From assembly GCA_018333865.1 (NCBI GenBank), contig JAGXSE010000071.1, positions 1 through 64,000 on the forward strand: 64,000 bases of DNA, written 5' to 3'. The position numbers and the translations under genes were made by a program. The notes under the pieces are model-generated. The model ran no database searches. It worked only from the letters and a program-made list of their open reading frames with translations, and was not told where the DNA came from. Below, piece after piece: positions 1 to 64,000 of this stretch (the stretch's first letter is position 1; the number at the start of each line of letters is the position of its first letter). This stretch comes from Syntrophomonadaceae bacterium (GTDB taxonomy: Bacteria > Bacillota > PH28-bin88).

Positions 1-205
1 AGGATGGTCTGTAGGAAACTGGCAGTGCCAAGCTCCGAGAGGCAAGAAGTATCCACAGGTCGGCACCTTAAAGGGTCGTAAAAGGTCTGAAAGGGTGTCG
101 ATAAACAGCAAAAGCTAATCCTGCACTAAAGCTATCGCCAAAACGCGAATATGCTAGGGCAGGAAAAGTAAAACTGTGTGGCTATGGGAGGTCTGTTGGG
201 GCTTG
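1..205 (+). mobile_element. Possible group II intron fragment (domain I-like RNA)
   Basis: No gene is visible here. The text has the look of the distal half of group II intron domain I: a CTGTAGGAA block near 9-17, purine-rich loops, and pairable segments such as CGGCACC (61-67) with GGTGTCG (95-101). It is cut by the window edge, and the hpt gene ends just to its right on the other strand. The assignment rests on resemblance to remembered intron RNAs and is uncertain; another structured RNA is possible. Confidence 0.35.
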
Positions 206-214
206 GTTTTATTT

Positions 215-742
215 TTAAGGTTCCTCAACAAGCGCGAAAATTTCCATCAGGTTGCGATATTCCTCGTGGTAATCCAGTCCATAGCCGACAGCATATACAT
301 TAGGCAGCTCGAAGCCCTGGTAGTCAACGGGAACGGCTGCAATCCGCCGCGCGGGCACGTTTAACAAAGAGCAGACCCGCAATCCTGCTGGTTCGCGGGA
401 TTTTAAGTTGCGCAACAGGTAATTTAGGCTAAGACCAGTGTCAACAATATCTTCAATGATCAGCACTTCCTTGCCAGCGATATTGACATCCAAATCCTTG
501 GTAATGCGCACGATGCCTAGGGGGCCTGATCCCTTAACATAACTGGAAATGCTGATAAAATCGAGGACAAAAGGAATCATCAGCTGGCGGCTTAAGTCAA
601 CGGCAAAATAGACGCTGCCGCGCAAGACAGAGATAAGAACCAGTTCTTTACCGGCATAGTCCTGGGAAATTTTACTGCCTAAGCGGACAATCTGTGCCTG
701 AATTTCCTCCTGGCCTAGCAAAGGCTCCAAGCGGTGTTTCAT
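215..742 (-). CDS. hpt: Hypoxanthine phosphoribosyltransferase
   Basis: This enzyme salvages hypoxanthine and guanine by joining them to PRPP to make IMP and GMP in the cytoplasm. The 175-residue length is normal for the family. The PRPP-binding loop VLIIEDIVDTGLS lies at residues 93-105, and the early LISVLRGS segment (residues 36-43) is the usual pyrophosphate-binding region. The ATG is preceded by AAGGGAGG at good spacing. It follows the kinase-like/nuclease-like fusion gene by 12 bases on the same strand, so the two are very likely co-transcribed. Confidence 0.93.
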   Translation of the reverse strand: MKHRLEPLLGQEEIQAQIVRLGSKISQDYAGKELVLISVLRGSVYFAVDLSRQLMIPFVLDFISISSYVKGSGPLGIVRITKDLDVNIAGKEVLIIEDIVDTGLSLNYLLRNLKSREPAGLRVCSLLNVPARRIAAVPVDYQGFELPNVYAVGYGLDYHEEYRNLMEIFALVEEP

Positions 743-754
743 GCTAACCTCCCT

Positions 755-1687
755 TTATTTTTCGTCCATGCCGAACTTTTTCAGCAGGTTTCTATAATCT
801 TTGCCGTAGACTATCTTGGCGTTGATCTCCGGGTAAAGCTCTTTTAAGCGGCGCATCTTTTTGTTTTTTTTCCAGACCAGTTGCTGGCGCTGGGTGGTCA
901 GTTCAACATAGATGTTCTGCTCAGGAAGATAGAAGTCGGGCGTGAAAGCTTCAATAACATGGCCTTCTGTGTCCCATTGCAGCGGAAAGGTCCGTGGTTC
1001 ATACTGCCAGGGAATATTATAAAAATCCAGAACTTGGGCAAATTCAGCCTCGCTCTCATGCATAAAACCTATGTCCTGCAGAGATTGCTGTTTGTAATGC
1101 ATAGTAACTGGGTCAGCCTTCACTGGTAAATTTTCTTTGAATTTTGCCAAAGCAAATAGAGCAGTTGCAATAGCCCCCTGAGTCGTAAGTTTTGCCGTAT
1201 TCAACGTCAGGTCGTATAAGGCCATATCCAGCCAGGAATGGCCGAATACGCGGCGGATGTAACGCTTTTTCCGCTCCTCCTGTTCGCGGACCAGGCGGGC
1301 AGCCGCTTTTTCCTCCAGGCTGTAAATCTGCTTAACCCATTCTACCCGCTGCGGAAACGGGGCATAGACAAAAATATGAAAAGCATCCGGCCGGTCACGG
1401 AACAATAACTGCCCGCCGCGGCCCAAAAGGACAATTGAGTGACTGGCAGCCAGGTTCATGAGATATTCATGCAAGGCCGTTACATAGAATCGGCGTTTCT
1501 TCTCCATGTGCTCCTGTTTTGGCACTCTTTCATCAAAATTGGCTAGTTGCGGCGGCAGTCCCAGTTCTGCCAATCCCTCCGCAATCTGCCTGCGGTCGAC
1601 AAGTAAAAAGCCTAAATTCTCAGCTATGGTCCGGGCCAGCATTTCTCCCCCGGCGCCAAATTGCCTGGAAACAGTAATAACCGTCAA
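755..1687 (-). CDS. Cytidylate kinase-like protein with C-terminal nuclease-like domain
   Basis: The first ~200 residues match the cytidylate kinase-like family: a P-loop variant at the N terminus (VSRQFGAGGEMLA, residues 6-18) and a GRGG segment near residue 90. The last ~75 residues are a separate domain with TPDFYLP, IYVELTT and a lysine-rich helix (KKNKKMRRLKELYP), which resembles a PD-(D/E)xK-type nuclease core with Thr where Lys is usual. The start is TTG, chosen because GGAGGAGATAG sits directly before it. It heads a two-gene operon with hpt. The function of the fusion is unknown to me; a nucleotide-salvage or RNA-modifying role is only inferred. Confidence 0.7.
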   Translation of the reverse strand: MTVITVSRQFGAGGEMLARTIAENLGFLLVDRRQIAEGLAELGLPPQLANFDERVPKQEHMEKKRRFYVTALHEYLMNLAASHSIVLLGRGGQLLFRDRPDAFHIFVYAPFPQRVEWVKQIYSLEEKAAARLVREQEERKKRYIRRVFGHSWLDMALYDLTLNTAKLTTQGAIATALFALAKFKENLPVKADPVTMHYKQQSLQDIGFMHESEAEFAQVLDFYNIPWQYEPRTFPLQWDTEGHVIEAFTPDFYLPEQNIYVELTTQRQQLVWKKNKKMRRLKELYPEINAKIVYGKDYRNLLKKFGMDEK

Positions 1688-1720
1688 ACTATCTCCTCCG
1701 GCTTTCTAGTTATAATGAGC

Positions 1721-1756
1721 AAGGCCACAAATTAAACATTAATTTACTGTGGCCTT
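1721..1756. terminator. Inverted repeat upstream of the kinase-like gene
   Basis: A perfect 9-bp stem, AAGGCCACA at 1721-1729 with TGTGGCCTT at 1748-1756. There is no strong T run on either side, so it may be an operator or a weak terminator. The rest of 1757-2029 shows no gene I can support; short frames there lack a ribosome site. Confidence 0.3.
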
Positions 1757-2029
1757 AAAGTGAATTTCATGCCCCTTATTCGGGGACATTCCTTTTATTC
1801 GGTAAAAGGCCAAAAAATCCTGTAATCTGGTCATAAATCTTCAACACTCAAAACAAGTTGCCGGCGAATTTTACCAATGCTAGAATATTAGTATTGGTGA
1901 ATTTGTGGAGATCTAGTAGTGTCGCCGCATTGAAGCGATGGGCGGGGAGCATATTGACTGCAAGGTTGAAGCGGTTTCGGTGAGTGAAAGAAATAAAGTG
2001 GTTTCTGCCGCTTAACAAGGGGTGGTTTG

Positions 2030-2671
2030 ATGGCAACCTCTTTTTTGCATCGGTTAACAAAAGAAGAGATCCCTAAAGCTGTGGCATGCCTGAAAGACGC
2101 ATTTGCCGATGATCCACTCTGGACGGTAATATTCAAAAATGATCCTGACCGGGAAAATGCTTTATCAGCTTTTTTTACCTTTCCTTTGTTATATGGGATG
2201 AAGTACGGTCAGGCATGGGCTGCATCCCCGGAAATAGAGGGAGTAGCCGTATGGGTTCCAGGCAAATTTGCTGAAATGACAGTTTGGCGTATGTTGTGCT
2301 CTGGGGCTTTGCCATATGGCGCGAAGTTGGGGAAGGAAACCTTGCGTAGGCTGGCAATCGTATCCAAGCAGCTTGGGCCTGTCCGCAAAAGATTAACAAA
2401 GGAAAAGCCATTCTTATACCTGGCAATTATCGGCGTATCTGCCGCAGCCCAGGGGAAAGGCCTAGGCAGTAAAATCATGGACGTTATTAAAGATGAAGCC
2501 GACAGGAAAAAACTGCATCTTTATGTGGAAACGGAGAAGGAAGAAAATCTCCTGTTTTATCAGAAGCACGGCTTTACTTTGCTGCAAAAAATCGTGTTCG
2601 AGGAGATCAATTTGCCGATGTGGTTAATGGAACGCACGCCCACGCCAAACGCCAGGGGGACACCATGCTAA
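2030..2671 (+). CDS. GNAT family N-acetyltransferase
   Basis: A 213-residue acetyl-CoA dependent acetyltransferase. The acetyl-CoA binding motif A is clear at residues 136-149 (VSAAAQGKGLGSKI), followed by the typical LYVETEKEENLLFYQKHGF segment where the bound acetyl group is positioned. The N-terminal part is of the type seen in antibiotic or small-molecule acetyltransferases. The ATG at 2030 is preferred over the TTG one codon earlier because AAGGGGTGG ends just upstream. The substrate cannot be told from sequence. It stands alone between two short intergenic regions. Confidence 0.85.
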   Translation: MATSFLHRLTKEEIPKAVACLKDAFADDPLWTVIFKNDPDRENALSAFFTFPLLYGMKYGQAWAASPEIEGVAVWVPGKFAEMTVWRMLCSGALPYGAKLGKETLRRLAIVSKQLGPVRKRLTKEKPFLYLAIIGVSAAAQGKGLGSKIMDVIKDEADRKKLHLYVETEKEENLLFYQKHGFTLLQKIVFEEINLPMWLMERTPTPNARGTPC

Positions 2672-2864
2672 ATTATCTGGCAGACGAATGCTTTTTTTCA
2701 GGCCTAAAAACGTCAGGTTTTAAATCGATGTTGGGATTGGATTTTCGCACGCTTCACCCGGCCCCAAAGGTTTCTGGAAAAAAAGTGAGTGCTGATCTGT
2801 ACCCCATAATTACCCCATAATTCCCAAATTCCCTGTCCCTATAATTCCCTATGGAGGCGATAGT

Positions 2865-3176
2865 ATGTTTAAAAATATGAGCAAGAAAGTGAAGATCTCC
2901 TGGCCGCCATGCTCTTTACGTTCTGTTCACAGGTACAGTTTCAAAAACAGAGTTTTAATTGCGCAAAGCATGATGTGTGGCTGTTTCTATTGTCTTGCAA
3001 CTTTTAGTCCAGGAGAAATTGAGGAATGGACGGATGGGCCTCTATACTATAGTGAAGAGTACGGCCAAACAGCATTATGCCCTAAATGTGGTATCGATTC
3101 TGTGTTGCCGGAAAACATTCCAGGTGTGCAACTCGACTCTGCTTTTCTTTTAAAGTTGAAGCAATCTTATTTCTGA
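2865..3176 (+). CDS. Small zinc-ribbon-like cytoplasmic protein
   Basis: A 103-residue protein with two cysteine pairs, CGCFYC (residues 38-43) and CPKC (residues 72-75), which should bind one zinc ion. The block around MCGCFYCLATFSPGEI and ALCPKCGIDSVLP matches a widespread small family usually labelled only 'cytoplasmic protein'. The ATG has TGGAGGCGATA upstream. The function is not known. A terminator hairpin overlaps its stop codon, so it is a single-gene unit. 2672-2864 holds no supportable gene. Confidence 0.65.
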   Translation: MFKNMSKKVKISWPPCSLRSVHRYSFKNRVLIAQSMMCGCFYCLATFSPGEIEEWTDGPLYYSEEYGQTALCPKCGIDSVLPENIPGVQLDSAFLLKLKQSYF

Positions 3177-3213
3177 CCTGATATCTAGTTATAGGGGTCA
3201 GGTCTATTTTTTT
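3175..3213 (+). terminator. Rho-independent terminator after the zinc-ribbon gene
   Basis: GACCTGA (3175-3181) pairs with TCAGGTC (3198-3204), and a run of Ts follows at 3205-3213. It begins inside the stop codon of the upstream gene. Confidence 0.8.
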
Positions 3214-3252
3214 AATATTGGGACCTGGGGTTGGACCCCGACCCGGAAAGCA

Positions 3253-4416
3253 TCATCGGCCCTTTGTTGTCAAAATTACTAGCACGCCGCGATTTGTTCC
3301 CACCAGTATCCAGCCATGCTTGGCTTGTGCCCAATTCACCCACCCCATGGGGTCTATTGCTGTCCTTATCCCTTCCCCTTCGATGAGGACGGTAAAAGGG
3401 GCGGTTATGCCGTGATCAGGGACTACCCTAATAATTCTCCCTTCTGCTTCTGTTGTATGGGTAGGCAATGGAAACTCAAAAGGTGCTTCATACTCTTTCC
3501 CTTTCAATTGCCAGGAAACCTTGCCCGACTTCTGGTTAATCGTGACCTCCATCAACCAACTACCTCCATCGCCGAAGCCATGTTCAATCCGCTTCATTAA
3601 ATTATAAATATATCTGAAGGAAAGCTTATCGTCACTAACCCGGGTCAGCACGCCCCCAAAAGGGCTCCAAGGGCTTTCTATGGTGGGAAGGACCAGCCCG
3701 GGAAAACCGGCTTCTTCAGCCGTTGGCCTCGGAATCTGAGCCAAAAGTCTCTTGCGGCCCGCTGCAAGTTCGATCTGGTAAAGACGACCCTGTCTATTGA
3801 CGATATAGGCGGCATTTTCTTCTACCAGGGGAAAGCTAAGCTCGCCAATGCCCAGGCTGAGTCGTTGTACGCTGACCGGCTCTTCAGCCAGGTGCCACAC
3901 CCCGTAATGAAAGGTATAGTAATAAACGGCGCCCGCTAACACAGCCAGATGGAACGCCAAAGCCGCCAGGTAGATTCTTCTCTTTCTGGCCTCGTCCATG
4001 GTCCACAGCAGGGTGACAAAAACAGCCAGCACAACACAGGCAATAAAAAATGTAACATTGGCGCGAGTGACCGCAAAAGCCTCGCTAAATGCATGGCCGG
4101 CAAGAAGCAAGAGCAAAAAAAGGCCTAGGCCGAGCAAAATTAGATAAGGTATGGCAATCAAAAGCCCTGTAGAGTTTTTTAATGCCAGCCCCAAACTCGC
4201 CGGCACTATAAATAAAAGAGGCAACGTCAAATAATGAAACGGGTTGAAGAGAGATGCGTTAATGGCTGGAGGCCAAAAACCCATCGGACCTGTAATCCAA
4301 AAAAAGGTCAGGAATGAAAGAAGCACGGCAACTAAGGCGATGCCTTCTTTGGCAAAGGCATGTTCCCTGACGGATATCTTTTTCAATGCAATCCAGGCTT
4401 TAGCTTTATTAAACAT
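3253..4416 (-). CDS. Membrane protein with extracytoplasmic C-terminal domain, unknown function
   Basis: A 387-residue protein I cannot assign to a family. Residues ~25-185 hold about five hydrophobic segments rich in Leu, Phe and Ala, ending near VYYYTFHYG. Residues ~190-387 are soluble and beta-rich, with repeated short strands such as AAYIVNRQGRLYQIELAAG and WILVGTNRGVLVILT that resemble propeller-like blades, so this part may be a sensor domain outside the membrane. It converges on the zinc-ribbon gene, with about 75 bases between them. It has no operon partner. Confidence 0.7.
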   Translation of the reverse strand: MFNKAKAWIALKKISVREHAFAKEGIALVAVLLSFLTFFWITGPMGFWPPAINASLFNPFHYLTLPLLFIVPASLGLALKNSTGLLIAIPYLILLGLGLFLLLLLAGHAFSEAFAVTRANVTFFIACVVLAVFVTLLWTMDEARKRRIYLAALAFHLAVLAGAVYYYTFHYGVWHLAEEPVSVQRLSLGIGELSFPLVEENAAYIVNRQGRLYQIELAAGRKRLLAQIPRPTAEEAGFPGLVLPTIESPWSPFGGVLTRVSDDKLSFRYIYNLMKRIEHGFGDGGSWLMEVTINQKSGKVSWQLKGKEYEAPFEFPLPTHTTEAEGRIIRVVPDHGITAPFTVLIEGEGIRTAIDPMGWVNWAQAKHGWILVGTNRGVLVILTTKGR

Positions 4417-4961
4417 ATCTTCTTTTCTAACTCCCTAGCGTTTTGTTTACATTTGGTTTCAGCTTTGGAATACCGCTACTTACTTATATACGATAGAACG
4501 GTAAAAAAGTATACAGCATTTAGGTTATATGCAAACTTTTTTGGAAATTCCATGTATCTAAGCCCATCTATTATGTTCTAACATACCAGACGTATGGCTC
4601 ATGTGTCCAATCTAATTACGAGGGGGCTAAAGAGCTAGGATACGGTTGTATGCGTTTCCCAAAAAAGAATAAAGTGATCGATCAGAAACGGACGGAAAAA
4701 CAGGTTCTTTCCGCATGTTTTAACTTATATAACAGCAAGCACTTTTTTGGCGGGTGCACCAACCTTCTTAACAACTTTAATCTTCATTCAGGATAATTGC
4801 AAAGTTTTCGTCACCAAGCAGGACAATGGCAATTATAAGGAGAATGAAAAATACCATAACTCCAGTGCATCTCAACAGGCACATCGTTCCCCGTCAGCAC
4901 TTTATTGTTTTAGGCCCGGGACGTTGTCTGTTTTATTTTCTTAGATTGTATAGGTTTAAAA
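4417..4961. other. Gene-free AT-rich intergenic stretch
   Basis: No reading frame with a plausible start site or codon use is visible on either strand. The segment lies between a leftward membrane-protein gene and the tctA remnant, and probably holds the promoter of the leftward gene. Confidence 0.5.
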
Positions 4962-5105
4962 GAGCCAATAGCTGAGGCCAATTTGCGGCGGGCTTTAATA
5001 GTTTCTCACGGAGATACGACGCTCTTTTTTTATGCCAATCAGCGCCCTCTTATTGATTTTAGCTGTAATATAAAATTGGAAAGGCAAATTTCTGTCACAC
5101 CATAG
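4962..5105 (+). pseudogene. Remnant of a tctA-type (TTT family) permease, C-terminal end
   Basis: Read in the frame starting at 4962, this stretch gives a tail containing AEANLRRALIVSHGD and later NIKLERQ before a TAG at 5103-5105. The same segment in the intact TctA gene at 24722-26239 reads AESSLRRALIVSHGD. The part between HGD and NIKLERQ is garbled, as expected after small indels. There is no start codon or upstream body, so this is a decayed 3' end of a second tctA. It lies just ahead of the 2-hydroxyacid dehydrogenase gene. Confidence 0.75.
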
Positions 5106-5148
5106 GACGGCTCTGGTGAAAGCCATTAATTAACGGAAGGTGATTTCA

Positions 5149-6138
5149 ATGGCAAAATACAAGGTTTATATCAGCGATTACGATTATCCGGACCTTGCTG
5201 TCGAGAAGGAGATCTTGGAGCCGATCGGCGCGGAGGTAATTGGTCTCCAGTGCAAAACAGGGGAGGGCTTAGCTGAACTGGCAGCAGATGCGGATGTCAT
5301 TTTGCAGCAGTATGCCAAAATCCCCCGCGAAACCCTGGCGAAATTAAAGAAATGCAAAGGGATTTGCCGCTATGGCATTGGAGTGGACATTGTGGATGTT
5401 GAGGCGGCATACGAATACGGGATGCTGGTTACCAATGTGCCTGATTACTGCATTGATGAGGTTGGGGATCATACTCTGGCTATGGGTCTCATGCTGTTAA
5501 GAAGAATTCCCATGTACCATCAGGCGGTAAGAGAAGGCCGATGGCACTGGCAGGAAGCAGGTGCCCCGATCTTCCGTTTCCGGACGATTACTTGGGGTGT
5601 TATCGGTTATGGGCGCATAGCCCAAAATATTGCCCGCAAGCTCCAGGGCCTCAGTATTTCTGTCATCGCCTGCGATCCCTTTGTCTCTGCAAGCTATATG
5701 CATTCTACGGGAGTAAAGAAGGTAGATCTGGACACATTGCTGACTAAATCAGATGTGGTGAACGTGATGACCCCTTATACCAAAGAAACCCATCACCTGA
5801 TTGGTGAAGAGGCCTTGCGACTGATGAAACCCCACGGAATTCTCTTGAACTGTGCCCGGGGCAAAATAGTAGACAACAAGGCTTTATACCGGGCCTTAAC
5901 CGAGGGCTGGATAGCTGCGGCGGGCCTTGATGATACAGAGGAAGAACCAGCCAAGCTGCCAGATTGGGACCCCCGCGATAACCCTCTGTTTTCATTGGAT
6001 AACTGTATTATCACACCCCATGTGGCCTATATTTCCGAGACCTCTGTAAAAGAGGCCCGGGAAACTGCTGCCGAAAACGCCAGGGCGGTGCTTTTGGGCC
6101 AGACCCCGCCTAACCAGGTCCTGCCGAAGCGAATATAA
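5149..6138 (+). CDS. D-isomer specific 2-hydroxyacid dehydrogenase (CtBP/SerA-like)
   Basis: An NAD-dependent cytoplasmic oxidoreductase of 329 residues that interconverts 2-keto and D-2-hydroxy acids. The nucleotide-binding motif GVIGYGRIAQ is at residues 150-159. The expected catalytic Arg (NCARGK, R237), the acidic group after GLDDTEEEP (264-266) and His291 (TPHVA) are all present. The ATG at 5149 is used because CGGAAGGTG lies just upstream; a GTG inside that site would be too early. It follows a tctA remnant, so it may once have belonged to a carboxylate uptake and reduction cluster. The substrate is unknown. Confidence 0.85.
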   Translation: MAKYKVYISDYDYPDLAVEKEILEPIGAEVIGLQCKTGEGLAELAADADVILQQYAKIPRETLAKLKKCKGICRYGIGVDIVDVEAAYEYGMLVTNVPDYCIDEVGDHTLAMGLMLLRRIPMYHQAVREGRWHWQEAGAPIFRFRTITWGVIGYGRIAQNIARKLQGLSISVIACDPFVSASYMHSTGVKKVDLDTLLTKSDVVNVMTPYTKETHHLIGEEALRLMKPHGILLNCARGKIVDNKALYRALTEGWIAAAGLDDTEEEPAKLPDWDPRDNPLFSLDNCIITPHVAYISETSVKEARETAAENARAVLLGQTPPNQVLPKRI

Positions 6139-6167
6139 TGAAAAGACAGCTGCAAGCAAAATGGTTT

Positions 6168-6980
6168 CTATAACTGCTCTATAATAGATTCATGTGCCCC
6201 CAGTCTTTTAGATAACTCTTTGCCGGCCTCGGCAGTTACAGATATCAGCCAGGATTTCCTTTCTTCGGTGACCCGCAGCCGGGGGGCGGTGGTGCTGATG
6301 GCAGCAACTGCTTTGCCGGAGTAGTCCCAGATCGGGGTGGCCACACACCAGACACCGGTTTCATGCTCTTCGTTGTCCAGGCTGTAACCAAGTTGGCGGA
6401 TCTTTTGCAGCTCGTTTTTCAGCAATTGAGCATCTGTAATCGTATTGGGCGTAAAACGGGGCAACCCCTGCTTTTGTACTATAGAAGCCAATTCCTGTTC
6501 AGGCAAAAACGCAATCAAGGCCTTGCCGACACCGGTGCAGTGGAGGGGCAATCTTCTGCCAATCCGGGAAAAAAGCCGGAGAGTGCCATTGCCTTCGATT
6601 TTTTCAATATACACGGCTGCATCCTTGTCCAATACCACCAGGTGAGCGATTTCATTAGTTTTTGCTACCAGAGCCTGTAGCACGGGGAGAGCTACTTTTC
6701 GTAAATCAAGCTTATTAAAAGCTATTCCTCCCAGTTCCAACAATTTAAAGCCAAAGCGGTATTTACCTGTTTCCAGGTTCTGCTGCACGTATCCCCGGTC
6801 TGCGAAGGTGAGCATTAGCCTGTGTGCGGTCCCTTTGGGCAAACCGATTTTTTTGCTGATTTCAGTAACCCCTACCTCGTCCTGTTCGGACATTGCTTCC
6901 AGGATATCTAAGGCCCTGTGCAAGGATTGAATCCGCGGCGTAGGGTTTTTATCTTTTTGACTGTTTTTGATATGGATCAC
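6168..6980 (-). CDS. IclR family transcriptional regulator
   Basis: A 270-residue regulator with an N-terminal winged helix-turn-helix (about residues 18-75, containing RALDILEAM and LPKGTAHRLMLTFADRGYV) and a C-terminal effector-binding domain with PLHCTGVGKALIAFLPE, which is the hallmark IclR segment. It converges on the 2-hydroxyacid dehydrogenase and is divergent from the transporter/aldehyde oxidoreductase run starting at 7539, so either is a likely target. The start is a GTG with poor spacing to GCCGGGG, so the exact N terminus is uncertain. Confidence 0.9.
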   Translation of the reverse strand: MIHIKNSQKDKNPTPRIQSLHRALDILEAMSEQDEVGVTEISKKIGLPKGTAHRLMLTFADRGYVQQNLETGKYRFGFKLLELGGIAFNKLDLRKVALPVLQALVAKTNEIAHLVVLDKDAAVYIEKIEGNGTLRLFSRIGRRLPLHCTGVGKALIAFLPEQELASIVQKQGLPRFTPNTITDAQLLKNELQKIRQLGYSLDNEEHETGVWCVATPIWDYSGKAVAAISTTAPRLRVTEERKSWLISVTAEAGKELSKRLGAHESIIEQL

Positions 6981-7024
6981 CCCGGCAAGATAGATATAGC
7001 GGAACAGCCTTGTCTTGCTATTTA

Positions 7025-7035
7025 ATACGACGTAT
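7025..7035. promoter_or_regulatory. Possible operator palindrome upstream of the IclR gene
   Basis: ATACG-A-CGTAT is a perfect 11-base palindrome about 45 bases upstream of the IclR-family start, in the divergent intergenic region. Autoregulation by the IclR protein is plausible but is only inference. Confidence 0.3.
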
Positions 7036-7269
7036 CATGCCGATTAATTACGCCGTCAATAAAAAAATTCCTGCGTATTGATGCTTTGTATTCAGTTTTT
7101 TTTGCCAACTTCGATAATTTGTTAAGTTTAAAAATTTTCTCTTTTAAGAAGAAAGTGATCAGCAGGAAATAGTATTTTTACACAGAAATTAAATTTCACA
7201 GTTCTCAATACATCGTATCGCTATGCGTGACAGAAAGTCTGCCTGTCTCGAATGAAGCGAGCTTTGACA

Positions 7270-7480
7270 AGATTCAACTGGGTCTTGGCTTCAGAGGGGG
7301 ATTGCAACCCCCACTGAAGCTTAGAGCCAGTTAATATAGTAGCGTAGCCGCTCTTATCCCGCCGCTCTAATTGGGGACATTCCTGTCCCCAAAGACAGGC
7401 CCGAGCTTCAGCAGGTGTGTCCCCTTTCCTTAGCAGCGGGGGTATTAGAGCGGGTAGCTTATCTATGATAAAATGCTGGT
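7270..7480 (-). repeat. ~205-bp dispersed repeat, copy 1 (inverted relative to 31692-31900)
   Basis: The reverse complement of this stretch matches 31692-31900 with only a handful of substitutions and one or two small gaps. It contains an internal hairpin, TTGGGGACATTCCTGTCCCCAA, near 7371-7392. A frame runs through both copies, but three of the four coding differences I compared change the amino acid, so it is not a conserved gene. It lies between the IclR gene and the transporter operon, where it could affect the operon leader. Confidence 0.85.
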
Positions 7481-7538
7481 GCATAGCGCCATAACCCACC
7501 GCAGGAGAGATCATGGGTGGGCAAGGAGGTAGTATTGA

Positions 7539-8615
7539 TTGAAGGCTGGTTTGGAAGTAAGAAGAACCATTAATTTAAAGTCTTTTGAATGGCTATGGGA
7601 AACCCAGCTGGGCATTTCTGTTTTATCGCTGGGGCTTTCCGTGTTATTGCTCTTAATCATGTCCCTGATGTTTGGCGCCCAGCCTTTGCATGTGCTGATA
7701 TCTCTATTTGAAGGGGCTCTTAAGGGTCAGCGGTCGCTGGTATCCACTCTCAGCGAGATGGCGGTGATTACTCTGGCCGGCTTGGCTGTGCTGCTGCCTA
7801 TTCGGGCAGGTTTCTTTAATATTGGCGGGCAAGGTCAGATTGAAATCGGGGCGCTTGCTGCTGTAGTTGTGGCTACTAATCTGCAGGGATCGCCGGCAGT
7901 TGTGATTCTAACAGCCCTATTGACGGCTATAGTAGCCGGGGCCCTGATAGTGGTGGTGCCCCTGGTATTAAAGATTAAGCGGGGTGCCAGCGAAGTTACT
8001 ACGACCATCATGATGAACTTCGCCTGTATCCAGTTGGTGTTCGCCATGATTACCGGGGCTCTGAAGGATCCTGCTTCATTTTATGGATCTACTCATACTA
8101 TCCAGGAGAGCTTCAGGCTGCCAGTTTTTCCTCAGGCCCTGGGCACTCATGCAGGCGTCTTGCTGGCAATAGCCATTGCGATCCTGGTGTACTGGTTAAT
8201 GAGCCGCACGGTTTTTGGGATGCACCTAAAAGCAGTGGGCTCCAATCCGACTGCCGCCAGGGCAGCGGGGATTTCCGTCAACAAAGTGCTGATCTGCTCT
8301 GTTTTGCTGGGAGCTGGGCTGGCAGGGCTGGCCGGTGGGATCCAGGCCATGGGGGTTACCTATAAAGTAGCTGAGGGTTGGTCTAAGACTTGGGGCTTTA
8401 CAGGTATTCCGGTGGCTTTTCTGGGCGGTAATGGCTTGGGTATAATTCCGGTCGCCTTTTTACTGGCGATCATGGAGACAGGCGCCAGATACATGCAGGC
8501 CATGACCGGGGTGCCGTCGGCCTTGGTCTATGTATTTAAGGGGATTCCGGTGCTGGTCTTTATCTGCCTTACTGCCAGGCGTGGGTTGTATCACAAAAAG
8601 CGGAACAGCGACTAG
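7539..8615 (+). CDS. ABC transporter permease (BMP-linked, nucleoside type), subunit 1
   Basis: A 358-residue inner-membrane permease of the BPD_transp_2 family, with about ten hydrophobic segments. The block FFNIGGQGQIEIGALAAV (around residues 90-107) and the cytoplasmic loop with AVGSNPTAARAAGISVNK are typical of the larger permease paired with BMP-type lipoproteins. The start is TTG, supported by GCAAGGAGGT at 7521-7530. It is the first gene of a transporter set with the second permease, a lipoprotein and a double ATPase. Nucleoside or purine-like cargo is inferred from the family. Confidence 0.85.
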   Translation: MKAGLEVRRTINLKSFEWLWETQLGISVLSLGLSVLLLLIMSLMFGAQPLHVLISLFEGALKGQRSLVSTLSEMAVITLAGLAVLLPIRAGFFNIGGQGQIEIGALAAVVVATNLQGSPAVVILTALLTAIVAGALIVVVPLVLKIKRGASEVTTTIMMNFACIQLVFAMITGALKDPASFYGSTHTIQESFRLPVFPQALGTHAGVLLAIAIAILVYWLMSRTVFGMHLKAVGSNPTAARAAGISVNKVLICSVLLGAGLAGLAGGIQAMGVTYKVAEGWSKTWGFTGIPVAFLGGNGLGIIPVAFLLAIMETGARYMQAMTGVPSALVYVFKGIPVLVFICLTARRGLYHKKRNSD

Positions 8616-8640
8616 AATTTTTCAAAAAAGGTGTGAACAT

Positions 8641-9516
8641 ATGATGGTGGATAGCTGGTGGGGGGATTTCATACTTGCCGCGGTACGGGCAGCAACACCG
8701 CTGGTCTTTTGTGCTCTGGGGATTTTACTGGCGGAAAGAGCCGGTGTGCTGCATATCGGCGTGGAGGGAGTAATGCTGATCGGGGCCCTGGCGGCCATTA
8801 TGGGAACAGTTTATGGCGGAAGTGCCTGGTCCGGCGTGCTGTTAACCTTGGTTGCCGGGGTAATGGCAGGCGTATTCTTGGCCTATGTATCCGTGCGCCT
8901 GCCAACAGACCAGGTAGTAACTGGGATAGCCTTTAACCTGGCCAGCCTTGGTGTGACCAGCTTTATTTTCCGCTTGCTTTCAGAAGATCTGCAGGTGATT
9001 GTCCCGGCAGTTCCCCCCTTAGTATTGGGATTTGGACCCTTTGCCCTGGCCAGCCTTGTGTTTACCGCGGCTATGTGGTGGTTTTTATTTCGGACTGGTC
9101 CGGGCCTTAAACTTCGTTCCGTAGGAGAAAACACCCATGCGGCCCATGCCTCCGGAATCAATGTGGTCCAGGTGCGGGTCATTGCCCTGGTCATTGCTGC
9201 GGTCTTTGCTGCCATAGGGGGGGCAGCCTTGACCATGGGGTGGGTGCGCAGCTTTTCTGACAACGTGACCTTGGGCCGGGGTTTTATTGCCTTGGCCGCT
9301 GTCTATTTTGGCCGTTGGAACCCCTTTTTGGCTCTGGGTGCCTGCCTGGTCTTCGGGGCTGGCGAAGCCTTGGCCTTCAGGGCACAGGCGACAGGTGCCG
9401 GCCTGAATCCCCATTACTATCTGATGGTTCCTTACGTCCTGACCCTGCTTGTCGTTGGTTTGGCCGGCCAGGCCCGCGGACCCGGTGATGTCGGCAAACC
9501 ATATTTGAGGAGGTGA
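8641..9516 (+). CDS. ABC transporter permease (BMP-linked, nucleoside type), subunit 2
   Basis: The second, shorter permease (291 residues) of the same transporter. It shows the paired-permease pattern LLAERAGVLHIGVEGVMLIG near residues 25-45 and the loop SVGENTHAAHASGINVVQVR. ATG at 8641 follows AAGGTGTG; an ATG at 8644 is equally possible. A longer open frame reaches back into the first permease, but it lacks a ribosome site. It begins 25 bases after subunit 1 and should be translated from the same message. Confidence 0.85.
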   Translation: MMVDSWWGDFILAAVRAATPLVFCALGILLAERAGVLHIGVEGVMLIGALAAIMGTVYGGSAWSGVLLTLVAGVMAGVFLAYVSVRLPTDQVVTGIAFNLASLGVTSFIFRLLSEDLQVIVPAVPPLVLGFGPFALASLVFTAAMWWFLFRTGPGLKLRSVGENTHAAHASGINVVQVRVIALVIAAVFAAIGGAALTMGWVRSFSDNVTLGRGFIALAAVYFGRWNPFLALGACLVFGAGEALAFRAQATGAGLNPHYYLMVPYVLTLLVVGLAGQARGPGDVGKPYLRR

Positions 9517-9582
9517 TGTATAAAAGAAAAACGAGAAAATTTGCATTGGTGCCAGTAAGTTTAAGAATTAGGAGGGTAAGAA

Positions 9583-10635
9583 ATGAGTAAAAGAGTATTG
9601 CTGATTACGGCAATGGTTTTGGTGATGGTAATGGTGGCCATGACTATGATTGGTTGTGGGCAAAGACCGCCTGAACCTGCCAAACAGGAGCCGCCAAAAC
9701 AACAGCAAGAGCCGCCTAAGAAAATCAGGGTAGGGGCAATCTACTCTGTTCCAAATCCGGCCCGGGCAGGCGGATGGGACCGCGCTCAGTTCGCCGGACT
9801 GCAAGTACTTCAAGATCAATATGGGTGGGAAGTAGTCATTGCTGAAGCAGTGCCCTTCCCCCAGCTGGCAGAAACTGCCGCCGGTTATGCCGATAAAGGT
9901 TTTGATATTGTAATCTTCACCAGCAGTGCTCATCTTGCTGCAATGAAAGAAGTGGCACCCAAGTACCCTAACACCAGGTTCCTGCTCATGTCTGTGGCCA
10001 CTGAACTGCCTGACCTGCCAAACGTCGGTGCCTTTAGCCCTAACATGTATGTCTATGGTAATCTGGTTGGGATAGTCGGTGCCAAGGCCAGCAAGAGCGG
10101 CGTGATCGGGGCCGTAGGCGGTATGCCCATCCCGGTGTTGGAAACCCTGTTCAGCGGCATTATTGAAGGAGCCAGGGCTGTAAGGCCTGAGTCCAAAGTG
10201 TTGGTTTCCTGGGCCGGCGATTGGGTAGACCTGGCCAAACACAGGGAAGTGACATTGCTCCAGGCCCAGGAAAAGGCTGATGTCTTTTTCACGGTTACCG
10301 GGCCTGGGACCATGGGGGTATTTGAGGCGGCAGAATCTAGAAACGCCCTTGCCATCGGATACGCTGCCGACTGGTATAACGACGCCCCCAAGACCGTGTT
10401 GACCAGCGTGCTGGTTGACGTGGAGAAGATGTACAAAGAAATGGCCGAAGCTTTCATGGCCGGCACCCTTACCAACAAGGTTGTCAATCTGGACGCAGCT
10501 TACTTTAAACTGGCCGATTTCCGCGGCAAGCTGTCGGCAGATGTGGAAAAAGACATTCGTGACACAGTGGCAAAAGTCCAAAGAGGCGAACTGAAGATCC
10601 CCGTCAAGATGCATCCGGATATCATGAAGAAGTAG
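9583..10635 (+). CDS. BMP family substrate-binding lipoprotein
   Basis: The 350-residue binding protein of the transporter. It has a hydrophobic signal segment with a lipobox ending at Cys25 (MIGC), then a proline- and glutamine-rich linker (~26-47), then the two-lobed PBP1-like domain of the basic membrane protein family. It should be lipid-anchored on the outer face of the membrane and deliver cargo to the two permeases. The ATG follows TAGGAGGGTAAGAA. BMP proteins characterised elsewhere bind purine nucleosides, so that is the best guess for the ligand. Confidence 0.88.
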   Translation: MSKRVLLITAMVLVMVMVAMTMIGCGQRPPEPAKQEPPKQQQEPPKKIRVGAIYSVPNPARAGGWDRAQFAGLQVLQDQYGWEVVIAEAVPFPQLAETAAGYADKGFDIVIFTSSAHLAAMKEVAPKYPNTRFLLMSVATELPDLPNVGAFSPNMYVYGNLVGIVGAKASKSGVIGAVGGMPIPVLETLFSGIIEGARAVRPESKVLVSWAGDWVDLAKHREVTLLQAQEKADVFFTVTGPGTMGVFEAAESRNALAIGYAADWYNDAPKTVLTSVLVDVEKMYKEMAEAFMAGTLTNKVVNLDAAYFKLADFRGKLSADVEKDIRDTVAKVQRGELKIPVKMHPDIMKK

Positions 10636-10757
10636 CAGCCGGGACAAGGACAGCGCAGGGGCTGCCAGTGCGGACGTTTCAGGCAAAACAGGCAGCCCTG
10701 CGGCCTTCCGGCAAGTATCAGGCAAATTCAAATTGTGCACAAACAGGAGGTGGGGTG

Positions 10758-12320
10758 ATGACCGGCGGGGCGGCTAACTGTTCTCACGAGGTTTTTTCCC
10801 ACAGCAAGAAAATAGTGGTTATGGACAATATCCATAAGGTTTTCGGCAATGTCCGGGCCTTGGACGACGTTTCCTTCAGCCTGACTGCCGGGGAAATCAG
10901 GGCCCTGGTCGGGGAAAACGGCGCCGGAAAAAGCACATTGATGAATATCCTGTACGGAATGTACCGGCCGGACAAGGGTTACCTGAAATTATGGGCCGAG
11001 GATGTAACCGGGAATTGGTCACCGAGATTGGCCATTGCCAAGGGGATCGGGATGATCCACCAGCATTTTTCCCTGATACCCAATCATACGGTATTGGAAA
11101 ATGTCGTCATGCCCACGCTGAAGTGGGGTGACATTATGCCTCAGTGGAAAGAATTTGAGCAACGGGTAGAACGACTCTGCGGGGAATACAATTTCCGCGT
11201 CCGGCTGAAAGATCGAGTGGAGGCCCTTTCAGTAGGGGAAAGGCAGCAGGTTGAAATTCTCAAGGCCTTGTACCAAGGGGCCAAGATCCTGATTTTGGAT
11301 GAGCCTACAGGGGTTTTAACACCTAAGCAGGCTGAGGCCTTGTTGGAATTCCTGCAACAGCTAAAAGAACGGGGCCAGTCGGTGGTACTGGTAACTCACA
11401 AGCTTACGGAAGCAATGGCGATCAGTGACCGGGTCACAGTCCTGAGAGGCGGCAGACATGTGGCCACGGTGGAAAAGAAGGAGACGACTCCCCAGGAAAT
11501 TGCCAGGATGATGGTGGAGCGGGACTGGATCTCCCCTGTAAATAGAAGTCAAGCGCCGGATAAGCCGCACAGAATTTTGGAAATTGTGGGTCTGACAGTG
11601 GAAGATGAGCATCGGAAAGCAGTGGTCAACAATGTTTCTTTAGCTATCGGTGCGGGAGAAATACTGGGTATTGCCGGGGTTGCCGGCAATGGTCAGGTGG
11701 AACTGGCCGAGGCAGTGATTGGTCTGCGGAAACCCAAAAATGGAAGAGTTTTAATTGATGGTGTCAATATAAACAAGTGGAGCATTTTTAAGCGCCGCCG
11801 GGCAGGCCTGGGGTTTATTTCAGAAGACAGGCATGCTCAGGGGATTGTAACAGATATGAGTGTAGCAGAAAACCTGGTCCTGGACACCCTTGGCTGCAGC
11901 CCTTACTCTCATTGGGGGATCATTCAGCCCCGGGCCATAGAACAATGTGCGACAAAGGCAGTCCAGGCCTATGCGATAAAGACACCTGGCAATCATGTGC
12001 CTGTTGCCAACTTATCCGGTGGTAATCAGCAAAAAGTGGTGCTGGCAAGGACTCTTTCGGTAAAACCAAAGATTATTATCGCCTGCCAACCTTCCCGGGG
12101 CTTAGATTTCAGCGCTACTGAATACGTCCGCAAAAAGCTGGTGGAATGTGCTGAGGCAGGTGTTGGTGTCTGTTTGATTTCCAGCGATCTGGATGAACTG
12201 CTGGAGTTGTCCCATCGCATTTTGGTAATGTATGATGGCCAGGTAGTTGACGAATTCAATCCCGAAAGACTGGATCTGGACCGGTTAGGGCTGGCAATGG
12301 CCGGGCAAGCCGCTGGTTAA
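10758..12320 (+). CDS. ABC transporter ATPase with two nucleotide-binding domains (BMP-linked)
   Basis: A 520-residue cytoplasmic ATPase powering the upstream permeases. The first domain has Walker A GENGAGKS (52-59), signature LSVGERQQVEIL and Walker B ILILDEPTG. The second has the degenerate P loop GVAGNGQVE, signature LSGGNQQKVVLAR and CQPSRGLD in place of the usual DEP, as is normal for this sugar/nucleoside subfamily. ATG 10758 is chosen because CAGGAGGTGGGG precedes it; an earlier in-frame GTG at 10668 has no ribosome site. The ferredoxin gene starts 49 bases later. Confidence 0.9.
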   Translation: MTGGAANCSHEVFSHSKKIVVMDNIHKVFGNVRALDDVSFSLTAGEIRALVGENGAGKSTLMNILYGMYRPDKGYLKLWAEDVTGNWSPRLAIAKGIGMIHQHFSLIPNHTVLENVVMPTLKWGDIMPQWKEFEQRVERLCGEYNFRVRLKDRVEALSVGERQQVEILKALYQGAKILILDEPTGVLTPKQAEALLEFLQQLKERGQSVVLVTHKLTEAMAISDRVTVLRGGRHVATVEKKETTPQEIARMMVERDWISPVNRSQAPDKPHRILEIVGLTVEDEHRKAVVNNVSLAIGAGEILGIAGVAGNGQVELAEAVIGLRKPKNGRVLIDGVNINKWSIFKRRRAGLGFISEDRHAQGIVTDMSVAENLVLDTLGCSPYSHWGIIQPRAIEQCATKAVQAYAIKTPGNHVPVANLSGGNQQKVVLARTLSVKPKIIIACQPSRGLDFSATEYVRKKLVECAEAGVGVCLISSDLDELLELSHRILVMYDGQVVDEFNPERLDLDRLGLAMAGQAAG

Positions 12321-12369
12321 TTTCACCAGCTGGGTTCTCATTAGGGGAACAGTGGAGGTTTAAGATAAA

Positions 12370-12870
12370 TTGTTGGCATTGAAAGTGGATGCATCAAAGT
12401 GCAACGGATGCGGTCTTTGCCGGATAGTCTGTTCCTTTTACCAGGGGATAGGAGTAGCTGGAAGTCCCTTTGTCCAGGAACAGCTGCCGGAGCCACTTGT
12501 TCAAGTTCAAGAAAGTGCAGGACAGAGACAAATCAGCCTCTGCCGCCACTGCGAAAAGCCTGTTTGTGTTGATGGGTGTGTGGCCGGTGCCTTGCTGGCA
12601 AATCCGGACCTGGGCACAGTCATCCTGGACCAGCAAAAGTGTGTCGGCTGTTATAGCTGTGTTATGGAGTGTCCCTTTGGCGCTCTGCAGATGAAGTCAG
12701 GTCAGGCACTAAAGTGCGATGGCTGCAAGATGATGCCGCTCTGCGCCCGTTATTGCCCTGCCGGGGCTTTACAGGCGGATAGGGATAGCCATATGGCAGC
12801 GGCCAGGCGGCGGCGAAAGAGGATGGGCAGCAAATCCGGCAGCCCTTCACGGGCAGCCTTTAGGCGGTGA
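12370..12870 (+). CDS. Polyferredoxin, 4x[4Fe-4S] electron-transfer subunit
   Basis: A 166-residue iron-sulfur protein of the HycB/CooF type. The cysteine sets include CNGCGLCRIVC, CRHCEKPVCVDGC, CVGCYSCVMEC and CDGCKMMPLCARYC, enough for four [4Fe-4S] clusters. A basic tail (RRRRKRMG) ends the protein. The start is TTG (12370 or 12373), with GTGGAGG upstream. Its stop overlaps the start of the FAD/NAD oxidoreductase, so the two are translationally coupled. It probably carries electrons between the aldehyde oxidoreductase and that flavoprotein. Confidence 0.88.
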   Translation: MLALKVDASKCNGCGLCRIVCSFYQGIGVAGSPFVQEQLPEPLVQVQESAGQRQISLCRHCEKPVCVDGCVAGALLANPDLGTVILDQQKCVGCYSCVMECPFGALQMKSGQALKCDGCKMMPLCARYCPAGALQADRDSHMAAARRRRKRMGSKSGSPSRAAFRR

Positions 12871-14081
12871 AAGCCATTAAAATGGCTGATTATGTGATCA
12901 TTGGCGGCAGTGTGGCAGGTGTGGCGGCTGCTAAGGCAATCCGGGCTCACGACCCGCATGGGGAGCTGGTGGTGATTTCCGCAGAGCTGCATCCGCCCTA
13001 TTCCAGAGTCTTGCTGACCCATTATATTGCCGGCCATATTGCCTTGGAAGACCTGTACTATGAGGGTCAAACATTCTGGCAGCAGATACATTCAAACTTC
13101 AGGCCGGGAGTCCGGGCCTTGGCCGTTGAACCGCTAAAAAAAGAGGTCCGACTGGATAATGGAGAGAGCCTGCCATATTATAACCTGCTGGTGGCAACCG
13201 GGGGCAGGCCGTCGTTTTCCAGGCAACTGCCGGCAGGGACAAGAGGCATCACGGGCTTGCGTACCATTGAAGATGCATTGTATATCCGCGAACAAGCCTT
13301 GGCGGGAGCCAGGATGGTTGTCCTTGGCGGCGGGCCGGTTGGGGTCAAGGTAGCCTGCGCCTTGCGGGAAGCGGGGGCCAATCCCGTGATGATCGTCAGT
13401 TCACCTCATGTGTTGTCCCAGGCGGCAGACGACGAAAGCGCCCTCTTGGTGCAGCGGCAGATGGCAGCCCACGGGGTCAGTATCAGGTGCGGGGTGGATG
13501 TGGCGCAAGTGGTGAGCGATGCCGGCGGATGCCGGTCGCTGGTCTTGAGTGATGGCCAGGAACTGCCTTGCCAGGTGTTGATAGTATGCAAAGGTGTTCG
13601 CCCTAATGGGGACATCCTGGCCCAAGGATTGCCTGCCTCAGAAGGAATCCGGGTGGACGACAAAATGCAGGCAGGCCTGCCGGGAATTTATGCGGCAGGG
13701 GATGTGGCCGCTACTCGTGACATCATCGACGGCGAACACCGTATCAGCGCTATCTGGCCCCATGCCGTGATCCAGGGCCGGGTAGCCGGGCTGAATATGA
13801 CGGGACAACAGGTGCGATACAAAGGCTCCCTATCCCGTAACGCCATGGAGGTTTTTGGGTTGCCCTTCATATCCATGGGGACGGTCCGGGTTTTGGCCCG
13901 GCCGGAATGGGAAACCAAGATTATCAGCTGCGGACAAAACTACCGGAAACTGGTTTACCATCAGGGCAGGCTGATCGGGGCAGTGCTGGTCGGCGGCCAG
14001 GTGGAGGAAGCCGGCCGCCTGCAAGCGGCCATCAGGAAGGCTGCTGCAAGATCCTGGCTCCAGGAAGGTATAGGGAACTAA
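12867..14081 (+). CDS. FAD-dependent pyridine nucleotide-disulfide family oxidoreductase
   Basis: A 404-residue flavoprotein. The FAD-binding fold opens at VIIGGSVAGVAAAKA, the NAD(P)-binding fold is at VVLGGGPVGVKVA (near residues 150-162), and the second FAD contact is IYAAGDVAA. It resembles NirB/rubredoxin reductase-type proteins and lacks the redox CxxC of true disulfide reductases. The GTG start overlaps the ferredoxin stop (GTGA). With its two ferredoxin neighbours it probably passes aldehyde-derived electrons to NAD(P)+, or works in reverse. Confidence 0.85.
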   Translation: MKAIKMADYVIIGGSVAGVAAAKAIRAHDPHGELVVISAELHPPYSRVLLTHYIAGHIALEDLYYEGQTFWQQIHSNFRPGVRALAVEPLKKEVRLDNGESLPYYNLLVATGGRPSFSRQLPAGTRGITGLRTIEDALYIREQALAGARMVVLGGGPVGVKVACALREAGANPVMIVSSPHVLSQAADDESALLVQRQMAAHGVSIRCGVDVAQVVSDAGGCRSLVLSDGQELPCQVLIVCKGVRPNGDILAQGLPASEGIRVDDKMQAGLPGIYAAGDVAATRDIIDGEHRISAIWPHAVIQGRVAGLNMTGQQVRYKGSLSRNAMEVFGLPFISMGTVRVLARPEWETKIISCGQNYRKLVYHQGRLIGAVLVGGQVEEAGRLQAAIRKAAARSWLQEGIGN

Positions 14082-14110
14082 TTTGCCATTGGATATAGGA
14101 GGGATGGAAA

Positions 14111-14578
14111 TTGAGCCGGAAAGTTGTCAGTGCGCTGCCCCAGCTGTGTATTGGGTGCAAGCAGTGTGAAATGTTCTGCTCGTTTGAGCAAGAGGGGGCA
14201 TACTCTCCCCGGCTGGCCCGCATCCGGGTGGTGAAGTATGAAGACAAGTGCCTGAGCGTGCCGGTAACCTGCGCCTACTGTGAACAGCCGGTTTGCGAAG
14301 AAGCATGCCCGGTTGGCGCCATGCAGCATGAGCCGGGCAGCGGCGCGGCAAAGGTGGTGGAGGAACTGTGTATCGGGTGCAAGGAATGTGTCAACGCCTG
14401 TCCCTTGGGGGCAGTAGAACTGCACCCGAAAAAAGGCACAGCCCTCAGGTGTGACCAGTGTCAGGGCGATCCTGCCTGTGTTAAATATTGTCCTGCCGGT
14501 GCCTTGAAATACGAACCCCTGCACCACACAGTGCGGGATAAGCGGCGCGCCCGGGTAGCGGCATGGAATCTAGACTAA
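14111..14578 (+). CDS. Polyferredoxin, AOR-associated iron-sulfur subunit
   Basis: A 155-residue ferredoxin-like protein with four cysteine groups: CIGCKQCEMFC, CAYCEQPVCEEAC, CIGCKECVNAC and CDQCQGDPACVKYC. It is similar in layout to the ferredoxin at 12370 and probably arose by duplication. The start is TTG with TAGGAGGGA upstream. It sits directly before the aldehyde oxidoreductase gene, where such proteins act as the first electron acceptor. Confidence 0.88.
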   Translation: MSRKVVSALPQLCIGCKQCEMFCSFEQEGAYSPRLARIRVVKYEDKCLSVPVTCAYCEQPVCEEACPVGAMQHEPGSGAAKVVEELCIGCKECVNACPLGAVELHPKKGTALRCDQCQGDPACVKYCPAGALKYEPLHHTVRDKRRARVAAWNLD

Positions 14579-14602
14579 TTGGGCTGGTGGAGGTGTAAAA
14601 CT

Positions 14603-16522
14603 ATGCGTCAGATTGCCGGTGATATTTTGCATGTGGATTTGACCAGGGGTACCTGGTGGAGACAGCCCATAACCAAGGACATGCTGTTGCAGTACCTGGG
14701 CGGGCGGGGAATCAACGCCCGGATGCTCTGGGACCGGGTTAAACCGGGGGTTGACCCCCTGGGGCCGGACAATGTAATTATCCTGGGAACAGGGCTTTTA
14801 TCCGGCACTGCCGCGCCCAGCTCCGGGCGCAATACTGTGACCTGTTTGAGCCCGGCGACAGGACTGTACCTGAAGACAAGCGGCGGCGGCGGTTGGGGCG
14901 GCGAACTAAAATATGCTGGCTACGGCCACGTGGTGGTCTACGGCCGGGCGGAAAAGCCTGTCTACATTTGGATTGATGACGATAAAGTAGAAATCCGGGA
15001 TGCCGCCAGGGTATGGGGCTTGGATGTCCGGGAGACTGACTTCGCTATCAAAAAGGAACTGGGAGACGAGGATGTGCAAATAGCCGCTATCGGCCAGGCT
15101 GGGGAAAATCTGGTGCGGTTTGCCGCCGTGATGTTTTCTGTCTATCATGCGGCCGGCCGCGGCGGGGCCGGTGCTGTGATGGGGTCAAAAAACCTGAAGG
15201 CCATTGTTGTGCGCGGCAGCGGTGGTTTGACTCCGGTCAAGCCGGCCAGGTACCATGAGACGGTCGTGGCGGCTAGGGATAGCCTATTGCGAGATTCCGG
15301 TGCTGCCGGGCTGGCCAGGTATGGCACTTCTGGCAGTTTAAACGGAGTCAACGAGATGAAAATTTTTCCGGCCAACAACTTTCAGCGGAGCTCGGTAGAT
15401 GACGTCTATCCTCTGACAGGCCAGTACCTCTTGGAGAAAGGCTTTCTTAAACGGCGGGTGGCCTGCTTCGGGTGCGTAATCGGCTGTCACCGGTTTACTA
15501 CTGTGGAGCGGGGCCCCTTTGCCGGCACCTTCGCCGGAGGGCCGGAATACGAAACCCTGAGCGCCTTGGGCGGTGGCTGCGGCGTAATGGATACCGCTGC
15601 TGTCATCCGGGCCAACGAGCTGTGCAACATTTACGGAATGGACACCATTTCCGCCGGTTCTCTTATTCAATGGGCGATGGAGTGCTTTGAAAAGGGTGTG
15701 ATCGGACCGGAGGACCTGGGTGGGAAGGAATTGCGCTGGGGCGACGGGGGAGCCGTCGCCGAAATGGTGAAACAGATTGCTTACCGCGAGGGCTTTGGCG
15801 ATGTGTTGGCCGAGGGGGTTAAGCGGGCGGCAGAGCTGGTCGGCGGGGAGAGCTATAAGTGGGCCGTTCAAGCAAAGGGTCTGGAGCAGTCCCGGGTGGA
15901 TACCCGTTCCGCCAAGTCCTACGCTCTGGCCTTTGCTGTTAACCCGCGGGGTGCGGACCACCTGCATACGGAAACCTTCGCTGAATTTGGTCTCAGCCCA
16001 GAGGCCCGGGCTGTAATTAAAAAAATCACCGGCGACGAAAAATATGCCAATCCTTATATCACTGAGAAGCGGGGGGAAATCGTGCGCTGGCATGAAGACT
16101 GTTTCGCAGTGACGGATGCTTTGGGCTTCTGCGCTTTTTCCACCACCGCCCTCTATGGCATCACTCCGAAAATTATGGCCGACCTGTTCTCGGCGGCTAC
16201 CGGATACGACATTTCGGAAGAGGAAATCATGCACGCCGGCCGGCGCATTGTGACCCTGGAGAAGTGTTTCAATACCAGGCTGGGAGCTGACAGAAAGGAC
16301 GATACCCTACCCTGGCGGCTGATGCATGAGCCAAGCCCGGACAGAAAGGACCCTACCGCCATCAATTCCCAGGCCGAACTGGACCGGATGCTGGACGAGT
16401 ACTATACCCTCCATGGCTGGAACCGAGAAACCAGCTGGCCGGCCAGGACCACCCTTGTTAACCTGCAACTGGCTGATGTGGCTGCCGAGCTGGAGGCCGC
16501 CGGCAAGCTCGGCCAGGAATAG
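14603..16522 (+). CDS. Tungsten-type aldehyde:ferredoxin oxidoreductase
   Basis: A 639-residue member of the AOR family, which oxidises aldehydes to acids with a bis-pterin tungsten cofactor and one [4Fe-4S] cluster. The cofactor-binding GGRGINARML lies near residues 32-41. The cluster ligands are C288, C291 and C295 (CFGCVIGC) plus C510 (GFCAFST). ATG 14603 follows GTGGAGGTGTAA. Upstream ferredoxin/flavoprotein genes and the MoaD-like gene just downstream support a self-contained AOR module. The preferred aldehyde is unknown. Confidence 0.93.
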   Translation: MRQIAGDILHVDLTRGTWWRQPITKDMLLQYLGGRGINARMLWDRVKPGVDPLGPDNVIILGTGLLSGTAAPSSGRNTVTCLSPATGLYLKTSGGGGWGGELKYAGYGHVVVYGRAEKPVYIWIDDDKVEIRDAARVWGLDVRETDFAIKKELGDEDVQIAAIGQAGENLVRFAAVMFSVYHAAGRGGAGAVMGSKNLKAIVVRGSGGLTPVKPARYHETVVAARDSLLRDSGAAGLARYGTSGSLNGVNEMKIFPANNFQRSSVDDVYPLTGQYLLEKGFLKRRVACFGCVIGCHRFTTVERGPFAGTFAGGPEYETLSALGGGCGVMDTAAVIRANELCNIYGMDTISAGSLIQWAMECFEKGVIGPEDLGGKELRWGDGGAVAEMVKQIAYREGFGDVLAEGVKRAAELVGGESYKWAVQAKGLEQSRVDTRSAKSYALAFAVNPRGADHLHTETFAEFGLSPEARAVIKKITGDEKYANPYITEKRGEIVRWHEDCFAVTDALGFCAFSTTALYGITPKIMADLFSAATGYDISEEEIMHAGRRIVTLEKCFNTRLGADRKDDTLPWRLMHEPSPDRKDPTAINSQAELDRMLDEYYTLHGWNRETSWPARTTLVNLQLADVAAELEAAGKLGQE

Positions 16523-16592
16523 CAGCACTGAAAAACCGGTTGGCGGAGTGAGGGTCAATATCGAATATCAGGAAACAAGGGCGGGATAACAA

Positions 16593-16850
16593 ATGATCAG
16601 AGTTACACTTAGGGTTGGCGGCGGGCTGGGGGGCATCCTCCGCGTCGAATCTTCCGATCACGTCCTGCCCGATGGGACCAGACTGCAGTCGGTGATGGAA
16701 ATGCTACACCGGAAGCTGGGCGACGAGGTCTTGAGTCCGTCGGTGCTGGCGGCGGTAAACGGCCGGCGGGTAGGGGAAGAGGAGCGGGCGGACTGGATTT
16801 TGCTTGACGGTGACGTAGTTTCGGTAATCAAGGCCCTGGCTGGCGGCTAG
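16593..16850 (+). CDS. MoaD/ThiS-like sulfur carrier protein
   Basis: An 85-residue ubiquitin-fold protein ending in Gly-Gly, the C-terminal tail that is adenylated and thiocarboxylated in this family. The strand VLAAVNGRRVG and the DGDVVSVI segment before the tail are typical. Its place directly after an AOR gene points to sulfur delivery for the pterin dithiolene of the tungsten cofactor. The ATG is weakly preceded by GGGCGGGA. Confidence 0.85.
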   Translation: MIRVTLRVGGGLGGILRVESSDHVLPDGTRLQSVMEMLHRKLGDEVLSPSVLAAVNGRRVGEEERADWILLDGDVVSVIKALAGG

Positions 16851-16949
16851 CCGCCAGAGGAAAAGGAGACCAAAGCCCAACTGAAGCTGCTCTGAAGACG
16901 CTAAGCCTGCAGATGATAAAATTAAATATCAAGGAAGGAGGGAGCGACT

Positions 16950-17001
16950 AGCAAGTTAAGAACCGTCCCCGACTTGCTAAAGAACCGTCCCCGACTTGCT
17001 A
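16950..17001 (+). repeat. Two hairpin repeats with the AGAACCGTCCCC core
   Basis: AGCAAGT at 16950-16956 and ACTTGCT at 16972-16978 flank TAAGAACCGTCCCCG; a second unit with the same core and ACTTGCT arm follows directly. Related units occur at 17781-17890 and 58780-58806. They lie just ahead of the ribosome site of the flavin reductase gene. Confidence 0.7.
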
Positions 17002-17022
17002 CCACTTGCTAGGAGGTATAAA

Positions 17023-17754
17023 ATGATTAAGGTTTTAGGTATTAATGGCAGTCCCCGGAAGGGAAACAGCCAGTATCTATTGGAAAAAGCCCTGGCGGCT
17101 GCCGGTCAGGTGGCGCCGGGGGAGGTGGAGGTAGATCTGTATTCGATCAGGGGCAAGAAATATGGCCCTTGTATTTCTTGCTTCAAATGCGGCGAACTAA
17201 GCGGCGAGTGTATCATCAAAGATGATTTTCAGGAGCTCAGGGAGAAATGGGTGCTGGCGGATGTAATTATCTATTCAGTTCCGGTTTACCATATGGGGAT
17301 CCCGGCCCAGCTCAAGGCCTTCATCGACCGGCTGGGCAACAGTTTATTCGGCCGTTATGCCGAACTTTTTCCGGGTGAAAGCAAGCTGCCTAAAAGTTTA
17401 AAGGTTGTCGGCTCCATTGCCCAGGGCGCTCACCTGTTTTCCGGGCAGGAACATGCCATTACAGATTTGATCAACCACGCCATCATCATGGGCTGCATCC
17501 CTGTCAGCGGCGATTTATGGGAGGCTTATATCGGGGCCGGGGCCTGGACCTATAACGAGATTGAACGCAATGTGCTGGAACAGCGGGAAGGGGACGGCAG
17601 CCTGGATACCCGCGTGGCCCTGCGGGGTGCGGAAAGCATTGGCCGCCGCGCAACGGAGCTGGCCTTTATATTAAAGGCGGGCGGGCAAGCCAATGCCGGC
17701 CGGTTAGGAAAAGACCCCATTTACCAGCCATTTCTGCATCGCGTCCAGAGTTAG
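17023..17754 (+). CDS. NADPH-dependent FMN reductase family (iron-sulfur flavoprotein-like)
   Basis: A 243-residue flavodoxin-fold protein. The FMN phosphate loop is GINGSPRKGNSQYLLE near residues 6-21, and the cysteine cluster GPCISCFKCGELSGEC (about residues 47-62) resembles the compact iron-sulfur motif of Isf-type flavoproteins. The segment SVPVYHMGIPAQLKAFIDR is the usual FMN-contact region. The ATG at 17023 follows TAGGAGGTATAA; an upstream in-frame start would fall inside the repeats. It probably shuttles electrons to a neighbouring enzyme, but the partner is not evident. Confidence 0.85.
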   Translation: MIKVLGINGSPRKGNSQYLLEKALAAAGQVAPGEVEVDLYSIRGKKYGPCISCFKCGELSGECIIKDDFQELREKWVLADVIIYSVPVYHMGIPAQLKAFIDRLGNSLFGRYAELFPGESKLPKSLKVVGSIAQGAHLFSGQEHAITDLINHAIIMGCIPVSGDLWEAYIGAGAWTYNEIERNVLEQREGDGSLDTRVALRGAESIGRRATELAFILKAGGQANAGRLGKDPIYQPFLHRVQS

Positions 17755-17780
17755 CCGGATGATGCGAGGAACCAGGGGTA

Positions 17781-17890
17781 ATTTCGTTGAGACAGAAGAA
17801 CCGTCCCCTTGTCCTTCTTTCGTTGAGACAGAAGAACCGTCCCCTTGTCTTTCCAAGGGCAATTTCGTCAACACAAAAGAACCGTCCCCT
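17781..17890 (+). repeat. Three AGAACCGTCCCC-core repeats in tandem
   Basis: Units begin near 17781, 17818 and 17863. The first two carry GACA/TGTC arms around GAAGAACCGTCCCCT; the third has changed arms. They directly precede the ribosome site of the next gene. Irregular spacing and lack of spacers of equal length rule out CRISPR. Confidence 0.7.
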
Positions 17891-17906
17891 ATAGGAGGTG
17901 TGAGAT

Positions 17907-19055
17907 TTGTTATCTAGAGAGCGGGTATTGATGGCCTTGCAACACAAGGAGCCTGATCGGGTTCCGTTTGACCTGGCAGGGACAGTCACCACCGGTATCC
18001 ACCACATTGCTTACAAAAACCTGTTAAACTACTTAGGTATCCCTAAAGACAAGATTAAAATTGCCGAGATCCACCAGCAGCTGGCGGAAGTGGAAGAGGA
18101 CGTTTTGCAGCGCCTGAAGGTGGATTTCCGGCCTGTTTATTCCAAACTACCTTCCGGTTGGCTGCCGAAGTTTGAGGAGGACAGTGACTATACCTGGTTT
18201 ATCGATCAGTGGGGCATCGGCTGGCGTAAACCCAAGCAGGGCGGACTGTACTATGACCTGGCCAGCCATCCCTTTGCCGGCTTTACCACCCCGGCAGAGG
18301 TAATCAATTACCGGGTACCGGATCCCGCCGACCCCGCCCGGCTGGTTGGGGTTCAGGAGGAAGTGGGCCGGTTAACAAAGACCACCGGGGCGGCCCTGTG
18401 TCTGGCCGGGGTTTCGGCGGGCTTTGTGGAGATGGCCTGCTGGCTTAGGGGGTACGAAAACTTCTTTATGGACCTGGCGGGTGACCCGGCGATGGCCGAA
18501 GCTATTTTGGATAAAACTATGGAAATAAAGATCAAGTTTTGGGAATTGGCCCTGTCCCAGATGGGGGACATGGTGGATGTGGTAGTGGAAGCCGACGACT
18601 TTGCCTCCCAGAATGGCATGATTATTTCCCCGGCAACCTTTCGCAGGTTCATTAAGCCCAGGCAAAAAGTATTGTTTGCAGCCATTAAGAAGCACTCGGA
18701 TGCTAATATCTGTTTCCATTCCTGTGGTGCCATCTATGATATCATCCCGGACCTGATCGATGCGGGGATAGATTCCCTGAACCCAGTCCAGGTTAGCGCA
18801 GCCAAAATGGACACCAAAACATTGAAAAAGGAATTCGGCGATGTGCTGACCTTCTGGGGCGGAGGGGTAGACACCCAGCGGGTTTTAAATTTCGGCACCA
18901 TTCAGGAGGTTAAGGATGAGGTCAAGCGGCGGATCGACGACCTGGCTCCCGGCGGTGGGTTCATTTTCACGCCGGTGCATAACGTCCAGGCGGACGTGCC
19001 GCCGGAAAACTATCTGGCTATGTGGGAGACCTGGGAAGAATACGGCAAGTATTAA
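17907..19055 (+). CDS. Uroporphyrinogen decarboxylase family methyltransferase-like protein
   Basis: A 382-residue protein of the UroD/MtaA superfamily. The N terminus (SRERVLMALQHKEPDRVPFD) and the C-terminal GGFIFTPVHNVQADVP are hallmark segments. NICFHSCGAIYD contains the His-x-Cys zinc site of cobamide-dependent methyltransferases, so methyl transfer is more likely than haem synthesis. No corrinoid protein is encoded next door, so its partner must lie elsewhere. The start is TTG with ATAGGAGGTG upstream. It probably shares a transcript with the DUF917 gene 44 bases downstream. Confidence 0.8.
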   Translation: MLSRERVLMALQHKEPDRVPFDLAGTVTTGIHHIAYKNLLNYLGIPKDKIKIAEIHQQLAEVEEDVLQRLKVDFRPVYSKLPSGWLPKFEEDSDYTWFIDQWGIGWRKPKQGGLYYDLASHPFAGFTTPAEVINYRVPDPADPARLVGVQEEVGRLTKTTGAALCLAGVSAGFVEMACWLRGYENFFMDLAGDPAMAEAILDKTMEIKIKFWELALSQMGDMVDVVVEADDFASQNGMIISPATFRRFIKPRQKVLFAAIKKHSDANICFHSCGAIYDIIPDLIDAGIDSLNPVQVSAAKMDTKTLKKEFGDVLTFWGGGVDTQRVLNFGTIQEVKDEVKRRIDDLAPGGGFIFTPVHNVQADVPPENYLAMWETWEEYGKY

Positions 19056-19099
19056 AAGGGGGATCAACCGATAATAATTATTCAGTGGAGGGATGAAGC

Positions 19100-20230
19100 A
19101 TGGCCACATATCGCCTGGTAGCAGAGGATATTGAGGCGCTTCTGGAAGGACTGGCTATTTTGGGAACAGGTGGCGGAGGCAGTCCCCAGTGGGGTAAAGC
19201 CATCCTGGAGCAGGACCTGGCCGCGGGGCGGACGATCACCATTATCGACCCGGAGGATATTGCCGACGACGCGTTGATTGTTTGCGGCGGGATCATGGGC
19301 TCTGTCAAAACATTGGAAAAAATGAGCATCGAAGAGCTCCTGGAGCGCTGGGAGACAAGATTTGAACTGCTGGAAGCAACCAAAACCATGGCCAAGTATC
19401 TCGGCCGTGAGATTAACTATGTGGTGCCTTTTGAGGTGGGGGGCTTGAATACCCCGGTAATTCTATCCCTGGCGGCCAGGATGGGGATCAGCGCGTTAAA
19501 TGCTGATGCTTTGGGCAGGTCGGCGCCGGAAACCCAGATGACCAGTTTCATCGGCCATGGTGTTTCCTTAACCCCCATGCCCCTGGTGGATAGCGCCGGC
19601 AACACCATCATCGTGACAGACCAGGCCAGCACCGTCTTTGCCGATGAGATTGGCCGGTGGATGGTGACCCGGGGCGGCGGGATGGGCGCCAATAACCACT
19701 ACCCGATGACTGGAAAAAAAGCCAAGGCTGCCGTTATCCCCCACACCATTACCCAGGCCATGGAAATCGGCAAGGCTGTTTTGGCGGCCCGCCGCTCAGG
19801 GGCGGATCCGGTGGCCGCCGCTGTTGCCGAACTGAAGGGCTGGGAAATGTTCAGGGGGGTTGTCAGCAAGGTGCAAGGCGAAGACAAGGGCGGCTTCTAC
19901 ATCACCAGTGTTATCATGACCGGCCAGGAAGACTCGTCTGGCCAGGAGGCTAAACTGATCATCAAGAATGAAACCATGGCTCTGTGGTTAAACGGGGAAT
20001 TAAAGGCTGTTTTCCCGGATCTGGTTTGTATGCTGGACCAAAAAAGCGGGAGCGGCATTATGAGCGTGGATATCGTGCCAGGTAAAGAAATGGTCCTGGT
20101 GGGAACCCCATGCCATCCGCGGCTGCGGGCTTGCCTGCAGACCGATGCCGGCGCTTTGGCCTTCAGCTCCGCCCGCTATGGTCACCCGGAAATAGAATAT
20201 GTCCCCCTGGAAAAATTGCACGGCTGCTAA
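19100..20230 (+). CDS. DUF917 family protein (hydantoinase-associated)
   Basis: A 376-residue cytoplasmic protein. The glycine-rich start ILGTGGGGSPQWGK, VPFEVGGLNTP and the GRWMVTRGGGMGANNHYP block match DUF917, a family linked to hydantoinase/oxoprolinase gene sets. Members have been connected with S-methyl-thiohydantoin desulfurase-like activity, but the function here is not established. The ATG follows GTGGAGGGATGAAGC. It lies between the UroD-like methyltransferase and KDG kinase. Confidence 0.8.
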   Translation: MATYRLVAEDIEALLEGLAILGTGGGGSPQWGKAILEQDLAAGRTITIIDPEDIADDALIVCGGIMGSVKTLEKMSIEELLERWETRFELLEATKTMAKYLGREINYVVPFEVGGLNTPVILSLAARMGISALNADALGRSAPETQMTSFIGHGVSLTPMPLVDSAGNTIIVTDQASTVFADEIGRWMVTRGGGMGANNHYPMTGKKAKAAVIPHTITQAMEIGKAVLAARRSGADPVAAAVAELKGWEMFRGVVSKVQGEDKGGFYITSVIMTGQEDSSGQEAKLIIKNETMALWLNGELKAVFPDLVCMLDQKSGSGIMSVDIVPGKEMVLVGTPCHPRLRACLQTDAGALAFSSARYGHPEIEYVPLEKLHGC

Positions 20231-20272
20231 CGAAACATCTGTAAAAAAACATAAACCAGGAGAGATTGATGT

Positions 20273-21295
20273 ATGGCAAGAGTTGTATGTTTTGGTGAGA
20301 TCATGCTCAGGCTGTCGCCTCCGGGCTACCAGAGGTTTGTTCAGGCAAACTCCTTTGACATTGTTTACGGCGGAGGCGAGGCCAATGTAGCCTTTGCCCT
20401 GGCTCAGTCTGGGGTGGAAGCGGCATATGTGACAAAGCTGCCGGCTAACCCCATCGGCGATGCCGCCATAAACGAATTGCGTAAGTTTGGGGTGAATACC
20501 CGGCATATCCTGCGCGGCGGAGAGAGAATTGGGATTTATTTTTGCGAAAAAGGAGCGGCCATGAGGCCCTCCAAGGTGGTCTACGACCGGAAGCATTCCG
20601 CCATTGCCGGGATCAAACCGGGCGAGATTAATTGGCCCGCAATCTTTGCCGGGGCCGAATGGTTTCATTTTACCGGCATTACCCCGGCTTTGGGGGACAA
20701 TGTGGCGGAGGTTTGCCTGGAGGCCTGCCAGGAGGCCAAAAAGGCAGGGTTAACAGTCAGTTGCGATTTGAATTTCCGCAAAAACCTGTGGACCTCGGCC
20801 AAGGCCAGGGAAGTGATGACAAGGCTGATGCCCTTTGTGGATGTGGCCATTGCCAATGAGGAAGACGCGGAAAAGGTCTTTGGCATCAAGGCTGATGCTA
20901 CTGATATTGCAGCGGGGCATTTAAACATTGCTGGCTATCAGCAGGTTTGCCGCGAGATGGCGGCCAGATTTAATTTCAAGCAGGTAGCCATCACTTTAAG
21001 GGAAAGCCTGTCCGCATCTGACAACGGCTGGTCCGGGCTGTTGTATGATGGTAGCGAGTTTTACCAGGGCCAAAGGTATGTCATCCATATCGTGGACCGG
21101 GTTGGCGGCGGGGACTCCTTTGCTGCCGGGCTGATCTATGCCATGCTGCATAACTTCGGCGGGCAAGAGGCCATTGATTTTGCCGTAGCGGCGTCGGCCT
21201 TGAAGCATACGATTGAAGGCGATTTCAATATAGTTTCAATAGAAGAAATTGAAACCCTGGCCGGCGGGGATGCCTCCGGCCGGGTCCAGCGCTAG
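20273..21295 (+). CDS. kdgK: PfkB family sugar kinase, probable 2-keto-3-deoxygluconate kinase
   Basis: A 340-residue ribokinase-fold enzyme expected to phosphorylate 2-keto-3-deoxygluconate to KDPG. The N-terminal GGGEANVAFALAQ and the C-terminal catalytic signature DRVGGGDSFAAGLIYA (with Asp as base) are both intact. The ATG follows CAGGAGAGATTGATGT at workable spacing. A KDPG aldolase gene is found separately at 50077, which would complete this route. An HpaI-type aldolase follows 28 bases downstream. Confidence 0.85.
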   Translation: MARVVCFGEIMLRLSPPGYQRFVQANSFDIVYGGGEANVAFALAQSGVEAAYVTKLPANPIGDAAINELRKFGVNTRHILRGGERIGIYFCEKGAAMRPSKVVYDRKHSAIAGIKPGEINWPAIFAGAEWFHFTGITPALGDNVAEVCLEACQEAKKAGLTVSCDLNFRKNLWTSAKAREVMTRLMPFVDVAIANEEDAEKVFGIKADATDIAAGHLNIAGYQQVCREMAARFNFKQVAITLRESLSASDNGWSGLLYDGSEFYQGQRYVIHIVDRVGGGDSFAAGLIYAMLHNFGGQEAIDFAVAASALKHTIEGDFNIVSIEEIETLAGGDASGRVQR

Positions 21296-21323
21296 ACAAA
21301 GCAATAAGAAGGGATGAGAACCG

Positions 21324-22094
21324 ATGCTGATTGATGATATCAGGCGTTTTAAAGAAAAACTGGCAGCGGGGGCTGTCTTTGGCCCTTTTGCCAAAACCAA
21401 AGACCCAGCCTTCATTGAAATTGCCGGTTATGCAGGTTTTGACTTTGTAATTTTGGACTTGGAGCACGGTCCCAACAGTATCGAAACTGCCCAGGATTTG
21501 ATCAGGGCGGCGCGGCTGGCTAAAATACTGCCTATTGTCAGGGTAAAAGAAGAAAACGATTCTGTGATCAAAGAGGCCCTGGATATCGGCGCCGCCGGCA
21601 TTCAGGTCCCCCAGGTGACGACGGCGGAAGCAGCAAAAAAGATTGTCCGGCTGGCGAAATTTGCCCCGGACGGGATGCGGGGCTTGTGCCGGTTTGTCCG
21701 GGCGGCCAATTATTCCAGCTTGGACAGGTATGAATACATTCAAAGCTCCAATGAAACCCTGATTATCGCCCAGTTGGAGGGGCAGGAGGCGATTGCCAAC
21801 CTGGACGAAATAATGGACGTTAAGGGGATCGATGTCTTGTTCGTCGGCACCTATGACCTGTCCCAGTCTCTTGGTGTCCCTGGCCAGGTCAACCATCCCT
21901 TGGTCCTGTCCAAGGTACAGGAGATCATCGAACGCTGCCAGGCCAAGGGGATCCATGTGGGGTCCTTTGCGGACACTCTGGAGAACGCGAAATACTTTAA
22001 AGAGGCAGGCGTGAAATATATATCCTATTCCTCCGATATGGGGCTTTTTTATGAGCAATGCCGGCAGACAGCAGGCGCTCTCAGGCAAGGTTAG
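21324..22094 (+). CDS. HpcH/HpaI family aldolase (2-dehydro-3-deoxyglucarate aldolase-like)
   Basis: A 256-residue class II pyruvate aldolase that splits 2-keto-3-deoxy sugar acids into pyruvate and an aldehyde. The segments FVILDLEHGPNS, GAAGIQVPQVTTAEAA and FVGTYDLSQSLGVPG carry the metal ligands and the catalytic His of the family. The ATG is preceded by AGAAGGGATGAG. It is the last gene of the 17-22 kb run and is followed by a terminator. Confidence 0.85.
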   Translation: MLIDDIRRFKEKLAAGAVFGPFAKTKDPAFIEIAGYAGFDFVILDLEHGPNSIETAQDLIRAARLAKILPIVRVKEENDSVIKEALDIGAAGIQVPQVTTAEAAKKIVRLAKFAPDGMRGLCRFVRAANYSSLDRYEYIQSSNETLIIAQLEGQEAIANLDEIMDVKGIDVLFVGTYDLSQSLGVPGQVNHPLVLSKVQEIIERCQAKGIHVGSFADTLENAKYFKEAGVKYISYSSDMGLFYEQCRQTAGALRQG

Positions 22095-22184
22095 GGCCAG
22101 GGACAGATCCCTTTTCCCGTCTATTTTGGAGGTTGATAATTAGCACAGGTTGAGACTGCAATACAAGGAGTTTTCGTTTTAGTG

Positions 22185-22206
22185 GGGGACAATAGTCCCC
22201 TATTTA
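22185..22206 (+). terminator. Terminator-like hairpin after the aldolase gene
   Basis: GGGGAC (22185-22190) pairs with GTCCCC (22195-22200) around AATA, followed by TATTTATGTTTT. It probably ends the rightward transcript before the convergent membrane gene. Confidence 0.55.
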
Positions 22207-22240
22207 TGTTTTAGCACCGCTTACCAAGCAAGCTTTATCT

Positions 22241-22945
22241 TTAGAAGGGAAAGGACCCGTACAGCAGTGAAAGCAGCAACAAAATTACAGGCTGGTGCAA
22301 CAAATAAATGATCAAGGAATGTTGCCCCAGTATATTCACAAAGCTTTGTCTCAAAGCAGAATTAGCAACGAGGCTTTTTTTGCCATTGTATAATATTTTT
22401 CCCAGCGACACCCCGTAGAGGAACAAGCCCAGCCACGGCACAAGAGGATAATAATCAACAGAGAAGAATTCTGGTCCCAGCAGGCCAAAGGGGGCCAGTA
22501 AATTATTGGGCATAACGATTTCTCTGAAATAGCTGCCTGCTAAAATTATTGCCGTTCCAAGGATAAGAAGAACGCCAGGACTAAAGCGAATGAAAAAACT
22601 ATTAAGAAGAATAGCGGCGCCTAAAAAATGAAGAATCCCGAAAATAATGTTAAAAGCTGGGTTTACCAGGTAAGTAACCAAGGTGATCATCAATCCAAAA
22701 AGGAATATTTTGGCTCCCCGTCTGATATTGTTTTTGCTCAATGAACAACTAATGCCGGCTACCACAATAAATAAAGATGCCGCGAATCTCCCAAGGTAGT
22801 AGACAGGGCCTACTTCGTAAGAAACCGGAACCTGATAAAACTCCTTAAGGTTATACACTGTGTGAAACGCAATCATCGCAATCAGGGCAATCCCGCGTAA
22901 AAAATCCAGCTCCCAGATTCTTGACCGGGACGGGTAATCTGTCAT
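22241..22945 (-). CDS. DUF1624 (heparan-alpha-glucosaminide acetyltransferase-like) membrane protein
   Basis: A 234-residue protein with about seven hydrophobic segments. The start RIWELDFLRGIALIAMIAFH and the end GQHSLIIYLLHQPVIL are typical of the acyltransferase-like DUF1624 family, in which a conserved His on a membrane helix takes part in transfer. The substrate is unknown. It converges on the aldolase gene and is divergent from tctC. The ATG is preceded by TAGGAGTAATGAGAG. Confidence 0.8.
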   Translation of the reverse strand: MTDYPSRSRIWELDFLRGIALIAMIAFHTVYNLKEFYQVPVSYEVGPVYYLGRFAASLFIVVAGISCSLSKNNIRRGAKIFLFGLMITLVTYLVNPAFNIIFGILHFLGAAILLNSFFIRFSPGVLLILGTAIILAGSYFREIVMPNNLLAPFGLLGPEFFSVDYYPLVPWLGLFLYGVSLGKILYNGKKSLVANSALRQSFVNILGQHSLIIYLLHQPVILLLLSLLYGSFPF

Positions 22946-23113
22946 CTCTCATTACTCCTAAACATAAATTGTATGCCGGAAAAAAGCCTAGGAAAGGCAT
23001 GATGATAAACCTTACCCCAGTGAAACTCGAACATGAGCATGAACCTACACTTTATTGTGTGTCTAAGGGGCACTTTTGTCAACTTTGAAATTGCGTGAGA
23101 ATTAACAGCATGA

Positions 23114-23142
23114 TTGACAGGAAAATAATGGCATGATATCCT
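23114..23142 (+). promoter_or_regulatory. Probable promoter of tctCBA
   Basis: TTGACA (23114-23119), a 17-base spacer and TATCCT (23137-23142) form a sigma-A type promoter about 45 bases before the tctC start. Confidence 0.5.
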
Positions 23143-23185
23143 TATTATAGAAAAACAAATTCCTATTTTTTAGGGAGGTTTTTTT

Positions 23186-24148
23186 ATGATGAAGAAAATG
23201 TTCGTTTTGCTCCTGGTGTTTTTGTTCGTGATCAGCTTCGCTGGTTGCGGCGGCCAAGTCGAGAAATTCCCCACCAAACCGGTTACCCTTATCGTACCCT
23301 GGGCTGCAGGGGGCGGCACCGACACCATTGCCAGGGGACTAGCCAAACAAACCGAAAAATTTCTCGGCCAGACCATCACCGTCAATAATGTTACCGGCGG
23401 CGGAGGTGCGGCGGGCCACGGCGCTGGCCTGAGCGCTAAGAACGACGGCTATACCGTGACTGTGATAACCTTCGAGCTTCTGTCGCTGCCGCCCCAGAAA
23501 CTCGTTCCCTTCACCTACAAAGATTTTGATCTTCTGATGCGGCTGAACGCCGACCCTGCTGCCCTTACCGTTAAGGCCGACTCGCCCTTTAAAACAGTCA
23601 AGGATTTCGTCGAATACGCCAAAGCTAACCCCGGCAAAATAAATGTCGGCAACGCCGGCCCTGCCTCGGTCTGGCACATTGCCGCCGGCCTGCTGGAAGA
23701 GAAAGCCGGCATCAAGCTGAACCATGTTCCTTTTAACGGCGCGGCACCAGCCGTCACCGACCTGGTGGGCGGACACATCCAGGCTGTAACTGTCAGCCCC
23801 GCTGAGGTGCGGAGCCAGGTTAATGCCGGCCAGCTCAGGATGCTTGCAGTCATGAGCGACAATCGCAACCCTCACTTTCCCGAAGTGCCCACCTTCAAGG
23901 AAGCCGGCTATGATATTATCTTTGGCACCTGGCGCGGTCTGGCCGTACCCAAAGACACCCCGGAAAACGTGAAGAATGTGCTAAAAGAGTCTTTCAAAAA
24001 AGGCTTCGATAGCCCCGAATTCCAGGATTTCGCTAAAAATGCCGGCCTCGGCCTGGCTTATGCTCCAGCCGAGCAGTTCAAGACCTTCCTCGAAACGGCA
24101 TCCACAGATGTCGAGGCTGTAATGATGAGATTGGGCCTGGCAAAATAA
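23186..24148 (+). CDS. tctC: Tripartite tricarboxylate transporter substrate-binding lipoprotein
   Basis: A 320-residue extracytoplasmic binding protein of the TctC/Bug family. A signal segment ends in a lipobox with Cys21 (FAGC). LIVPWAAGGGTDTIAR, VGNAGPASVWHIAAGL and HVPFNGAAPAVTDLVGG are the conserved ligand-site blocks. It captures carboxylates for TctBA. The ATG follows AGGGAGG. This gene and tctBA favour C-ending codons (TTC, CTC, GCC) more than nearby genes, which suggests horizontal acquisition. Confidence 0.9.
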   Translation: MMKKMFVLLLVFLFVISFAGCGGQVEKFPTKPVTLIVPWAAGGGTDTIARGLAKQTEKFLGQTITVNNVTGGGGAAGHGAGLSAKNDGYTVTVITFELLSLPPQKLVPFTYKDFDLLMRLNADPAALTVKADSPFKTVKDFVEYAKANPGKINVGNAGPASVWHIAAGLLEEKAGIKLNHVPFNGAAPAVTDLVGGHIQAVTVSPAEVRSQVNAGQLRMLAVMSDNRNPHFPEVPTFKEAGYDIIFGTWRGLAVPKDTPENVKNVLKESFKKGFDSPEFQDFAKNAGLGLAYAPAEQFKTFLETASTDVEAVMMRLGLAK

Positions 24149-24158
24149 CGAAAAATTA

Positions 24159-24191
24159 AAGGCAAATGCCGGACCAACCGGCATTTGCCTT
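24159..24191 (+). terminator. Intercistronic 14-bp hairpin between tctC and tctB
   Basis: AAGGCAAATGCCGG (24159-24172) pairs perfectly with CCGGCATTTGCCTT (24178-24191). The T run is weak, so it may lower read-through or protect the tctC message, as is usual after binding-protein genes. Confidence 0.65.
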
Positions 24192-24244
24192 CTCTTCGCC
24201 ACAGTAATAAATCGCGCCCCTCTGGGAGAGAGGATGGAACACTA

Positions 24245-24700
24245 TTGAAAAAAGCTGATATAACCGCAGGTATCCTGGGTTTAGCGATAGCAGTCTATGT
24301 AATCCGCGAGGCCCTCCGCTTCCCCGAGGACAAGGTATTGCTCCTGGGCCCCAGCTTCTTCCCCACAGCCTTGGCGGCCGGCCTCGGCGTCTTCAGCGCA
24401 ATACTATTAGCTCTGGCGCTCCTGGGTAAATCCCGGCCGGCCAAAGACACTTTCAGCCTAAAGGATCCCGGCGTCCAGCGGGCTTTTTTCTCGCTTCTTG
24501 CCGTCATCGTCTATTACTGGTTATTTGATGTGCTGGGCTTCATCATCACCAGTTCATTTTTCCTCTTCGGCCTCATGTATCTGCTAAATAGGCGGGACTA
24601 CCTTAGAATGGCGGCGATTGCCGTCTTTATCACGCTGTTGATTTACGGGATCTTCAACCGGTTGCTGGAAATCTCCCTGCCCGCAGGTCTACTGGGCTAA
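24245..24700 (+). CDS. tctB: Tripartite tricarboxylate transporter small membrane subunit
   Basis: A 151-residue protein with four hydrophobic segments (roughly residues 8-25, 38-60, 80-100 and 110-145), the normal layout of TctB. The start is TTG; GAGAGAGGATGG lies about six bases upstream, whereas an earlier in-frame ATG at 24185 falls inside the intercistronic hairpin. It lies between tctC and tctA, as expected, and forms the membrane complex with TctA. Confidence 0.82.
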   Translation: MKKADITAGILGLAIAVYVIREALRFPEDKVLLLGPSFFPTALAAGLGVFSAILLALALLGKSRPAKDTFSLKDPGVQRAFFSLLAVIVYYWLFDVLGFIITSSFFLFGLMYLLNRRDYLRMAAIAVFITLLIYGIFNRLLEISLPAGLLG

Positions 24701-24721
24701 AAACGATAAAGGTGGGTTACA

Positions 24722-26239
24722 ATGGAACTGGAACTATTGGTTAAAGGATTCGCGACCATCATGCAGCCCGCCACTTTTGGCCTGATCCTCCTTGGCACGG
24801 TGAGCGGAATGCTGATCGGCGCTCTGCCCGGACTTACCGCCACCATGGGCGTCGCCCTCCTCATACCCTTCACCTTCGGTCTGCCGATCGAGCAGGGTAT
24901 AGGGATGCTTCTTGGCATTTTCTGCGGCGCCATCTGCGGCGGGACGATCTCGGCTATTCTCATCCGTACGCCTGGTACGCCGGCGGCGGCGGCCACTGTC
25001 CTCGACGGCTACCCCCTTAACCAACAGGGACAGGCCGGGCGGGCCTTGGCCATGGCCATCTTCGCCTCCTTCGCTGGCGGTTTTTCCGGTGCCATCATCA
25101 TGACCTTCGCTTCACCGCAGATCTCCAAAATCGCTTTGCAGTTCAGCGCGCCAGAATACTTCGGCTTGGCCGTCTTCGGCCTCAGCATCATCATATCGGT
25201 ATCTGGCAACTCCATCATTAAAGGTTTGATCGCCGGTTTCTTCGGTATGCTCATCGCTACCATCGGCCTCGATCCCACATCCGGATTCCCGCGCTTTACC
25301 TTCGGAATCATAGACCTTTTTGAGGGGCCGGCCTTCATCCCCACCCTTATTGGCCTCTTCGCCCTCTCAGAGGTCTTCAAGGGAGTTGAGGTTCTCTATA
25401 CCCAGGAAAAGGTCAAAGCAGTAAAACAACAACTGATTCCCTCGCTGGCCGACATCAAGAGAGCCTGGCGGACCATCATCAAATCCACCTTCATTGGCAC
25501 CTTCGTCGGCGCGGTACCGGGCGCCGGCAGCGATATAGCGGCATTCGTCGCCTACGGTGAAGCCAAGCGGGCCTCAAAAACCCCGGAAAACTTCGGCAGG
25601 GGAGAGATAAACGGCGTGGCTGCCCCTGAATCGGCCAATAACGCTTGCACCGGCGGAGCCATGATCCCCATGCTCTCGCTCGGCGTCCCCGGCGACGCCG
25701 TCACCGCCGTGCTGCTGGGTGCCCTCGTCATACAAGGGCTGCAGCCGGGACCGCTGCTGTTCAAAGACCATATCGACGTCGTCTACAGCATTTTCGCCGG
25801 GATGATGATGGCCAATATATTCATGTTCCTCGTCGGTACATTAGGCATCCGCTTCTTCGTGCGCATCATCTCTGTCGATCGCAGCATCCTCATCCCTGTC
25901 ATTTTCCTGCTGTCCATCGTCGGCGCCTACTCGATGCGCAATAGTCTCTTCGACGTTGGTCTGGCTGTGGTCTTCGGCATCATTGGCTACTTCATGCAGC
26001 GCTATGATTTCCCAGTCTCGCCCATCCTCCTCTCCCTCATCCTGGGCCCGCTGGCCGAAAGCAGCCTGCGCCGGGCGCTGATCGTTTCCCATGGCGACTT
26101 CTCTATCCTCTTTACCCGCCCCATAAGCGCTACGTTGATAGTTATCGCCGTGCTGTCCATCATCACTTCGGCTATCCGTCAGGTCAAACTGGAAAAAAAG
26201 CTGGCTGCGCAGAACGGGTCGCCACCCTCCTCCGGCTGA
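24722..26239 (+). CDS. tctA: Tripartite tricarboxylate transporter large permease
   Basis: A 505-residue permease with about twelve hydrophobic segments. The family signatures GALPGLTATMGVALLIPFTF, RTPGTPAAAATVLDGYPL and GVAAPESANNACTGGAMIP are intact. It transports carboxylates driven by an ion gradient with TctB and the TctC receptor. The ATG follows AAAGGTGGGTTACA. A decayed copy of its 3' end is present at 4962-5105. Confidence 0.93.
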   Translation: MELELLVKGFATIMQPATFGLILLGTVSGMLIGALPGLTATMGVALLIPFTFGLPIEQGIGMLLGIFCGAICGGTISAILIRTPGTPAAAATVLDGYPLNQQGQAGRALAMAIFASFAGGFSGAIIMTFASPQISKIALQFSAPEYFGLAVFGLSIIISVSGNSIIKGLIAGFFGMLIATIGLDPTSGFPRFTFGIIDLFEGPAFIPTLIGLFALSEVFKGVEVLYTQEKVKAVKQQLIPSLADIKRAWRTIIKSTFIGTFVGAVPGAGSDIAAFVAYGEAKRASKTPENFGRGEINGVAAPESANNACTGGAMIPMLSLGVPGDAVTAVLLGALVIQGLQPGPLLFKDHIDVVYSIFAGMMMANIFMFLVGTLGIRFFVRIISVDRSILIPVIFLLSIVGAYSMRNSLFDVGLAVVFGIIGYFMQRYDFPVSPILLSLILGPLAESSLRRALIVSHGDFSILFTRPISATLIVIAVLSIITSAIRQVKLEKKLAAQNGSPPSSG

Positions 26240-26278
26240 AGAAGCCTCCAGGCGATATGCCGCTAACAACATTGAAAG

Positions 26279-26308
26279 GCCTGAACCTGCTTCCGGGTTC
26301 AGGCTTTC
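26279..26308 (+). terminator. Terminator after tctA
   Basis: GCCTGAACC (26279-26287) pairs with GGTTCAGGC (26296-26304), followed by TTTC. It ends the tctCBA unit. The remaining bases to 26512 are AT-rich and may hold the promoter for the decarboxylase subunit genes. Confidence 0.7.
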
Positions 26309-26512
26309 ATATGGATCACCAGACATTTAGCCGATCGCTTTCGCCGATTGCACCGCTCTGTGGCGCCACAGCCGTAACTGACATATTACTTAAACGATCC
26401 CGTCAAACTAGGCAGCGCTTATTGACATATTATTGGCAGTAAATTATAATACAATATACAAAATACAATTTATAAAAGAAAAATGCAATTTATGAAGTAA
26501 TGTGCAGGAAAG

Positions 26513-27652
26513 GTGGCCAGCAAAGAATTGATTGACATCTTGCAGGGATTGTTTACAGGTGTGGCCGGGATTACATGGAAGCATATAGTGATGTGGATCT
26601 TTGGTCTAGGTTTGATTTACCTCGCCGTAAAGAAACAATACGAGCCGCTGTTGTTAGTGCCAATCGGATTTGGTGCAGTCATGGCCAATATTCCGTTTTC
26701 CGGCGCCATTGGGGAGGACGGGCCGCTGACACTTTTGCTTAATGCCGGGGTCCTGACGGAATTATTTCCTATTCTAATTTTTGTTGGCATCGGCGCTATG
26801 TGCGATTTTGGTCCGCTGCTGCGCAGGCCGGAAGTAATGTTTATTGGAGCTGCCGCGCAGGTAGGAATATTCTTAACGATTATCGTAGCCGTTCTTCTGG
26901 GATACCCCATAGCACAGGCTGCCGCCATCGGCATCCTAGGAACTGCCGATGGTCCCACAACGATTTATGTGGCATCACTTTATGCGCGTGAGATTCTGCC
27001 CGCCCTGGCGCTCGCGGCGTACTCTTACATGGCGCTGACACCGATGATCTTGCCGCCTATCATTAAGGCGTTGACGACCGCTGAGGAGCGCCGGATCCGG
27101 ATGACGTACCAAGAAGGGCCGGAGGTTTCGCGCACAGCCCGCCTGATTTTCCCTATACTGGTGGTTCTGGTCGCAGGAATAATCGCCCCGGTGGCAGTTC
27201 CTTTGGTCGGGTTCTTAATGCTTGGCAATTTCTTGCGTGAATGCGCTGTAACTGAACGTCTCAACCAGTCTGCACAGAATGAAATAATCAATGTTGTCAC
27301 TCTCCTGCTGGGCCTCACTATCGGCGGCTCCATGATCGCAGAGAACTTTCTCAATTTGGCCTCGCTTGGTGTCATGGCCCTGGGGCTCTTGGCGATGATC
27401 TTTGCCACCGCAGGGGGGATAATTGTTGCTAAGTTTATGAATTTGTTCCTAAAAGTTAAAATCAACCCCATGATTGGTGCGGCAGGGATTTCGGCTTTCC
27501 CCATGGCGGGGAGGGTAGTAGCCAAAATGGCTCAAGCTGAAGATAAACGGAACTATATTCTGATGCAGGCCATGTCCGTTAACATTTCCGGGCAGATGTG
27601 CTCAATCGTTGCCGGTGTGGTCGTAATCGCCATCATCGGTGTGATACTGTAA
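26513..27652 (+). CDS. Sodium ion-translocating decarboxylase beta subunit
   Basis: A 379-residue membrane protein of the OadB/GcdB/MmdB family, with about ten hydrophobic segments. FVGIGAMCDFGPLL, GTADGPTTIYVAS and the C-terminal GISAFPMAGRVV are conserved blocks; acidic and polar residues in the first two handle Na+ and the proton used in decarboxylation. The start is probably GTG at 26513, but the AGGAAAGG site is very close, so TTG at 26528 is possible. Only a gamma-like gene follows; the alpha and biotin subunits must lie elsewhere. Confidence 0.88.
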   Translation: MASKELIDILQGLFTGVAGITWKHIVMWIFGLGLIYLAVKKQYEPLLLVPIGFGAVMANIPFSGAIGEDGPLTLLLNAGVLTELFPILIFVGIGAMCDFGPLLRRPEVMFIGAAAQVGIFLTIIVAVLLGYPIAQAAAIGILGTADGPTTIYVASLYAREILPALALAAYSYMALTPMILPPIIKALTTAEERRIRMTYQEGPEVSRTARLIFPILVVLVAGIIAPVAVPLVGFLMLGNFLRECAVTERLNQSAQNEIINVVTLLLGLTIGGSMIAENFLNLASLGVMALGLLAMIFATAGGIIVAKFMNLFLKVKINPMIGAAGISAFPMAGRVVAKMAQAEDKRNYILMQAMSVNISGQMCSIVAGVVVIAIIGVIL

Positions 27653-27678
27653 CTTAATGAAAAGCGAGGAGAAGAAAA

Positions 27679-27891
27679 ATGACAGAATCACTCAGCCTGG
27701 CTTTGCAAATTGCCGCCATTGGGCTTCCTGTTATGATTGCGATTATCTGCGTGTTTATATTGCTGGCTAAGCTTCTCGTGGCTATATTCCCTCACGAGCG
27801 TCCGAAACCTGCGGCCGATATGCGGGGCATAAATCCAGGGACGGCTCTAAACCAGGGAACGGTGCGAAGCAACCAAGCTAGTTCAGGATAA
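27679..27891 (+). CDS. Decarboxylase gamma (OadG-like) small membrane subunit
   Basis: A 70-residue protein with one membrane helix (about residues 7-38, with IAAIGLPVMIAIICVFIL) and a polar tail. It starts 26 bases after the beta subunit gene, behind GAGGAGAAGAAAA. Size, topology and position fit the gamma subunit that holds the alpha subunit to the beta subunit, although the sequence itself is not distinctive. Confidence 0.6.
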   Translation: MTESLSLALQIAAIGLPVMIAIICVFILLAKLLVAIFPHERPKPAADMRGINPGTALNQGTVRSNQASSG

Positions 27892-27939
27892 TATCTTTCC
27901 ACCTGTATTTAACTGCAGAAAATCCCTGACCGATTCGTT

Positions 27940-27989
27940 AACCCGCCGCAAGTTACCGGGCTTTAGCCCGAGTAAATAGGCGGGTTTTT
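27940..27989 (+). terminator. Terminator after the decarboxylase subunit genes
   Basis: AACCCGCC (27940-27947) pairs with GGCGGGTT (27979-27986), with a nested CGGGCTTTAGCCCG hairpin inside, then a T run. Confidence 0.75.
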
Positions 27990-28306
27990 GCGTGGCTTTA
28001 GCCATTATCCACTACAAACACTTGTTCTGATGGTAAATATATGCTATGACAGGCTCGCGGTATGCGGCATCTTCAAAAGCGACGGCACACAGGTGGCCAC
28101 CCGGTTTATCCGGGGCGGCGACAGCCAAAACGGCCGCAGGAAGCGTCTTTTGGGGATGGTCGCGGTAAAGCGCAGCCTTACCGGCACCGTGAACAAAGAC
28201 CTAAAACTTCCTTTTACTTCCTTTTTTCTGTCAAATTCCTTGTTAGAATCGCAGAAACAAGGTATAATATTGTATTAACAAAAGTGCCGGAAAGGAGGTA
28301 AAATGG
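27990..28306. other. Intergenic stretch with an unassigned coding-like remnant
   Basis: A frame at about 28035-28200 (containing AVCGIFKSDGTQVATRF) has coding-like composition but no convincing start or known family. It may be a decayed mobile-element gene. The strand could not be decided with confidence. Confidence 0.25.
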
Positions 28307-29524
28307 ATGAAATATACTCTCATGAATAAGTATACGCCAGTTTTGGAACTGAGCATTGATGAGGAAACTGCCTCTATCATTAAGGTCGGGAAGGTGCTTC
28401 ATCCGGATTACCTTCCTGTGGGTATCCAGTTCGCCAGAGGAATTCCAGACAGAAAGAGCCTCAATGACTGGTGGCGCGGACGTTCCATTCCCGCCAGCCG
28501 TTCCGGCATCCGGGAAGCGCTCACCATCTTGAATGTGTCCTACACGGAGCAGCTGCTCACCAAGTGCTATGGCTTGAGCCTTTCCGATCAATATTGGATC
28601 AGCCCAATAGACCACCCTTTGAAATGGGAGGACATCAATTTTTTTGCTAACATCTTCTCGGATGATGTAGGAAATGCCCTCTTTGGCCAGGCGCCGGAAA
28701 GCGGTGAATTGGTGTTGCTCTCGCCCTGCAATACTTCCGACGGATGGCTGAAAAAAAAGTGGATGATTCTCAACGGGGAACGTGTCCTCATCAAATCCGG
28801 AAGCAATCCGTTCCAGCAGGAGACTTTAAACGAGGTCATCGCCACTTCCCTGCATAAGCGGCTGAACCGTATGGCCTATGTCCCGTACCGTCTGATGTGG
28901 GAGAATAACATTCCCTACAGTGTTTGCCCGAATATTGTCACGCCGGATACGGAGTTGGTCAGCGCTTACAGTGTTTTTAAGAGTCGGAAAAAACGAAACC
29001 ATCATTCTTCCTATGAACATTTTCTGTTATGTTGTGAGCACTTGGGCATACCGGGTATGAAGGAGTTTTTGGATTATCTGCTGGTCTTTGATTTTATCAT
29101 TGCAAACACAGACCGGCATTTCAATAATTTTGGCTGTATCCGAAACGTAGAAACCTTGCAGTGGCACGGCCCTGCGCCGGTATTTGACAGCGGAACAAGC
29201 CTGTGGCACGATCAGGTGAGCAAAGCCATCCAGCCGCAGAGCGATGTGCCCTGCCAGCCGTTTAAGGCTACACACAGTCAGCAAATTGGCCTTGCAGGCA
29301 GTCTTGACTGGGTGGATTTTTCTGCCCTCCGGGATCTGGATGAGGAGTTCCGAACATTGCTTTTATCCTCTTCCTACATTGATGAACCTCGAACCGATGC
29401 ATTATGCGCAGGGCTAAAAGACCGCATCTTTCAGCTTGAAAAGCTCGCCCTCGAACAAAAAATGCAGATTAGCGCATCGGCATTCCCGGAGCCGGATTCT
29501 CCCGGCTTTGAACTGAAGCTATAA
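28307..29524 (+). CDS. HipA-like kinase domain protein
   Basis: A 405-residue protein whose C-terminal two thirds carry the HipA-type Ser/Thr kinase fold. The ATP-binding lysine is probably in RVLIKSGSN, the catalytic loop is ANTDRHFNNFG (Asp with His and Asn), and the metal-binding motif is VFDSGTSLW. The N-terminal ~130 residues are of a conserved Firmicute type found with this kinase. There is no hipB-like gene beside it, so it is not a classic toxin-antitoxin pair. The start ATG follows GGAAAGGAGGTAAAATGG. A terminator closes the unit. Confidence 0.8.
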   Translation: MKYTLMNKYTPVLELSIDEETASIIKVGKVLHPDYLPVGIQFARGIPDRKSLNDWWRGRSIPASRSGIREALTILNVSYTEQLLTKCYGLSLSDQYWISPIDHPLKWEDINFFANIFSDDVGNALFGQAPESGELVLLSPCNTSDGWLKKKWMILNGERVLIKSGSNPFQQETLNEVIATSLHKRLNRMAYVPYRLMWENNIPYSVCPNIVTPDTELVSAYSVFKSRKKRNHHSSYEHFLLCCEHLGIPGMKEFLDYLLVFDFIIANTDRHFNNFGCIRNVETLQWHGPAPVFDSGTSLWHDQVSKAIQPQSDVPCQPFKATHSQQIGLAGSLDWVDFSALRDLDEEFRTLLLSSSYIDEPRTDALCAGLKDRIFQLEKLALEQKMQISASAFPEPDSPGFELKL

Positions 29525-29531
29525 ACCGTGA

Positions 29532-29559
29532 CCGTCCCCAAAATCGGGACGGCCTTTTT
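29532..29559 (+). terminator. Terminator after the HipA-like gene
   Basis: CCGTCCC (29532-29538) pairs with GGGACGG (29546-29552), followed by CCTTTTTC. Confidence 0.75.
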
Positions 29560-29655
29560 CATGTATTTATTCTGTTATTTCACTGTCCTCCCGCTATTTG
29601 CTGCCGGGCAGTTGCCCTGCTCCGGAGTTTCCTTCATAACTGCTCCCTTCATCCT

Positions 29656-29841
29656 TGTCCATCCCCTTTATAAAGAGTAAATAGGTGGCGTTTTTGACAA
29701 CCCCCCGCCAAAAAAATTGTTAATCCTCTGCATCATTCTTCCTGGAAAAAAACTTGTTAAGTTCGTTTCTTCCCCACATGGTATTAGGTTCGTAGCGGTG
29801 GACGGCATGAACTATCCATGCCGTGAGATCAGCAGTGGCTT
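29656..29841. repeat. Direct repeat, copy A (full) of an HTH-gene 3' segment
   Basis: Nearly identical to 34340-34519, which lacks about 11 bases and carries a few substitutions. It covers the 3' half of the leftward HTH gene and its downstream flank. A shorter related stretch occurs at 35583-35632. Confidence 0.85.
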
Positions 29842-29971
29842 CATCGTACCCCATCCGGTGCCCGTATTTTTTGACCAATGGAACAAAGCGGTTAACCAGT
29901 TCAATGACAGCTTCCTGATCGCCGTTTTTAACCTTGGCAACTAGCTCTTGGAGCCTTTGTTTCCCTTGCAT
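29720..29971 (-). CDS. Helix-turn-helix / sigma-like protein of mobile-element type
   Basis: An 83-residue protein. LQELVAKVKNGDQEAVIELV and RFVPLVKKYGHRMGYDEATADL resemble the small HTH_16/sigma-70 region 2-like proteins found on conjugative transposons and phage-like elements. The ATG is preceded by AATGGAGGGC. A c-di-GMP-I riboswitch sits about 210 bases upstream on the same strand, so its expression may respond to c-di-GMP. The 3' part is duplicated as a fragment at 34409-34510. Confidence 0.65.
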   Translation of the reverse strand: MQGKQRLQELVAKVKNGDQEAVIELVNRFVPLVKKYGHRMGYDEATADLTAWIVHAVHRYEPNTMWGRNELNKFFSRKNDAED

Positions 29972-30013
29972 GGCCGTAGCCCTCCATTTTCCTTGTTGTT
30001 ACTCCCTGGGTTG

Positions 30014-30076
30014 TCATGCGGCACTTGCCAGTTTCCCATAGCCGAAGAAGCCGATGGTTACGGTCACGGGCGCCAC
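30014..30076 (-). CDS. Possible 20-residue leader or signalling peptide
   Basis: A GTG-started frame reading MAPVTVTIGFFGYGKLASAA lies between the c-di-GMP riboswitch and the HTH gene, on the same strand. The ribosome site is weak, and a perfect palindrome (30076-30090) abuts the start. It might be a leader peptide or nothing at all. Confidence 0.25.
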   Translation of the reverse strand: MAPVTVTIGFFGYGKLASAA

Positions 30077-30130
30077 TAAGCAGTGCTTAGCGAAGCTTTG
30101 AAAAAAGTATCGTACCATCTTGACCCTCTT

Positions 30131-30167
30131 AGAAACAAAAAAAACCACCTCAAAAGGGCAGGTTTGA
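30131..30167 (-). terminator. Terminator-like T run downstream of the riboswitch
   Basis: Read leftward, AAACC pairs with GGTTT around a GC-containing loop, then eight Ts follow. It probably forms the expression platform of the riboswitch. The stem as I can draw it is imperfect. Confidence 0.45.
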
Positions 30168-30179
30168 AAGTTCAGTTCA

Positions 30180-30262
30180 GCGGCAGCCTGGCTATCGTAG
30201 TGCCGATAAGCACCTTAGACCCTGTGGCTTTGCGTCCCCACCTTTCAATGGGTTTGCCCTTG
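30180..30262 (-). ncRNA. Cyclic di-GMP-I (GEMM) riboswitch
   Basis: On the minus strand the stretch opens GGGCAAACCCATTGAAAGG, continues with GGGGACGCAAAGCC and GGGTCTAAGG, and closes with GATAGCCAGGCTGCC. These are the conserved parts of the c-di-GMP-I aptamer: the GNRA-like GAAA loop, the ACGCAAAGCC ligand-pocket strand, the CUAA segment and the closing helix. It should sense c-di-GMP and regulate the downstream leftward HTH gene region. Confidence 0.88.
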
Positions 30263-30507
30263 ACGCCTGGTATGCGGTTATTTGGCGGGTAAGTAAAATC
30301 ACCACCTTTCTCCTCCTGCCTTTTAAGACGTGCCTAAAAGGAGAAATGTTCCATTATTGCCAGTAATACTGGTAAAAACTTATCTTCTTTTTTCGACAGG
30401 ATTTGCGTGGGCAAGCAAGGACGGATCGCGCTGCATCTATTTTTTTCTGGCCTTATACCTTTTCGAGAGCTTGTTGCCGGCTTATTTTTAGTTTTAATAT
30501 TACATAA

Positions 30508-30745
30508 CCGGCTCTATCTGAAGACGGGGAAGGATAATACCTGGACCGAAGGCCGGGTACGATCTCTAAGGCATTACCAGGGTATTCCCGTTTATTCCCC
30601 CGAGGAACAGGCTCAAGCTGGATAGCTAAGCATGGCCCAGGCCGCCGAGTACCTAGGGGCCAGCCCCATGTCGGTCCGGCGGTTGCTCGCGGCGGGAGTC
30701 ATTCAAGGAAAACATATTGTTGTTTATGCACCGTGGATACTGTTA
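30508..30745 (+). pseudogene. Remnant of a serine recombinase C-terminal region
   Basis: The frame contains NTWTEGRVRSLRHYQGIPVY, then a TAG at 30623-30625, then in the same frame AQAAEYLGASPMSVRRLLAAG and APW. This is the C-terminal HTH-bearing tail found on large serine recombinases. The stop falls where relatives have Trp, so one nonsense change plus loss of the 5' end and the extreme 3' end explain the remnant. No intact copy is in the window. Confidence 0.6.
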
Positions 30746-30899
30746 TTATATGCTGCGAAGTTTCATGGTTGTTACCGACGAGGATTAGCTGCGATAATAA
30801 ATTATGCAGTAAAACTTCAGACGGTGGCAGCTTTATCGATTGAAAATTCCAGACGGTAAGAGGGATTTGCAAGCGGTGTGTCTCCGTTCCTTTTAATGT

Positions 30900-30980
30900 G
30901 CCCAACGTGCAGCTTGAAGGGCACGGAGACAGCAAGCGAAGCGGGCTGGCAGAGCATCCCTCTCGAAGTGCTTGTTAGGC
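30900..30980 (-). other. Integron-type attC site
   Basis: On the minus strand the element opens with GCCTAAC (RYYYAAC, 30980-30974) and closes with GTTGGGC (GTTRRRY, 30906-30900), 81 bases in all. The inner arms can fold back imperfectly: CTTCGAGAGGG near the start faces CCCTTCAAG near the end, and CAGCCCGCTTCGCTTGCTG forms the tip. The hicA stop codon lies inside the GCCTAAC box, as is usual for cassettes. Confidence 0.7.
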
Positions 30981-31196
30981 ATGAAGCGCCTCGATGAACT
31001 CGTCTGGCGAAACGCCAGCCTGCTTTAGCAGACCTGTCAGGGTGCCGACTTTCAACTCGCTGTGGTTGGGCACAACACAACCGGACGAGCCACGGCGCAT
31101 GACGATGTGACTACCGCGCTGACGGGCCACTACGAAACCCAGCCGCTTCAATGCGCGCACCACGTCAGCTCCCGAGACAACGGGCAATTTAGGCAT
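30975..31196 (-). CDS. hicA: HicA family toxin (mRNA interferase)
   Basis: A 73-residue protein with the double-stranded RNA-binding-like fold of HicA. GADVVRALKRLGFVVARQRG and SHIVMRRG carry the catalytic His (His30) and the nearby glycine of the family. It cleaves mRNA when free of HicB. The ATG lies inside the end of hicB (8-base overlap), so the two are translationally coupled in the order antitoxin-toxin. The stop codon sits within the attC box. Confidence 0.85.
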   Translation of the reverse strand: MPKLPVVSGADVVRALKRLGFVVARQRGSHIVMRRGSSGCVVPNHSELKVGTLTGLLKQAGVSPDEFIEALHA

Positions 31197-31395
31197 GCGT
31201 CGGAACCTGGAATGTCGTCAGCAAGGGGCGCCCGCTGACGGAAATCGGAAATTCTTCCAGATAAAGCTCCGTTGCCTCGCGCAGATTGGTCAGCGCCTCT
31301 TCCACGGTTTCGCCTTGCGTTGTCGTGCCTGTCTCCGGATTGAATGCCACATAACCCCCTTCCGGGGCGGGAGTCAAAACTGCTGAAAGTTCCAT
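31189..31395 (-). CDS. hicB: HicB family antitoxin
   Basis: A 68-residue partial RNase H-fold antitoxin with GGYVAFNPETGTTTQGETVE and EALTNLREATELYLEEF, the standard HicB core. It neutralises HicA. There is no C-terminal DNA-binding domain, as in short HicB forms. The ATG at 31395 is preferred over the one at 31401 because GAAGGAG ends seven bases upstream of it, whereas it abuts the earlier codon. Confidence 0.85.
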   Translation of the reverse strand: MELSAVLTPAPEGGYVAFNPETGTTTQGETVEEALTNLREATELYLEEFPISVSGRPLLTTFQVPTHA

Positions 31396-31691
31396 AAGCA
31401 TCTCCTTCGACTGATAAATTTTTGGAATGCCTAACAGTGTTTATATCGATCCGCAAGAGTTATGTGTGAGGGCAATCATGTTTTGTATAACCTCTCTTGT
31501 TAAGAGATAGCATGAGCAATAGGAATTTGCTTTTCCCTGGAGCAAGTATAAAGTATTCTGTTATGTATGTCAACCACATAATTATCCATATATTACTTTG
31601 GGTTACACAATATGGCACTGATTTAGGATCGTGCGCCCGGTTTGGATTTACGGTAAAAATATACCCTTGGAGCATTTTGCCAAAAGGGTTT

Positions 31692-31900
31692 CAGGATTTT
31701 TATCATAGACAGCTACCCGCTCTAATACCCCCGCTGCTAAGGAAAGGGGACACACCTGCTGAAGCTCGGGCCTGTCTTTGGGGACAGGAATGTCCCCAAT
31801 TAGAGCGGTGGGATAAGAGCGGTTACGCTGCTATATTAACTGGCTCTAAGCTTCAGTGGGGGTTGCAATCCCCCTCTGAAGCCATGACCCAGTTGAATCT
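31692..31900 (+). repeat. ~205-bp dispersed repeat, copy 2
   Basis: Matches the reverse complement of 7270-7480. It lies between the hicBA cassette and the lipoprotein gene. A frame through it has no ribosome site of its own. Confidence 0.85.
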
Positions 31901-32044
31901 CTGCCGATTAGTTTCTAATTTGCAAAAGTAATCATAGTTTTCGCTATTTTCAAGACTAAACCAGGGAACTACTGTGGCGATAAAATCGTCTATAATGCGT
32001 AGATTATCAACATGGATCATTTTAGGGCTGCAAGGAGGAGATCA

Positions 32045-33256
32045 ATGATGATATTCAAAGGATTTAGTTTTCAATTATGGTCAAAGCTTAATGTTAAAAT
32101 TATAAAACTTGTACTTATACTATTGATTGTTTTAGTAATTCAAGGGTGCGCCGGACAAGCAAAAAAGGAGCCCGCGAAAACCGTGACAGTCCCAGAACCA
32201 GCTCCGGTTGTGACAGTGATTTCGGAAGAAGTCTTCAGGATTGATGATAGGGTAGTTGAGGTGCCTATCATCTGGTCTAAGGACTGCAGGGACCTGTACT
32301 ATCTTACCTTTCAACATGACAAAGCCTTGCCTTTGGAAATATGGAGGTTTGACGGGCAAAAGAAAGTTAAGGTTGCGCAACTAGATTACCGGGAGGAATA
32401 CATGGATTACCATCTTGGAGCAGCTGTTAAGCGCAATTTATGGTTGCCTTCCAATGACAAGCTGCTTTTTATTTTGGAAATTGGATGGGGAAACTTATAT
32501 CAACTCGTAATCTTAAACGTTAAAACAGGGAAAATTCAATTGATAGACAATATCTACGATTTCGATTGGCATCCCACAGCAGATAAGCTTGTTTTGGTAA
32601 AACTATTGGAAAAACTAGCAGAACCCCCGTACCTTAAAACGATAGCCATAGCATATGACATGGCAAAGGACAAATTAACCGAATTGCCTGGGGTGCCAAA
32701 AGATATTCTGGCTGTTGCGTTTGACAACAGCGGCAGCCTATACGTGGCAGAAATAGAACCACAACATGTTTTACAGGTTTTTCGGATTGACCCCAAAGGG
32801 AACCAGCAATATCTCTGGTCTCTCGGAGGGCGGGCTTACGGATTAGGCACACACCTGTTACCCTCACTGGATAGAACTCAGATAGCATTAATTTCTTCCC
32901 ACGAAAAAGGAAGAATAGTAATGTTGCATGACGTAACTAAACAAGAAACCAAAGAAGTCTTCCGGGGCGATGTCCGAGAATCCTTCTGGAGCGATGTCAG
33001 AGATGTCTCCTGGGGAGAAGGCAATATTTTGCAGTTAGTTATAAGCGAAAAAAGCGAAGATAGGGAGATTTGGGGCGATAAGATCCTCCTGTTGGCAGGG
33101 GGAGATTCTATCACAGTGGAAGCGGTATTCCCTTTAGCACCTCCGGCAGATAATAGAAAACACCATATATTCCCTTCAACGCTGGCGCCTGATAACAGGA
33201 GGTTATTGGCAGTAAATTATGAGGGTTACAGTGTTGACCTTGTTTCGATTGATTAA
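32045..33256 (+). CDS. Lipoprotein with propeller-like repeats, unknown function
   Basis: A 403-residue protein. A basic N terminus and a hydrophobic run end in a lipobox (VIQGC, Cys near residue 36), so it should be lipid-anchored outside the membrane. After a short proline-rich linker, repeated beta-strand units such as DFDWHPTADKLVLVKL and VAFDNSGSLYVAEI look like TolB/WD-type propeller blades. ATG 32045 (or 32048) follows CAAGGAGGAGATCA. It has no obvious partner and ends at a shared terminator. Confidence 0.75.
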   Translation: MMIFKGFSFQLWSKLNVKIIKLVLILLIVLVIQGCAGQAKKEPAKTVTVPEPAPVVTVISEEVFRIDDRVVEVPIIWSKDCRDLYYLTFQHDKALPLEIWRFDGQKKVKVAQLDYREEYMDYHLGAAVKRNLWLPSNDKLLFILEIGWGNLYQLVILNVKTGKIQLIDNIYDFDWHPTADKLVLVKLLEKLAEPPYLKTIAIAYDMAKDKLTELPGVPKDILAVAFDNSGSLYVAEIEPQHVLQVFRIDPKGNQQYLWSLGGRAYGLGTHLLPSLDRTQIALISSHEKGRIVMLHDVTKQETKEVFRGDVRESFWSDVRDVSWGEGNILQLVISEKSEDREIWGDKILLLAGGDSITVEAVFPLAPPADNRKHHIFPSTLAPDNRRLLAVNYEGYSVDLVSID

Positions 33257-33262
33257 GAAAAA

Positions 33263-33316
33263 AACCTCCGGAGACTAACATTAGTTGTTTTTGTTCGTTG
33301 TTTGTTTCCGGAGGTT
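33263..33316. terminator. Bidirectional terminator between convergent genes
   Basis: AACCTCCGGA (33263-33272) pairs with TCCGGAGGTT (33307-33316), with an A run before and T-rich loop sequence after. It can serve both the lipoprotein gene and the leftward NAGPA gene. Confidence 0.7.
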
Positions 33317-33324
33317 ATGTCCAC

Positions 33325-34065
33325 CTACAGGGCTTTAAGTTTTACTATAGTAGGAACAGGCCTCCTGGTAATGCCGCCATGTCCATAAAGCTCAACGCCA
33401 TCGCTCCAACTTAATTGAGCAGAACCACCTCCATCGAGAAAAATGGCCTTATGGCATCCTATGCGACTGGCAATGTCTCTGAACTCAAACATAGTAACAC
33501 CCTGAAAACCAGTTTCGTTAGAAACGCCGAAAAGATAGACATTGTTATTTAAGTCATATCCTATTCCACTACGGCCTCTATCAGAGCTGCCACTAAGAAC
33601 TTCATCCCACCTCCATTTCCTAGGTTCGGCGGCAAGCTTATCCCGCAGTTTAGTCCAATCAGTTATGGAAGAATCTCTTAAAAATAAATCGCCACCTCCC
33701 ACCGCCCAAACGATATTGGTGAAATTAGGTATCTCAGTGTAGTAGTGTACAGGGGGATCTGTTACCGTCAGAGTTCCGCCACTGTAACACACTAAAGTTG
33801 CCCGTTTCATCTCCACATCAAAATATGGGCCGTTGTGGGATCCATAATCGTTTGCCCAACTTCCAACAGGGGTATTCCCGTTAATAGCTATACCATAAAT
33901 ATTACTCAACGTGTTCCCAAAAAAGTTGGCATTGATCCCGAAGTCTCCGAAGGAATCCCAGATGCTTTTTTGGATCAACTTCATTTGGATATTGCCTGGT
34001 GTTGTTCTAATGATATGCACAGTTGCCCCATAATGAGTTTCTGTGCGATAAGTTGTCGCTGACAT
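33325..34065 (-). CDS. Phosphodiester glycosidase (NAGPA/DUF2233) domain protein
   Basis: A 246-residue protein consisting of little more than the NAGPA domain. INANFFG, GIGYDLNNNVYLFG and FLDGGGSAQLSW are the conserved blocks of the family that removes sugars from phosphodiester links. There is no signal peptide, which is unusual since many relatives are secreted cell-wall enzymes or phage tail components. The ATG follows TAAGGAGGAAGTAAAA. The neighbourhood suggests a phage or mobile origin. Confidence 0.8.
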   Translation of the reverse strand: MSATTYRTETHYGATVHIIRTTPGNIQMKLIQKSIWDSFGDFGINANFFGNTLSNIYGIAINGNTPVGSWANDYGSHNGPYFDVEMKRATLVCYSGGTLTVTDPPVHYYTEIPNFTNIVWAVGGGDLFLRDSSITDWTKLRDKLAAEPRKWRWDEVLSGSSDRGRSGIGYDLNNNVYLFGVSNETGFQGVTMFEFRDIASRIGCHKAIFLDGGGSAQLSWSDGVELYGHGGITRRPVPTIVKLKAL

Positions 34066-34339
34066 TTTTACTTCCTCCTTACTTTTTTTCTAGTGAGGGG
34101 GCGCACCTCTCACTCTGTAAAAAACAGTGATCATCTGAAGTCACAGCCTGACCAAGGTTTTTTGTTGCCTGCCAACTGTTTAAAATGACCCCCTTGCCTT
34201 CGGGTCAGGGTAGCTGCCTGTCCTGGATGAGGCTCTACTTGCCGGTGGGCTCGTCCAAAACAAATCTTTTTTTAACCAGGCAGCGATCACTTGCTCAGGA
34301 CAATATGCGCTAGGGATAATTCATCATCCTCACCTCCTT
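34066..34339. other. Intergenic stretch without a supportable gene
   Basis: It contains a hairpin GTGAGGG...CCTCTCAC near 34094-34113 and a leftward coding-like frame (AAWLKKDLFW) without a usable start. Nothing else is recognisable. Confidence 0.35.
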
Positions 34340-34519
34340 TGTCCATCCCCTCTACTATATAAAGAGTAAATAGGTGGCGCTTTTGACAACCCCCCGCCAA
34401 AAAAATTGTTAATCCTCTGCATCATTCTTTCTGGAAAAAAACTTGTTAAATTCGTTTCTTCCCCACATGGAATTAGGTTCGTAGCGGTGGAAGGCATGAA
34501 CTGAGATCAGCAGTGGCTT
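34340..34519. repeat. Direct repeat, copy B, containing the C-terminal fragment of the HTH gene
   Basis: Matches 29656-29841. On the minus strand 34510-34409 still reads HRYEPNSMWGRNEFNKFFSR to the stop, so the copy is a gene fragment without its start. The rightward end breaks directly before the AbrB-type antitoxin gene. Confidence 0.85.
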
Positions 34520-34593
34520 AGCGGTATATGGCAAATGTAGTTAAAATCGGTTATAATAAAGTTAAAATACTACTAAAGAAGGAGCTTGAACAT

Positions 34594-34839
34594 ATGGCTA
34601 ATGCATACGTTATAGATAGTGATTCTATTAAGCTTCCAAAGGAGATTTCCGAGAAGCTGAAATTGAGGCAAGGGATGGAATTAAAGGTTTTATCGGATGA
34701 AGTGGACGGAGTTTTGATATTAAAGGTAGTTGAAGGTAAATGCAAGGACTTTTCCGGCATAAAAGGTATTGGCAAGGAAATATGGAAAGATGTTGACGCA
34801 CAGGAATACGTCACTCGGGAGAGAAGTGAATGGAATTAA
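34594..34839 (+). CDS. AbrB/SpoVT-like antitoxin
   Basis: An 81-residue protein with the swapped-hairpin AbrB fold: IKLPKEISEKLKLRQGMELKV covers the DNA-binding region. It is the antitoxin and probable autoregulator of the PIN toxin that follows. ATG 34594 is used because AAGAAGGAG lies ten bases upstream; the earlier ATG at 34528 lacks one. The last ten bases overlap the toxin gene. Confidence 0.8.
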   Translation: MANAYVIDSDSIKLPKEISEKLKLRQGMELKVLSDEVDGVLILKVVEGKCKDFSGIKGIGKEIWKDVDAQEYVTRERSEWN

Positions 34840-35261
34840 AGAATGGAACAAGGCTTTTTGTAGATACGGCACCGATTATATACTTTATTGAGGAACATCC
34901 GTTATACATCGATGAGGTTTCCGATATATTTGGAAGAACAGCTGAAGGAACTTTACAGGTGATTACGTCAGTTATTACCATGATAGAGGTTCTGACAAAA
35001 CCATACAAACTTGGACAAAACGAGATTGCATGTGCATACAGGGATTTCTTTACTAATTCAAAAGGATTTTCTGTCATGGGCATTAATACCGATATAGCGG
35101 AATTAACTGCACGAATAAGGGCTAAACTTGGGTTTAAGTTACCAGATGCTCTTCAATTAGCAATTTTTGAGCATAACAATTGTGATGTTTTTCTCACCAA
35201 TGATAAGCAGTTAAAAATTTATGATAAAAGCAGGCTTTATATCCTGGGTGAAAATGATTAA
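34830..35261 (+). CDS. PIN domain toxin (VapC-like)
   Basis: A 143-residue ribonuclease of the PIN family. The acidic residues D12 (FVDTAPI), E53 (MIEVLTKP), D106 (LPDALQL) and D125 (LTNDKQL) form the metal site. It degrades RNA unless bound by the antitoxin. Its start overlaps the antitoxin gene by ten bases, so the two are translationally coupled. The AT-rich codon use differs from the housekeeping genes, as expected for a mobile toxin-antitoxin module. Confidence 0.85.
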   Translation: MELKNGTRLFVDTAPIIYFIEEHPLYIDEVSDIFGRTAEGTLQVITSVITMIEVLTKPYKLGQNEIACAYRDFFTNSKGFSVMGINTDIAELTARIRAKLGFKLPDALQLAIFEHNNCDVFLTNDKQLKIYDKSRLYILGEND

Positions 35262-35269
35262 GGTAGCAA

Positions 35270-35570
35270 GTAGGGACGACTGTTTTCCACGAGCACACTT
35301 TAAATAAAAAGTATGATGCTGTACAAGAGATGAGGGGAGGCCCCTCAAAGTCGGCTTACAGGGGCAGGCTTTAAACCACCTTAATCTGCTCAGGTAAAGA
35401 GCCTGGGTGGTGAGCGTTGCGGAAAAGGCAGGATAGAACCTGTCAGGTAGGGTACAAGGAGACGAGCGTGAGCAAACCGCCAGCTAAGTGTCGAAACCTT
35501 GATTGATGGCGTCAAGACCTTTATGCCAAAGCCAAAAAGAAGGTAAAAATAAATAATTTTAGGAGTGTGC
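35270..35570 (+). mobile_element. Group II intron fragment (5' domain I-like)
   Basis: GGGTACAAGGAGACGAGCG near 35449-35467, GAGCAAACCGCCAGC and AGTGTCGAAACCTTGATTG then TCAAGACC match the layout of group II intron domain I around the exon-binding sites. No intron reverse transcriptase frame follows, so this is a truncated remnant. It stands just before a copy of the short repeat at 35583 and the truncated epimerase. The identification is from memory of intron patterns. Confidence 0.5.
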
Positions 35571-35582
35571 AGGGGGGGGTCC

Positions 35583-35640
35583 CCCTCTACTTTATATAAA
35601 GAGAGAAAAGGAGGTGCGCTTGACAACCCCCTAAAACACT
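35583..35640. repeat. Diverged short copy of the direct-repeat flank
   Basis: CTACTTTATATAAAGAG followed by GCGCTTGACAACCCCC resembles the flank found at 29663-29708 and 34350-34395. It marks a third joining point of the same sequence within 6 kb. Confidence 0.55.
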
Positions 35641-35738
35641 TTTCTCGCAATTTTTACTACTCGAATCGCGATGCGCTGTTTTCACAACTTCTACAATGTT
35701 CGCTCTTTCACTTGAGGGCCTTATTGACGGAGAGCTAA

Positions 35739-36023
35739 TCAAAAACCAATAACGAGCTGGTGCGACAAATAGCTGAAAAAACAGGCAGCAAGTCCAGGAT
35801 AATCCACCTGAGTCCGGATTTAACGTTATTCCTTACCGGTATCCTGAACAAAGTAGTCAAGGATGTTGTGCTTACCCGGGACGAGGTCAGGGGCCTGATG
35901 GCCAACCTGTTGGTATCAGGGAATCCTCCGTTAGGGAAGACCCTTTTTAGCCGCTGGCTGGAAGAAAACGCCGCCAAGCTGGGTTCAGGCTATAGTTCAG
36001 AGTTGGACCGGCATTACCGTTGA
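35739..36023 (+). pseudogene. C-terminal remnant of an NAD-dependent epimerase/dehydratase
   Basis: From a stop codon at 35736 the frame runs NNELVRQIAEKTG, then KDVVLTRDEVRGLMANLLV and ends SELDRHY. This is the terminal segment of extended short-chain dehydrogenases that act on nucleotide sugars. The nucleotide-binding N terminus is missing and no start is present. The break lies next to the intron-like and repeat sequences, which probably caused it. Confidence 0.7.
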
Positions 36024-36132
36024 GGCTTTAGATTGCAAATGGTGCAGAGGGAAAGGAATTCATTGATATTGTACCCTCGCCGGGTATATAATTTCCTTGC
36101 ACAAGCAAAGCATGTAAAACAAGGGGTGCTAT

Positions 36133-38289
36133 ATGTCATTCATCGTGCAACAAATTGCTAAAGAACTTGACATTTCAGCAAAGCAGGTGGAAAGTGCGGC
36201 AGGCTTGCTGGATGCAGGAAACACCATTCCCTTTATTGCCCGCTACCGCAAGGAAGCTACTGGGGAACTGGATGAAAACGCGCTGCGCGGCATCGAAGAA
36301 AGGCTGGCCTATTTACGCAGCCTGGCCGAAAAAAAAGAAGAAGTAATCAGACTAATCGCCGAACAAGGCAAGCTGACCCCTGAACTGGAAGCCCAAATCC
36401 GGGCTGCCGCCAAACTGGTTCTGGTTGAAGACCTGTACCGGCCCTATAAGCAAAAGCGGCGCACCCGGGCGACCATAGCCAAGGAAAAGGGCCTGGAGCC
36501 CCTGGCGGCACTAATCCTGGCTCAGACACCGGCAGAAGCCGATCTACCTGGGGCTGCCGCGTCGTTTATTAACCCGGAACTGGAAGTCCATACGGCGGAG
36601 GATGCTATTAATGGCGCGATGGATATCATCGCCGAAGCTATTGCTGATGACGCTACCATTCGCCACCTGGTGCGGGATATCACCAGAAAAGAGGGGCAAT
36701 TGATCACCAAGGCAACGGCCGAAAAAAGCGATGCCACCTATCAGATGTATTTTGACTTCGCGGAACCGCTGGCTAAAATACCGCCTCACCGGGTTTTGGC
36801 CATCAACAGGGGGGAAAAGGAAAAGGCCCTTACGGTCAAAGTATCCGCCCCGGCGGAAAAGATCCTGATTGCCATTGCCAGGGCTAAAATCGTTAACAAC
36901 CAATCCCAATTTGCTTATTATCTTAATACCGCAATTGAGGACGCTTACAAGCGCCTGGTCGCGCCTTCCATCGAACGGGAACTCCGAAACGAACTTTCCG
37001 AAGGGGCGGAAGAACAGGCGATCAAAATCTTTGGGCGAAACCTGACCAACCTTTTGCTGCAACCGCCGGTGAAAGGGCTAACCGTCATAGGCATCGACCC
37101 TGGTTACCGTACCGGTTGTAAGCTGGCGGCAGTGGACGATACAGGCAAAGTGCTGAATGTAGGCATTATATACCCCCATGCCCCGCAAAACCAGTGGGAG
37201 CAGGCCAAAAAGACGATCCGTGAGATGGTTTTGCATACCGGAGCACAAACGATCGCCATCGGCAACGGCACCGCTTCCCGGGAAACAGAAGAACTGATTG
37301 CCGAACTGATCCGGGAACAGGGACTGAAAGTCCAGTACCTGATTGTCAGTGAAGCCGGGGCGTCGGTGTATTCGGCTTCCAAAACGGCAAACGAGGAATT
37401 TCCGAATTATGACCTTTCCTTGCGCAGCGCCGTTTCCATCGCCCGCCGACTACAAGATCCGCTGGCTGAGCTGGTCAAAATCGAACCCAAAGCGGTGGGG
37501 GTGGGGCAGTACCAGCACGACGTAAGCCCAAAACAGTTGGATGAAACCTTGACTGGAGTGGTGGAAAGCGCAGTAAATACCGTTGGGGTGGACCTGAATA
37601 CCGCTTCCGCCTCCCTGCTTAAGTATGTGTCAGGCTTAAACGCTGCTGTGGCTAAAAACATTGTGACATACAGAGAACAGTATGGCAAGTTTAAGACCCG
37701 GGAGGAAATAAAAAAGGTCTCCCGGTTAGGAAGCCATACCTTTTTGCAGTGTGCCGGTTTTTTAAGAATACATGAAGGCAGTAACCCCTTGGACAATACT
37801 TCGGTCCACCCCGAATCCTACCAGGCAACGGAAAAGCTGCTTAAAAATCTGGGGTTTTCCGTAATTGACCTGGCCGGTTCGAAGCTGCCGCGCCTGCGCA
37901 AAGCCCTGGAAGCTGTGAATCTGGAGGCAGTTGCCGCCGAACTGGGTCTGGGTATGCCAACGCTAAAAGATATTATCGCCGATCTGCAAAAACCCGGCCG
38001 GGATCCGCGGGAAGACCTTCCCAAGCCAATTTTCCGCCGGGATGTCACCAAGCTAGAAGACCTGGCGGAAGGTATGGTCCTTTATGGCACTGTAAGAAAT
38101 GTAGTGGACTTCGGCGCTTTTGTGGATATCGGCGTAAAACAGGACGGGATGGTCCATATCTCCGAACTGGCGGATAAATTTGTCCGGCACCCCATGGATG
38201 TGGTGAATGTAGGCGACCAGGTGAAGGTGCGGGTCATCAGCATTGATCTCAAGCGGGGCCGGGTAGGACTTAGCATGAAGGGACTGTAG
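36133..38289 (+). CDS. tex: Tex family S1 RNA-binding transcription accessory protein
   Basis: A 718-residue cytoplasmic nucleic-acid binding protein. The N-terminal helical region leads to a YqgF/RNase H-like domain starting around residue 317 (VIGIDPGYRTGCKLAAVD), a helix-hairpin-helix region around 480-560 (DLNTASASLLKYVSGLN) and a C-terminal S1 domain (~645-715; GTVRNVVDFGAFVDIGVKQD). All domains and the length are normal. The ATG follows AAGGGGTGCTAT. It is monocistronic. Confidence 0.95.
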   Translation: MSFIVQQIAKELDISAKQVESAAGLLDAGNTIPFIARYRKEATGELDENALRGIEERLAYLRSLAEKKEEVIRLIAEQGKLTPELEAQIRAAAKLVLVEDLYRPYKQKRRTRATIAKEKGLEPLAALILAQTPAEADLPGAAASFINPELEVHTAEDAINGAMDIIAEAIADDATIRHLVRDITRKEGQLITKATAEKSDATYQMYFDFAEPLAKIPPHRVLAINRGEKEKALTVKVSAPAEKILIAIARAKIVNNQSQFAYYLNTAIEDAYKRLVAPSIERELRNELSEGAEEQAIKIFGRNLTNLLLQPPVKGLTVIGIDPGYRTGCKLAAVDDTGKVLNVGIIYPHAPQNQWEQAKKTIREMVLHTGAQTIAIGNGTASRETEELIAELIREQGLKVQYLIVSEAGASVYSASKTANEEFPNYDLSLRSAVSIARRLQDPLAELVKIEPKAVGVGQYQHDVSPKQLDETLTGVVESAVNTVGVDLNTASASLLKYVSGLNAAVAKNIVTYREQYGKFKTREEIKKVSRLGSHTFLQCAGFLRIHEGSNPLDNTSVHPESYQATEKLLKNLGFSVIDLAGSKLPRLRKALEAVNLEAVAAELGLGMPTLKDIIADLQKPGRDPREDLPKPIFRRDVTKLEDLAEGMVLYGTVRNVVDFGAFVDIGVKQDGMVHISELADKFVRHPMDVVNVGDQVKVRVISIDLKRGRVGLSMKGL

Positions 38290-38387
38290 CACCGCAGTCC
38301 CTCCGGAAAAGCGCGGATGCTTTATAGATTAATGACCATCTGTTTGGTGGCATCGACTGTTTTATGACGACAGAACGAAGAGAATTG

Positions 38388-38416
38388 TTGACAGCCAAAG
38401 TGGAGGCTTATATAAT
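38388..38416 (+). promoter_or_regulatory. Consensus sigma-A promoter of fadNAE
   Basis: TTGACA (38388-38393), exactly 17 bases, then TATAAT (38411-38416). Both hexamers are perfect. The operator listed next abuts the -10 box. Confidence 0.85.
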
Positions 38417-38438
38417 AATGAATGAGGGTTCATTCATT
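38417..38438. promoter_or_regulatory. FadR-like operator overlapping the fadNAE start site
   Basis: AATGAATGA-GGGT-TCATTCATT is a perfect inverted repeat of 9+9 bases. It matches the TGAATGA...TCATTCA site of the TetR-family FadR of Bacillus, which leaves DNA when long-chain acyl-CoA binds. Its place right after the -10 box would block initiation. No TetR-type gene is in the window. Confidence 0.8.
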
Positions 38439-38499
38439 ATATTCCGAATAACAGAATATTCTTTTTTGCGTAATTCTTTTCAAGACAGGGGGGATTTAT

Positions 38500-40923
38500 T
38501 TGACCAGACAAATCAGAAAAGCTATGGTGCTGGGCTCGGGGGTCATGGGCGGGGCAATTGCCGCTCATCTGGCTAATGTGGGGATTCCTGTTTACCTCTT
38601 GGACATCGTCCCCAAAGAGCTGACACCGGAACAAGCAAGGAAGGGTCTTAGCCCGGACAGCCCGGAATTCAGGAATTCTGTGGCTGTGTCAGGAAAAGAA
38701 CGGGCCATGCAGGCAAGGCCGGCTGCTTTCTACGTGCCGGAAAACGCCCAACTGGTTACGGTGGGGAACTTCGAGGATCACCTGCACCTGGCTAAGGAGG
38801 TTGACTGGATCATTGAGGCGGTTGTAGAGCGGCTAGACCTTAAGCGAACTTTACTTGAGCGGCTTTGTGCGCACCGGCGCCCGGGGACGATAGTAACCTC
38901 CAATACTTCCGGTATATCCATCGATGCGATGGCAGAAGGCCTTCCCGGGGACTTTCGCAGTTACTTTGCCGGCACCCACTTTTTTAATCCGCCCCGCTAC
39001 ATGCGTTTATTGGAAATTATTCCCGGAAAAGACACCTTGCCGGAAGTTGCAGATTTTCTGGTCGATTTCGGCCAGAAGGTTTTGGGCAAAGGGGTGGTGG
39101 TAGCCAGGGATACCCCTAATTTCATTGCTAACAGAATTGGCGTTTATGCCATGCTGGCAGCGATCAAGGCCATGCAGGAAGACGGCTTGACGATTGAACA
39201 GGTGGACGCGATCACCGGGCCGGTAATGGGACGTCCCAAGAGCGCCTGCTTCCGGACGGCCGACCTGGTGGGTCTGGACACCCTCCTGCATGTAGCTAAA
39301 ACGGTTTACGATCAGGTCGACGACCCGGCAGAAAAAGAAGCCTTCCAGCCCCCTGATTTTTTGGTGCAAATGGTCGGTAACCGGTGGCTAGGAGATAAAT
39401 CAGGCCAGGGTTTCTATCAAAAAGTCAAACAGGGCGGAGAAAGCGAAATCATGGCCCTGGATTACAATAGCATGGATTACCGCCCCCAAATCAAAGCCAG
39501 GTTTTCTTCCCTGGAAGCGGCTAAAAACGTGGAAGATCTGGAAAAAAGGCTGCAGGGCCTGGTTTTTGCCCAGGATGCAGCCGGAAAGTACGCCTGGAAA
39601 CTGCTGAAGCGCACCTTGTTGTATACGGCTGAAAAGGTGCAGGAAATTGCAGAGGATCTCCCTAGTGTCGATCGGGCTTTGCGCTGGGGGTTTAACTGGG
39701 AGATGGGTCCTTTTGAGACCTGGGATGTCATTGGTTTGACACCTTCAGTGGAAAGAATGCGGCAAGAGGGGGAGACCATCCCTCCATGGCTCGAAGGGAT
39801 GTTGGCAGCCGGCAACAAGTCCTTTTATCAAAAAGGTGCTGCTTTTAGTAACTGTTACGACTATAAGACCCAGGCCTACCGGCAGGTGGCAGAGATCCCG
39901 GGAGTCATTTTCCTGCCAGGTTTAAAGGCGCAGAATAAAGTGATCCGCCAAAACCCCGGCGCAAGTTTAATTGACCTGGGAGACGGGGTGGCTTGTCTGG
40001 AGTTTCATTCCAAGATGAATGCCATCGGTGGGGACATCCTGGAGATGATCTTTGCCGGTGTAAAAGAAGTGGAAAGGAATTTTCAGGCACTGGTGATGGG
40101 CAACCAGGGGCAAAACTTTTCAGTTGGAGCCAACCTGGTCCTGGTGTTGTTTGAGGCCCAGGAGGAGAACTGGGATGATTTAGACTACATGGTGCGGCAG
40201 TTCCAGGGAGCAACCATGGCCTTAAAATACTGTGCCAAACCGGTAGTGGCAGTGCCTTTTCAAATGGCTTTGGGCGGCGGATGTGAAATGGTCCTGGCCG
40301 CACATCGGGTGCAGGCCAGTGCCGAAACCTACCTGGGCCTGGTTGAGGTAGGGGTCGGGCTCTTGCCTGCCGGCGGAGGATGCAAGGAAATGGTACTAAG
40401 GGCCATGGAGCGCATCCCCAGCCAGCCTGGTTCCCAGATCCCGCTCAATGTCGATCCGCAGCCATTTATAGCCAGGGCTTTTGAAAACATTGCCATGGCC
40501 AAGGTTTCCACCAGCGCCCGGGAGGCCATGCGGTTAGGTTATTTGCGGCCTGCTGACCGGATTACTGTTAACCCGGACAGGCTGCTCTTTGAAGCTAAAA
40601 GCACCGCACTGGAACTGGCAGCAAGCGGATTTACCCCTCTTCATCCGGCCCAGGTGCCAGTGCTAGGGACACAGGGCTACGCCGGTCTTAATCTGATCAT
40701 TTACACCCTGTTAGAGGGAGGATACATCAGCGAGTATGACGCCCATCTGGCCCGGAAGATTGCCAGGGTCTTAACTGGAGGAGAATTATCCAAAGGAACC
40801 ATGGTGACTGAGCAGTACCTGCTTGATTTAGAACGGGAACACTTCTTGAGCCTGCTGGGAGAAGCAAAGACCCAGGCCCGCATCCAGCACATGCTGGCAA
40901 CCGGAAAACCATTGCGAAATTAA
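38500..40923 (+). CDS. fadN: 3-hydroxyacyl-CoA dehydrogenase / enoyl-CoA hydratase fusion
   Basis: An 807-residue enzyme for two steps of fatty-acid beta-oxidation. The NAD-binding motif VLGSGVMGGAIAAHLANVG is near the N terminus and the dehydrogenase domain runs to about residue 400. A crotonase domain follows (~480-720; GGDILEMIF, VAVPFQMALGGGCEMVLAAH, LGLVEVGVGLLPAGGG). This domain order and the gene order match Bacillus FadN. The start is TTG, with ACAGGGGGG upstream. It is the first gene of the fadNAE operon. Confidence 0.92.
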   Translation: MTRQIRKAMVLGSGVMGGAIAAHLANVGIPVYLLDIVPKELTPEQARKGLSPDSPEFRNSVAVSGKERAMQARPAAFYVPENAQLVTVGNFEDHLHLAKEVDWIIEAVVERLDLKRTLLERLCAHRRPGTIVTSNTSGISIDAMAEGLPGDFRSYFAGTHFFNPPRYMRLLEIIPGKDTLPEVADFLVDFGQKVLGKGVVVARDTPNFIANRIGVYAMLAAIKAMQEDGLTIEQVDAITGPVMGRPKSACFRTADLVGLDTLLHVAKTVYDQVDDPAEKEAFQPPDFLVQMVGNRWLGDKSGQGFYQKVKQGGESEIMALDYNSMDYRPQIKARFSSLEAAKNVEDLEKRLQGLVFAQDAAGKYAWKLLKRTLLYTAEKVQEIAEDLPSVDRALRWGFNWEMGPFETWDVIGLTPSVERMRQEGETIPPWLEGMLAAGNKSFYQKGAAFSNCYDYKTQAYRQVAEIPGVIFLPGLKAQNKVIRQNPGASLIDLGDGVACLEFHSKMNAIGGDILEMIFAGVKEVERNFQALVMGNQGQNFSVGANLVLVLFEAQEENWDDLDYMVRQFQGATMALKYCAKPVVAVPFQMALGGGCEMVLAAHRVQASAETYLGLVEVGVGLLPAGGGCKEMVLRAMERIPSQPGSQIPLNVDPQPFIARAFENIAMAKVSTSAREAMRLGYLRPADRITVNPDRLLFEAKSTALELAASGFTPLHPAQVPVLGTQGYAGLNLIIYTLLEGGYISEYDAHLARKIARVLTGGELSKGTMVTEQYLLDLEREHFLSLLGEAKTQARIQHMLATGKPLRN

Positions 40924-40938
40924 GGGGGGAAGGTTTAA

Positions 40939-42114
40939 ATGCGTGAGGCAGTAATTGTAGGAGGGGTGCGAACCGCTGTCGGCAAAGCTCCACGGGGGGC
41001 ATTAAAGGATACCAGGCCGGAAGAAATGGCTGCACTAGTCATTAAAGGTGTTTTGGCAAAAGTACCTGTGTTGAACCCGGCAGAAATAGAAGACGTCATT
41101 TTTGGCTGCGCCTTCCCCGAAGGGGAACAGGGGATGAATATCGGCCGGGTGGCTGCGCTCAGAGCCGGTTTACCGGTACAAGTGGCCGGGCAGACAGTTA
41201 ACCGTTTTTGTGCCTCAGGCCTGCAGGCCGTTGCGATCGGGGCACAAGCAATCATGACCGGCATGGCCGAAGTAGTAGTAGCAGGCGGGGTGGAAAGCAT
41301 GAGCCTGGTGCCCATGGGAGGCAATAAGCTGACTCCCGATCCCTACCTGGTCGAACACATGCCCCAGGCCTATCTTTCGATGGGTCTGACTGCTGAAAAA
41401 GTAGCAAAAAGGTATGGCATCACCAGGGAAGACCAGGACAGGTTTGCCTTGGCCAGCCATCGGAAAGCTGCCCAGGCGATCAATCTTTTCCAAACAGAGA
41501 TTATTCCGCTTGAGCTAGTGCAAAAAGACTGGCAGGAGGGGAAGGGAGTTATAACGAAAAAACGCACCTTCGATCGGGATGAGGGGGTACGGGGGGATAC
41601 TTCGCTGGAGGCTTTGGCCGCATTAAAGCCAGCCTTCCATGCAAAAGGCAGCGTGACTGCGGGCAATTCCTCCCAGACTAGCGATGGTGCGGCCGGTTTA
41701 TTGTTGATGACCGCCCAAAAAGCGGCCAGCCTGGGTGTAACACCCTTGGCCGTCTTCCGCTCTTTTGCAGTGGCGGGGGTTGAACCGGAAGTAATGGGTA
41801 TCGGGCCGGTAAAGGCTATCCCTAAAGCCTTGTCTTTGGCTGGGGTAACTCAGGACCAGGTTGACCTGTATGAGTTGAACGAGGCCTTTGCGGCTCAGGC
41901 CCTGGCAGTAATGAAAGAATTGGAGCTGGACGGAGAGCGGGTTAATGTTAACGGCGGGGCCATCGCCCTGGGGCATCCCCTGGGATGCACCGGCGCCAAG
42001 CTTACGGTCTCACTGTTGGGGGAAATGCAAAGGCGGGGCTCCCGCTTTGGGGTGGTAAGCATGTGCATCGGCGGGGGCATGGGCGCGGCAGCTGTTTTTG
42101 AACGGACCCAGTAA
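40939..42114 (+). CDS. fadA: Acetyl-CoA acyltransferase (3-ketoacyl-CoA thiolase)
   Basis: A 391-residue thiolase that releases acetyl-CoA in the last step of beta-oxidation. The nucleophile is C91 (NRFCASGLQ). The C-terminal active-site groups [14 protein letters not shown] (His near 346) and CIGGGMGAA (Cys near 377) are all present. The ATG follows AAGGGGGGAAGG, 15 bases after fadN, so the genes are co-transcribed. Confidence 0.93.
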
Positions 42115-42161
42115 ACAGGCATCCTGAGTAAATGATGCTATCATGAAGGGAGTGGGCTTTT

Positions 42162-43910
42162 TTGTCCAAAGGCGGAATGTTTTTGCTGGAGAAGACGGAA
42201 CCGGGGCAGGTATTTACCCCGGAGGATTTTACAGAAGAGCACCGGATGATCGGTTTGCTGGCGGCAGACTTTGTGGCCAACGAGGTATCCGGTAAAATGG
42301 CTGTACTGGAAGCTCAGGAACCTGGCTTAATGGTCGAGCTATTAAAAAAGGCGGGAGAACTTGGCCTGTTGTCATCCGATGTGCCAGAGGCCTATGGCGG
42401 AATGGAGCTGGATAAGATCAGCTCTTTGTTGATCGGAGAAAGCATGGCAGCCGGGGGCTCCTTCGTCATCAGCCACGGCGCCCACACCGGCATCGGCACC
42501 CTGCCCATAGTTTATTTCGGGAATGATCAGCAAAAGGCCAGGTACCTGCCCCAGCTGGCCACAGGGGAGAAACTGGCGGCCTACGCCTTAACCGAACCGG
42601 GATCAGGATCAGACGCGCTGGCGGCTAAAACAAAGGCGGTCTTGAGTGATGACAAAACTCACTATATTTTAAACGGCACCAAACAATTCATTACTAACGG
42701 CGGATTTGCCGATGTCTTTATTGTTTACGCCAAGGTGGACGGGGATAAATTCTCGGCTTTTATTGTAGAAAAAGATTTCGCAGGAGTATCAACCGGCCCG
42801 GAAGAGAAGAAGTTGGGCTTAAAGGGATCATCTACCTGCAGCTTAATTTTGGACCAGGCCAGGGTGCCAGCGGAAAACCTCTTAGGAGAAATAGGGCGGG
42901 GCCATGTCGTGGCTTTTAATATCCTGAATATAGGCCGTTTTAAACTGGCGGCGGGGTGTTTAGGGGGGGCAAAACTGGCCATTAACCTGGCTGCCAAGTA
43001 TGCCCTGGAGCGGGTGCAGTTTGGCTTGCCGATTGCCAAATTTGGCTTAATCCAGGAAAAACTGGCCCGGATGGCTGCCGCTATTTATGCGGTAGAAAGC
43101 ATGGTTTACCGGACGGGCGGCATGTTGGAACTGGCTTCAAAGGGGGTGGAACCGGCGGCCCAGGCTAAGGCCATTGAGGAGTACGCCGTTGAGTGTTCTA
43201 TCAACAAGGTCTATTCCTCGGAAGTCTTAGACATGGTGGCGGATGAGGCCCTGCAGATCTTTGGCGGGTACGGTTACAGCCAGGAATATCCTGTTGAGTT
43301 GATCTACCGGGACAGCCGCATCAACCGCATCTTCGAAGGGACCAATGAGATTAACAGGCTCTTGATTCCGGGGACGCTACTGCGCAGAGCAGTTAAGGGC
43401 CAGCTTCCTTTAATCCAGGCGGCCCAGCAGGTTGCCAGAGAGCTGGTAGGAGTGCAGCCCGGAAGCTCTGGCGGTGAGGGGCCCCTGGCCCGCCAAGAGG
43501 AAGCGGTGGAGATGGCCAAAAAGGTGTTTTTAATGACTGCGGGGGCGGCTGCACAGAAATACTTGGCCCAAATGGAGCGGGAACAGGAAATATTAGGCCT
43601 TTTAGCCAACATGGTGACGGAAATCTACGCCTTGGAAAGCGCGCTCTTGCGGGCGGAGAAGGAAATCCGGGTGAAGGGGGAAGCAGGAGCCGGCCTGAAA
43701 ATTCTCCTGGTGCAGAGCCTGGTCAATGACAGCATGCCAAGGCTGGAGAACTGGGCCAAGGAGGTCCTGGCAGCCGTGTCCGCCGGTGATGAACTGAGAA
43801 CCCAACTGGCAGCGTTACGGAAACTTTTACGCTACCAGCCCATTAACGGCATCCAGGCGCGCCGTTTAACTGCCGAGCGGATTCTGGCGGCAGAAGGGTA
43901 TACTTGTTAA
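42162..43910 (+). CDS. fadE: Acyl-CoA dehydrogenase
   Basis: A 582-residue flavoprotein that introduces the first double bond in beta-oxidation. The FAD/substrate-binding block YALTEPGSGSDALAAKT, GLKGSSTCSLIL and the C-terminal FGGYGYSQEYPVELIYRDSR with IFEGTNEINR (containing the catalytic acidic residue) are intact. About 180 extra C-terminal residues make it longer than standard enzymes, as in the Bacillus FadE type. The start is TTG with GAAGGGAGTGGG upstream. It is the last gene of fadNAE. Confidence 0.92.
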   Translation: MSKGGMFLLEKTEPGQVFTPEDFTEEHRMIGLLAADFVANEVSGKMAVLEAQEPGLMVELLKKAGELGLLSSDVPEAYGGMELDKISSLLIGESMAAGGSFVISHGAHTGIGTLPIVYFGNDQQKARYLPQLATGEKLAAYALTEPGSGSDALAAKTKAVLSDDKTHYILNGTKQFITNGGFADVFIVYAKVDGDKFSAFIVEKDFAGVSTGPEEKKLGLKGSSTCSLILDQARVPAENLLGEIGRGHVVAFNILNIGRFKLAAGCLGGAKLAINLAAKYALERVQFGLPIAKFGLIQEKLARMAAAIYAVESMVYRTGGMLELASKGVEPAAQAKAIEEYAVECSINKVYSSEVLDMVADEALQIFGGYGYSQEYPVELIYRDSRINRIFEGTNEINRLLIPGTLLRRAVKGQLPLIQAAQQVARELVGVQPGSSGGEGPLARQEEAVEMAKKVFLMTAGAAAQKYLAQMEREQEILGLLANMVTEIYALESALLRAEKEIRVKGEAGAGLKILLVQSLVNDSMPRLENWAKEVLAAVSAGDELRTQLAALRKLLRYQPINGIQARRLTAERILAAEGYTC

Positions 43911-43959
43911 AGGAAGTTTTTTGGCTAAAAACAACAGGCTACAGCACGCCGGGCCCAAA

Positions 43960-44349
43960 TTAATTGCTGCCCAAGTAAGGGATAATGGTTCTGATTATTT
44001 TTGTGATTAATTCCAGTTCCTTAGCCGTACATTTTTCAAGCAAACTTATTATTTCCGCAGTTTTTGCGGATTTAACCGAATAAGAGGGGCTGGCGGTTTC
44101 TTGTACAGTGTCAGCATGATCGCGAGCATTGCCGTACAAAAGATAATCCGCGGATACATGCAAGCAACTGCAAATTCTAATAAGAGCAGAGAGGCTCATT
44201 TGCCTCTCTGCTCTTTCTAATTGGCCCACATAATAGTCAGACAGGCCGATGATTTCGGCAAAGGCCTCCCGGGAAAGATCCAGTTTTTCCCTTTCTTGCC
44301 GGATTCTATAGCCGATGAATTTGTTATTTATTTTTAAAGAACAATCCAA
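43960..44349 (-). CDS. XRE family transcriptional regulator
   Basis: A 129-residue DNA-binding protein. The Cro/C1 helix-turn-helix spans about residues 12-68, with LSREAFAEIIGLSDYYVGQ containing the recognition helix and SALIRICSCLHVSADYLLYG the closing helices. A short C-terminal tail may dimerise. It is divergent from the Spo0E-like/GGDEF pair, separated by about 150 bases, and may regulate it. It converges on the fadE gene. Confidence 0.85.
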   Translation of the reverse strand: MDCSLKINNKFIGYRIRQEREKLDLSREAFAEIIGLSDYYVGQLERAERQMSLSALIRICSCLHVSADYLLYGNARDHADTVQETASPSYSVKSAKTAEIISLLEKCTAKELELITKIIRTIIPYLGSN

Positions 44350-44497
44350 TTTATCTACACCTCACTCAAATCTGCCTGGCACTACTTTATCCAACATCTA
44401 GCTACATCTGAATATGCAAAGAGCATATAAATATTATTTGCAATTAGCAGGCATATGATGTATTATTTGTATTATTATTGAAAAAAGAGGTTTTAGA

Positions 44498-44659
44498 GTG
44501 AACACAAATAAAAAGATAGAAATTTTGCGGTTGTGGCTTGTTAACGCCGCTAATTTGAATTTGAATAAAATGATCCTGCAGAAAATTAATGGGAAATTGG
44601 ATCAATATATTGTGGAGTATTACCGGAAAGAAAACGTTAGAAAGGGTGGGCAGCCGTGA
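44498..44659 (+). CDS. Spo0E-like aspartyl-phosphate phosphatase
   Basis: A 53-residue protein, too short for many gene callers. GKLDQYIVEYYRKE fits the Spo0E-family SxxxLD...Y signature, with Gly where Ser is common. Such proteins dephosphorylate Spo0A~P and delay sporulation. The start is GTG with AAGAGG upstream. Its TGA overlaps the GTG of the GGDEF gene (GTGA), so the pair is translationally coupled. Confidence 0.65.
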   Translation: MNTNKKIEILRLWLVNAANLNLNKMILQKINGKLDQYIVEYYRKENVRKGGQP

Positions 44660-45321
44660 GGAAGAACATCTACGTGTATCTTTGTGCCATGTTATCCGTA
44701 GGAGGAATAATATTAACCCTTAATGCGCTTTTCTTGGCAAGAAGCGGCCATATCAATCAATTTATACTATGGATACTTCTGATATGCCAAGTTGTGGCCG
44801 CCATTGTTTATGGACTTTTAATTAATAGACTGCACCAGCAGGTACATACAGATCTGCTTACCGGACTGTGCAACAGAAGGTCCTTTTATGAAAAGCTGTC
44901 GGCTGGCACGGCTTCCTTTCCAGTCTCCCTGGTTTTTTTGGATATTGATAATTTTAAACTTATCAATGACGTCTACGGCCACTTGACAGGAGATCAGGTT
45001 TTGCAGCAATTTGCCGCTATTTTGCAGCAGAATACACGAAAAAACGATATTATCGCCCGCTGGGGCGGGGAAGAATTTGCCTTAATTCTGCCCAGCACCA
45101 GCGCCAAGGAAGCCTTATTAATTGCCGAACGCATCAGAAGTAGAGTGGAAAGCCAGGTATTTACAAATAATGGGATCATGTGTAAAATCACGGTCAGTGC
45201 CGGCATAGCTTCTACAGCTCAAAGCGCGGAGGGTGCTAATGAACAATTGATCCGGATTGCTGATAATGCCCTGCTAAAGGCCAAGAAGCAAAAAAATACT
45301 ATTGTTGCGGATTGTTTTTAA
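44656..45321 (+). CDS. Membrane-bound diguanylate cyclase (GGDEF)
   Basis: A 221-residue protein with two membrane helices (about 8-28 and 35-57) and a GGDEF domain. The active-site motif is GGEEF at residues 137-141. RKND at 128-131, exactly five residues before it, is the inhibitory RxxD site for c-di-GMP, so the enzyme should be feedback-regulated. It makes c-di-GMP from two GTP. There is no sensory domain beyond the helices. It is coupled to the Spo0E-like gene. Confidence 0.88.
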   Translation: MRKNIYVYLCAMLSVGGIILTLNALFLARSGHINQFILWILLICQVVAAIVYGLLINRLHQQVHTDLLTGLCNRRSFYEKLSAGTASFPVSLVFLDIDNFKLINDVYGHLTGDQVLQQFAAILQQNTRKNDIIARWGGEEFALILPSTSAKEALLIAERIRSRVESQVFTNNGIMCKITVSAGIASTAQSAEGANEQLIRIADNALLKAKKQKNTIVADCF

Positions 45322-45436
45322 AAAGTCCAGGAACGAAGATTATTTTAGTAAAGTAAAGGAAAGGGCAATTTATGAGTAGAATTCTTCAGCCCAAGCCATA
45401 TACTAAAGATAAGGCTGGCGTTGGAGGTGGAATGGT

Positions 45437-46558
45437 TTGGCAGAAGGTAAAATCCGGGTAGCGGTGCTGTTTGGCGGTCGCTCAGGGGAACACGAAGTGT
45501 CGATTAATTCTGCTGCTTCGGTCATTGCTGCTCTGGATAAGGAAAAGTATGAAGTGCTGCCGGTGGCCATTACCAAAGAAGGGGAATGGCTCGTTAATGC
45601 AGACTTGGTTGAGGCAGGGCTAAAAGGGAGTTTTGGCAACAAAAGTATTACGGGGACCCTCCTGGCAGACCCGAAGAAAAAAGGGTTCGCACTGTTCAAC
45701 AAGAAAGAAGGGATTTTGTCTGTCAAAGAGGAGCAGGTAGAGGTGATTATTCCAATCCTGCACGGCACTTATGGGGAAGACGGTACGGTGCAGGGCCTGC
45801 TGGAATTGTCCAATCTTCCCTATGTAGGCGCGGGAGTGCTGGCCTCTGCCCTGGGGATGGATAAAGTAGTGATGAAGTCCGTGTTTGCCCAGCATGGACT
45901 GCCCCAAACTGATTTTATCATGGTTTTGCGGCGGGACGTGGAAGAGAATCTGCAAAGGGTGGTGACAGAGACAGAAGAGGCCCTGGGTTATCCCTGTTTT
46001 GTCAAGCCGGCCAACCTGGGTTCCAGTGTCGGAATTTCCAAAGCCAAGAACAGGGACCAGTTGGCCGTTGCCCTGCGGGAGGCTGCCCGGTATGACCGCA
46101 AGTTGATCATCGAAAAAGGGATCGACGCCCGGGAAATTGAGGTCAGCGTCCTGGGGAATGATGCGCCGGAGGCCTCTTTACCGGGAGAGATTATTCCCTC
46201 CAACGAATTTTATGACTATGAAGCAAAATATGTGGACGGCAAATCTCAATTGATCATTCCCGCCGACCTGCCGCCGGAAACGGTGCAGGAAGTACGCCGG
46301 CTGGCGGTGGCAGCTTTCAAGGCCATCGACTGCAGCGGCATGGCCCGGGTTGATTTTTTCCTGACCCGGGATACCGGTGAGGTTTTGGTAAATGAAATCA
46401 ACACCATCCCTGGCTTTACCCGTTTCAGCATGTATCCCAAGCTGTGGGAGGCCAGCGGGCTGCCTTACAGCCGCTTGCTGGACCGGCTGATTGAACTTGC
46501 CATCGAAAGACACGCGGATAAAAACAAATCTGAAACAACCTATACCATGAAGAAATAA
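45437..46558 (+). CDS. ddl: D-alanine--D-alanine ligase
   Basis: A 373-residue ATP-grasp ligase making the D-Ala-D-Ala dipeptide of peptidoglycan. [16 protein letters not shown] near the N terminus, [19 protein letters not shown] and the C-terminal [20 protein letters not shown] (metal-binding Glu and Asn) are conserved. The start is TTG; TTGGAGGTGG lies seven bases before it. There are no cell-wall genes beside it, so it is a single gene here. Confidence 0.93.
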
Positions 46559-46709
46559 TACCATGGCAAAACATGGATAATTACCGGGACCCGAACATCA
46601 CAATAGTTGCAGGATAGGGACCAAGAGAAAAAGAAATAGGCCAGTATGGTTTGGCTAACCCTTGCATAAGGATTATTAAAGATTTTTAGGCAAGGGGGGT
46701 TGGCATGAT

Positions 46710-46946
46710 ATGGAGCCGGAGATTCAAGGTATCGGGATTATCAGCCTGATCATGGGATTAACAGAACTGGCCAAGCAAATGGGGGTTCCCAACAGGTTTT
46801 TGCCGGTGCTGAACCTGGTTTTGGGATTAATCGGCGGTTTTATTATCCAAAGGGAAACTATTCCTGCTATAATCATGGGTTTAATGATGGGAACCAGCGC
46901 TGCCGGCATCTACCGTTCGGCCAAGGTGACGATGATGGGCAGGTAG
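46710..46946 (+). CDS. Small holin-like membrane protein
   Basis: A 78-residue protein with two or three hydrophobic segments (IGIISLIMGLTELAK, LPVLNLVLGLIGGFI and AIIMGLMMGTSAAGI). The layout resembles small phage holins and related Firmicute membrane proteins of unknown role. The ATG follows CAAGGGGGGTTGGC. No lysin gene is beside it. Confidence 0.55.
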   Translation: MEPEIQGIGIISLIMGLTELAKQMGVPNRFLPVLNLVLGLIGGFIIQRETIPAIIMGLMMGTSAAGIYRSAKVTMMGR

Positions 46947-47036
46947 TAAGCGGCGGTTATTGGCCCCGGCAGGTATCCGCCTTCTCTCAGCGAATACTAT
47001 TGATCGGACAAATGTAGCGCAAGCGAGGACAAAGGT

Positions 47037-47525
47037 ATGACGAGAAACAGTTTAGGCTGGGCAAAACGGGCCGCCTGGCTATTGCTATTAGCCCTGATAG
47101 TTGCCGGGTGCGGTAATGGGCAGGGCTATTTTACTGTGACGCGGGTGATCGATGGTGATACCTTTGCAATAAAAATACAGGACAAGGAAGAGCGGGTCCG
47201 TTTAATCGGGGTGGATACCCCGGAAACTAAGGGTCCTGGCAAGGAACTGGAACCTTACGGTGTGGAAGCAAAAGATTTTACCCGGCGGCTGCTCCAGGGC
47301 AAGCGAGTCAGGCTTGAACTGGATGTGCGAGAAAAAGACAGGCACGGCAGGATCCTGGCCTATGCCTATCTGTCTGACGGTACCTTTGTCAATGCCAAAC
47401 TGGTTCAGGAAGGGTATGCCCGGGTGATGACTGTCCCGCCTAATGTGAGGTTTGCAGATCTGTTCTTGCAACTGGAGCGGGAGGCCCGGGTGGACCGCCG
47501 GGGGCTATGGGGGCTGCAGCCTTAA
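47037..47525 (+). CDS. Thermonuclease family lipoprotein
   Basis: A 162-residue secreted nuclease of the staphylococcal nuclease fold. A signal segment ends in a lipobox near residue 25 (IVAGC). VIDGDTF, RLIGVDTPETKG and KDRHGRILAYAYL carry the calcium-binding Asp, catalytic Arg and Glu/Arg positions. It should sit on the outer membrane face and degrade DNA or RNA. The ATG follows GAGGACAAAGGT. Confidence 0.87.
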   Translation: MTRNSLGWAKRAAWLLLLALIVAGCGNGQGYFTVTRVIDGDTFAIKIQDKEERVRLIGVDTPETKGPGKELEPYGVEAKDFTRRLLQGKRVRLELDVREKDRHGRILAYAYLSDGTFVNAKLVQEGYARVMTVPPNVRFADLFLQLEREARVDRRGLWGLQP

Positions 47526-47765
47526 CTTCAAAGCAAGCACAACGATAAGACTCTCTGCCAAGAGTACAGCAAAATTTATTAACCCGAAAAGGATTTATGC
47601 TTTTTTCGTGGAATAAATTCGTGCAATAAAAATGTGATATTAACATAAGTCTAGGTGGTGCAGTAATCAACAATCTTTTCATAACTGAGGCCGTCAGGAG
47701 CATCAGATAAGTCTTCCAAATCAAATGAAGGAAGATTTTGTTCAATCTGGGGGAGGCTTTTTTTT

Positions 47766-48869
47766 ATGCAAGAACAGCTATTAATGATTCCCGGCCCATG
47801 CGCATTGGATCCGGAGGTGCTGAAGGAAATGAGCAGGCCTCTGATCCCCCATTACGGTGAGGATTGGGCCAAGGTGTACAACAGCGTGAGGGACGATTTA
47901 AAGCCCTTGCTGGGTACGAAACAGGATGTGTTCATGAATGTTGGCTCGGGCCACAGCGCAGTGGAAACGGCCATTAACGGCCTGGCTGGAGCAGGCGAAA
48001 AAATATTGGTTGTGGAGAACGGGATCTTCGGCTATAAGATTGCCTGGATTGCCAGGAACCTGGGCATTGAGCCGGTGGTTGTGCAGGAGGATTGGGGCAA
48101 ATCAGCGGATCCAGCCAGGATTGAGGCTACCCTCCAAGAGCACAGGGAAGTGGTGGCTGTGGCTATGGTCCATGGAGAAACCTCTACCGGCATTGTTAAC
48201 CCAGTGGCAGAAGTTGGCCAAATTGCCCAAAAGCATGGACTGCCCTTTTTTGTCGATGCAGTTTGTTCGGTAGGGGCCATGGAGTTCGAAATGGACAAAT
48301 GGGGCGTTGATGTGGTTGTTACCGCTTCTCAAAAGGGACTATCAGCCCCGCCGGGGTTGGCTATCCTGTGTTTGAGCGAAAAGGGATGGGCCAGGGTCCG
48401 CCGGGAGACCCACCGCCCGGTGGGATGGTACCTGAACTTGAACATCTGGCGGGAATACAGCGACAGCCAAAGGGATTACCAGCCTTATGGCATTACCATG
48501 ACCGTGAATAATGTCAGAGCTCTCAAGGTAAGTTTGCAGCAGATTTACCAGGAGGGCATGGAAAAAAGATTTGCCCGGCATCGGGAGGTAATGGCATATC
48601 TAAAAGACGGCCTTGAATCCCTGGGTTTGGAACCCTGGGCCACCGGCGAACCTCTTCCTTTGGTAACTGCTGTCAAGTGTCCCGCCGGTATTGCCACGAA
48701 ACAGATCGTCGACAGCCTGATCAAAGACTACGGCATCTGGATTGGTTCCGGTTTAGGGGAATATAAGCAAACAGTTTTTCGGATTGGCCACATGGGAGCT
48801 TCTGCCAAGAAGGAGGCTATCGACAGGCTCATATTGGCTTTGCAGGGGACATTGAAAAAATTGAGGTAA
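47766..48869 (+). CDS. Class V PLP aminotransferase (alanine-glyoxylate/serine-pyruvate type)
   Basis: A 367-residue PLP enzyme. GSGHSAVETAINGL binds the phosphate, and the Schiff-base Lys lies in VTASQKGLSAPPG. The start LLMIPGPCALDPEVL is typical of the AGT/SPT group, which makes glycine from glyoxylate or acts on serine. That fits the glycine-based metabolism encoded at the right end of the window. The ATG follows GGGGGAGGC. The upstream 240 bases hold no gene. Confidence 0.85.
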   Translation: MQEQLLMIPGPCALDPEVLKEMSRPLIPHYGEDWAKVYNSVRDDLKPLLGTKQDVFMNVGSGHSAVETAINGLAGAGEKILVVENGIFGYKIAWIARNLGIEPVVVQEDWGKSADPARIEATLQEHREVVAVAMVHGETSTGIVNPVAEVGQIAQKHGLPFFVDAVCSVGAMEFEMDKWGVDVVVTASQKGLSAPPGLAILCLSEKGWARVRRETHRPVGWYLNLNIWREYSDSQRDYQPYGITMTVNNVRALKVSLQQIYQEGMEKRFARHREVMAYLKDGLESLGLEPWATGEPLPLVTAVKCPAGIATKQIVDSLIKDYGIWIGSGLGEYKQTVFRIGHMGASAKKEAIDRLILALQGTLKKLR

Positions 48870-48879
48870 GATTGGGGAG

Positions 48880-48908
48880 GGGATGGGCAATAGCTCATCC
48901 CTTTGATC
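48880..48908 (+). terminator. Terminator-like hairpin after the aminotransferase
   Basis: GGGATG (48880-48885) pairs with CATCCC (48896-48901), followed by TTTGATC. The T run is short. Confidence 0.4.
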
Positions 48909-49035
48909 TAATCCGAAGCAATAATACAATGGTGCTGGGCGTTGTGGGAGGCTAAATTCCAGGGAATGATATTCCCGTTGTTAGGTGAAAGAATATAGTA
49001 ACGGCAAAATGCTAAACTTGAGATTAGGAGGCAAA

Positions 49036-50007
49036 ATGATGGCTGTTCTTGCTGCGGCTAGGGCCGCCTTAACGTCTTGCTTGGGGATTTGTTCGGGAGA
49101 ACAGGTAGTGGTATTGAGCGACGGGTGGGAGCCGGGAGTGGTGGAAGCCTTTAAACAGGCAGCTCTTGCGGCTGGAGGGGAAACCCTGGTAGTTTCATTT
49201 TCGCCCAGAAGCCGGAATGGGGAAGAACCCCCTTCAGCGGTGGCGGCAGCCATGGCAGCGGCAGACATTGTGCTGATGCCGACCGGCAAGTCTCTTTCCC
49301 ACACCAAGGCCAGGCGGCAGGCTGGCGAGGCGGGAGCAAGGGTGGCCAGCATGCCTGGCATTACGGCGGAAATGATGGCCAGAGCACTGATGGTTGATTA
49401 CGAGGAAATGGGGCGATTGACACGCAGGTGGGCAGAGGCCTTGACCGGGGCAACTCTGGCCCGCTTAACCTCTCCGGCCGGCACGGATTTAGTCATTGGC
49501 CTTGAGGGAAGAAAAGGTTTTTCAGATACGGGGCAGCTAACGGACAAAGGCTCTGCCGGCAACCTGCCGGCAGGCGAGGCATTTATTGCTCCGCTAGAAG
49601 GCACGTCGCAGGGTACCTTGGTATTTGATGGCTCCTTGGCAGGCTGGGGTAAATTGGCTTACCCGGTTAGGATGCATATTGCCAGGGGTAAGGTTATTTC
49701 TATTGCAGGGGGTCAGGAGGCGGATTGGCTTACAAGGGCTCTGACGGCTTGCGGCGAACCTGGATTCAATCTGGCCGAGTTAGGTATCGGCACAAACCCT
49801 AAGGCGAAATTAACCGGGGCAGTCTTGGAGGATGAAAAAGTCCTCGGTACTGTCCATTTGGCCCTTGGCGATAATAAAGGTTTTGGCGGGCAAATAGAAG
49901 CCGGGATCCATCTTGATGGGTTGGTCCTTAAACCAACCCTTTGGCTGGATGGACGGTTGGTGATTGACGGTGGAAAATATTTATTATCTGGGTATTGCAG
50001 GAAATAA
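49036..50007 (+). CDS. M29-like aminopeptidase / NicX family metalloprotein
   Basis: A 323-residue protein. TGKSLSHTKARRQAGEAG, PLEGTSQGTLVFDGS and the C-terminal NPKAKLTGAVLEDEKVLGTVH with EAGIHLDGLV carry the metal ligands of the family of thermophilic aminopeptidases and ring-opening dioxygenase NicX. Peptide cleavage is the likelier role in a peptide fermenter, but ring opening is possible. ATG 49036 follows TTAGGAGGCAAA; the longer frame from 48985 has no site. Confidence 0.75.
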   Translation: MMAVLAAARAALTSCLGICSGEQVVVLSDGWEPGVVEAFKQAALAAGGETLVVSFSPRSRNGEEPPSAVAAAMAAADIVLMPTGKSLSHTKARRQAGEAGARVASMPGITAEMMARALMVDYEEMGRLTRRWAEALTGATLARLTSPAGTDLVIGLEGRKGFSDTGQLTDKGSAGNLPAGEAFIAPLEGTSQGTLVFDGSLAGWGKLAYPVRMHIARGKVISIAGGQEADWLTRALTACGEPGFNLAELGIGTNPKAKLTGAVLEDEKVLGTVHLALGDNKGFGGQIEAGIHLDGLVLKPTLWLDGRLVIDGGKYLLSGYCRK

Positions 50008-50076
50008 TCTTGTTTTGCAGAAAAAACAGCATTGATACTATGATTCTTTTTAACAATAAGGTGCAGGAGGTTTTTT

Positions 50077-50721
50077 ATGCGAAAGCTGTCTAAAAAACAG
50101 GCTGTGGACTTTATCGTGCAGGAGAAGATTATTGCTATTTGCCGTCATGTTGGAGAAGAAAAACTCTTAAAAACCATAGCAGTTTTCCTGCAGGCAGGTA
50201 TAAAAATCGCCGAGGTAACCATGAATACCAGCGGCGCTCTGGAAATGCTGAAAAGACTTGATCAGGAATTTGGAGATAGAATGCTTTTAGGAGCCGGGAC
50301 CGTCACCAGTCCGCAGGCGGTAGAGGAGGCGGTTTTGGCCGGTGCCCGGATCATTGTCTGCCCCAATACTGTGCCCCAGGTGATCTCTGCCTGCCGCGAC
50401 CTGGGTGTTGTCTGCATCCCGGGGGCATTAACCCCAACGGAAATCTCCTGGGCCTATGATTTAGGAGCCGATTTAGTCAAGGTCTTTCCTGTCAGCACCT
50501 TTGGTCCGGGTTACATCAAAGAAGTCAGGGGACCCCTCAACCATATTCCCCTGGCGGCGGTCGGCGGAATCAATTTGGAAAACGGGCGATCTTTTTTGCA
50601 GGCTGGCGCTGTTGCCTTGGGCATCGGGTCTTCCCTTGTTTCGCAGCAGTTAATTGAAAACGGCAACTGGGAAGAACTGGGGGCTTTAGCAGCCCGGTTT
50701 AAAGCCATGGCAGCCGGTTAG
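50077..50721 (+). CDS. eda: KDPG/KHG aldolase
   Basis: A 214-residue class I aldolase splitting 2-keto-3-deoxy-6-phosphogluconate into pyruvate and glyceraldehyde 3-phosphate. AGIKIAEVTMNTSGALE, LLGAGTVTSPQAVEEAVLAG and the Schiff-base segment LVKVFPVSTFGPGYIKEVRGP are conserved. The ATG follows TGCAGGAGG. With the KDG kinase at 20273 it completes the lower Entner-Doudoroff branch, although the two are 30 kb apart. Confidence 0.9.
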   Translation: MRKLSKKQAVDFIVQEKIIAICRHVGEEKLLKTIAVFLQAGIKIAEVTMNTSGALEMLKRLDQEFGDRMLLGAGTVTSPQAVEEAVLAGARIIVCPNTVPQVISACRDLGVVCIPGALTPTEISWAYDLGADLVKVFPVSTFGPGYIKEVRGPLNHIPLAAVGGINLENGRSFLQAGAVALGIGSSLVSQQLIENGNWEELGALAARFKAMAAG

Positions 50722-50738
50722 GAGAGGCAGGTAGAAAA

Positions 50739-52163
50739 GTGGAACTGGTTTTATCAGGACAAAACCGTTTTAAGTTATTAAAAAATGGCAATATGCAGGT
50801 GGAACCTGTTATCTTTTTAAGCCCTGCTGCCGCAAAAGAAATGGCCGAGCCCGAGGCTTTAGGCCAGCTGGCGGATGCCGCCTCGCTTCCCGGGGTGATC
50901 GGGGTTTTGGGGATGCCAGACCTGCATGCCGGCTTCGGGTTACCCATCGGCGGGGTAATGGTAAATAGTTTGGATGGCGGAGTTGTATCAGCGGGTGCAG
51001 TTGGCATGGACATCAACTGCGGAGTAAGGCTCTTATCCACCAACATCCCAAAGGATGATGTGAGTAAGCAACTTTTACGCAGCCTGATGCAGGCCATCGA
51101 GGAGAGAGTCCCGACAGGGGTGGGCAAAAAGAGCAGGCATCAGGAGTTGCGCCGGGCCAACCTTGCGGATGTGGCAGCCCGGGGTGCAGCCTTGATGATT
51201 GATCTGGGTTTTGGCCGGCCCGAAGACCTGGCCGTAATTGAGGAAAACGGAGCCTATCCGGGGGCAGACTTGGCCAAGGTGAGCCGGGAGGCTGTCCGCC
51301 GGGCCGACCAGTTGTCAACTATCGGCGGAGGTAACCACTTTATTGAGTTGGGCTATGTGGCAGAGGTTTACGATACCAAGGCAGCAGAAGCTTTTGCTTT
51401 GCAAAAAGATAACTTGACGGCGCTTATTCACACCGGCAGCCGGGGTTTTGGCCACCAGATCTGTACTGACTACAGCAAAAGCATGCTGACTGCAGCCGGG
51501 AAATACAAAATAGCCTTGCCCAACAAAGGCCTGGCCTGTGCTCCCATTACCTCCAAGGAGGGGCAGGATTACCTGGCGGCTATGGCCGCTGCAGTTAACT
51601 TTGCCTTTGCCAACCGGCAAGTGATCACCCATGATGTTAGGGACTCTTTCGGGCATGTTTTCCGGATGGATCCGGCCCGGCTGGGATTGCAGGTTGTCTA
51701 TGATGTTGCCCATAATATTGCCAAAAAAGAAAACTATCATGGCCGCCAGGTTTTGGTTCACCGGAAGGGGGCAACCCGTGCCCTTCCGCCGGGGCATCCG
51801 GATAATCCGGCCAAGTACCTGCACTTGGGGCATCCTGCCCTGGTCCCCGGCAGTATGGGCACTGCTTCCTATGTCCTGGTAGGGACGCCTCTGGCGGAGG
51901 AGAGTTATTTTTCAGTGAACCACGGGGCAGGGAGGGTAATGTCCAGGTCAGCCGCCAGGCGAAAAATAACCTCAGAGGAGTTCCAGCGGTCCATGGGAGA
52001 TATCCTTTATAACTCCAGGGACCCCAAAAAGCTGCTGGATGAAGCCCCCGGCGCCTATAAGGATATTCATTCTGTAGTAGATACTCTGGCTCAAATTGGC
52101 TTCACCCGCAAAGTAGCCAAACTGGTTCCGCTGGGAGTAATTAAAGGAGAAGGAGACGACTGA
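50739..52163 (+). CDS. rtcB: RtcB family RNA-splicing ligase
   Basis: A 474-residue RNA ligase joining 2',3'-cyclic phosphate ends to 5'-OH ends using GTP and Mn2+. MPDLHAGFGLPIGGV, GMDINCGVRLL, the metal ligands in GGGNHFIELG and HTGSRGFGHQI, and the GMP-linked His region VNHGAGRVMSR are all present. The start is GTG with GGAGAGGCAGG upstream. It begins 17 bases after eda, so co-transcription is likely. No archease or rtcA gene is adjacent. Confidence 0.93.
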   Translation: MELVLSGQNRFKLLKNGNMQVEPVIFLSPAAAKEMAEPEALGQLADAASLPGVIGVLGMPDLHAGFGLPIGGVMVNSLDGGVVSAGAVGMDINCGVRLLSTNIPKDDVSKQLLRSLMQAIEERVPTGVGKKSRHQELRRANLADVAARGAALMIDLGFGRPEDLAVIEENGAYPGADLAKVSREAVRRADQLSTIGGGNHFIELGYVAEVYDTKAAEAFALQKDNLTALIHTGSRGFGHQICTDYSKSMLTAAGKYKIALPNKGLACAPITSKEGQDYLAAMAAAVNFAFANRQVITHDVRDSFGHVFRMDPARLGLQVVYDVAHNIAKKENYHGRQVLVHRKGATRALPPGHPDNPAKYLHLGHPALVPGSMGTASYVLVGTPLAEESYFSVNHGAGRVMSRSAARRKITSEEFQRSMGDILYNSRDPKKLLDEAPGAYKDIHSVVDTLAQIGFTRKVAKLVPLGVIKGEGDD

Positions 52164-52221
52164 TGCTGAGTCTCGGCGGTTATTGACGGGCATCAGGCAG
52201 TGAACAGGTTTAATTTATCAG

Positions 52222-52251
52222 TTGACAGGGGCAAAATATTCAGATTATAAT
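52222..52251 (+). promoter_or_regulatory. Probable promoter of the liv operon
   Basis: TTGACA (52222-52227) and TATAAT (52246-52251) with an 18-base spacer, within an AT-rich region. The message would have a leader of about 245 bases; I see no known riboswitch in it. Confidence 0.6.
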
Positions 52252-52503
52252 TTACATTATCAATCTTAAACCAATCTAAAAATTCTATCATAATCATTAA
52301 AATTCATTAAACAATAAACAATTAAACGATAATTAATAAATAAATATCCAATGCAGGCAGCATTATGCATATAGGCCTTAGACCTGATTGTTGGTTAGCG
52401 TCATTATTATTTTATGAGGGGGGGATAGGTCAGAAAGGAAGCGGCGGGTACAGTTTTCGAAGGTATAAAAAGGTATAAAAGGGAAAGGAAAGAAAGAGGG
52501 GCG

Positions 52504-53790
52504 ATGTTTTTGAAGAAAAAGTTATTTATTATTGTCTGCGTTATTAGTTTGCTGGTAACAATTTTTGCCATCAGCGGTTGCGGCACCCAGCAAAAGGCCG
52601 CGGCCCCGACCCCGGCACCTGCCGGCCCCACTAAACATACTGTAGTTGGGCTGCTCCCTCTGACTGGCGCTCTGAGCACCTTTGGCGAGAACAGCTCAAA
52701 GGTAGCCGCGTTAGCAGCGGCGGACGTAAATGCCTGGCTGGAGAAAAACAACAAAAACTGGCGGCTTGAGTTGGTAATTGACGATTGCGCCACAGATCCC
52801 CCTACCGGGCTGCGTAAGGCTACAAGCTGGTATGGTAAAGGTGTAAGATTCTTTGTCGGTCCCCAGTCCAGCGGGGTTGCCAGAGAGGTTTTAGCCTTTG
52901 CTAATGCCAACAAGATCATATTTTCCTCTCCCTCTTCCACTGCACCAGGTTTGGCCATCCCGGGAGACTGGCTGTTCCGCTTCTGCCCCAGCGATGCCAT
53001 TCAGGGACCGGCTCTTGCCAGACTGATCCAAGACGCTGGTATAGAGCACTTAATTTTTATCTGGCGTGGAGATACCTGGGGTGACGGGCTGAAGAAAGCA
53101 ACAGAGGATGCCCTTAAAAACACTGCTGTCAAGATCTATCCGCAACAACTCAGATATGACCCCACTCTGGAAGCATTTACCGTCCAGGCTGCCTTGCTGA
53201 ATGATTATGTGAAAGACCTGGTAGCCAAGAAGGTTCCCCTAAACAAAATCGGTGTCGCTATCGTTGCCTTCGAGGAAATTGCTCCTTTCTTTACAGCTGC
53301 CAATGCTCATCCCCAGCTAAGGAAAATTGGCTGGTTCGGTACTGATGGAACGGCGATGTCCGCAGCACTGCTTAAAGATGCTACCGCCGGCAAGTTTGCG
53401 ATCGACACCAAGTTTGCCAGCACAAAGACCCGTCCAGAGGCGAAGGTAGCGCAGTCCAACTATGACCGTGTAAGACAGCATGTGCAACAAGTGCTGAACC
53501 GGGATACCGATGCCTATTCCTATAATACTTATGACATAGTTTGGTCCTATGCCATGGCGATTGATGAAGTAGGATACGATGCCGAAAAAGTCAAAGCCAT
53601 TCTGCCTCGCGTAGCTGACGAGCGGAGCAAGACTTACGGCGCCAGCGGCCATGTGGTCTTAAACGAAGCCGGCGACCGGGCATTTGCCGACTACAACGTC
53701 TGGGTTATCAACGACAAGCGTGAATGGGAGAACGTAGGACACTTTGACAGCCGCGCCAATGAGATCAAGTGGGTGCGCAAATTATACTAA
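52504..53790 (+). CDS. Branched-chain amino-acid type ABC transporter binding lipoprotein
   Basis: A 428-residue periplasmic-binding-type protein, lipid-anchored at Cys26 (AISGC), followed by an alanine/proline linker. VGLLPLTGALSTFGENSSK and FFVGPQSSGVAREVLAFAN are typical of the LivJ-like family (PBP1 fold). Amino acids or amides are the usual ligands. The ATG follows AGAGGGGCG. A strong hairpin lies between it and the ATPase gene, which often raises binding-protein levels over membrane subunits. Confidence 0.87.
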   Translation: MFLKKKLFIIVCVISLLVTIFAISGCGTQQKAAAPTPAPAGPTKHTVVGLLPLTGALSTFGENSSKVAALAAADVNAWLEKNNKNWRLELVIDDCATDPPTGLRKATSWYGKGVRFFVGPQSSGVAREVLAFANANKIIFSSPSSTAPGLAIPGDWLFRFCPSDAIQGPALARLIQDAGIEHLIFIWRGDTWGDGLKKATEDALKNTAVKIYPQQLRYDPTLEAFTVQAALLNDYVKDLVAKKVPLNKIGVAIVAFEEIAPFFTAANAHPQLRKIGWFGTDGTAMSAALLKDATAGKFAIDTKFASTKTRPEAKVAQSNYDRVRQHVQQVLNRDTDAYSYNTYDIVWSYAMAIDEVGYDAEKVKAILPRVADERSKTYGASGHVVLNEAGDRAFADYNVWVINDKREWENVGHFDSRANEIKWVRKLY

Positions 53791-53816
53791 GAGCTGAACT
53801 GGTTCGATTTTGTAAC

Positions 53817-53846
53817 AGGGGCCGAGAGTTCTCGGCCCCTATTTTA
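53817..53846 (+). terminator. Attenuating hairpin between the binding protein and livG-like gene
   Basis: AGGGGCCGAG (53817-53826) pairs with CTCGGCCCCT (53831-53840) around AGTT, then ATTTTA. Probably a partial terminator. Confidence 0.75.
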
Positions 53847-53860
53847 AGGCAGGTGGACAA

Positions 53861-54628
53861 GTGAACAATTTACTAACAATAAGAAATATTACCAAGACCT
53901 TCGGCGGACTGGTGGCAGTGAATAACGTCAGCATTGAGGTGAAAGAGCAAACCTTTACTATGCTGATCGGGCCTAACGGTTGTGGCAAAACTACGCTGAT
54001 TAATTGTTGTACTGGCATATTGGAACCGACAGCAGGGAATGTGTTCCTTGGTGATAAAGATATCACGGGTTGGCCAACCCATAAGATTACTGAGGTTGGA
54101 TTTGTCAGGAGTTTTCAGATCCCTCTGCCTTTCCTCGGCCTCACCGTATTAGATAATGTCATTGGCGCAATGCGGAATTCTGGTGAAGCGCCATTAAGGT
54201 CAACCTTTAAGCGGCTGTGGGTGGAGGAGGAGGAAGAAAACGTAGAGAGGGCAATGGCAATACTGCGCCGGGTTTATTTAGAAAAGCACTGGAATAAGCC
54301 CAGCCACGCGCTGGGGGCCGCTCAGCTGAAGATGCTGGAAGTGGCTAAGGGACTTGCGTCCGGAGCCAAGCTGATTGCCCTGGATGAGCCGATCGGGGGA
54401 GTAGATCCGGCTTCAGCAGATGAAATTCTCTCCCATGTGTCAGAACTCAAGCGAGAAGGACTGACCTTTTTGGTCGTGGAACACAGGATAGATATTGCTG
54501 CCCCTTATGCGGATTATATCTTTGCTATGGAACTCGGACGGCTGATATCTCAAGGTACTCCTCAGCAGGTTTTAAATGATCCTAAAGTTATTGAGGTTTA
54601 CCTCGGCAAGGGGGCGGAAGCATGCTGA
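53861..54628 (+). CDS. ABC transporter ATPase, LivG type
   Basis: A 255-residue ATPase. Walker A GPNGCGKT is near residues 34-41 and Walker B is LIALDEPIGGVDP. The signature region ALGAAQLKMLEVAKGL departs from the classic LSGGQ (LGAAQ), which is worth noting. It pairs with the LivF-type ATPase. The start is GTG, with AGGCAGGTGG upstream. The stop overlaps the livF-like start. Confidence 0.9.
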   Translation: MNNLLTIRNITKTFGGLVAVNNVSIEVKEQTFTMLIGPNGCGKTTLINCCTGILEPTAGNVFLGDKDITGWPTHKITEVGFVRSFQIPLPFLGLTVLDNVIGAMRNSGEAPLRSTFKRLWVEEEEENVERAMAILRRVYLEKHWNKPSHALGAAQLKMLEVAKGLASGAKLIALDEPIGGVDPASADEILSHVSELKREGLTFLVVEHRIDIAAPYADYIFAMELGRLISQGTPQQVLNDPKVIEVYLGKGAEAC

Positions 54629-55374
54629 AAATTAATAATCTTAACTCCGGCTATGGCAAGCTTCAGGTCCTCTATGACCTTTCGATCGAAATACCCGAGA
54701 AGGAAATAACTGTAGTGGTAGGGCCAAATGGTGCCGGAAAAACAACTTTGTTATGCAGTATTATGGGGATTACCAATGTGTTTTCTGGAGAAGTCTTGTT
54801 CAATGGGGATTCGTTAAAGAATTTGCCAACGTATTTGCTTGCCAGGAAGGGTATATCCTATGTTCCCCAAATGGGCAATGTTTTTGCGGACCTTAGTGTC
54901 AGGGACAACCTGCAGATGGCAGGATATCTGCTGCCCGTGGCTGAAGCGAGAAAGAAAGCGCAAGAGATGACGGAGATATTTCCGGTTCTGAAAAGATTTA
55001 TTGACCGGAAGGCGGCGACTTTAAGCGGCGGCGAGAGAAGGATGCTGGCTATAGCTATGGGCTTGATGAAGAATCCGAAACTGATGCTGTTAGATGAGCT
55101 AAGTACCGACCTTGCGCCGATCATCGCAGAAAAAGTAATCTTAGAAGTAGCCAGACTAAGGGACGAGCTGGGCATAACAATTCTTATGGTTGAACAATTA
55201 GCCAAACGGGCACTAGAGATCGGTGACAAGGCTTACTTGCTTGTCAGTGGTGGAGTGAAGTTTGCCGGCGAAGCACGGGATTTGCTTAGCGAACCGGAAT
55301 TGTGCAGCTTATATCTGGGAATCAAAAAGCCGGCGGCGGCTCAAATTGTACCATTAACTGAAGGGAGTAGGTAA
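54622..55374 (+). CDS. ABC transporter ATPase, LivF type
   Basis: A 250-residue ATPase. Walker A GPNGAGKT, signature LSGGERRMLAIA and Walker B LMLLDELSTDLAP are clear; the usual Pro after Glu is Leu here. The gene overlaps livG by seven bases. It forms the cytoplasmic heterodimer that powers the LivH/LivM permeases. Confidence 0.9.
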   Translation: MLKINNLNSGYGKLQVLYDLSIEIPEKEITVVVGPNGAGKTTLLCSIMGITNVFSGEVLFNGDSLKNLPTYLLARKGISYVPQMGNVFADLSVRDNLQMAGYLLPVAEARKKAQEMTEIFPVLKRFIDRKAATLSGGERRMLAIAMGLMKNPKLMLLDELSTDLAPIIAEKVILEVARLRDELGITILMVEQLAKRALEIGDKAYLLVSGGVKFAGEARDLLSEPELCSLYLGIKKPAAAQIVPLTEGSR

Positions 55375-55377
55375 GCC

Positions 55378-56316
55378 ATGGAGCCTTGGTTAGCAACAGG
55401 ATTAATTTATGCCAGCGCGCTGGCCCTGGCGGCTGGTGGCCTCACACTGCTTTATATAGCCACCCGTACTTTTAATTTTGCCCATGCCAGCATGGCAACA
55501 GTAGGTTTTTACGTGGTTTATAGTGGTTGCGTGCTGATTGGCGGAAATCCTTATATTTACTTTCCGCTGGCTTTCCTGGTTGGCGGTTTGCTTGGCGTGA
55601 TTTGCTACTATGGCCTTAACAGGCCGCTTCTTAGGCGTGGGGCGGCGGAAATAACGCTGATGATGTCGACCTTGGGTTATGACCTGATCCTGCTATCCCT
55701 GATCCAAATGTACGCTGACTACCTGACTTTTAGTATGCAGCTATTTCCCCGCCGGGTGAACATGAACGTTTATGATTTTAAACTGTTGGGAGAAAACGCA
55801 GCGACCATAATCCTGCCCATTTTGGCCATTGTCTTCCTGACTGGTCTCCACTTGTTTCTGGTTAAGACCAGGTTTGGTGTGGCCATGCGGGCGACAATTG
55901 AAAAACCGGTACTTGCCGGGGCCTCAGGTATCAACTCCGATCGGGTGTATTTGGTAGCCTGGCTGATCGGCGGCGGGATGGCGGCACTGGGAGGTGCAGC
56001 CATGTCGATGGCGGTTACTGGAACTCCGGTTTTAGGGATGAATTCGATTTCTTTTATGTTTGCTGGTGCAATTCTAGGTGGTTTGCACAGTCTTTACGGT
56101 GGCATCCTAGGAGGCTTTGTCGTTGGATTGGCCGAGTACGCCGGTGTTTTCTATTTATCACAACTATTTGGCACATGGGTTCTCGGCTATCGGATGGCGA
56201 TACCTCTTCTATTAATGGCAGTTACATTGCTGATCTTCCCGCGGGGACTGGCCGGTATTCCTTGGACTGCTTTGTATAACGGCTTAGTCGGGAAGAAAGG
56301 CGGTGCTAAAGCGTGA
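55378..56316 (+). CDS. ABC transporter permease, LivH type
   Basis: A 312-residue membrane protein with about eight helices. ASALALAAGGLTLLYIATR and the loop with MRATIEKPVLAGASGIN correspond to the LivH family. ATG 55378 follows GAAGGGAGTAGGTAAGCC, three bases after livF. Its TGA overlaps the GTG start of the next permease. Confidence 0.88.
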   Translation: MEPWLATGLIYASALALAAGGLTLLYIATRTFNFAHASMATVGFYVVYSGCVLIGGNPYIYFPLAFLVGGLLGVICYYGLNRPLLRRGAAEITLMMSTLGYDLILLSLIQMYADYLTFSMQLFPRRVNMNVYDFKLLGENAATIILPILAIVFLTGLHLFLVKTRFGVAMRATIEKPVLAGASGINSDRVYLVAWLIGGGMAALGGAAMSMAVTGTPVLGMNSISFMFAGAILGGLHSLYGGILGGFVVGLAEYAGVFYLSQLFGTWVLGYRMAIPLLLMAVTLLIFPRGLAGIPWTALYNGLVGKKGGAKA

Positions 56317-57506
56317 AAACCCAAAACACCATAATTGAAAAAATGCTTAAAAGCCGGCTATTTAATAATAGTGAAATTCTGGTCACGATTGCCATCCTGA
56401 TCTTTTTAACCTTTTTCCTGATCAGCCACGGTGTACCCATGATCTTGACAATTCTTATAGACTTTGCGGTCTTCGCTATCGTGACCATGAGTCTAAACCT
56501 GGAAACTGGCTTAACCGGCATTCCCCAGTTCGGGCGGGTGTTGGCGGTCATTGCCGGCGCTTTTGCTGTAGGCGCTATTCCTGGCCGGATAATGGCTGCT
56601 TTTATGGGGCTTCCTTTTGGAGCAGATTACACTCAAGACATTATTCAATTCCAGATCGCGCCAGAGATAACTGCGACCCTTTCCGCAAGCTGGGTCCTGT
56701 CTCTTTTATTCTTCCTTTTATGCTTGGTGGTAGCTGCGGTTTCCGGTGCGGTGATCGGCTGGCTTACTTCCAGGCCTGCTATCAGGTTAAAAGAGGCCTA
56801 TCTGGGCATATCCCTGTTGGCCTTCGGTGATTTTTTCATGTGGGTCGGACACAACTGGGCACCCTTGGTAGGCGGCAGCACATCGGTATTTGTGCCTGAT
56901 CCGTTTCGCATCTTTGGTGAAGCCAGGTTTGAGGCCGTGGTAATCGTGATATTTTTGGCGGCCATGTTGGTTTACGTTTATCTGAACAGGCTTGCCAGCT
57001 CACCTTTTGGCCGGACGTTAAAGATGGTGCGGGACAATGAGATTTCCGCATCGGCGGCTGGTAAAGATGTTACAAAAATACGGACCCAGAGTCTGGTTAT
57101 CGGGTCTATCTTGGCGGCTATTGCCGGCGGGCTTTATGTGATTTATACCGGTACAGTTACTGCTACTGGGTATTCCAGGCTGGTCTGGACCTTTTGGCCG
57201 TGGGCCTTTATGATGCTTGGCGGTATTGGCAGTACAACCGGTGTGCTTTTGGGTGTGATGGTCTTGACCATTATGAGGACAATAATTACCGTTTACCGCT
57301 TCGAGATATTCGGTTTCCTGATGGAGTGGGGTATCAATCCGCTCTGGTTGGAGTTCACCCTCATGGGCGCAGTAATTGTTGGTGTGATCCTGTTCTTGCC
57401 CCATGGCCTGGTTCCCGAAAAGGTGCAATCAATATTACCGGCAAAAAGGTTGGAGAGGGTACTTGCAAAAAATAACGACCTGTACAATAGAAATACAGTA
57501 CAATAG
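56313..57506 (+). CDS. ABC transporter permease, LivM type
   Basis: A 397-residue membrane protein with about nine helices. SLNLETGLTGIPQFGRVLAV and the loop FGRTLKMVRDNEISASAAGKD are LivM features. The start is GTG, overlapping the livH stop. It completes the five-gene transporter, which probably feeds amino acids to the fermentative pathways, including glycine reductase just downstream. Confidence 0.88.
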   Translation: MKTQNTIIEKMLKSRLFNNSEILVTIAILIFLTFFLISHGVPMILTILIDFAVFAIVTMSLNLETGLTGIPQFGRVLAVIAGAFAVGAIPGRIMAAFMGLPFGADYTQDIIQFQIAPEITATLSASWVLSLLFFLLCLVVAAVSGAVIGWLTSRPAIRLKEAYLGISLLAFGDFFMWVGHNWAPLVGGSTSVFVPDPFRIFGEARFEAVVIVIFLAAMLVYVYLNRLASSPFGRTLKMVRDNEISASAAGKDVTKIRTQSLVIGSILAAIAGGLYVIYTGTVTATGYSRLVWTFWPWAFMMLGGIGSTTGVLLGVMVLTIMRTIITVYRFEIFGFLMEWGINPLWLEFTLMGAVIVGVILFLPHGLVPEKVQSILPAKRLERVLAKNNDLYNRNTVQ

Positions 57507-57545
57507 GAATATTGACTAGGTAGAATTAAAAAGAGGTTATTAATG

Positions 57546-57580
57546 GCCAGCTGCAACAGATGCGCTGGCTTTTGTTCTTC
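57546..57580 (+). terminator. Terminator after the liv operon
   Basis: GCCAGC (57546-57551) pairs with GCTGGC (57564-57569), then TTTTGTTCTT. A second long hairpin follows: GTTTGATAAGTTC (57582-57594) with GAACTTTATCAAAC (57608-57621). Confidence 0.7.
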
Positions 57581-57676
57581 CGTTTGATAAGTTCATCAAC
57601 TGAAAGGGAACTTTATCAAACTGCCTGTCGTCTAAGTAGCAAGTAGTAAGTAATCTATAGCGGGAGGTAGATAAAG

Positions 57677-58665
57677 TTGCATAAGTATCTAATGCAGCAC
57701 AGGCGGTTGTTCCTTGCGGTGCTAGGTTTATTGATTTTAGTTGCGCTAGGGATTAATACTTTGTTCAGACCGGACGGCAAGGCAGAAATTGGGTTTATGC
57801 AAAACGAGTCAATATCGCAGTCGGCGAGGGCCCCGGCACCGGTTCCGGCATCGGCCCCGGCGCCACGACAAGTGGCAAGCGATTTAAAAGTGTCACGACC
57901 GGAGCCAGTACCGCCGCCGATGCCGCCGCTGCCACCTCCACCCGGGACTGGTAGCGCGATAGCAGCGGAAACAGGTGTACAGAGATTAATTAAAAACGCA
58001 GATCTAATCCTGGAAGTGAAGGATTTAAGCGGAATAATCAGTACCATTGAACAGCGGGTAGAGGCCTTAGGCGGGATTATCGCCAGCACTTCCCTTTCCA
58101 GGCCGGACGGCGGCAAGGCTTATGCCAGCATGACTTTACGGATACCTGCAGGCAGGTTTGTTTCGACTATGGGCGAAATAGAAAAGCTGGGGACTGTCAA
58201 ACACCGGCACACTTATACCAATGACGTTACTCAGGAATACATGGATCTGGAAGCGCGCATCGCTAACCTCAGCAGGCAAGAAGAGCGCTTGAGAGAAATT
58301 TTAAAACAGGCAAAAAACGTGGAAGAAGTCCTGAAGGTAGAAAGCGAGCTGTGGCGGATCCGCGGGGATATCGAAGTATCAACCCCAGGCTGAACTTTCT
58401 AAAAGACCGGGTCAGTTTTTCAACTATCAACCTTTCCTTAGAAGCTGTTGATCCCCGGATGTTGGAGATCAGCACCGAAGAACCAAATGTGATTGAGCGC
58501 AGTGCCCGCGCTTTTATCAACAGCATCAACATGTTAATCAAGGCTGGTGGCGATACAATCGTCTTTATTACTGGCTTTTCGCCTCTCCTGGTCCTAATCA
58601 TTCCTTTGGGGTTATTGGGCCGGAAATTTTACCGCCAGTGGGCCGCTAGCCGTCGCCAAACCTGA
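57677..58665 (+). pseudogene. DUF4349 domain protein gene with a frameshift
   Basis: The first frame (57677-58393) has one membrane helix, an Ala/Pro-rich linker (~40-95) and most of a DUF4349 domain with a coiled coil (ARIANLSRQEERLREIL). It stops after IEVSTPG. The rest, RLNFLKDRVSFSTINLSLEA plus a C-terminal helix, continues in another frame to 58665. A single-base change near 58375-58390 would join them. It may be a true pseudogene or a sequencing error. The start is TTG with CGGGAGGTAG upstream. Confidence 0.8.
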
Positions 58666-58779
58666 TCAAGCAAAATAACCAATCGCATGGATCAGCAACC
58701 GGGGACATTACTGTCTGAAAGGATTAGCCAAGCTTCGACAGTCGTGTCCCTTTTCCATTGCGTACAAGCTATTGCCCTA

Positions 58780-58806
58780 GCAAGTCAAGAACCGCCCCCG
58801 ACTTGC
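58780..58806 (+). repeat. AGAACCG(C/T)CCCC hairpin repeat
   Basis: GCAAGTC (58780-58786) and GACTTGC (58800-58806) flank AAGAACCGCCCCC. It is the same design as the repeats at 16950 and 17781, here upstream of the glycine operon promoter. Confidence 0.65.
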
Positions 58807-58848
58807 GCTGTCCCCAACTTGCGCCTTGAACTTTTTTTCACATTTCTG

Positions 58849-58878
58849 TTGCCTATCCTGATCCAATTGTGTTAAAAT
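58849..58878 (+). promoter_or_regulatory. Probable promoter of the glycine reductase operon
   Basis: TTGCCT (58849-58854), 18 bases, TAAAAT (58873-58878), about 20-35 bases before the riboswitch. Both boxes are near consensus. Confidence 0.5.
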
Positions 58879-58911
58879 AATGATGTAAAAAAATATTGCT
58901 GGATGACGCCG

Positions 58912-59096
58912 TTGGAAGAGTCCTGTTTTGCAGGCGCCGAAGGAGCAACCGTCAGGTTTGGTCGACTTGCGGGAAACTCTCAGGTACAAGAACCATTGGC
59001 GGACAGATCTCTGGAGAGCTCCTTTCAATAAGGACACCAAAGGGGAACCGGCAATCAGCCGGAGCAATCTCTCAGGTTTCAGGACAGAGGAAAGAC
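58912..59096 (+). ncRNA. Tandem glycine riboswitch
   Basis: Two aptamers in a row. The first has GGAAGAGTCC, GGCGCCGAAGGAGCAA and AACTCTCAGG (58914-58983). The second has GGAGAGCTCC, ACCAAAGGGG, CCGGAGCAA and TCTCTCAGG (59013-59076), then CAGGACAGAGG. These are the conserved parts of the gcvT-type glycine sensor. The 3' strand of the second aptamer overlaps the terminator stem, so glycine binding should favour read-through into the glycine reductase genes. Confidence 0.93.
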
Positions 59097-59123
59097 GCCA
59101 AGCCTTTCCTCTGTTTTTATTTT
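59084..59123 (+). terminator. Riboswitch-controlled terminator
   Basis: ACAGAGGAAAG (59084-59094) pairs with CTTTCCTCTGT (59104-59114), followed by TTTTATTTT. It overlaps the end of the second glycine aptamer and forms its expression platform. Confidence 0.9.
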
Positions 59124-59172
59124 GCGCAAAAAAATTCCGGCAGGATCTCTTCCGGCTGGCAGGGGGCAGAAT

Positions 59173-59556
59173 ATGAGGCCTAAACACATCATCATCAGCA
59201 ATAACCCTGCTTTGGAATTAGCCGCTACAGATATTTACTTGAAAGAGTTTGGCGTGTTGGCCGTGCTGGAACGGGTCCGCGATCTGGTGCATCTGGGACA
59301 TCAACTGTTAACACACCCTTTTGCTGGCAGCGTTAAGCCTTGCGAAAACCCCTATCGTTCGATAGCTATCAGTTTTGAGCAAAAAAACCTCGATTACCAG
59401 TCTGAAACGATAATTGCATCCTGTTTGGAATCCGCCAGGGTAATGCTTAAGGAAAGCCCTTATCGCCTGTTTAGTGAAGAGGTTCTGGCGGACCTGGCCT
59501 TGATTGACAAGTCCTTGCTCGCAGCGGGACTAGAATCCCTCCGGAAGCAAACATAA
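59173..59556 (+). CDS. grdX: GrdX family protein
   Basis: A 127-residue protein of unknown function found at the head of glycine reductase operons. IIISNNPALELAATD at the N terminus and VLERVRDLVHLGHQLLTHPFAGS are family features. ATG 59173 follows CAGGGGGCAGA; the longer frame from 59122 would start inside the terminator. It is the first gene after the riboswitch. Confidence 0.82.
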   Translation: MRPKHIIISNNPALELAATDIYLKEFGVLAVLERVRDLVHLGHQLLTHPFAGSVKPCENPYRSIAISFEQKNLDYQSETIIASCLESARVMLKESPYRLFSEEVLADLALIDKSLLAAGLESLRKQT

Positions 59557-59751
59557 GTAGCAGATAAAAAACAAAAACTAACAACAAGTCCCAGGCAAAA
59601 CATCTTTTCATGCCGATAGATTACCTGGGCTAGAAATCCTTGCTGCTGACAACATCTATTTGCTTTGTGAAATATATCACACAGCAAGCTGCCCGCGGAG
59701 GTATTTAAGCCGGTGGCGTATCCCCGGCTAAGATTTATAGGAGGTGTTCTA

Positions 59752-60972
59752 ATGACAAATCTTTACGACATGATCATTGTTGGCGGGGGGCCAGGCGGGT
59801 TGGCTGCCGCTATCTATGGCGCCCGGGCCAAACTGAAGACACTGCTCATAGAAAAGGGCAAACCGGGCGGCCAGGCAGCCACCACCGAGGATATGGAAAA
59901 CTATCCTGGTTTTGCTGCCGGCACTACAGGTCCCGGCTTAATGAAGGCTTTTCTTGACCATGCCGTTCATTTCGGTGCAGAAGTAATCCGGAACGAAATC
60001 GTCAGATTAGATGCCGCCAAAAAACTGGTAGTCGGAAAAAACGGGACTGAATACCTGGGACGGGCGATCATCCTGGCGCCTGGAGCTGTTCCGCGAACCC
60101 TTGGCGTTCCCGGGGAGCATGCCTTAAGAGGGAAGGGGGTTTCTTATTGTGCCACCTGTGATGCCGACTTCTTTACCGACCTGAATATCCTGGTCGTCGG
60201 CAACGGCGATGCGGCTATTGAGGAAGCCAACCATTTGTCCAAGTTTGCCAATTCAGTGACAATAATCGTTATTCACGATGAAGGGATTTTAGACGCTGCT
60301 CCCATGTTGCAGGAACGTGCTTTCAATAATGCTAAAATCAAGTTTATCTGGAACTCTACCGTTCAAGAAATCAAAGGCGAAGATTTAGTGACTTCGGTAG
60401 TATTGAAGAACATTAAAACCAACCAGTTGACAGAGATGGAAACTGACGGCTTGTTTATCTATGTGGGGACAGTGCCGCAGACAAATTTCCTGAAAGGCCA
60501 GGTTGATCTGGATGCTTCCGGATATATTGTTACCGATGAGCGGATGGAGACTTCTGCCGACGGTATCTTCGCGGCAGGTGACGCCAGACAGAAGTATTTA
60601 CGCCAGGTTGTTACCGCTGCGGCTGATGGCGCAATTGCCGCAGTTGCTGCGGAAAAGTATATTTTTGAGGAAGAGGGCTTTCGCGCCAGTGTCCTGCAAG
60701 AAAACCGCCCTGTGGCGGTAGTGTTTTGGACACCGATGAGCCAAAAGTGTCTGGAACTGATGCCGGTGATTGAAAAGACTGTGGCCGGTTACGGCAACGC
60801 AATCAAGTTATGGAAGCTGGACACCTACCGCCACCAGCTGGTAGCCAAGCGCTACGGCATCACTTATAATCCGACGGTGTTGTTCTTTAATCACGGTGTG
60901 GCTGCAAGTCGCTTAATAGATGCGGAAATTACCACCGCAACCCTGGACACAATAATTAAAGGGCTGCTCTAA
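59752..60972 (+). CDS. trxB: Thioredoxin reductase fused to a thioredoxin-like domain
   Basis: A 406-residue protein. Residues 1-310 are a complete NADPH thioredoxin reductase: FAD-binding GGGPGGLAAA, redox-active C133/C136 (CATC), NADPH-binding GNGDAAIEEA and GIFAAGDAR. Residues ~318-406 form a thioredoxin-like domain (VAVVFWTPMSQKCLELMP) where the usual CxxC is SxxC, keeping only Cys334. This tail is unusual for TrxB. ATG 59752 follows TATAGGAGGTGTTCTA. It should supply electrons to the glycine reductase via the thioredoxin encoded next. Confidence 0.9.
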   Translation: MTNLYDMIIVGGGPGGLAAAIYGARAKLKTLLIEKGKPGGQAATTEDMENYPGFAAGTTGPGLMKAFLDHAVHFGAEVIRNEIVRLDAAKKLVVGKNGTEYLGRAIILAPGAVPRTLGVPGEHALRGKGVSYCATCDADFFTDLNILVVGNGDAAIEEANHLSKFANSVTIIVIHDEGILDAAPMLQERAFNNAKIKFIWNSTVQEIKGEDLVTSVVLKNIKTNQLTEMETDGLFIYVGTVPQTNFLKGQVDLDASGYIVTDERMETSADGIFAAGDARQKYLRQVVTAAADGAIAAVAAEKYIFEEEGFRASVLQENRPVAVVFWTPMSQKCLELMPVIEKTVAGYGNAIKLWKLDTYRHQLVAKRYGITYNPTVLFFNHGVAASRLIDAEITTATLDTIIKGLL

Positions 60973-61031
60973 GCGGTGTTGATGTCCGGTGATAGATCCC
61001 GGCAATTAAAAGATCAGGGGAGGTGAGGCAA

Positions 61032-61349
61032 ATGTTGGAAGTCCATAAGGATAACTTTAACGAGGAGGTATTATCTGGCTCTGGTTTGGTTGTCGTTGAT
61101 TTCTGGGGACCTAAGTGTGAAAAGTGTCTGGCAATTATGCCCGATATGGAGGTGTTAGCGGCAAAGTACAGCGGGCAAGCTAAGTTTTGCAAGCTGGATG
61201 TGACAGGCAACCGCCGCCTGGCTATTGCGGAAAAGGTACTTGGTCTCCCCACAGTCTCTTTTTATAAGGATGGCAAAAAGGTGGCAGAGTTAACCAAAGA
61301 CGATGTGGAACTGGCTGCGATCGAGGCCAAAATACAGGAATTACTTTAA
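61032..61349 (+). CDS. trxA: Thioredoxin of the glycine reductase operon
   Basis: A 105-residue thioredoxin. The active site is FWGPKCEKC, with C29 and C32, so Cys-Glu-Lys-Cys replaces the common Cys-Gly-Pro-Cys. The cis-Pro loop is LGLPTVSFYKDG. It carries reducing power from TrxB to the selenoprotein A/protein C complex. ATG 61032 follows GGGGAGGTGAGG; the GTG at 61023 lies inside that site. Confidence 0.88.
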   Translation: MLEVHKDNFNEEVLSGSGLVVVDFWGPKCEKCLAIMPDMEVLAAKYSGQAKFCKLDVTGNRRLAIAEKVLGLPTVSFYKDGKKVAELTKDDVELAAIEAKIQELL

Positions 61350-61386
61350 TAGCAGAAATTATTTTAATTAAGGAGGTGGCCGCTAC

Positions 61387-62670
61387 ATGGGTTTGCAACT
61401 AGGGTACATTGCCACTAAGGATGTCCAGTTTGGCCATGCTACAGAAATTTGCGAGGGCATTCTTTTTATCAACAAGGAAGAAATGCTGCAAATATTGCAG
61501 GACGACCGGTTTGCCAGCCTCAACATTGAGCTGGCGAAGCCGGGAGAAGAAACCCGGATTATTCCCGTGAAGGATGTAATCGAACCGCGGGTAAAGGTTG
61601 AAGGGCCGGGGGGGATGTTCCCTGGTTTTATCAGCAAGGTGGAAATGGTAGGCACCGGAGTCACCCATGTGCTAAAAGGAATTGCTGTTGTAACCGCCGG
61701 TAAAATTGTTGGCTTCCAGGAAGGGATTATTGACATGTCAGGTCCCGGAGCGGAGTACACACCTTTTTCCCAGACCTTAAACATTGTGGTTGTTGCTGAT
61801 CCCGTGCCGGATTTGCATCAGCATGAACACGAAGCGGCCCTCAGGATTTTAGGCTTGAAAGCAGCGGCCTATGTTGGCGAAGCAGGCCGCAATAGAACAC
61901 CGGACGAGATAGTTGCCTATGACTGCCTGCCGCTGCCCCAGGCGATAGCCAAATACCCGGACCTGCCCAGGGTGGCCTATGTCTATATGCTGCAAAGCCA
62001 AGGCTTGCTGCATGACACCTATGTTTACGGTATTGATGCCAAGCGCATTCTGCCTACAATTATATACCCCACAGAAGTTTTTGACGGCGCTATTATCTCA
62101 GGTAACTGCGTTTCTGCCTGCGATAAAAACACCACTTACCATCACCAGAATAACCCCATCATCATCGATTTGCTGGCGCGTCATGGGCAGGATTTAAATT
62201 TTGTCGGCGTAGTGATTACCAACGAAAACGTAACCCTTGCCGACAAGGAGCGCTCTTCCTATTTTACCGCTAAGCTTGTGGAATGGCTGGGAGCGGAAGC
62301 CGCTATTATTTCTGAAGAGGGTTTCGGCAACCCTGATGCGGATCTGATGATGAACTGCACGAAGCTGGAAAAGAAGGGCATCAAAACAGTGCTGGTCACC
62401 GACGAGTACGCCGGACAGGATGGCCGGTCCCAGTCGCTGGCGGACGCCGACCCCCTGGCAGACGCGGTTGTTACAGCCGGCAACGCCAACGAAGTTATTA
62501 CCCTGCCGCCAATGAAGAAGGTTATCGGCCCGATCGGCGCTGCCGATGTCATTGCCGGCGGCTGGAAAGGCAGCCTGGCTGAAGACGGCTCCATTACTAC
62601 AGAAATTCAGGTGATCATCGGCGCTACCAACGAACTTGGTTTTTCTAAACTAACAACCAGGGAGGTTTAG
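61387..62670 (+). CDS. grdE: Glycine reductase protein B, subunits alpha/beta proprotein
   Basis: A 427-residue precursor cleaved to make the pyruvoyl-containing substrate-binding subunits of glycine reductase. The processing region is ISGNCVSACDKNTTYHHQ, with Cys241 as the expected pyruvoyl-forming residue. EGPGGMFPGFISK and the C-terminal VIIGATNELGFSKLTTREV are family blocks. Glycine binds as a Schiff base to the pyruvoyl group. The ATG follows AAGGAGGTGGCC. Confidence 0.93.
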   Translation: MGLQLGYIATKDVQFGHATEICEGILFINKEEMLQILQDDRFASLNIELAKPGEETRIIPVKDVIEPRVKVEGPGGMFPGFISKVEMVGTGVTHVLKGIAVVTAGKIVGFQEGIIDMSGPGAEYTPFSQTLNIVVVADPVPDLHQHEHEAALRILGLKAAAYVGEAGRNRTPDEIVAYDCLPLPQAIAKYPDLPRVAYVYMLQSQGLLHDTYVYGIDAKRILPTIIYPTEVFDGAIISGNCVSACDKNTTYHHQNNPIIIDLLARHGQDLNFVGVVITNENVTLADKERSSYFTAKLVEWLGAEAAIISEEGFGNPDADLMMNCTKLEKKGIKTVLVTDEYAGQDGRSQSLADADPLADAVVTAGNANEVITLPPMKKVIGPIGAADVIAGGWKGSLAEDGSITTEIQVIIGATNELGFSKLTTREV

Positions 62671-62766
62671 CCGTAAGGCTGATGTTATTATAACGAAAGC
62701 TTTTTGCTGTCATGAGAACGCGCGAAAATTTTCGCAGCTATCCCATTTAAATTAAGGAGGCTTGCC

Positions 62767-63234
62767 ATGCTGGAGAATAAGAAGGTAATTATCCTGGGAG
62801 ATCGGGACGGCATTCCCGGGCCGGCAATTGCAGAGTGCATAATAACCACCGGTGCCGAAATTGTTTTCTCGGTCACAGAATGCTTTGTCTGAACGGCTGC
62901 CGGAGCAATGGACCTGGAAAATCAACGCAGGGTGAAGGAAATTGCTGAGAAGCTCGGTACTGAGAACTTAGTGGTTGTTCTCGGCGGTGCTGAAGCGGAA
63001 GCGTCAGGACTTGCCGCTGAAACAGTAATTTCAGGCGACCCTGCCTATGCAGGTCCTTTGACCGGAGTCCAGTTGGGACTCGAAGTTTACCATATTTTTG
63101 AACTCAAATCCAGTGTTGATGCAAAGGTATACGAAGAACAAGTGAGCATGATGGAATTGGTTTTAGATGTGGATGCTATCATAGCTGAGTTAAACAAAAT
63201 CCGCAGCTCAGCCGCTGCGGCAATCACGGGCTAA
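62767..63234 (+). CDS. grdA: Glycine reductase selenoprotein A (in-frame UGA = selenocysteine)
   Basis: A 155-residue selenoprotein split by an in-frame TGA at 62890-62892, codon 42. Before it the reading is TECFV, after it [11 protein letters not shown], so the motif CFVUTAAGAMD of GrdA is complete with U = selenocysteine. The protein carries the carboxymethylated selenol during glycine reduction. The ATG follows TTAAGGAGGCTTGCC. Translation requires SelB and a SECIS element just after the codon; one cannot be fixed by eye. Standard callers would report only the 62908-63234 part. Confidence 0.93.
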
Positions 63235-63263
63235 CCGGCTTGATGATCGAGAGGAGGAAAAAA

Positions 63264-64000
63264 ATGAGCAGCACAAAACTCCGGATTGTGCATTACTTAA
63301 ACCAGTTTTACGGCGGTATTGGCGGCGAAGACAAGGCTGGTTACCTGCCCGAGATGCGCACCGGCAAGGTTGGTCCCGGCGCAGCCCTGCAAGCAGCCCT
63401 GGGCAATGAAGCAGAAATAGTTGCCACAGTTATTTGCGGCGACGGCTATTTTAATGAAAACCTGGAACAAGCCCTGGCAGCAGTAATGGGCATGATCAAG
63501 AGCCTAAACCCGGACCTCGTGATCACGGGGCCTGCGTTTAATGCCGGCCGTTATGGTGTCGCCTGCGGCGCGGTAGCCAAAGCTGTCAGCACAGAGCTGA
63601 ACATCCCTGTAGTCAGCGGTATGTATATTGAAAACCCTGGGGCCGAGATGTATAAAAGTTATGCTTATATTATCAAAACCGGCAACAGCGCTGCCGATAT
63701 GAGGTCGGCGGCACCGGCGATGGCAAAGCTGGCCCTGGCCTTAGGCAAGGGGAAAGAAGTAAGCCCTGCCGATTACGGCTACCTGCCCCGCGGTCTGCGC
63801 AAAAACTATTTCCATGCCGAACGCGGCTCCATGCGGGCTGTGGATCTGCTGGTTGCCAAAATTAACGGCCAACCCTTCACCACAGAGTATCCCATGCCGC
63901 TGTTCGACCGGGTAGCTCCCAACCCGCCGGTAGCCAGCGCAGCCAAAGTGAAGATTGCCCTGGTTACTTCCGGCGGGATTGTGCCGAAGGGCAATCCGGA
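63264..64000 (+). CDS. grdB: Glycine reductase protein B, gamma subunit (selenoprotein), 5' part
   Basis: An open frame of 245 complete codons that runs off the window. STKLRIVHYLNQFYGGIGGE and VTGPAFNAGRYGVACG-like text (ITGPAFNAGRYGVACGAV) identify GrdB, a protein of about 435 residues whose own selenocysteine lies near residue 350, beyond this edge. It cleaves the C-N bond of glycine with GrdE and hands the carboxymethyl group to GrdA. The ATG follows GAGAGGAGGAAAAAA. Confidence 0.92.
   Translation, partial: MSSTKLRIVHYLNQFYGGIGGEDKAGYLPEMRTGKVGPGAALQAALGNEAEIVATVICGDGYFNENLEQALAAVMGMIKSLNPDLVITGPAFNAGRYGVACGAVAKAVSTELNIPVVSGMYIENPGAEMYKSYAYIIKTGNSAADMRSAAPAMAKLALALGKGKEVSPADYGYLPRGLRKNYFHAERGSMRAVDLLVAKINGQPFTTEYPMPLFDRVAPNPPVASAAKVKIALVTSGGIVPKGNP

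Follow-up and report, generated by a model that had tools for sequence, protein, structure and literature searches.

A lone HicBA integron cassette, probably integrated outside any integron, in the chromosome of a spore-forming Bacillota bacterium

Gene cassettes of integrons are mobile elements characteristic of Proteobacteria. Integrons have been reported as extremely rare in Firmicutes, the survey with IntegronFinder 2.0 having recovered one complete integron and a few CALIN across the phylum, with Limnochorda pilosa as the only Firmicutes host of a complete integron in that dataset (PMC9024848). By default, current software discards single attC sites (PMC9024848). The term SALIN has been applied to a single attC lacking an integrase (PMC12690207), and HicAB cassettes have been reported in two previous studies (PMC7370490, PMC4909258). 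The locus described here, found in a 64-kb window (the whole stretch of DNA that was analysed) on a 78-kb contig of a Bacillota assembly, resembles a SALIN or a single-attC CALIN in having one cassette, one attC and no integrase, but differs in its host, a member of a phylum in which complete integrons are almost unknown. With the Limnochorda pilosa integron it shares the presence of integron parts in Bacillota, although the latter is complete and carries its integrase. Environmental integron hicBA cassettes (L003, L004, L002 and L014) have the same gene pair, the same TTAGGC start and a stop codon at or near the R'' box, and in L003 and L004 the attC lies behind hicBA, as it does in the window; however, the environmental cassettes lie in arrays, whereas the window cassette is alone and has a longer attC, of a subtype of its own that it has in common with a single copy in another phylum (L007, described below). 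Insertion of cassettes at attG (G^TT) sites outside integrons is said to have been described by Loot et al. in 2024 (cited in PMC12901181 and PMC12690207). The window cassette resembles such insertions in that it occupies a G^TT site away from any integron and has a promoter-like sequence upstream of it, but differs in that its host lacks IntI and in that the insertion is inferred. The kind of element, a single cassette outside an integron, is rare but already known, and it is the host that is unusual. We consider the locus to be, with good probability, a lone HicBA integron cassette (SALIN) that has integrated, outside any integron, into the chromosome of an endospore-forming member of the Bacillota.

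A preliminary description of this DNA had placed boundary boxes, a hicB-hicA pair and an 81-bp attC on the minus strand, and all of these elements were found at the described positions. The 5' boundary box GTTAGGC (31429–31435, minus strand, as are all cassette features below) is the point at which similarity to L007 begins, and the crossover would fall between G 31435 and T 31434, giving a cassette proper of 529 bp (30906–31434) that reads TTAGGC...G and has a GC content of 57%, against 42% and 48% in the flanks. The 5' box is separated from the hicB start by a short, promoterless leader of 33 bp, of the type seen in integron cassettes, which includes the ribosome-binding site AAGGAG (31402–31407). 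The hicB antitoxin gene (31189–31395) encodes 68 amino acids starting with MELSAV; an ATG at 31401 is in frame with it but lies too close to the ribosome-binding site. The hicA toxin gene (30975–31196, 73 amino acids) overlaps hicB by 8 bp, and its stop codon TAA lies inside the R'' box GCCTAAC (30974–30980) of the attC. The attC site (81 bp, 30900–30980), supported by the covariance models R2 and R3 described below, contains an L'' arm CTTCGAGAGGG (30958–30968), which pairs with the L' arm CCCTTCAAG (30913–30921) and leaves bulged bases over, both arms being placed from folds and model alignment, and is closed by the R' box GTTGGGC (30900–30906). This R' box has one mismatch to R'', while the cassette's own TTAGGC end is a perfect match to GCCTAAC.

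The HicA product is a clear family member (Pfam HicA_toxin, 64.1 bits; matches to solved HicA-fold chains) and retains a GSH motif, thereby presenting the GxH histidine of the double stranded RNA-binding-like HicA toxins. The HicB product is a weaker member of its family, with DUF7387 just below the cut-off and matches to solved HicB chains at E 4e-5, a weak but consistent indication of a HicB antitoxin fold next to hicA. By homology, the pair would be a HicBA type II toxin-antitoxin system. Relative to L007, dN/dS is ~0.05 for hicB and ~0.08 for hicA, and both genes are under strong purifying selection, the mostly silent differences between the two copies indicating that both genes have been kept functional.

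The nature of the 81-bp element was assessed with two covariance models of our own, R2 (22 attC, taken from the resistance cassettes at plasmid loci and from proteobacterial contigs with hicBA) and R3 (a broader set of 71 matches), the window site and L007 being excluded from both training sets. With filters off, the element scored 19.9 bits with R2 (E 0.009 in 64 kb; runner-up 11.0) and 25.2 bits with R3 (E 0.0016 in 64 kb; runner-up 9.5), ranking first in the 64-kb window by a wide margin with both models and well above background, which bears out the attC call of the preliminary description. These E-values are modest and, at genome scale, not significant alone without context, and when R3 was run with default speed filters on 1.08 Mb of host DNA the window attC was absent from the matches. 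The boxes GCCTAAC and GTTGGGC, in an element of 81 bp, agree with the attC pattern (R'' RYYYAAC and R' GTTRRRY, about 57–141 bp apart), and the fold and model alignment give complementary L'' and L' arms, leaving extrahelical bases and an unpaired spacer. When folded as DNA, the bottom strand takes a bulged hairpin as its minimum-energy structure, as expected for attC. Were the locus an ordinary hicBA operon that has similar-looking boxes and a hairpin by accident, this would account for words of the R-box type, which are common, and for a DNA-folding energy that is unremarkable (z 0.9, no better than shuffles). However, the host DNA has few R''/R' pairs at attC spacing that differ by no more than one mismatch (24 in the 2.16 Mb of strand sequence given by both strands of 1.08 Mb), and in arm pairing the window element is third of these 24, surpassed only by a near-perfect inverted repeat that was counted once per strand. 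Against such a coincidence, too, related hicBA pairs share boxes and attC at the same places, the boundaries common to L007 contradict it, and in two other Bacillota genomes (G166 and G216) the nearest hicBA copies have ordinary genes on either side and neither boxes nor attC. Chance is thus scarcely credible as an explanation, and the evidence supports the element as a real attC and the locus as an integron-type cassette.

The genome contigs of close HicA relatives (L003, L004, L002, L014, L022, L026 and others) show that their cassettes start at or near a GTTRRRY-like box and adjoin attC, and several of them sit in arrays. Rhodocyclaceae, Tepidimonas, Methylotetracoccus and Nitrosomonas halophila have homologous cassettes within true attC arrays, and an integron integrase over the cut-off is present in the genomes of L003, L014, L026 and L031. 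The search in proteobacterial integrons thus recovered related hicBA cassettes in attC arrays, as the preliminary description would predict. No DNA matches to the cassette were found in plasmids and no HicA matches in phages, while the HicA relatives on plasmids have at most about 45% identity; a relative on a viral contig (L132) was set aside, as its boxes are absent. The donor is not placed by the HicBA tree, whose resolution is poor; by path, the nearest copy is L007. The out-of-family origin suggested in the preliminary description finds support in that the relatives are proteobacterial integron cassettes, but the nearest copy belongs to Thermodesulfobacteriota rather than Pseudomonadota.

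This nearest copy (L007), in Syntrophobacteraceae bacterium CG2_30_61_12 (Thermodesulfobacteriota), shares 81% DNA identity with the window across hicBA. The two sequences can be aligned from GTTAGGCATTCC through the end of the attC, and their flanks are unrelated. As similarity begins and stops at both recombination points between unrelated flanks, the cassette has moved as a unit, and the locus comprises what defines an integron gene cassette, namely a gene with its attC, G^TTRRRY bounds and movement as a unit, the bounds being common to L007. L007 is likewise a lone cassette with the same attC type and the same boundaries, differing in its phylum, in its insertion site and in the partial IntI-like match in its genome. 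It lies between a histidine-kinase-like gene and a large convergent gene, no second attC was found in the 8-kb L007 locus, and when the flanks of L007 are joined the convergent gene gains a plausible short end (...IDDSTI stop). The partial integron-integrase-like match in the L007 genome (G399, C203:589-1009; 109.6 bits) covers the first half only.

The window cassette is well inside the 78-kb contig and its host is, as previously described, a Firmicute: Spo0A is present, and the host is therefore very probably an endospore-forming member of the Bacillota. In the upstream flank, 263 bp from the cassette, lies a copy of an interspersed repeat (31698–31900, no strand assigned) that matches the host assembly at dozens of places and also occurs in the same-family genomes G001 and G002. 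The downstream flank contains a c-di-GMP-I riboswitch (30179–30268, minus strand) upstream of a small helix-turn-helix (HTH_16-like) ORF (29720-29971, minus strand), and the same riboswitch and ORF order is found in the same-family genome G002. The repeat and the riboswitch with its ORF anchor the two cassette flanks to the host and its family. A misjoin of a proteobacterial cassette into a host contig is conceivable in an assembly of this kind, which looks like a MAG given that no 16S gene was found in it, but the cassette edges are the recombination points rather than random positions, and host-type features lie on both flanks of a cassette placed far from the contig ends, making an assembly artefact very improbable. 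The cassette's flank is absent from both relatives in the three-genome class, with no empty site recovered there, and an exact search of viral contigs for the joined empty site gave none.

Several further features were observed in this region. The interspersed repeat, which also occurs at 7270-7473 and has dozens of matches in the host assembly (G000), is ~200 bp long and modular, with strong hairpins and GGGGACAGGAATGTCCCC inside; its inner 62-bp module is also found alone in G000 and in G002 and looks like a small element nested in another. An ORF at 30632-30859 on the plus strand starts with a helix-turn-helix-like sequence (MAQAAEYLGASPMSVRRLLAAGVIQGKHI) and then loses the resemblance, and is perhaps a truncated gene. 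A direct repeat of ~190 bp (29655-29841 and 34339-34519, 89% identical) brackets a 4.7-kb stretch holding the cassette; the parts of the genome that were sampled yielded no further copy. A group II intron RNA (D1-D4-2, 107 bits; 35332-35448) adjoins a PIN-domain toxin-antitoxin-like pair (34528-35261).

The integron integrase search was conducted with TIGR02249 at the family cut-off and yielded no match over it in the host assembly, such that the intI gene of a complete integron is not recognisable there, while the same search found matches in G310, a single-contig genome that may be that of Limnochorda pilosa, and in several proteobacterial genomes. This agrees with the preliminary description, which had reported no integrase. 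Its further statement that no other attC is present is sustained for the 64-kb window and for the sampled parts of other contigs, where no second attC was found, with the exception of C22 (locus L138, 1-4893), another contig of this assembly, 4.9 kb long, in which the R2 whole-genome scan detected attC and which carries six of them; the statement would hold for the assembly only if C22 is misbinned. The cassettes of C22 encode a CHAT-like protein, an adenine-specific methyltransferase with a neighbouring possible restriction gene, and small frames. The attC of C22 are proteobacterial in type, unlike the window attC, and 12% of the contig matches Pseudomonas, Escherichia and Enterobacter plasmids at 80-83%. 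C22 contains no host repeat, and its composition is no outlier among the contigs, which does not settle its ownership; it is either a real CALIN of the Bacillota host or a misbinned, possibly stray, contig. At the window itself the SALIN pattern is seen (one attC, none nearby and no integrase), with the six attC of C22, of uncertain ownership, at the level of the assembly. Among 399 evenly sampled genomes of the phylum, an attC at E 1e-4 or better was detected in six, including the host of the window.

If the host does own C22, the window cassette could have been relocated from this array or captured along with it, and the several cassettes of C22, including one with a DNA methyltransferase gene, and its unexceptional composition fit such a source. 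We nevertheless regard this origin as distinctly improbable, in view of the small size of C22 and its want of a host repeat, its different attC type and plasmid matches, the lack of an IntI in the genome and the chance that a MAG bin includes a stray contig. Somewhat better placed, though still unlikely, is the explanation that the cassette was not inserted alone but is the last remnant of a decayed integron or larger array that arrived on another element: the C22 array suggests that the lineage may have met integrons, and the flanks resemble gene debris, with the truncated-looking helix-turn-helix frame at 30632–30859. On the other hand, no attC arm was seen beside the GTTAGGC box, no second attC was found in the window, the flank adjoining the box is AT-rich and host-like, and in L007 this cassette likewise stands alone, at a site unrelated to that in the window.

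Insertion of a single cassette, or capture at a secondary site as proposed in the preliminary description, is the best reading of these data. A cassette circle would have entered the cell, where a tyrosine recombinase of the IntI kind, from another replicon or a transient element and acting in trans, would have recombined the folded attC bottom strand with a chromosomal attG-like site (...AACACT-G^TTGGGC-ACATT...). The product would begin with TTAGGC and end with the attC, the last six bases of its right box deriving from the target. When a cassette inserts, the target contributes the six bases that follow the crossover at the right box. For R' these are TTGGGC, and they are probably target-derived, because R' mismatches R'', while the TTAGGC end fits GCCTAAC as a closed circle requires. 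The empty sites would accordingly have read AACACT-G^TTGGGC-ACATT in the window and TAGATC-G^TTGAGT-CGTCG in L007, both of these putative targets being G^TT sites, in keeping with attG insertions outside integrons (cited in PMC12901181 and PMC12690207).

A promoter-like sequence in the host flank (TTGACA-17-TATACT, 31545–31573, minus strand; 11 of 12 consensus matches) lies ~110 bp upstream of the cassette boundary and points into the cassette. As the 33-bp leader is too short for a promoter, the cassette is probably transcribed from this resident sequence, making expression from it likely. Neutralisation of HicA, an mRNA interferase, by HicB is to be expected and would favour retention of the cassette.

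The broader interpretation, to which we give about even odds, is that single insertions of one cassette lineage have taken place in the chromosomes of at least two phyla other than Pseudomonadota, namely Thermodesulfobacteriota and Bacillota. The G^TT sites used would be unrelated, and the Bacillota insertion would lie directly below a resident promoter, in a cell that has no integron integrase of its own. If this is true, cassettes would be reaching Gram-positive lineages one by one via integrases acting in trans, a form of spread that would have been overlooked because surveys usually remove single attC sites. The window cassette provides a concrete case in which to examine insertion outside integrons, and a clean-bounded lone cassette in host DNA, together with another lone copy in a different phylum, suggests that entry of cassettes into Gram-positive bacteria may be commoner than surveys show.
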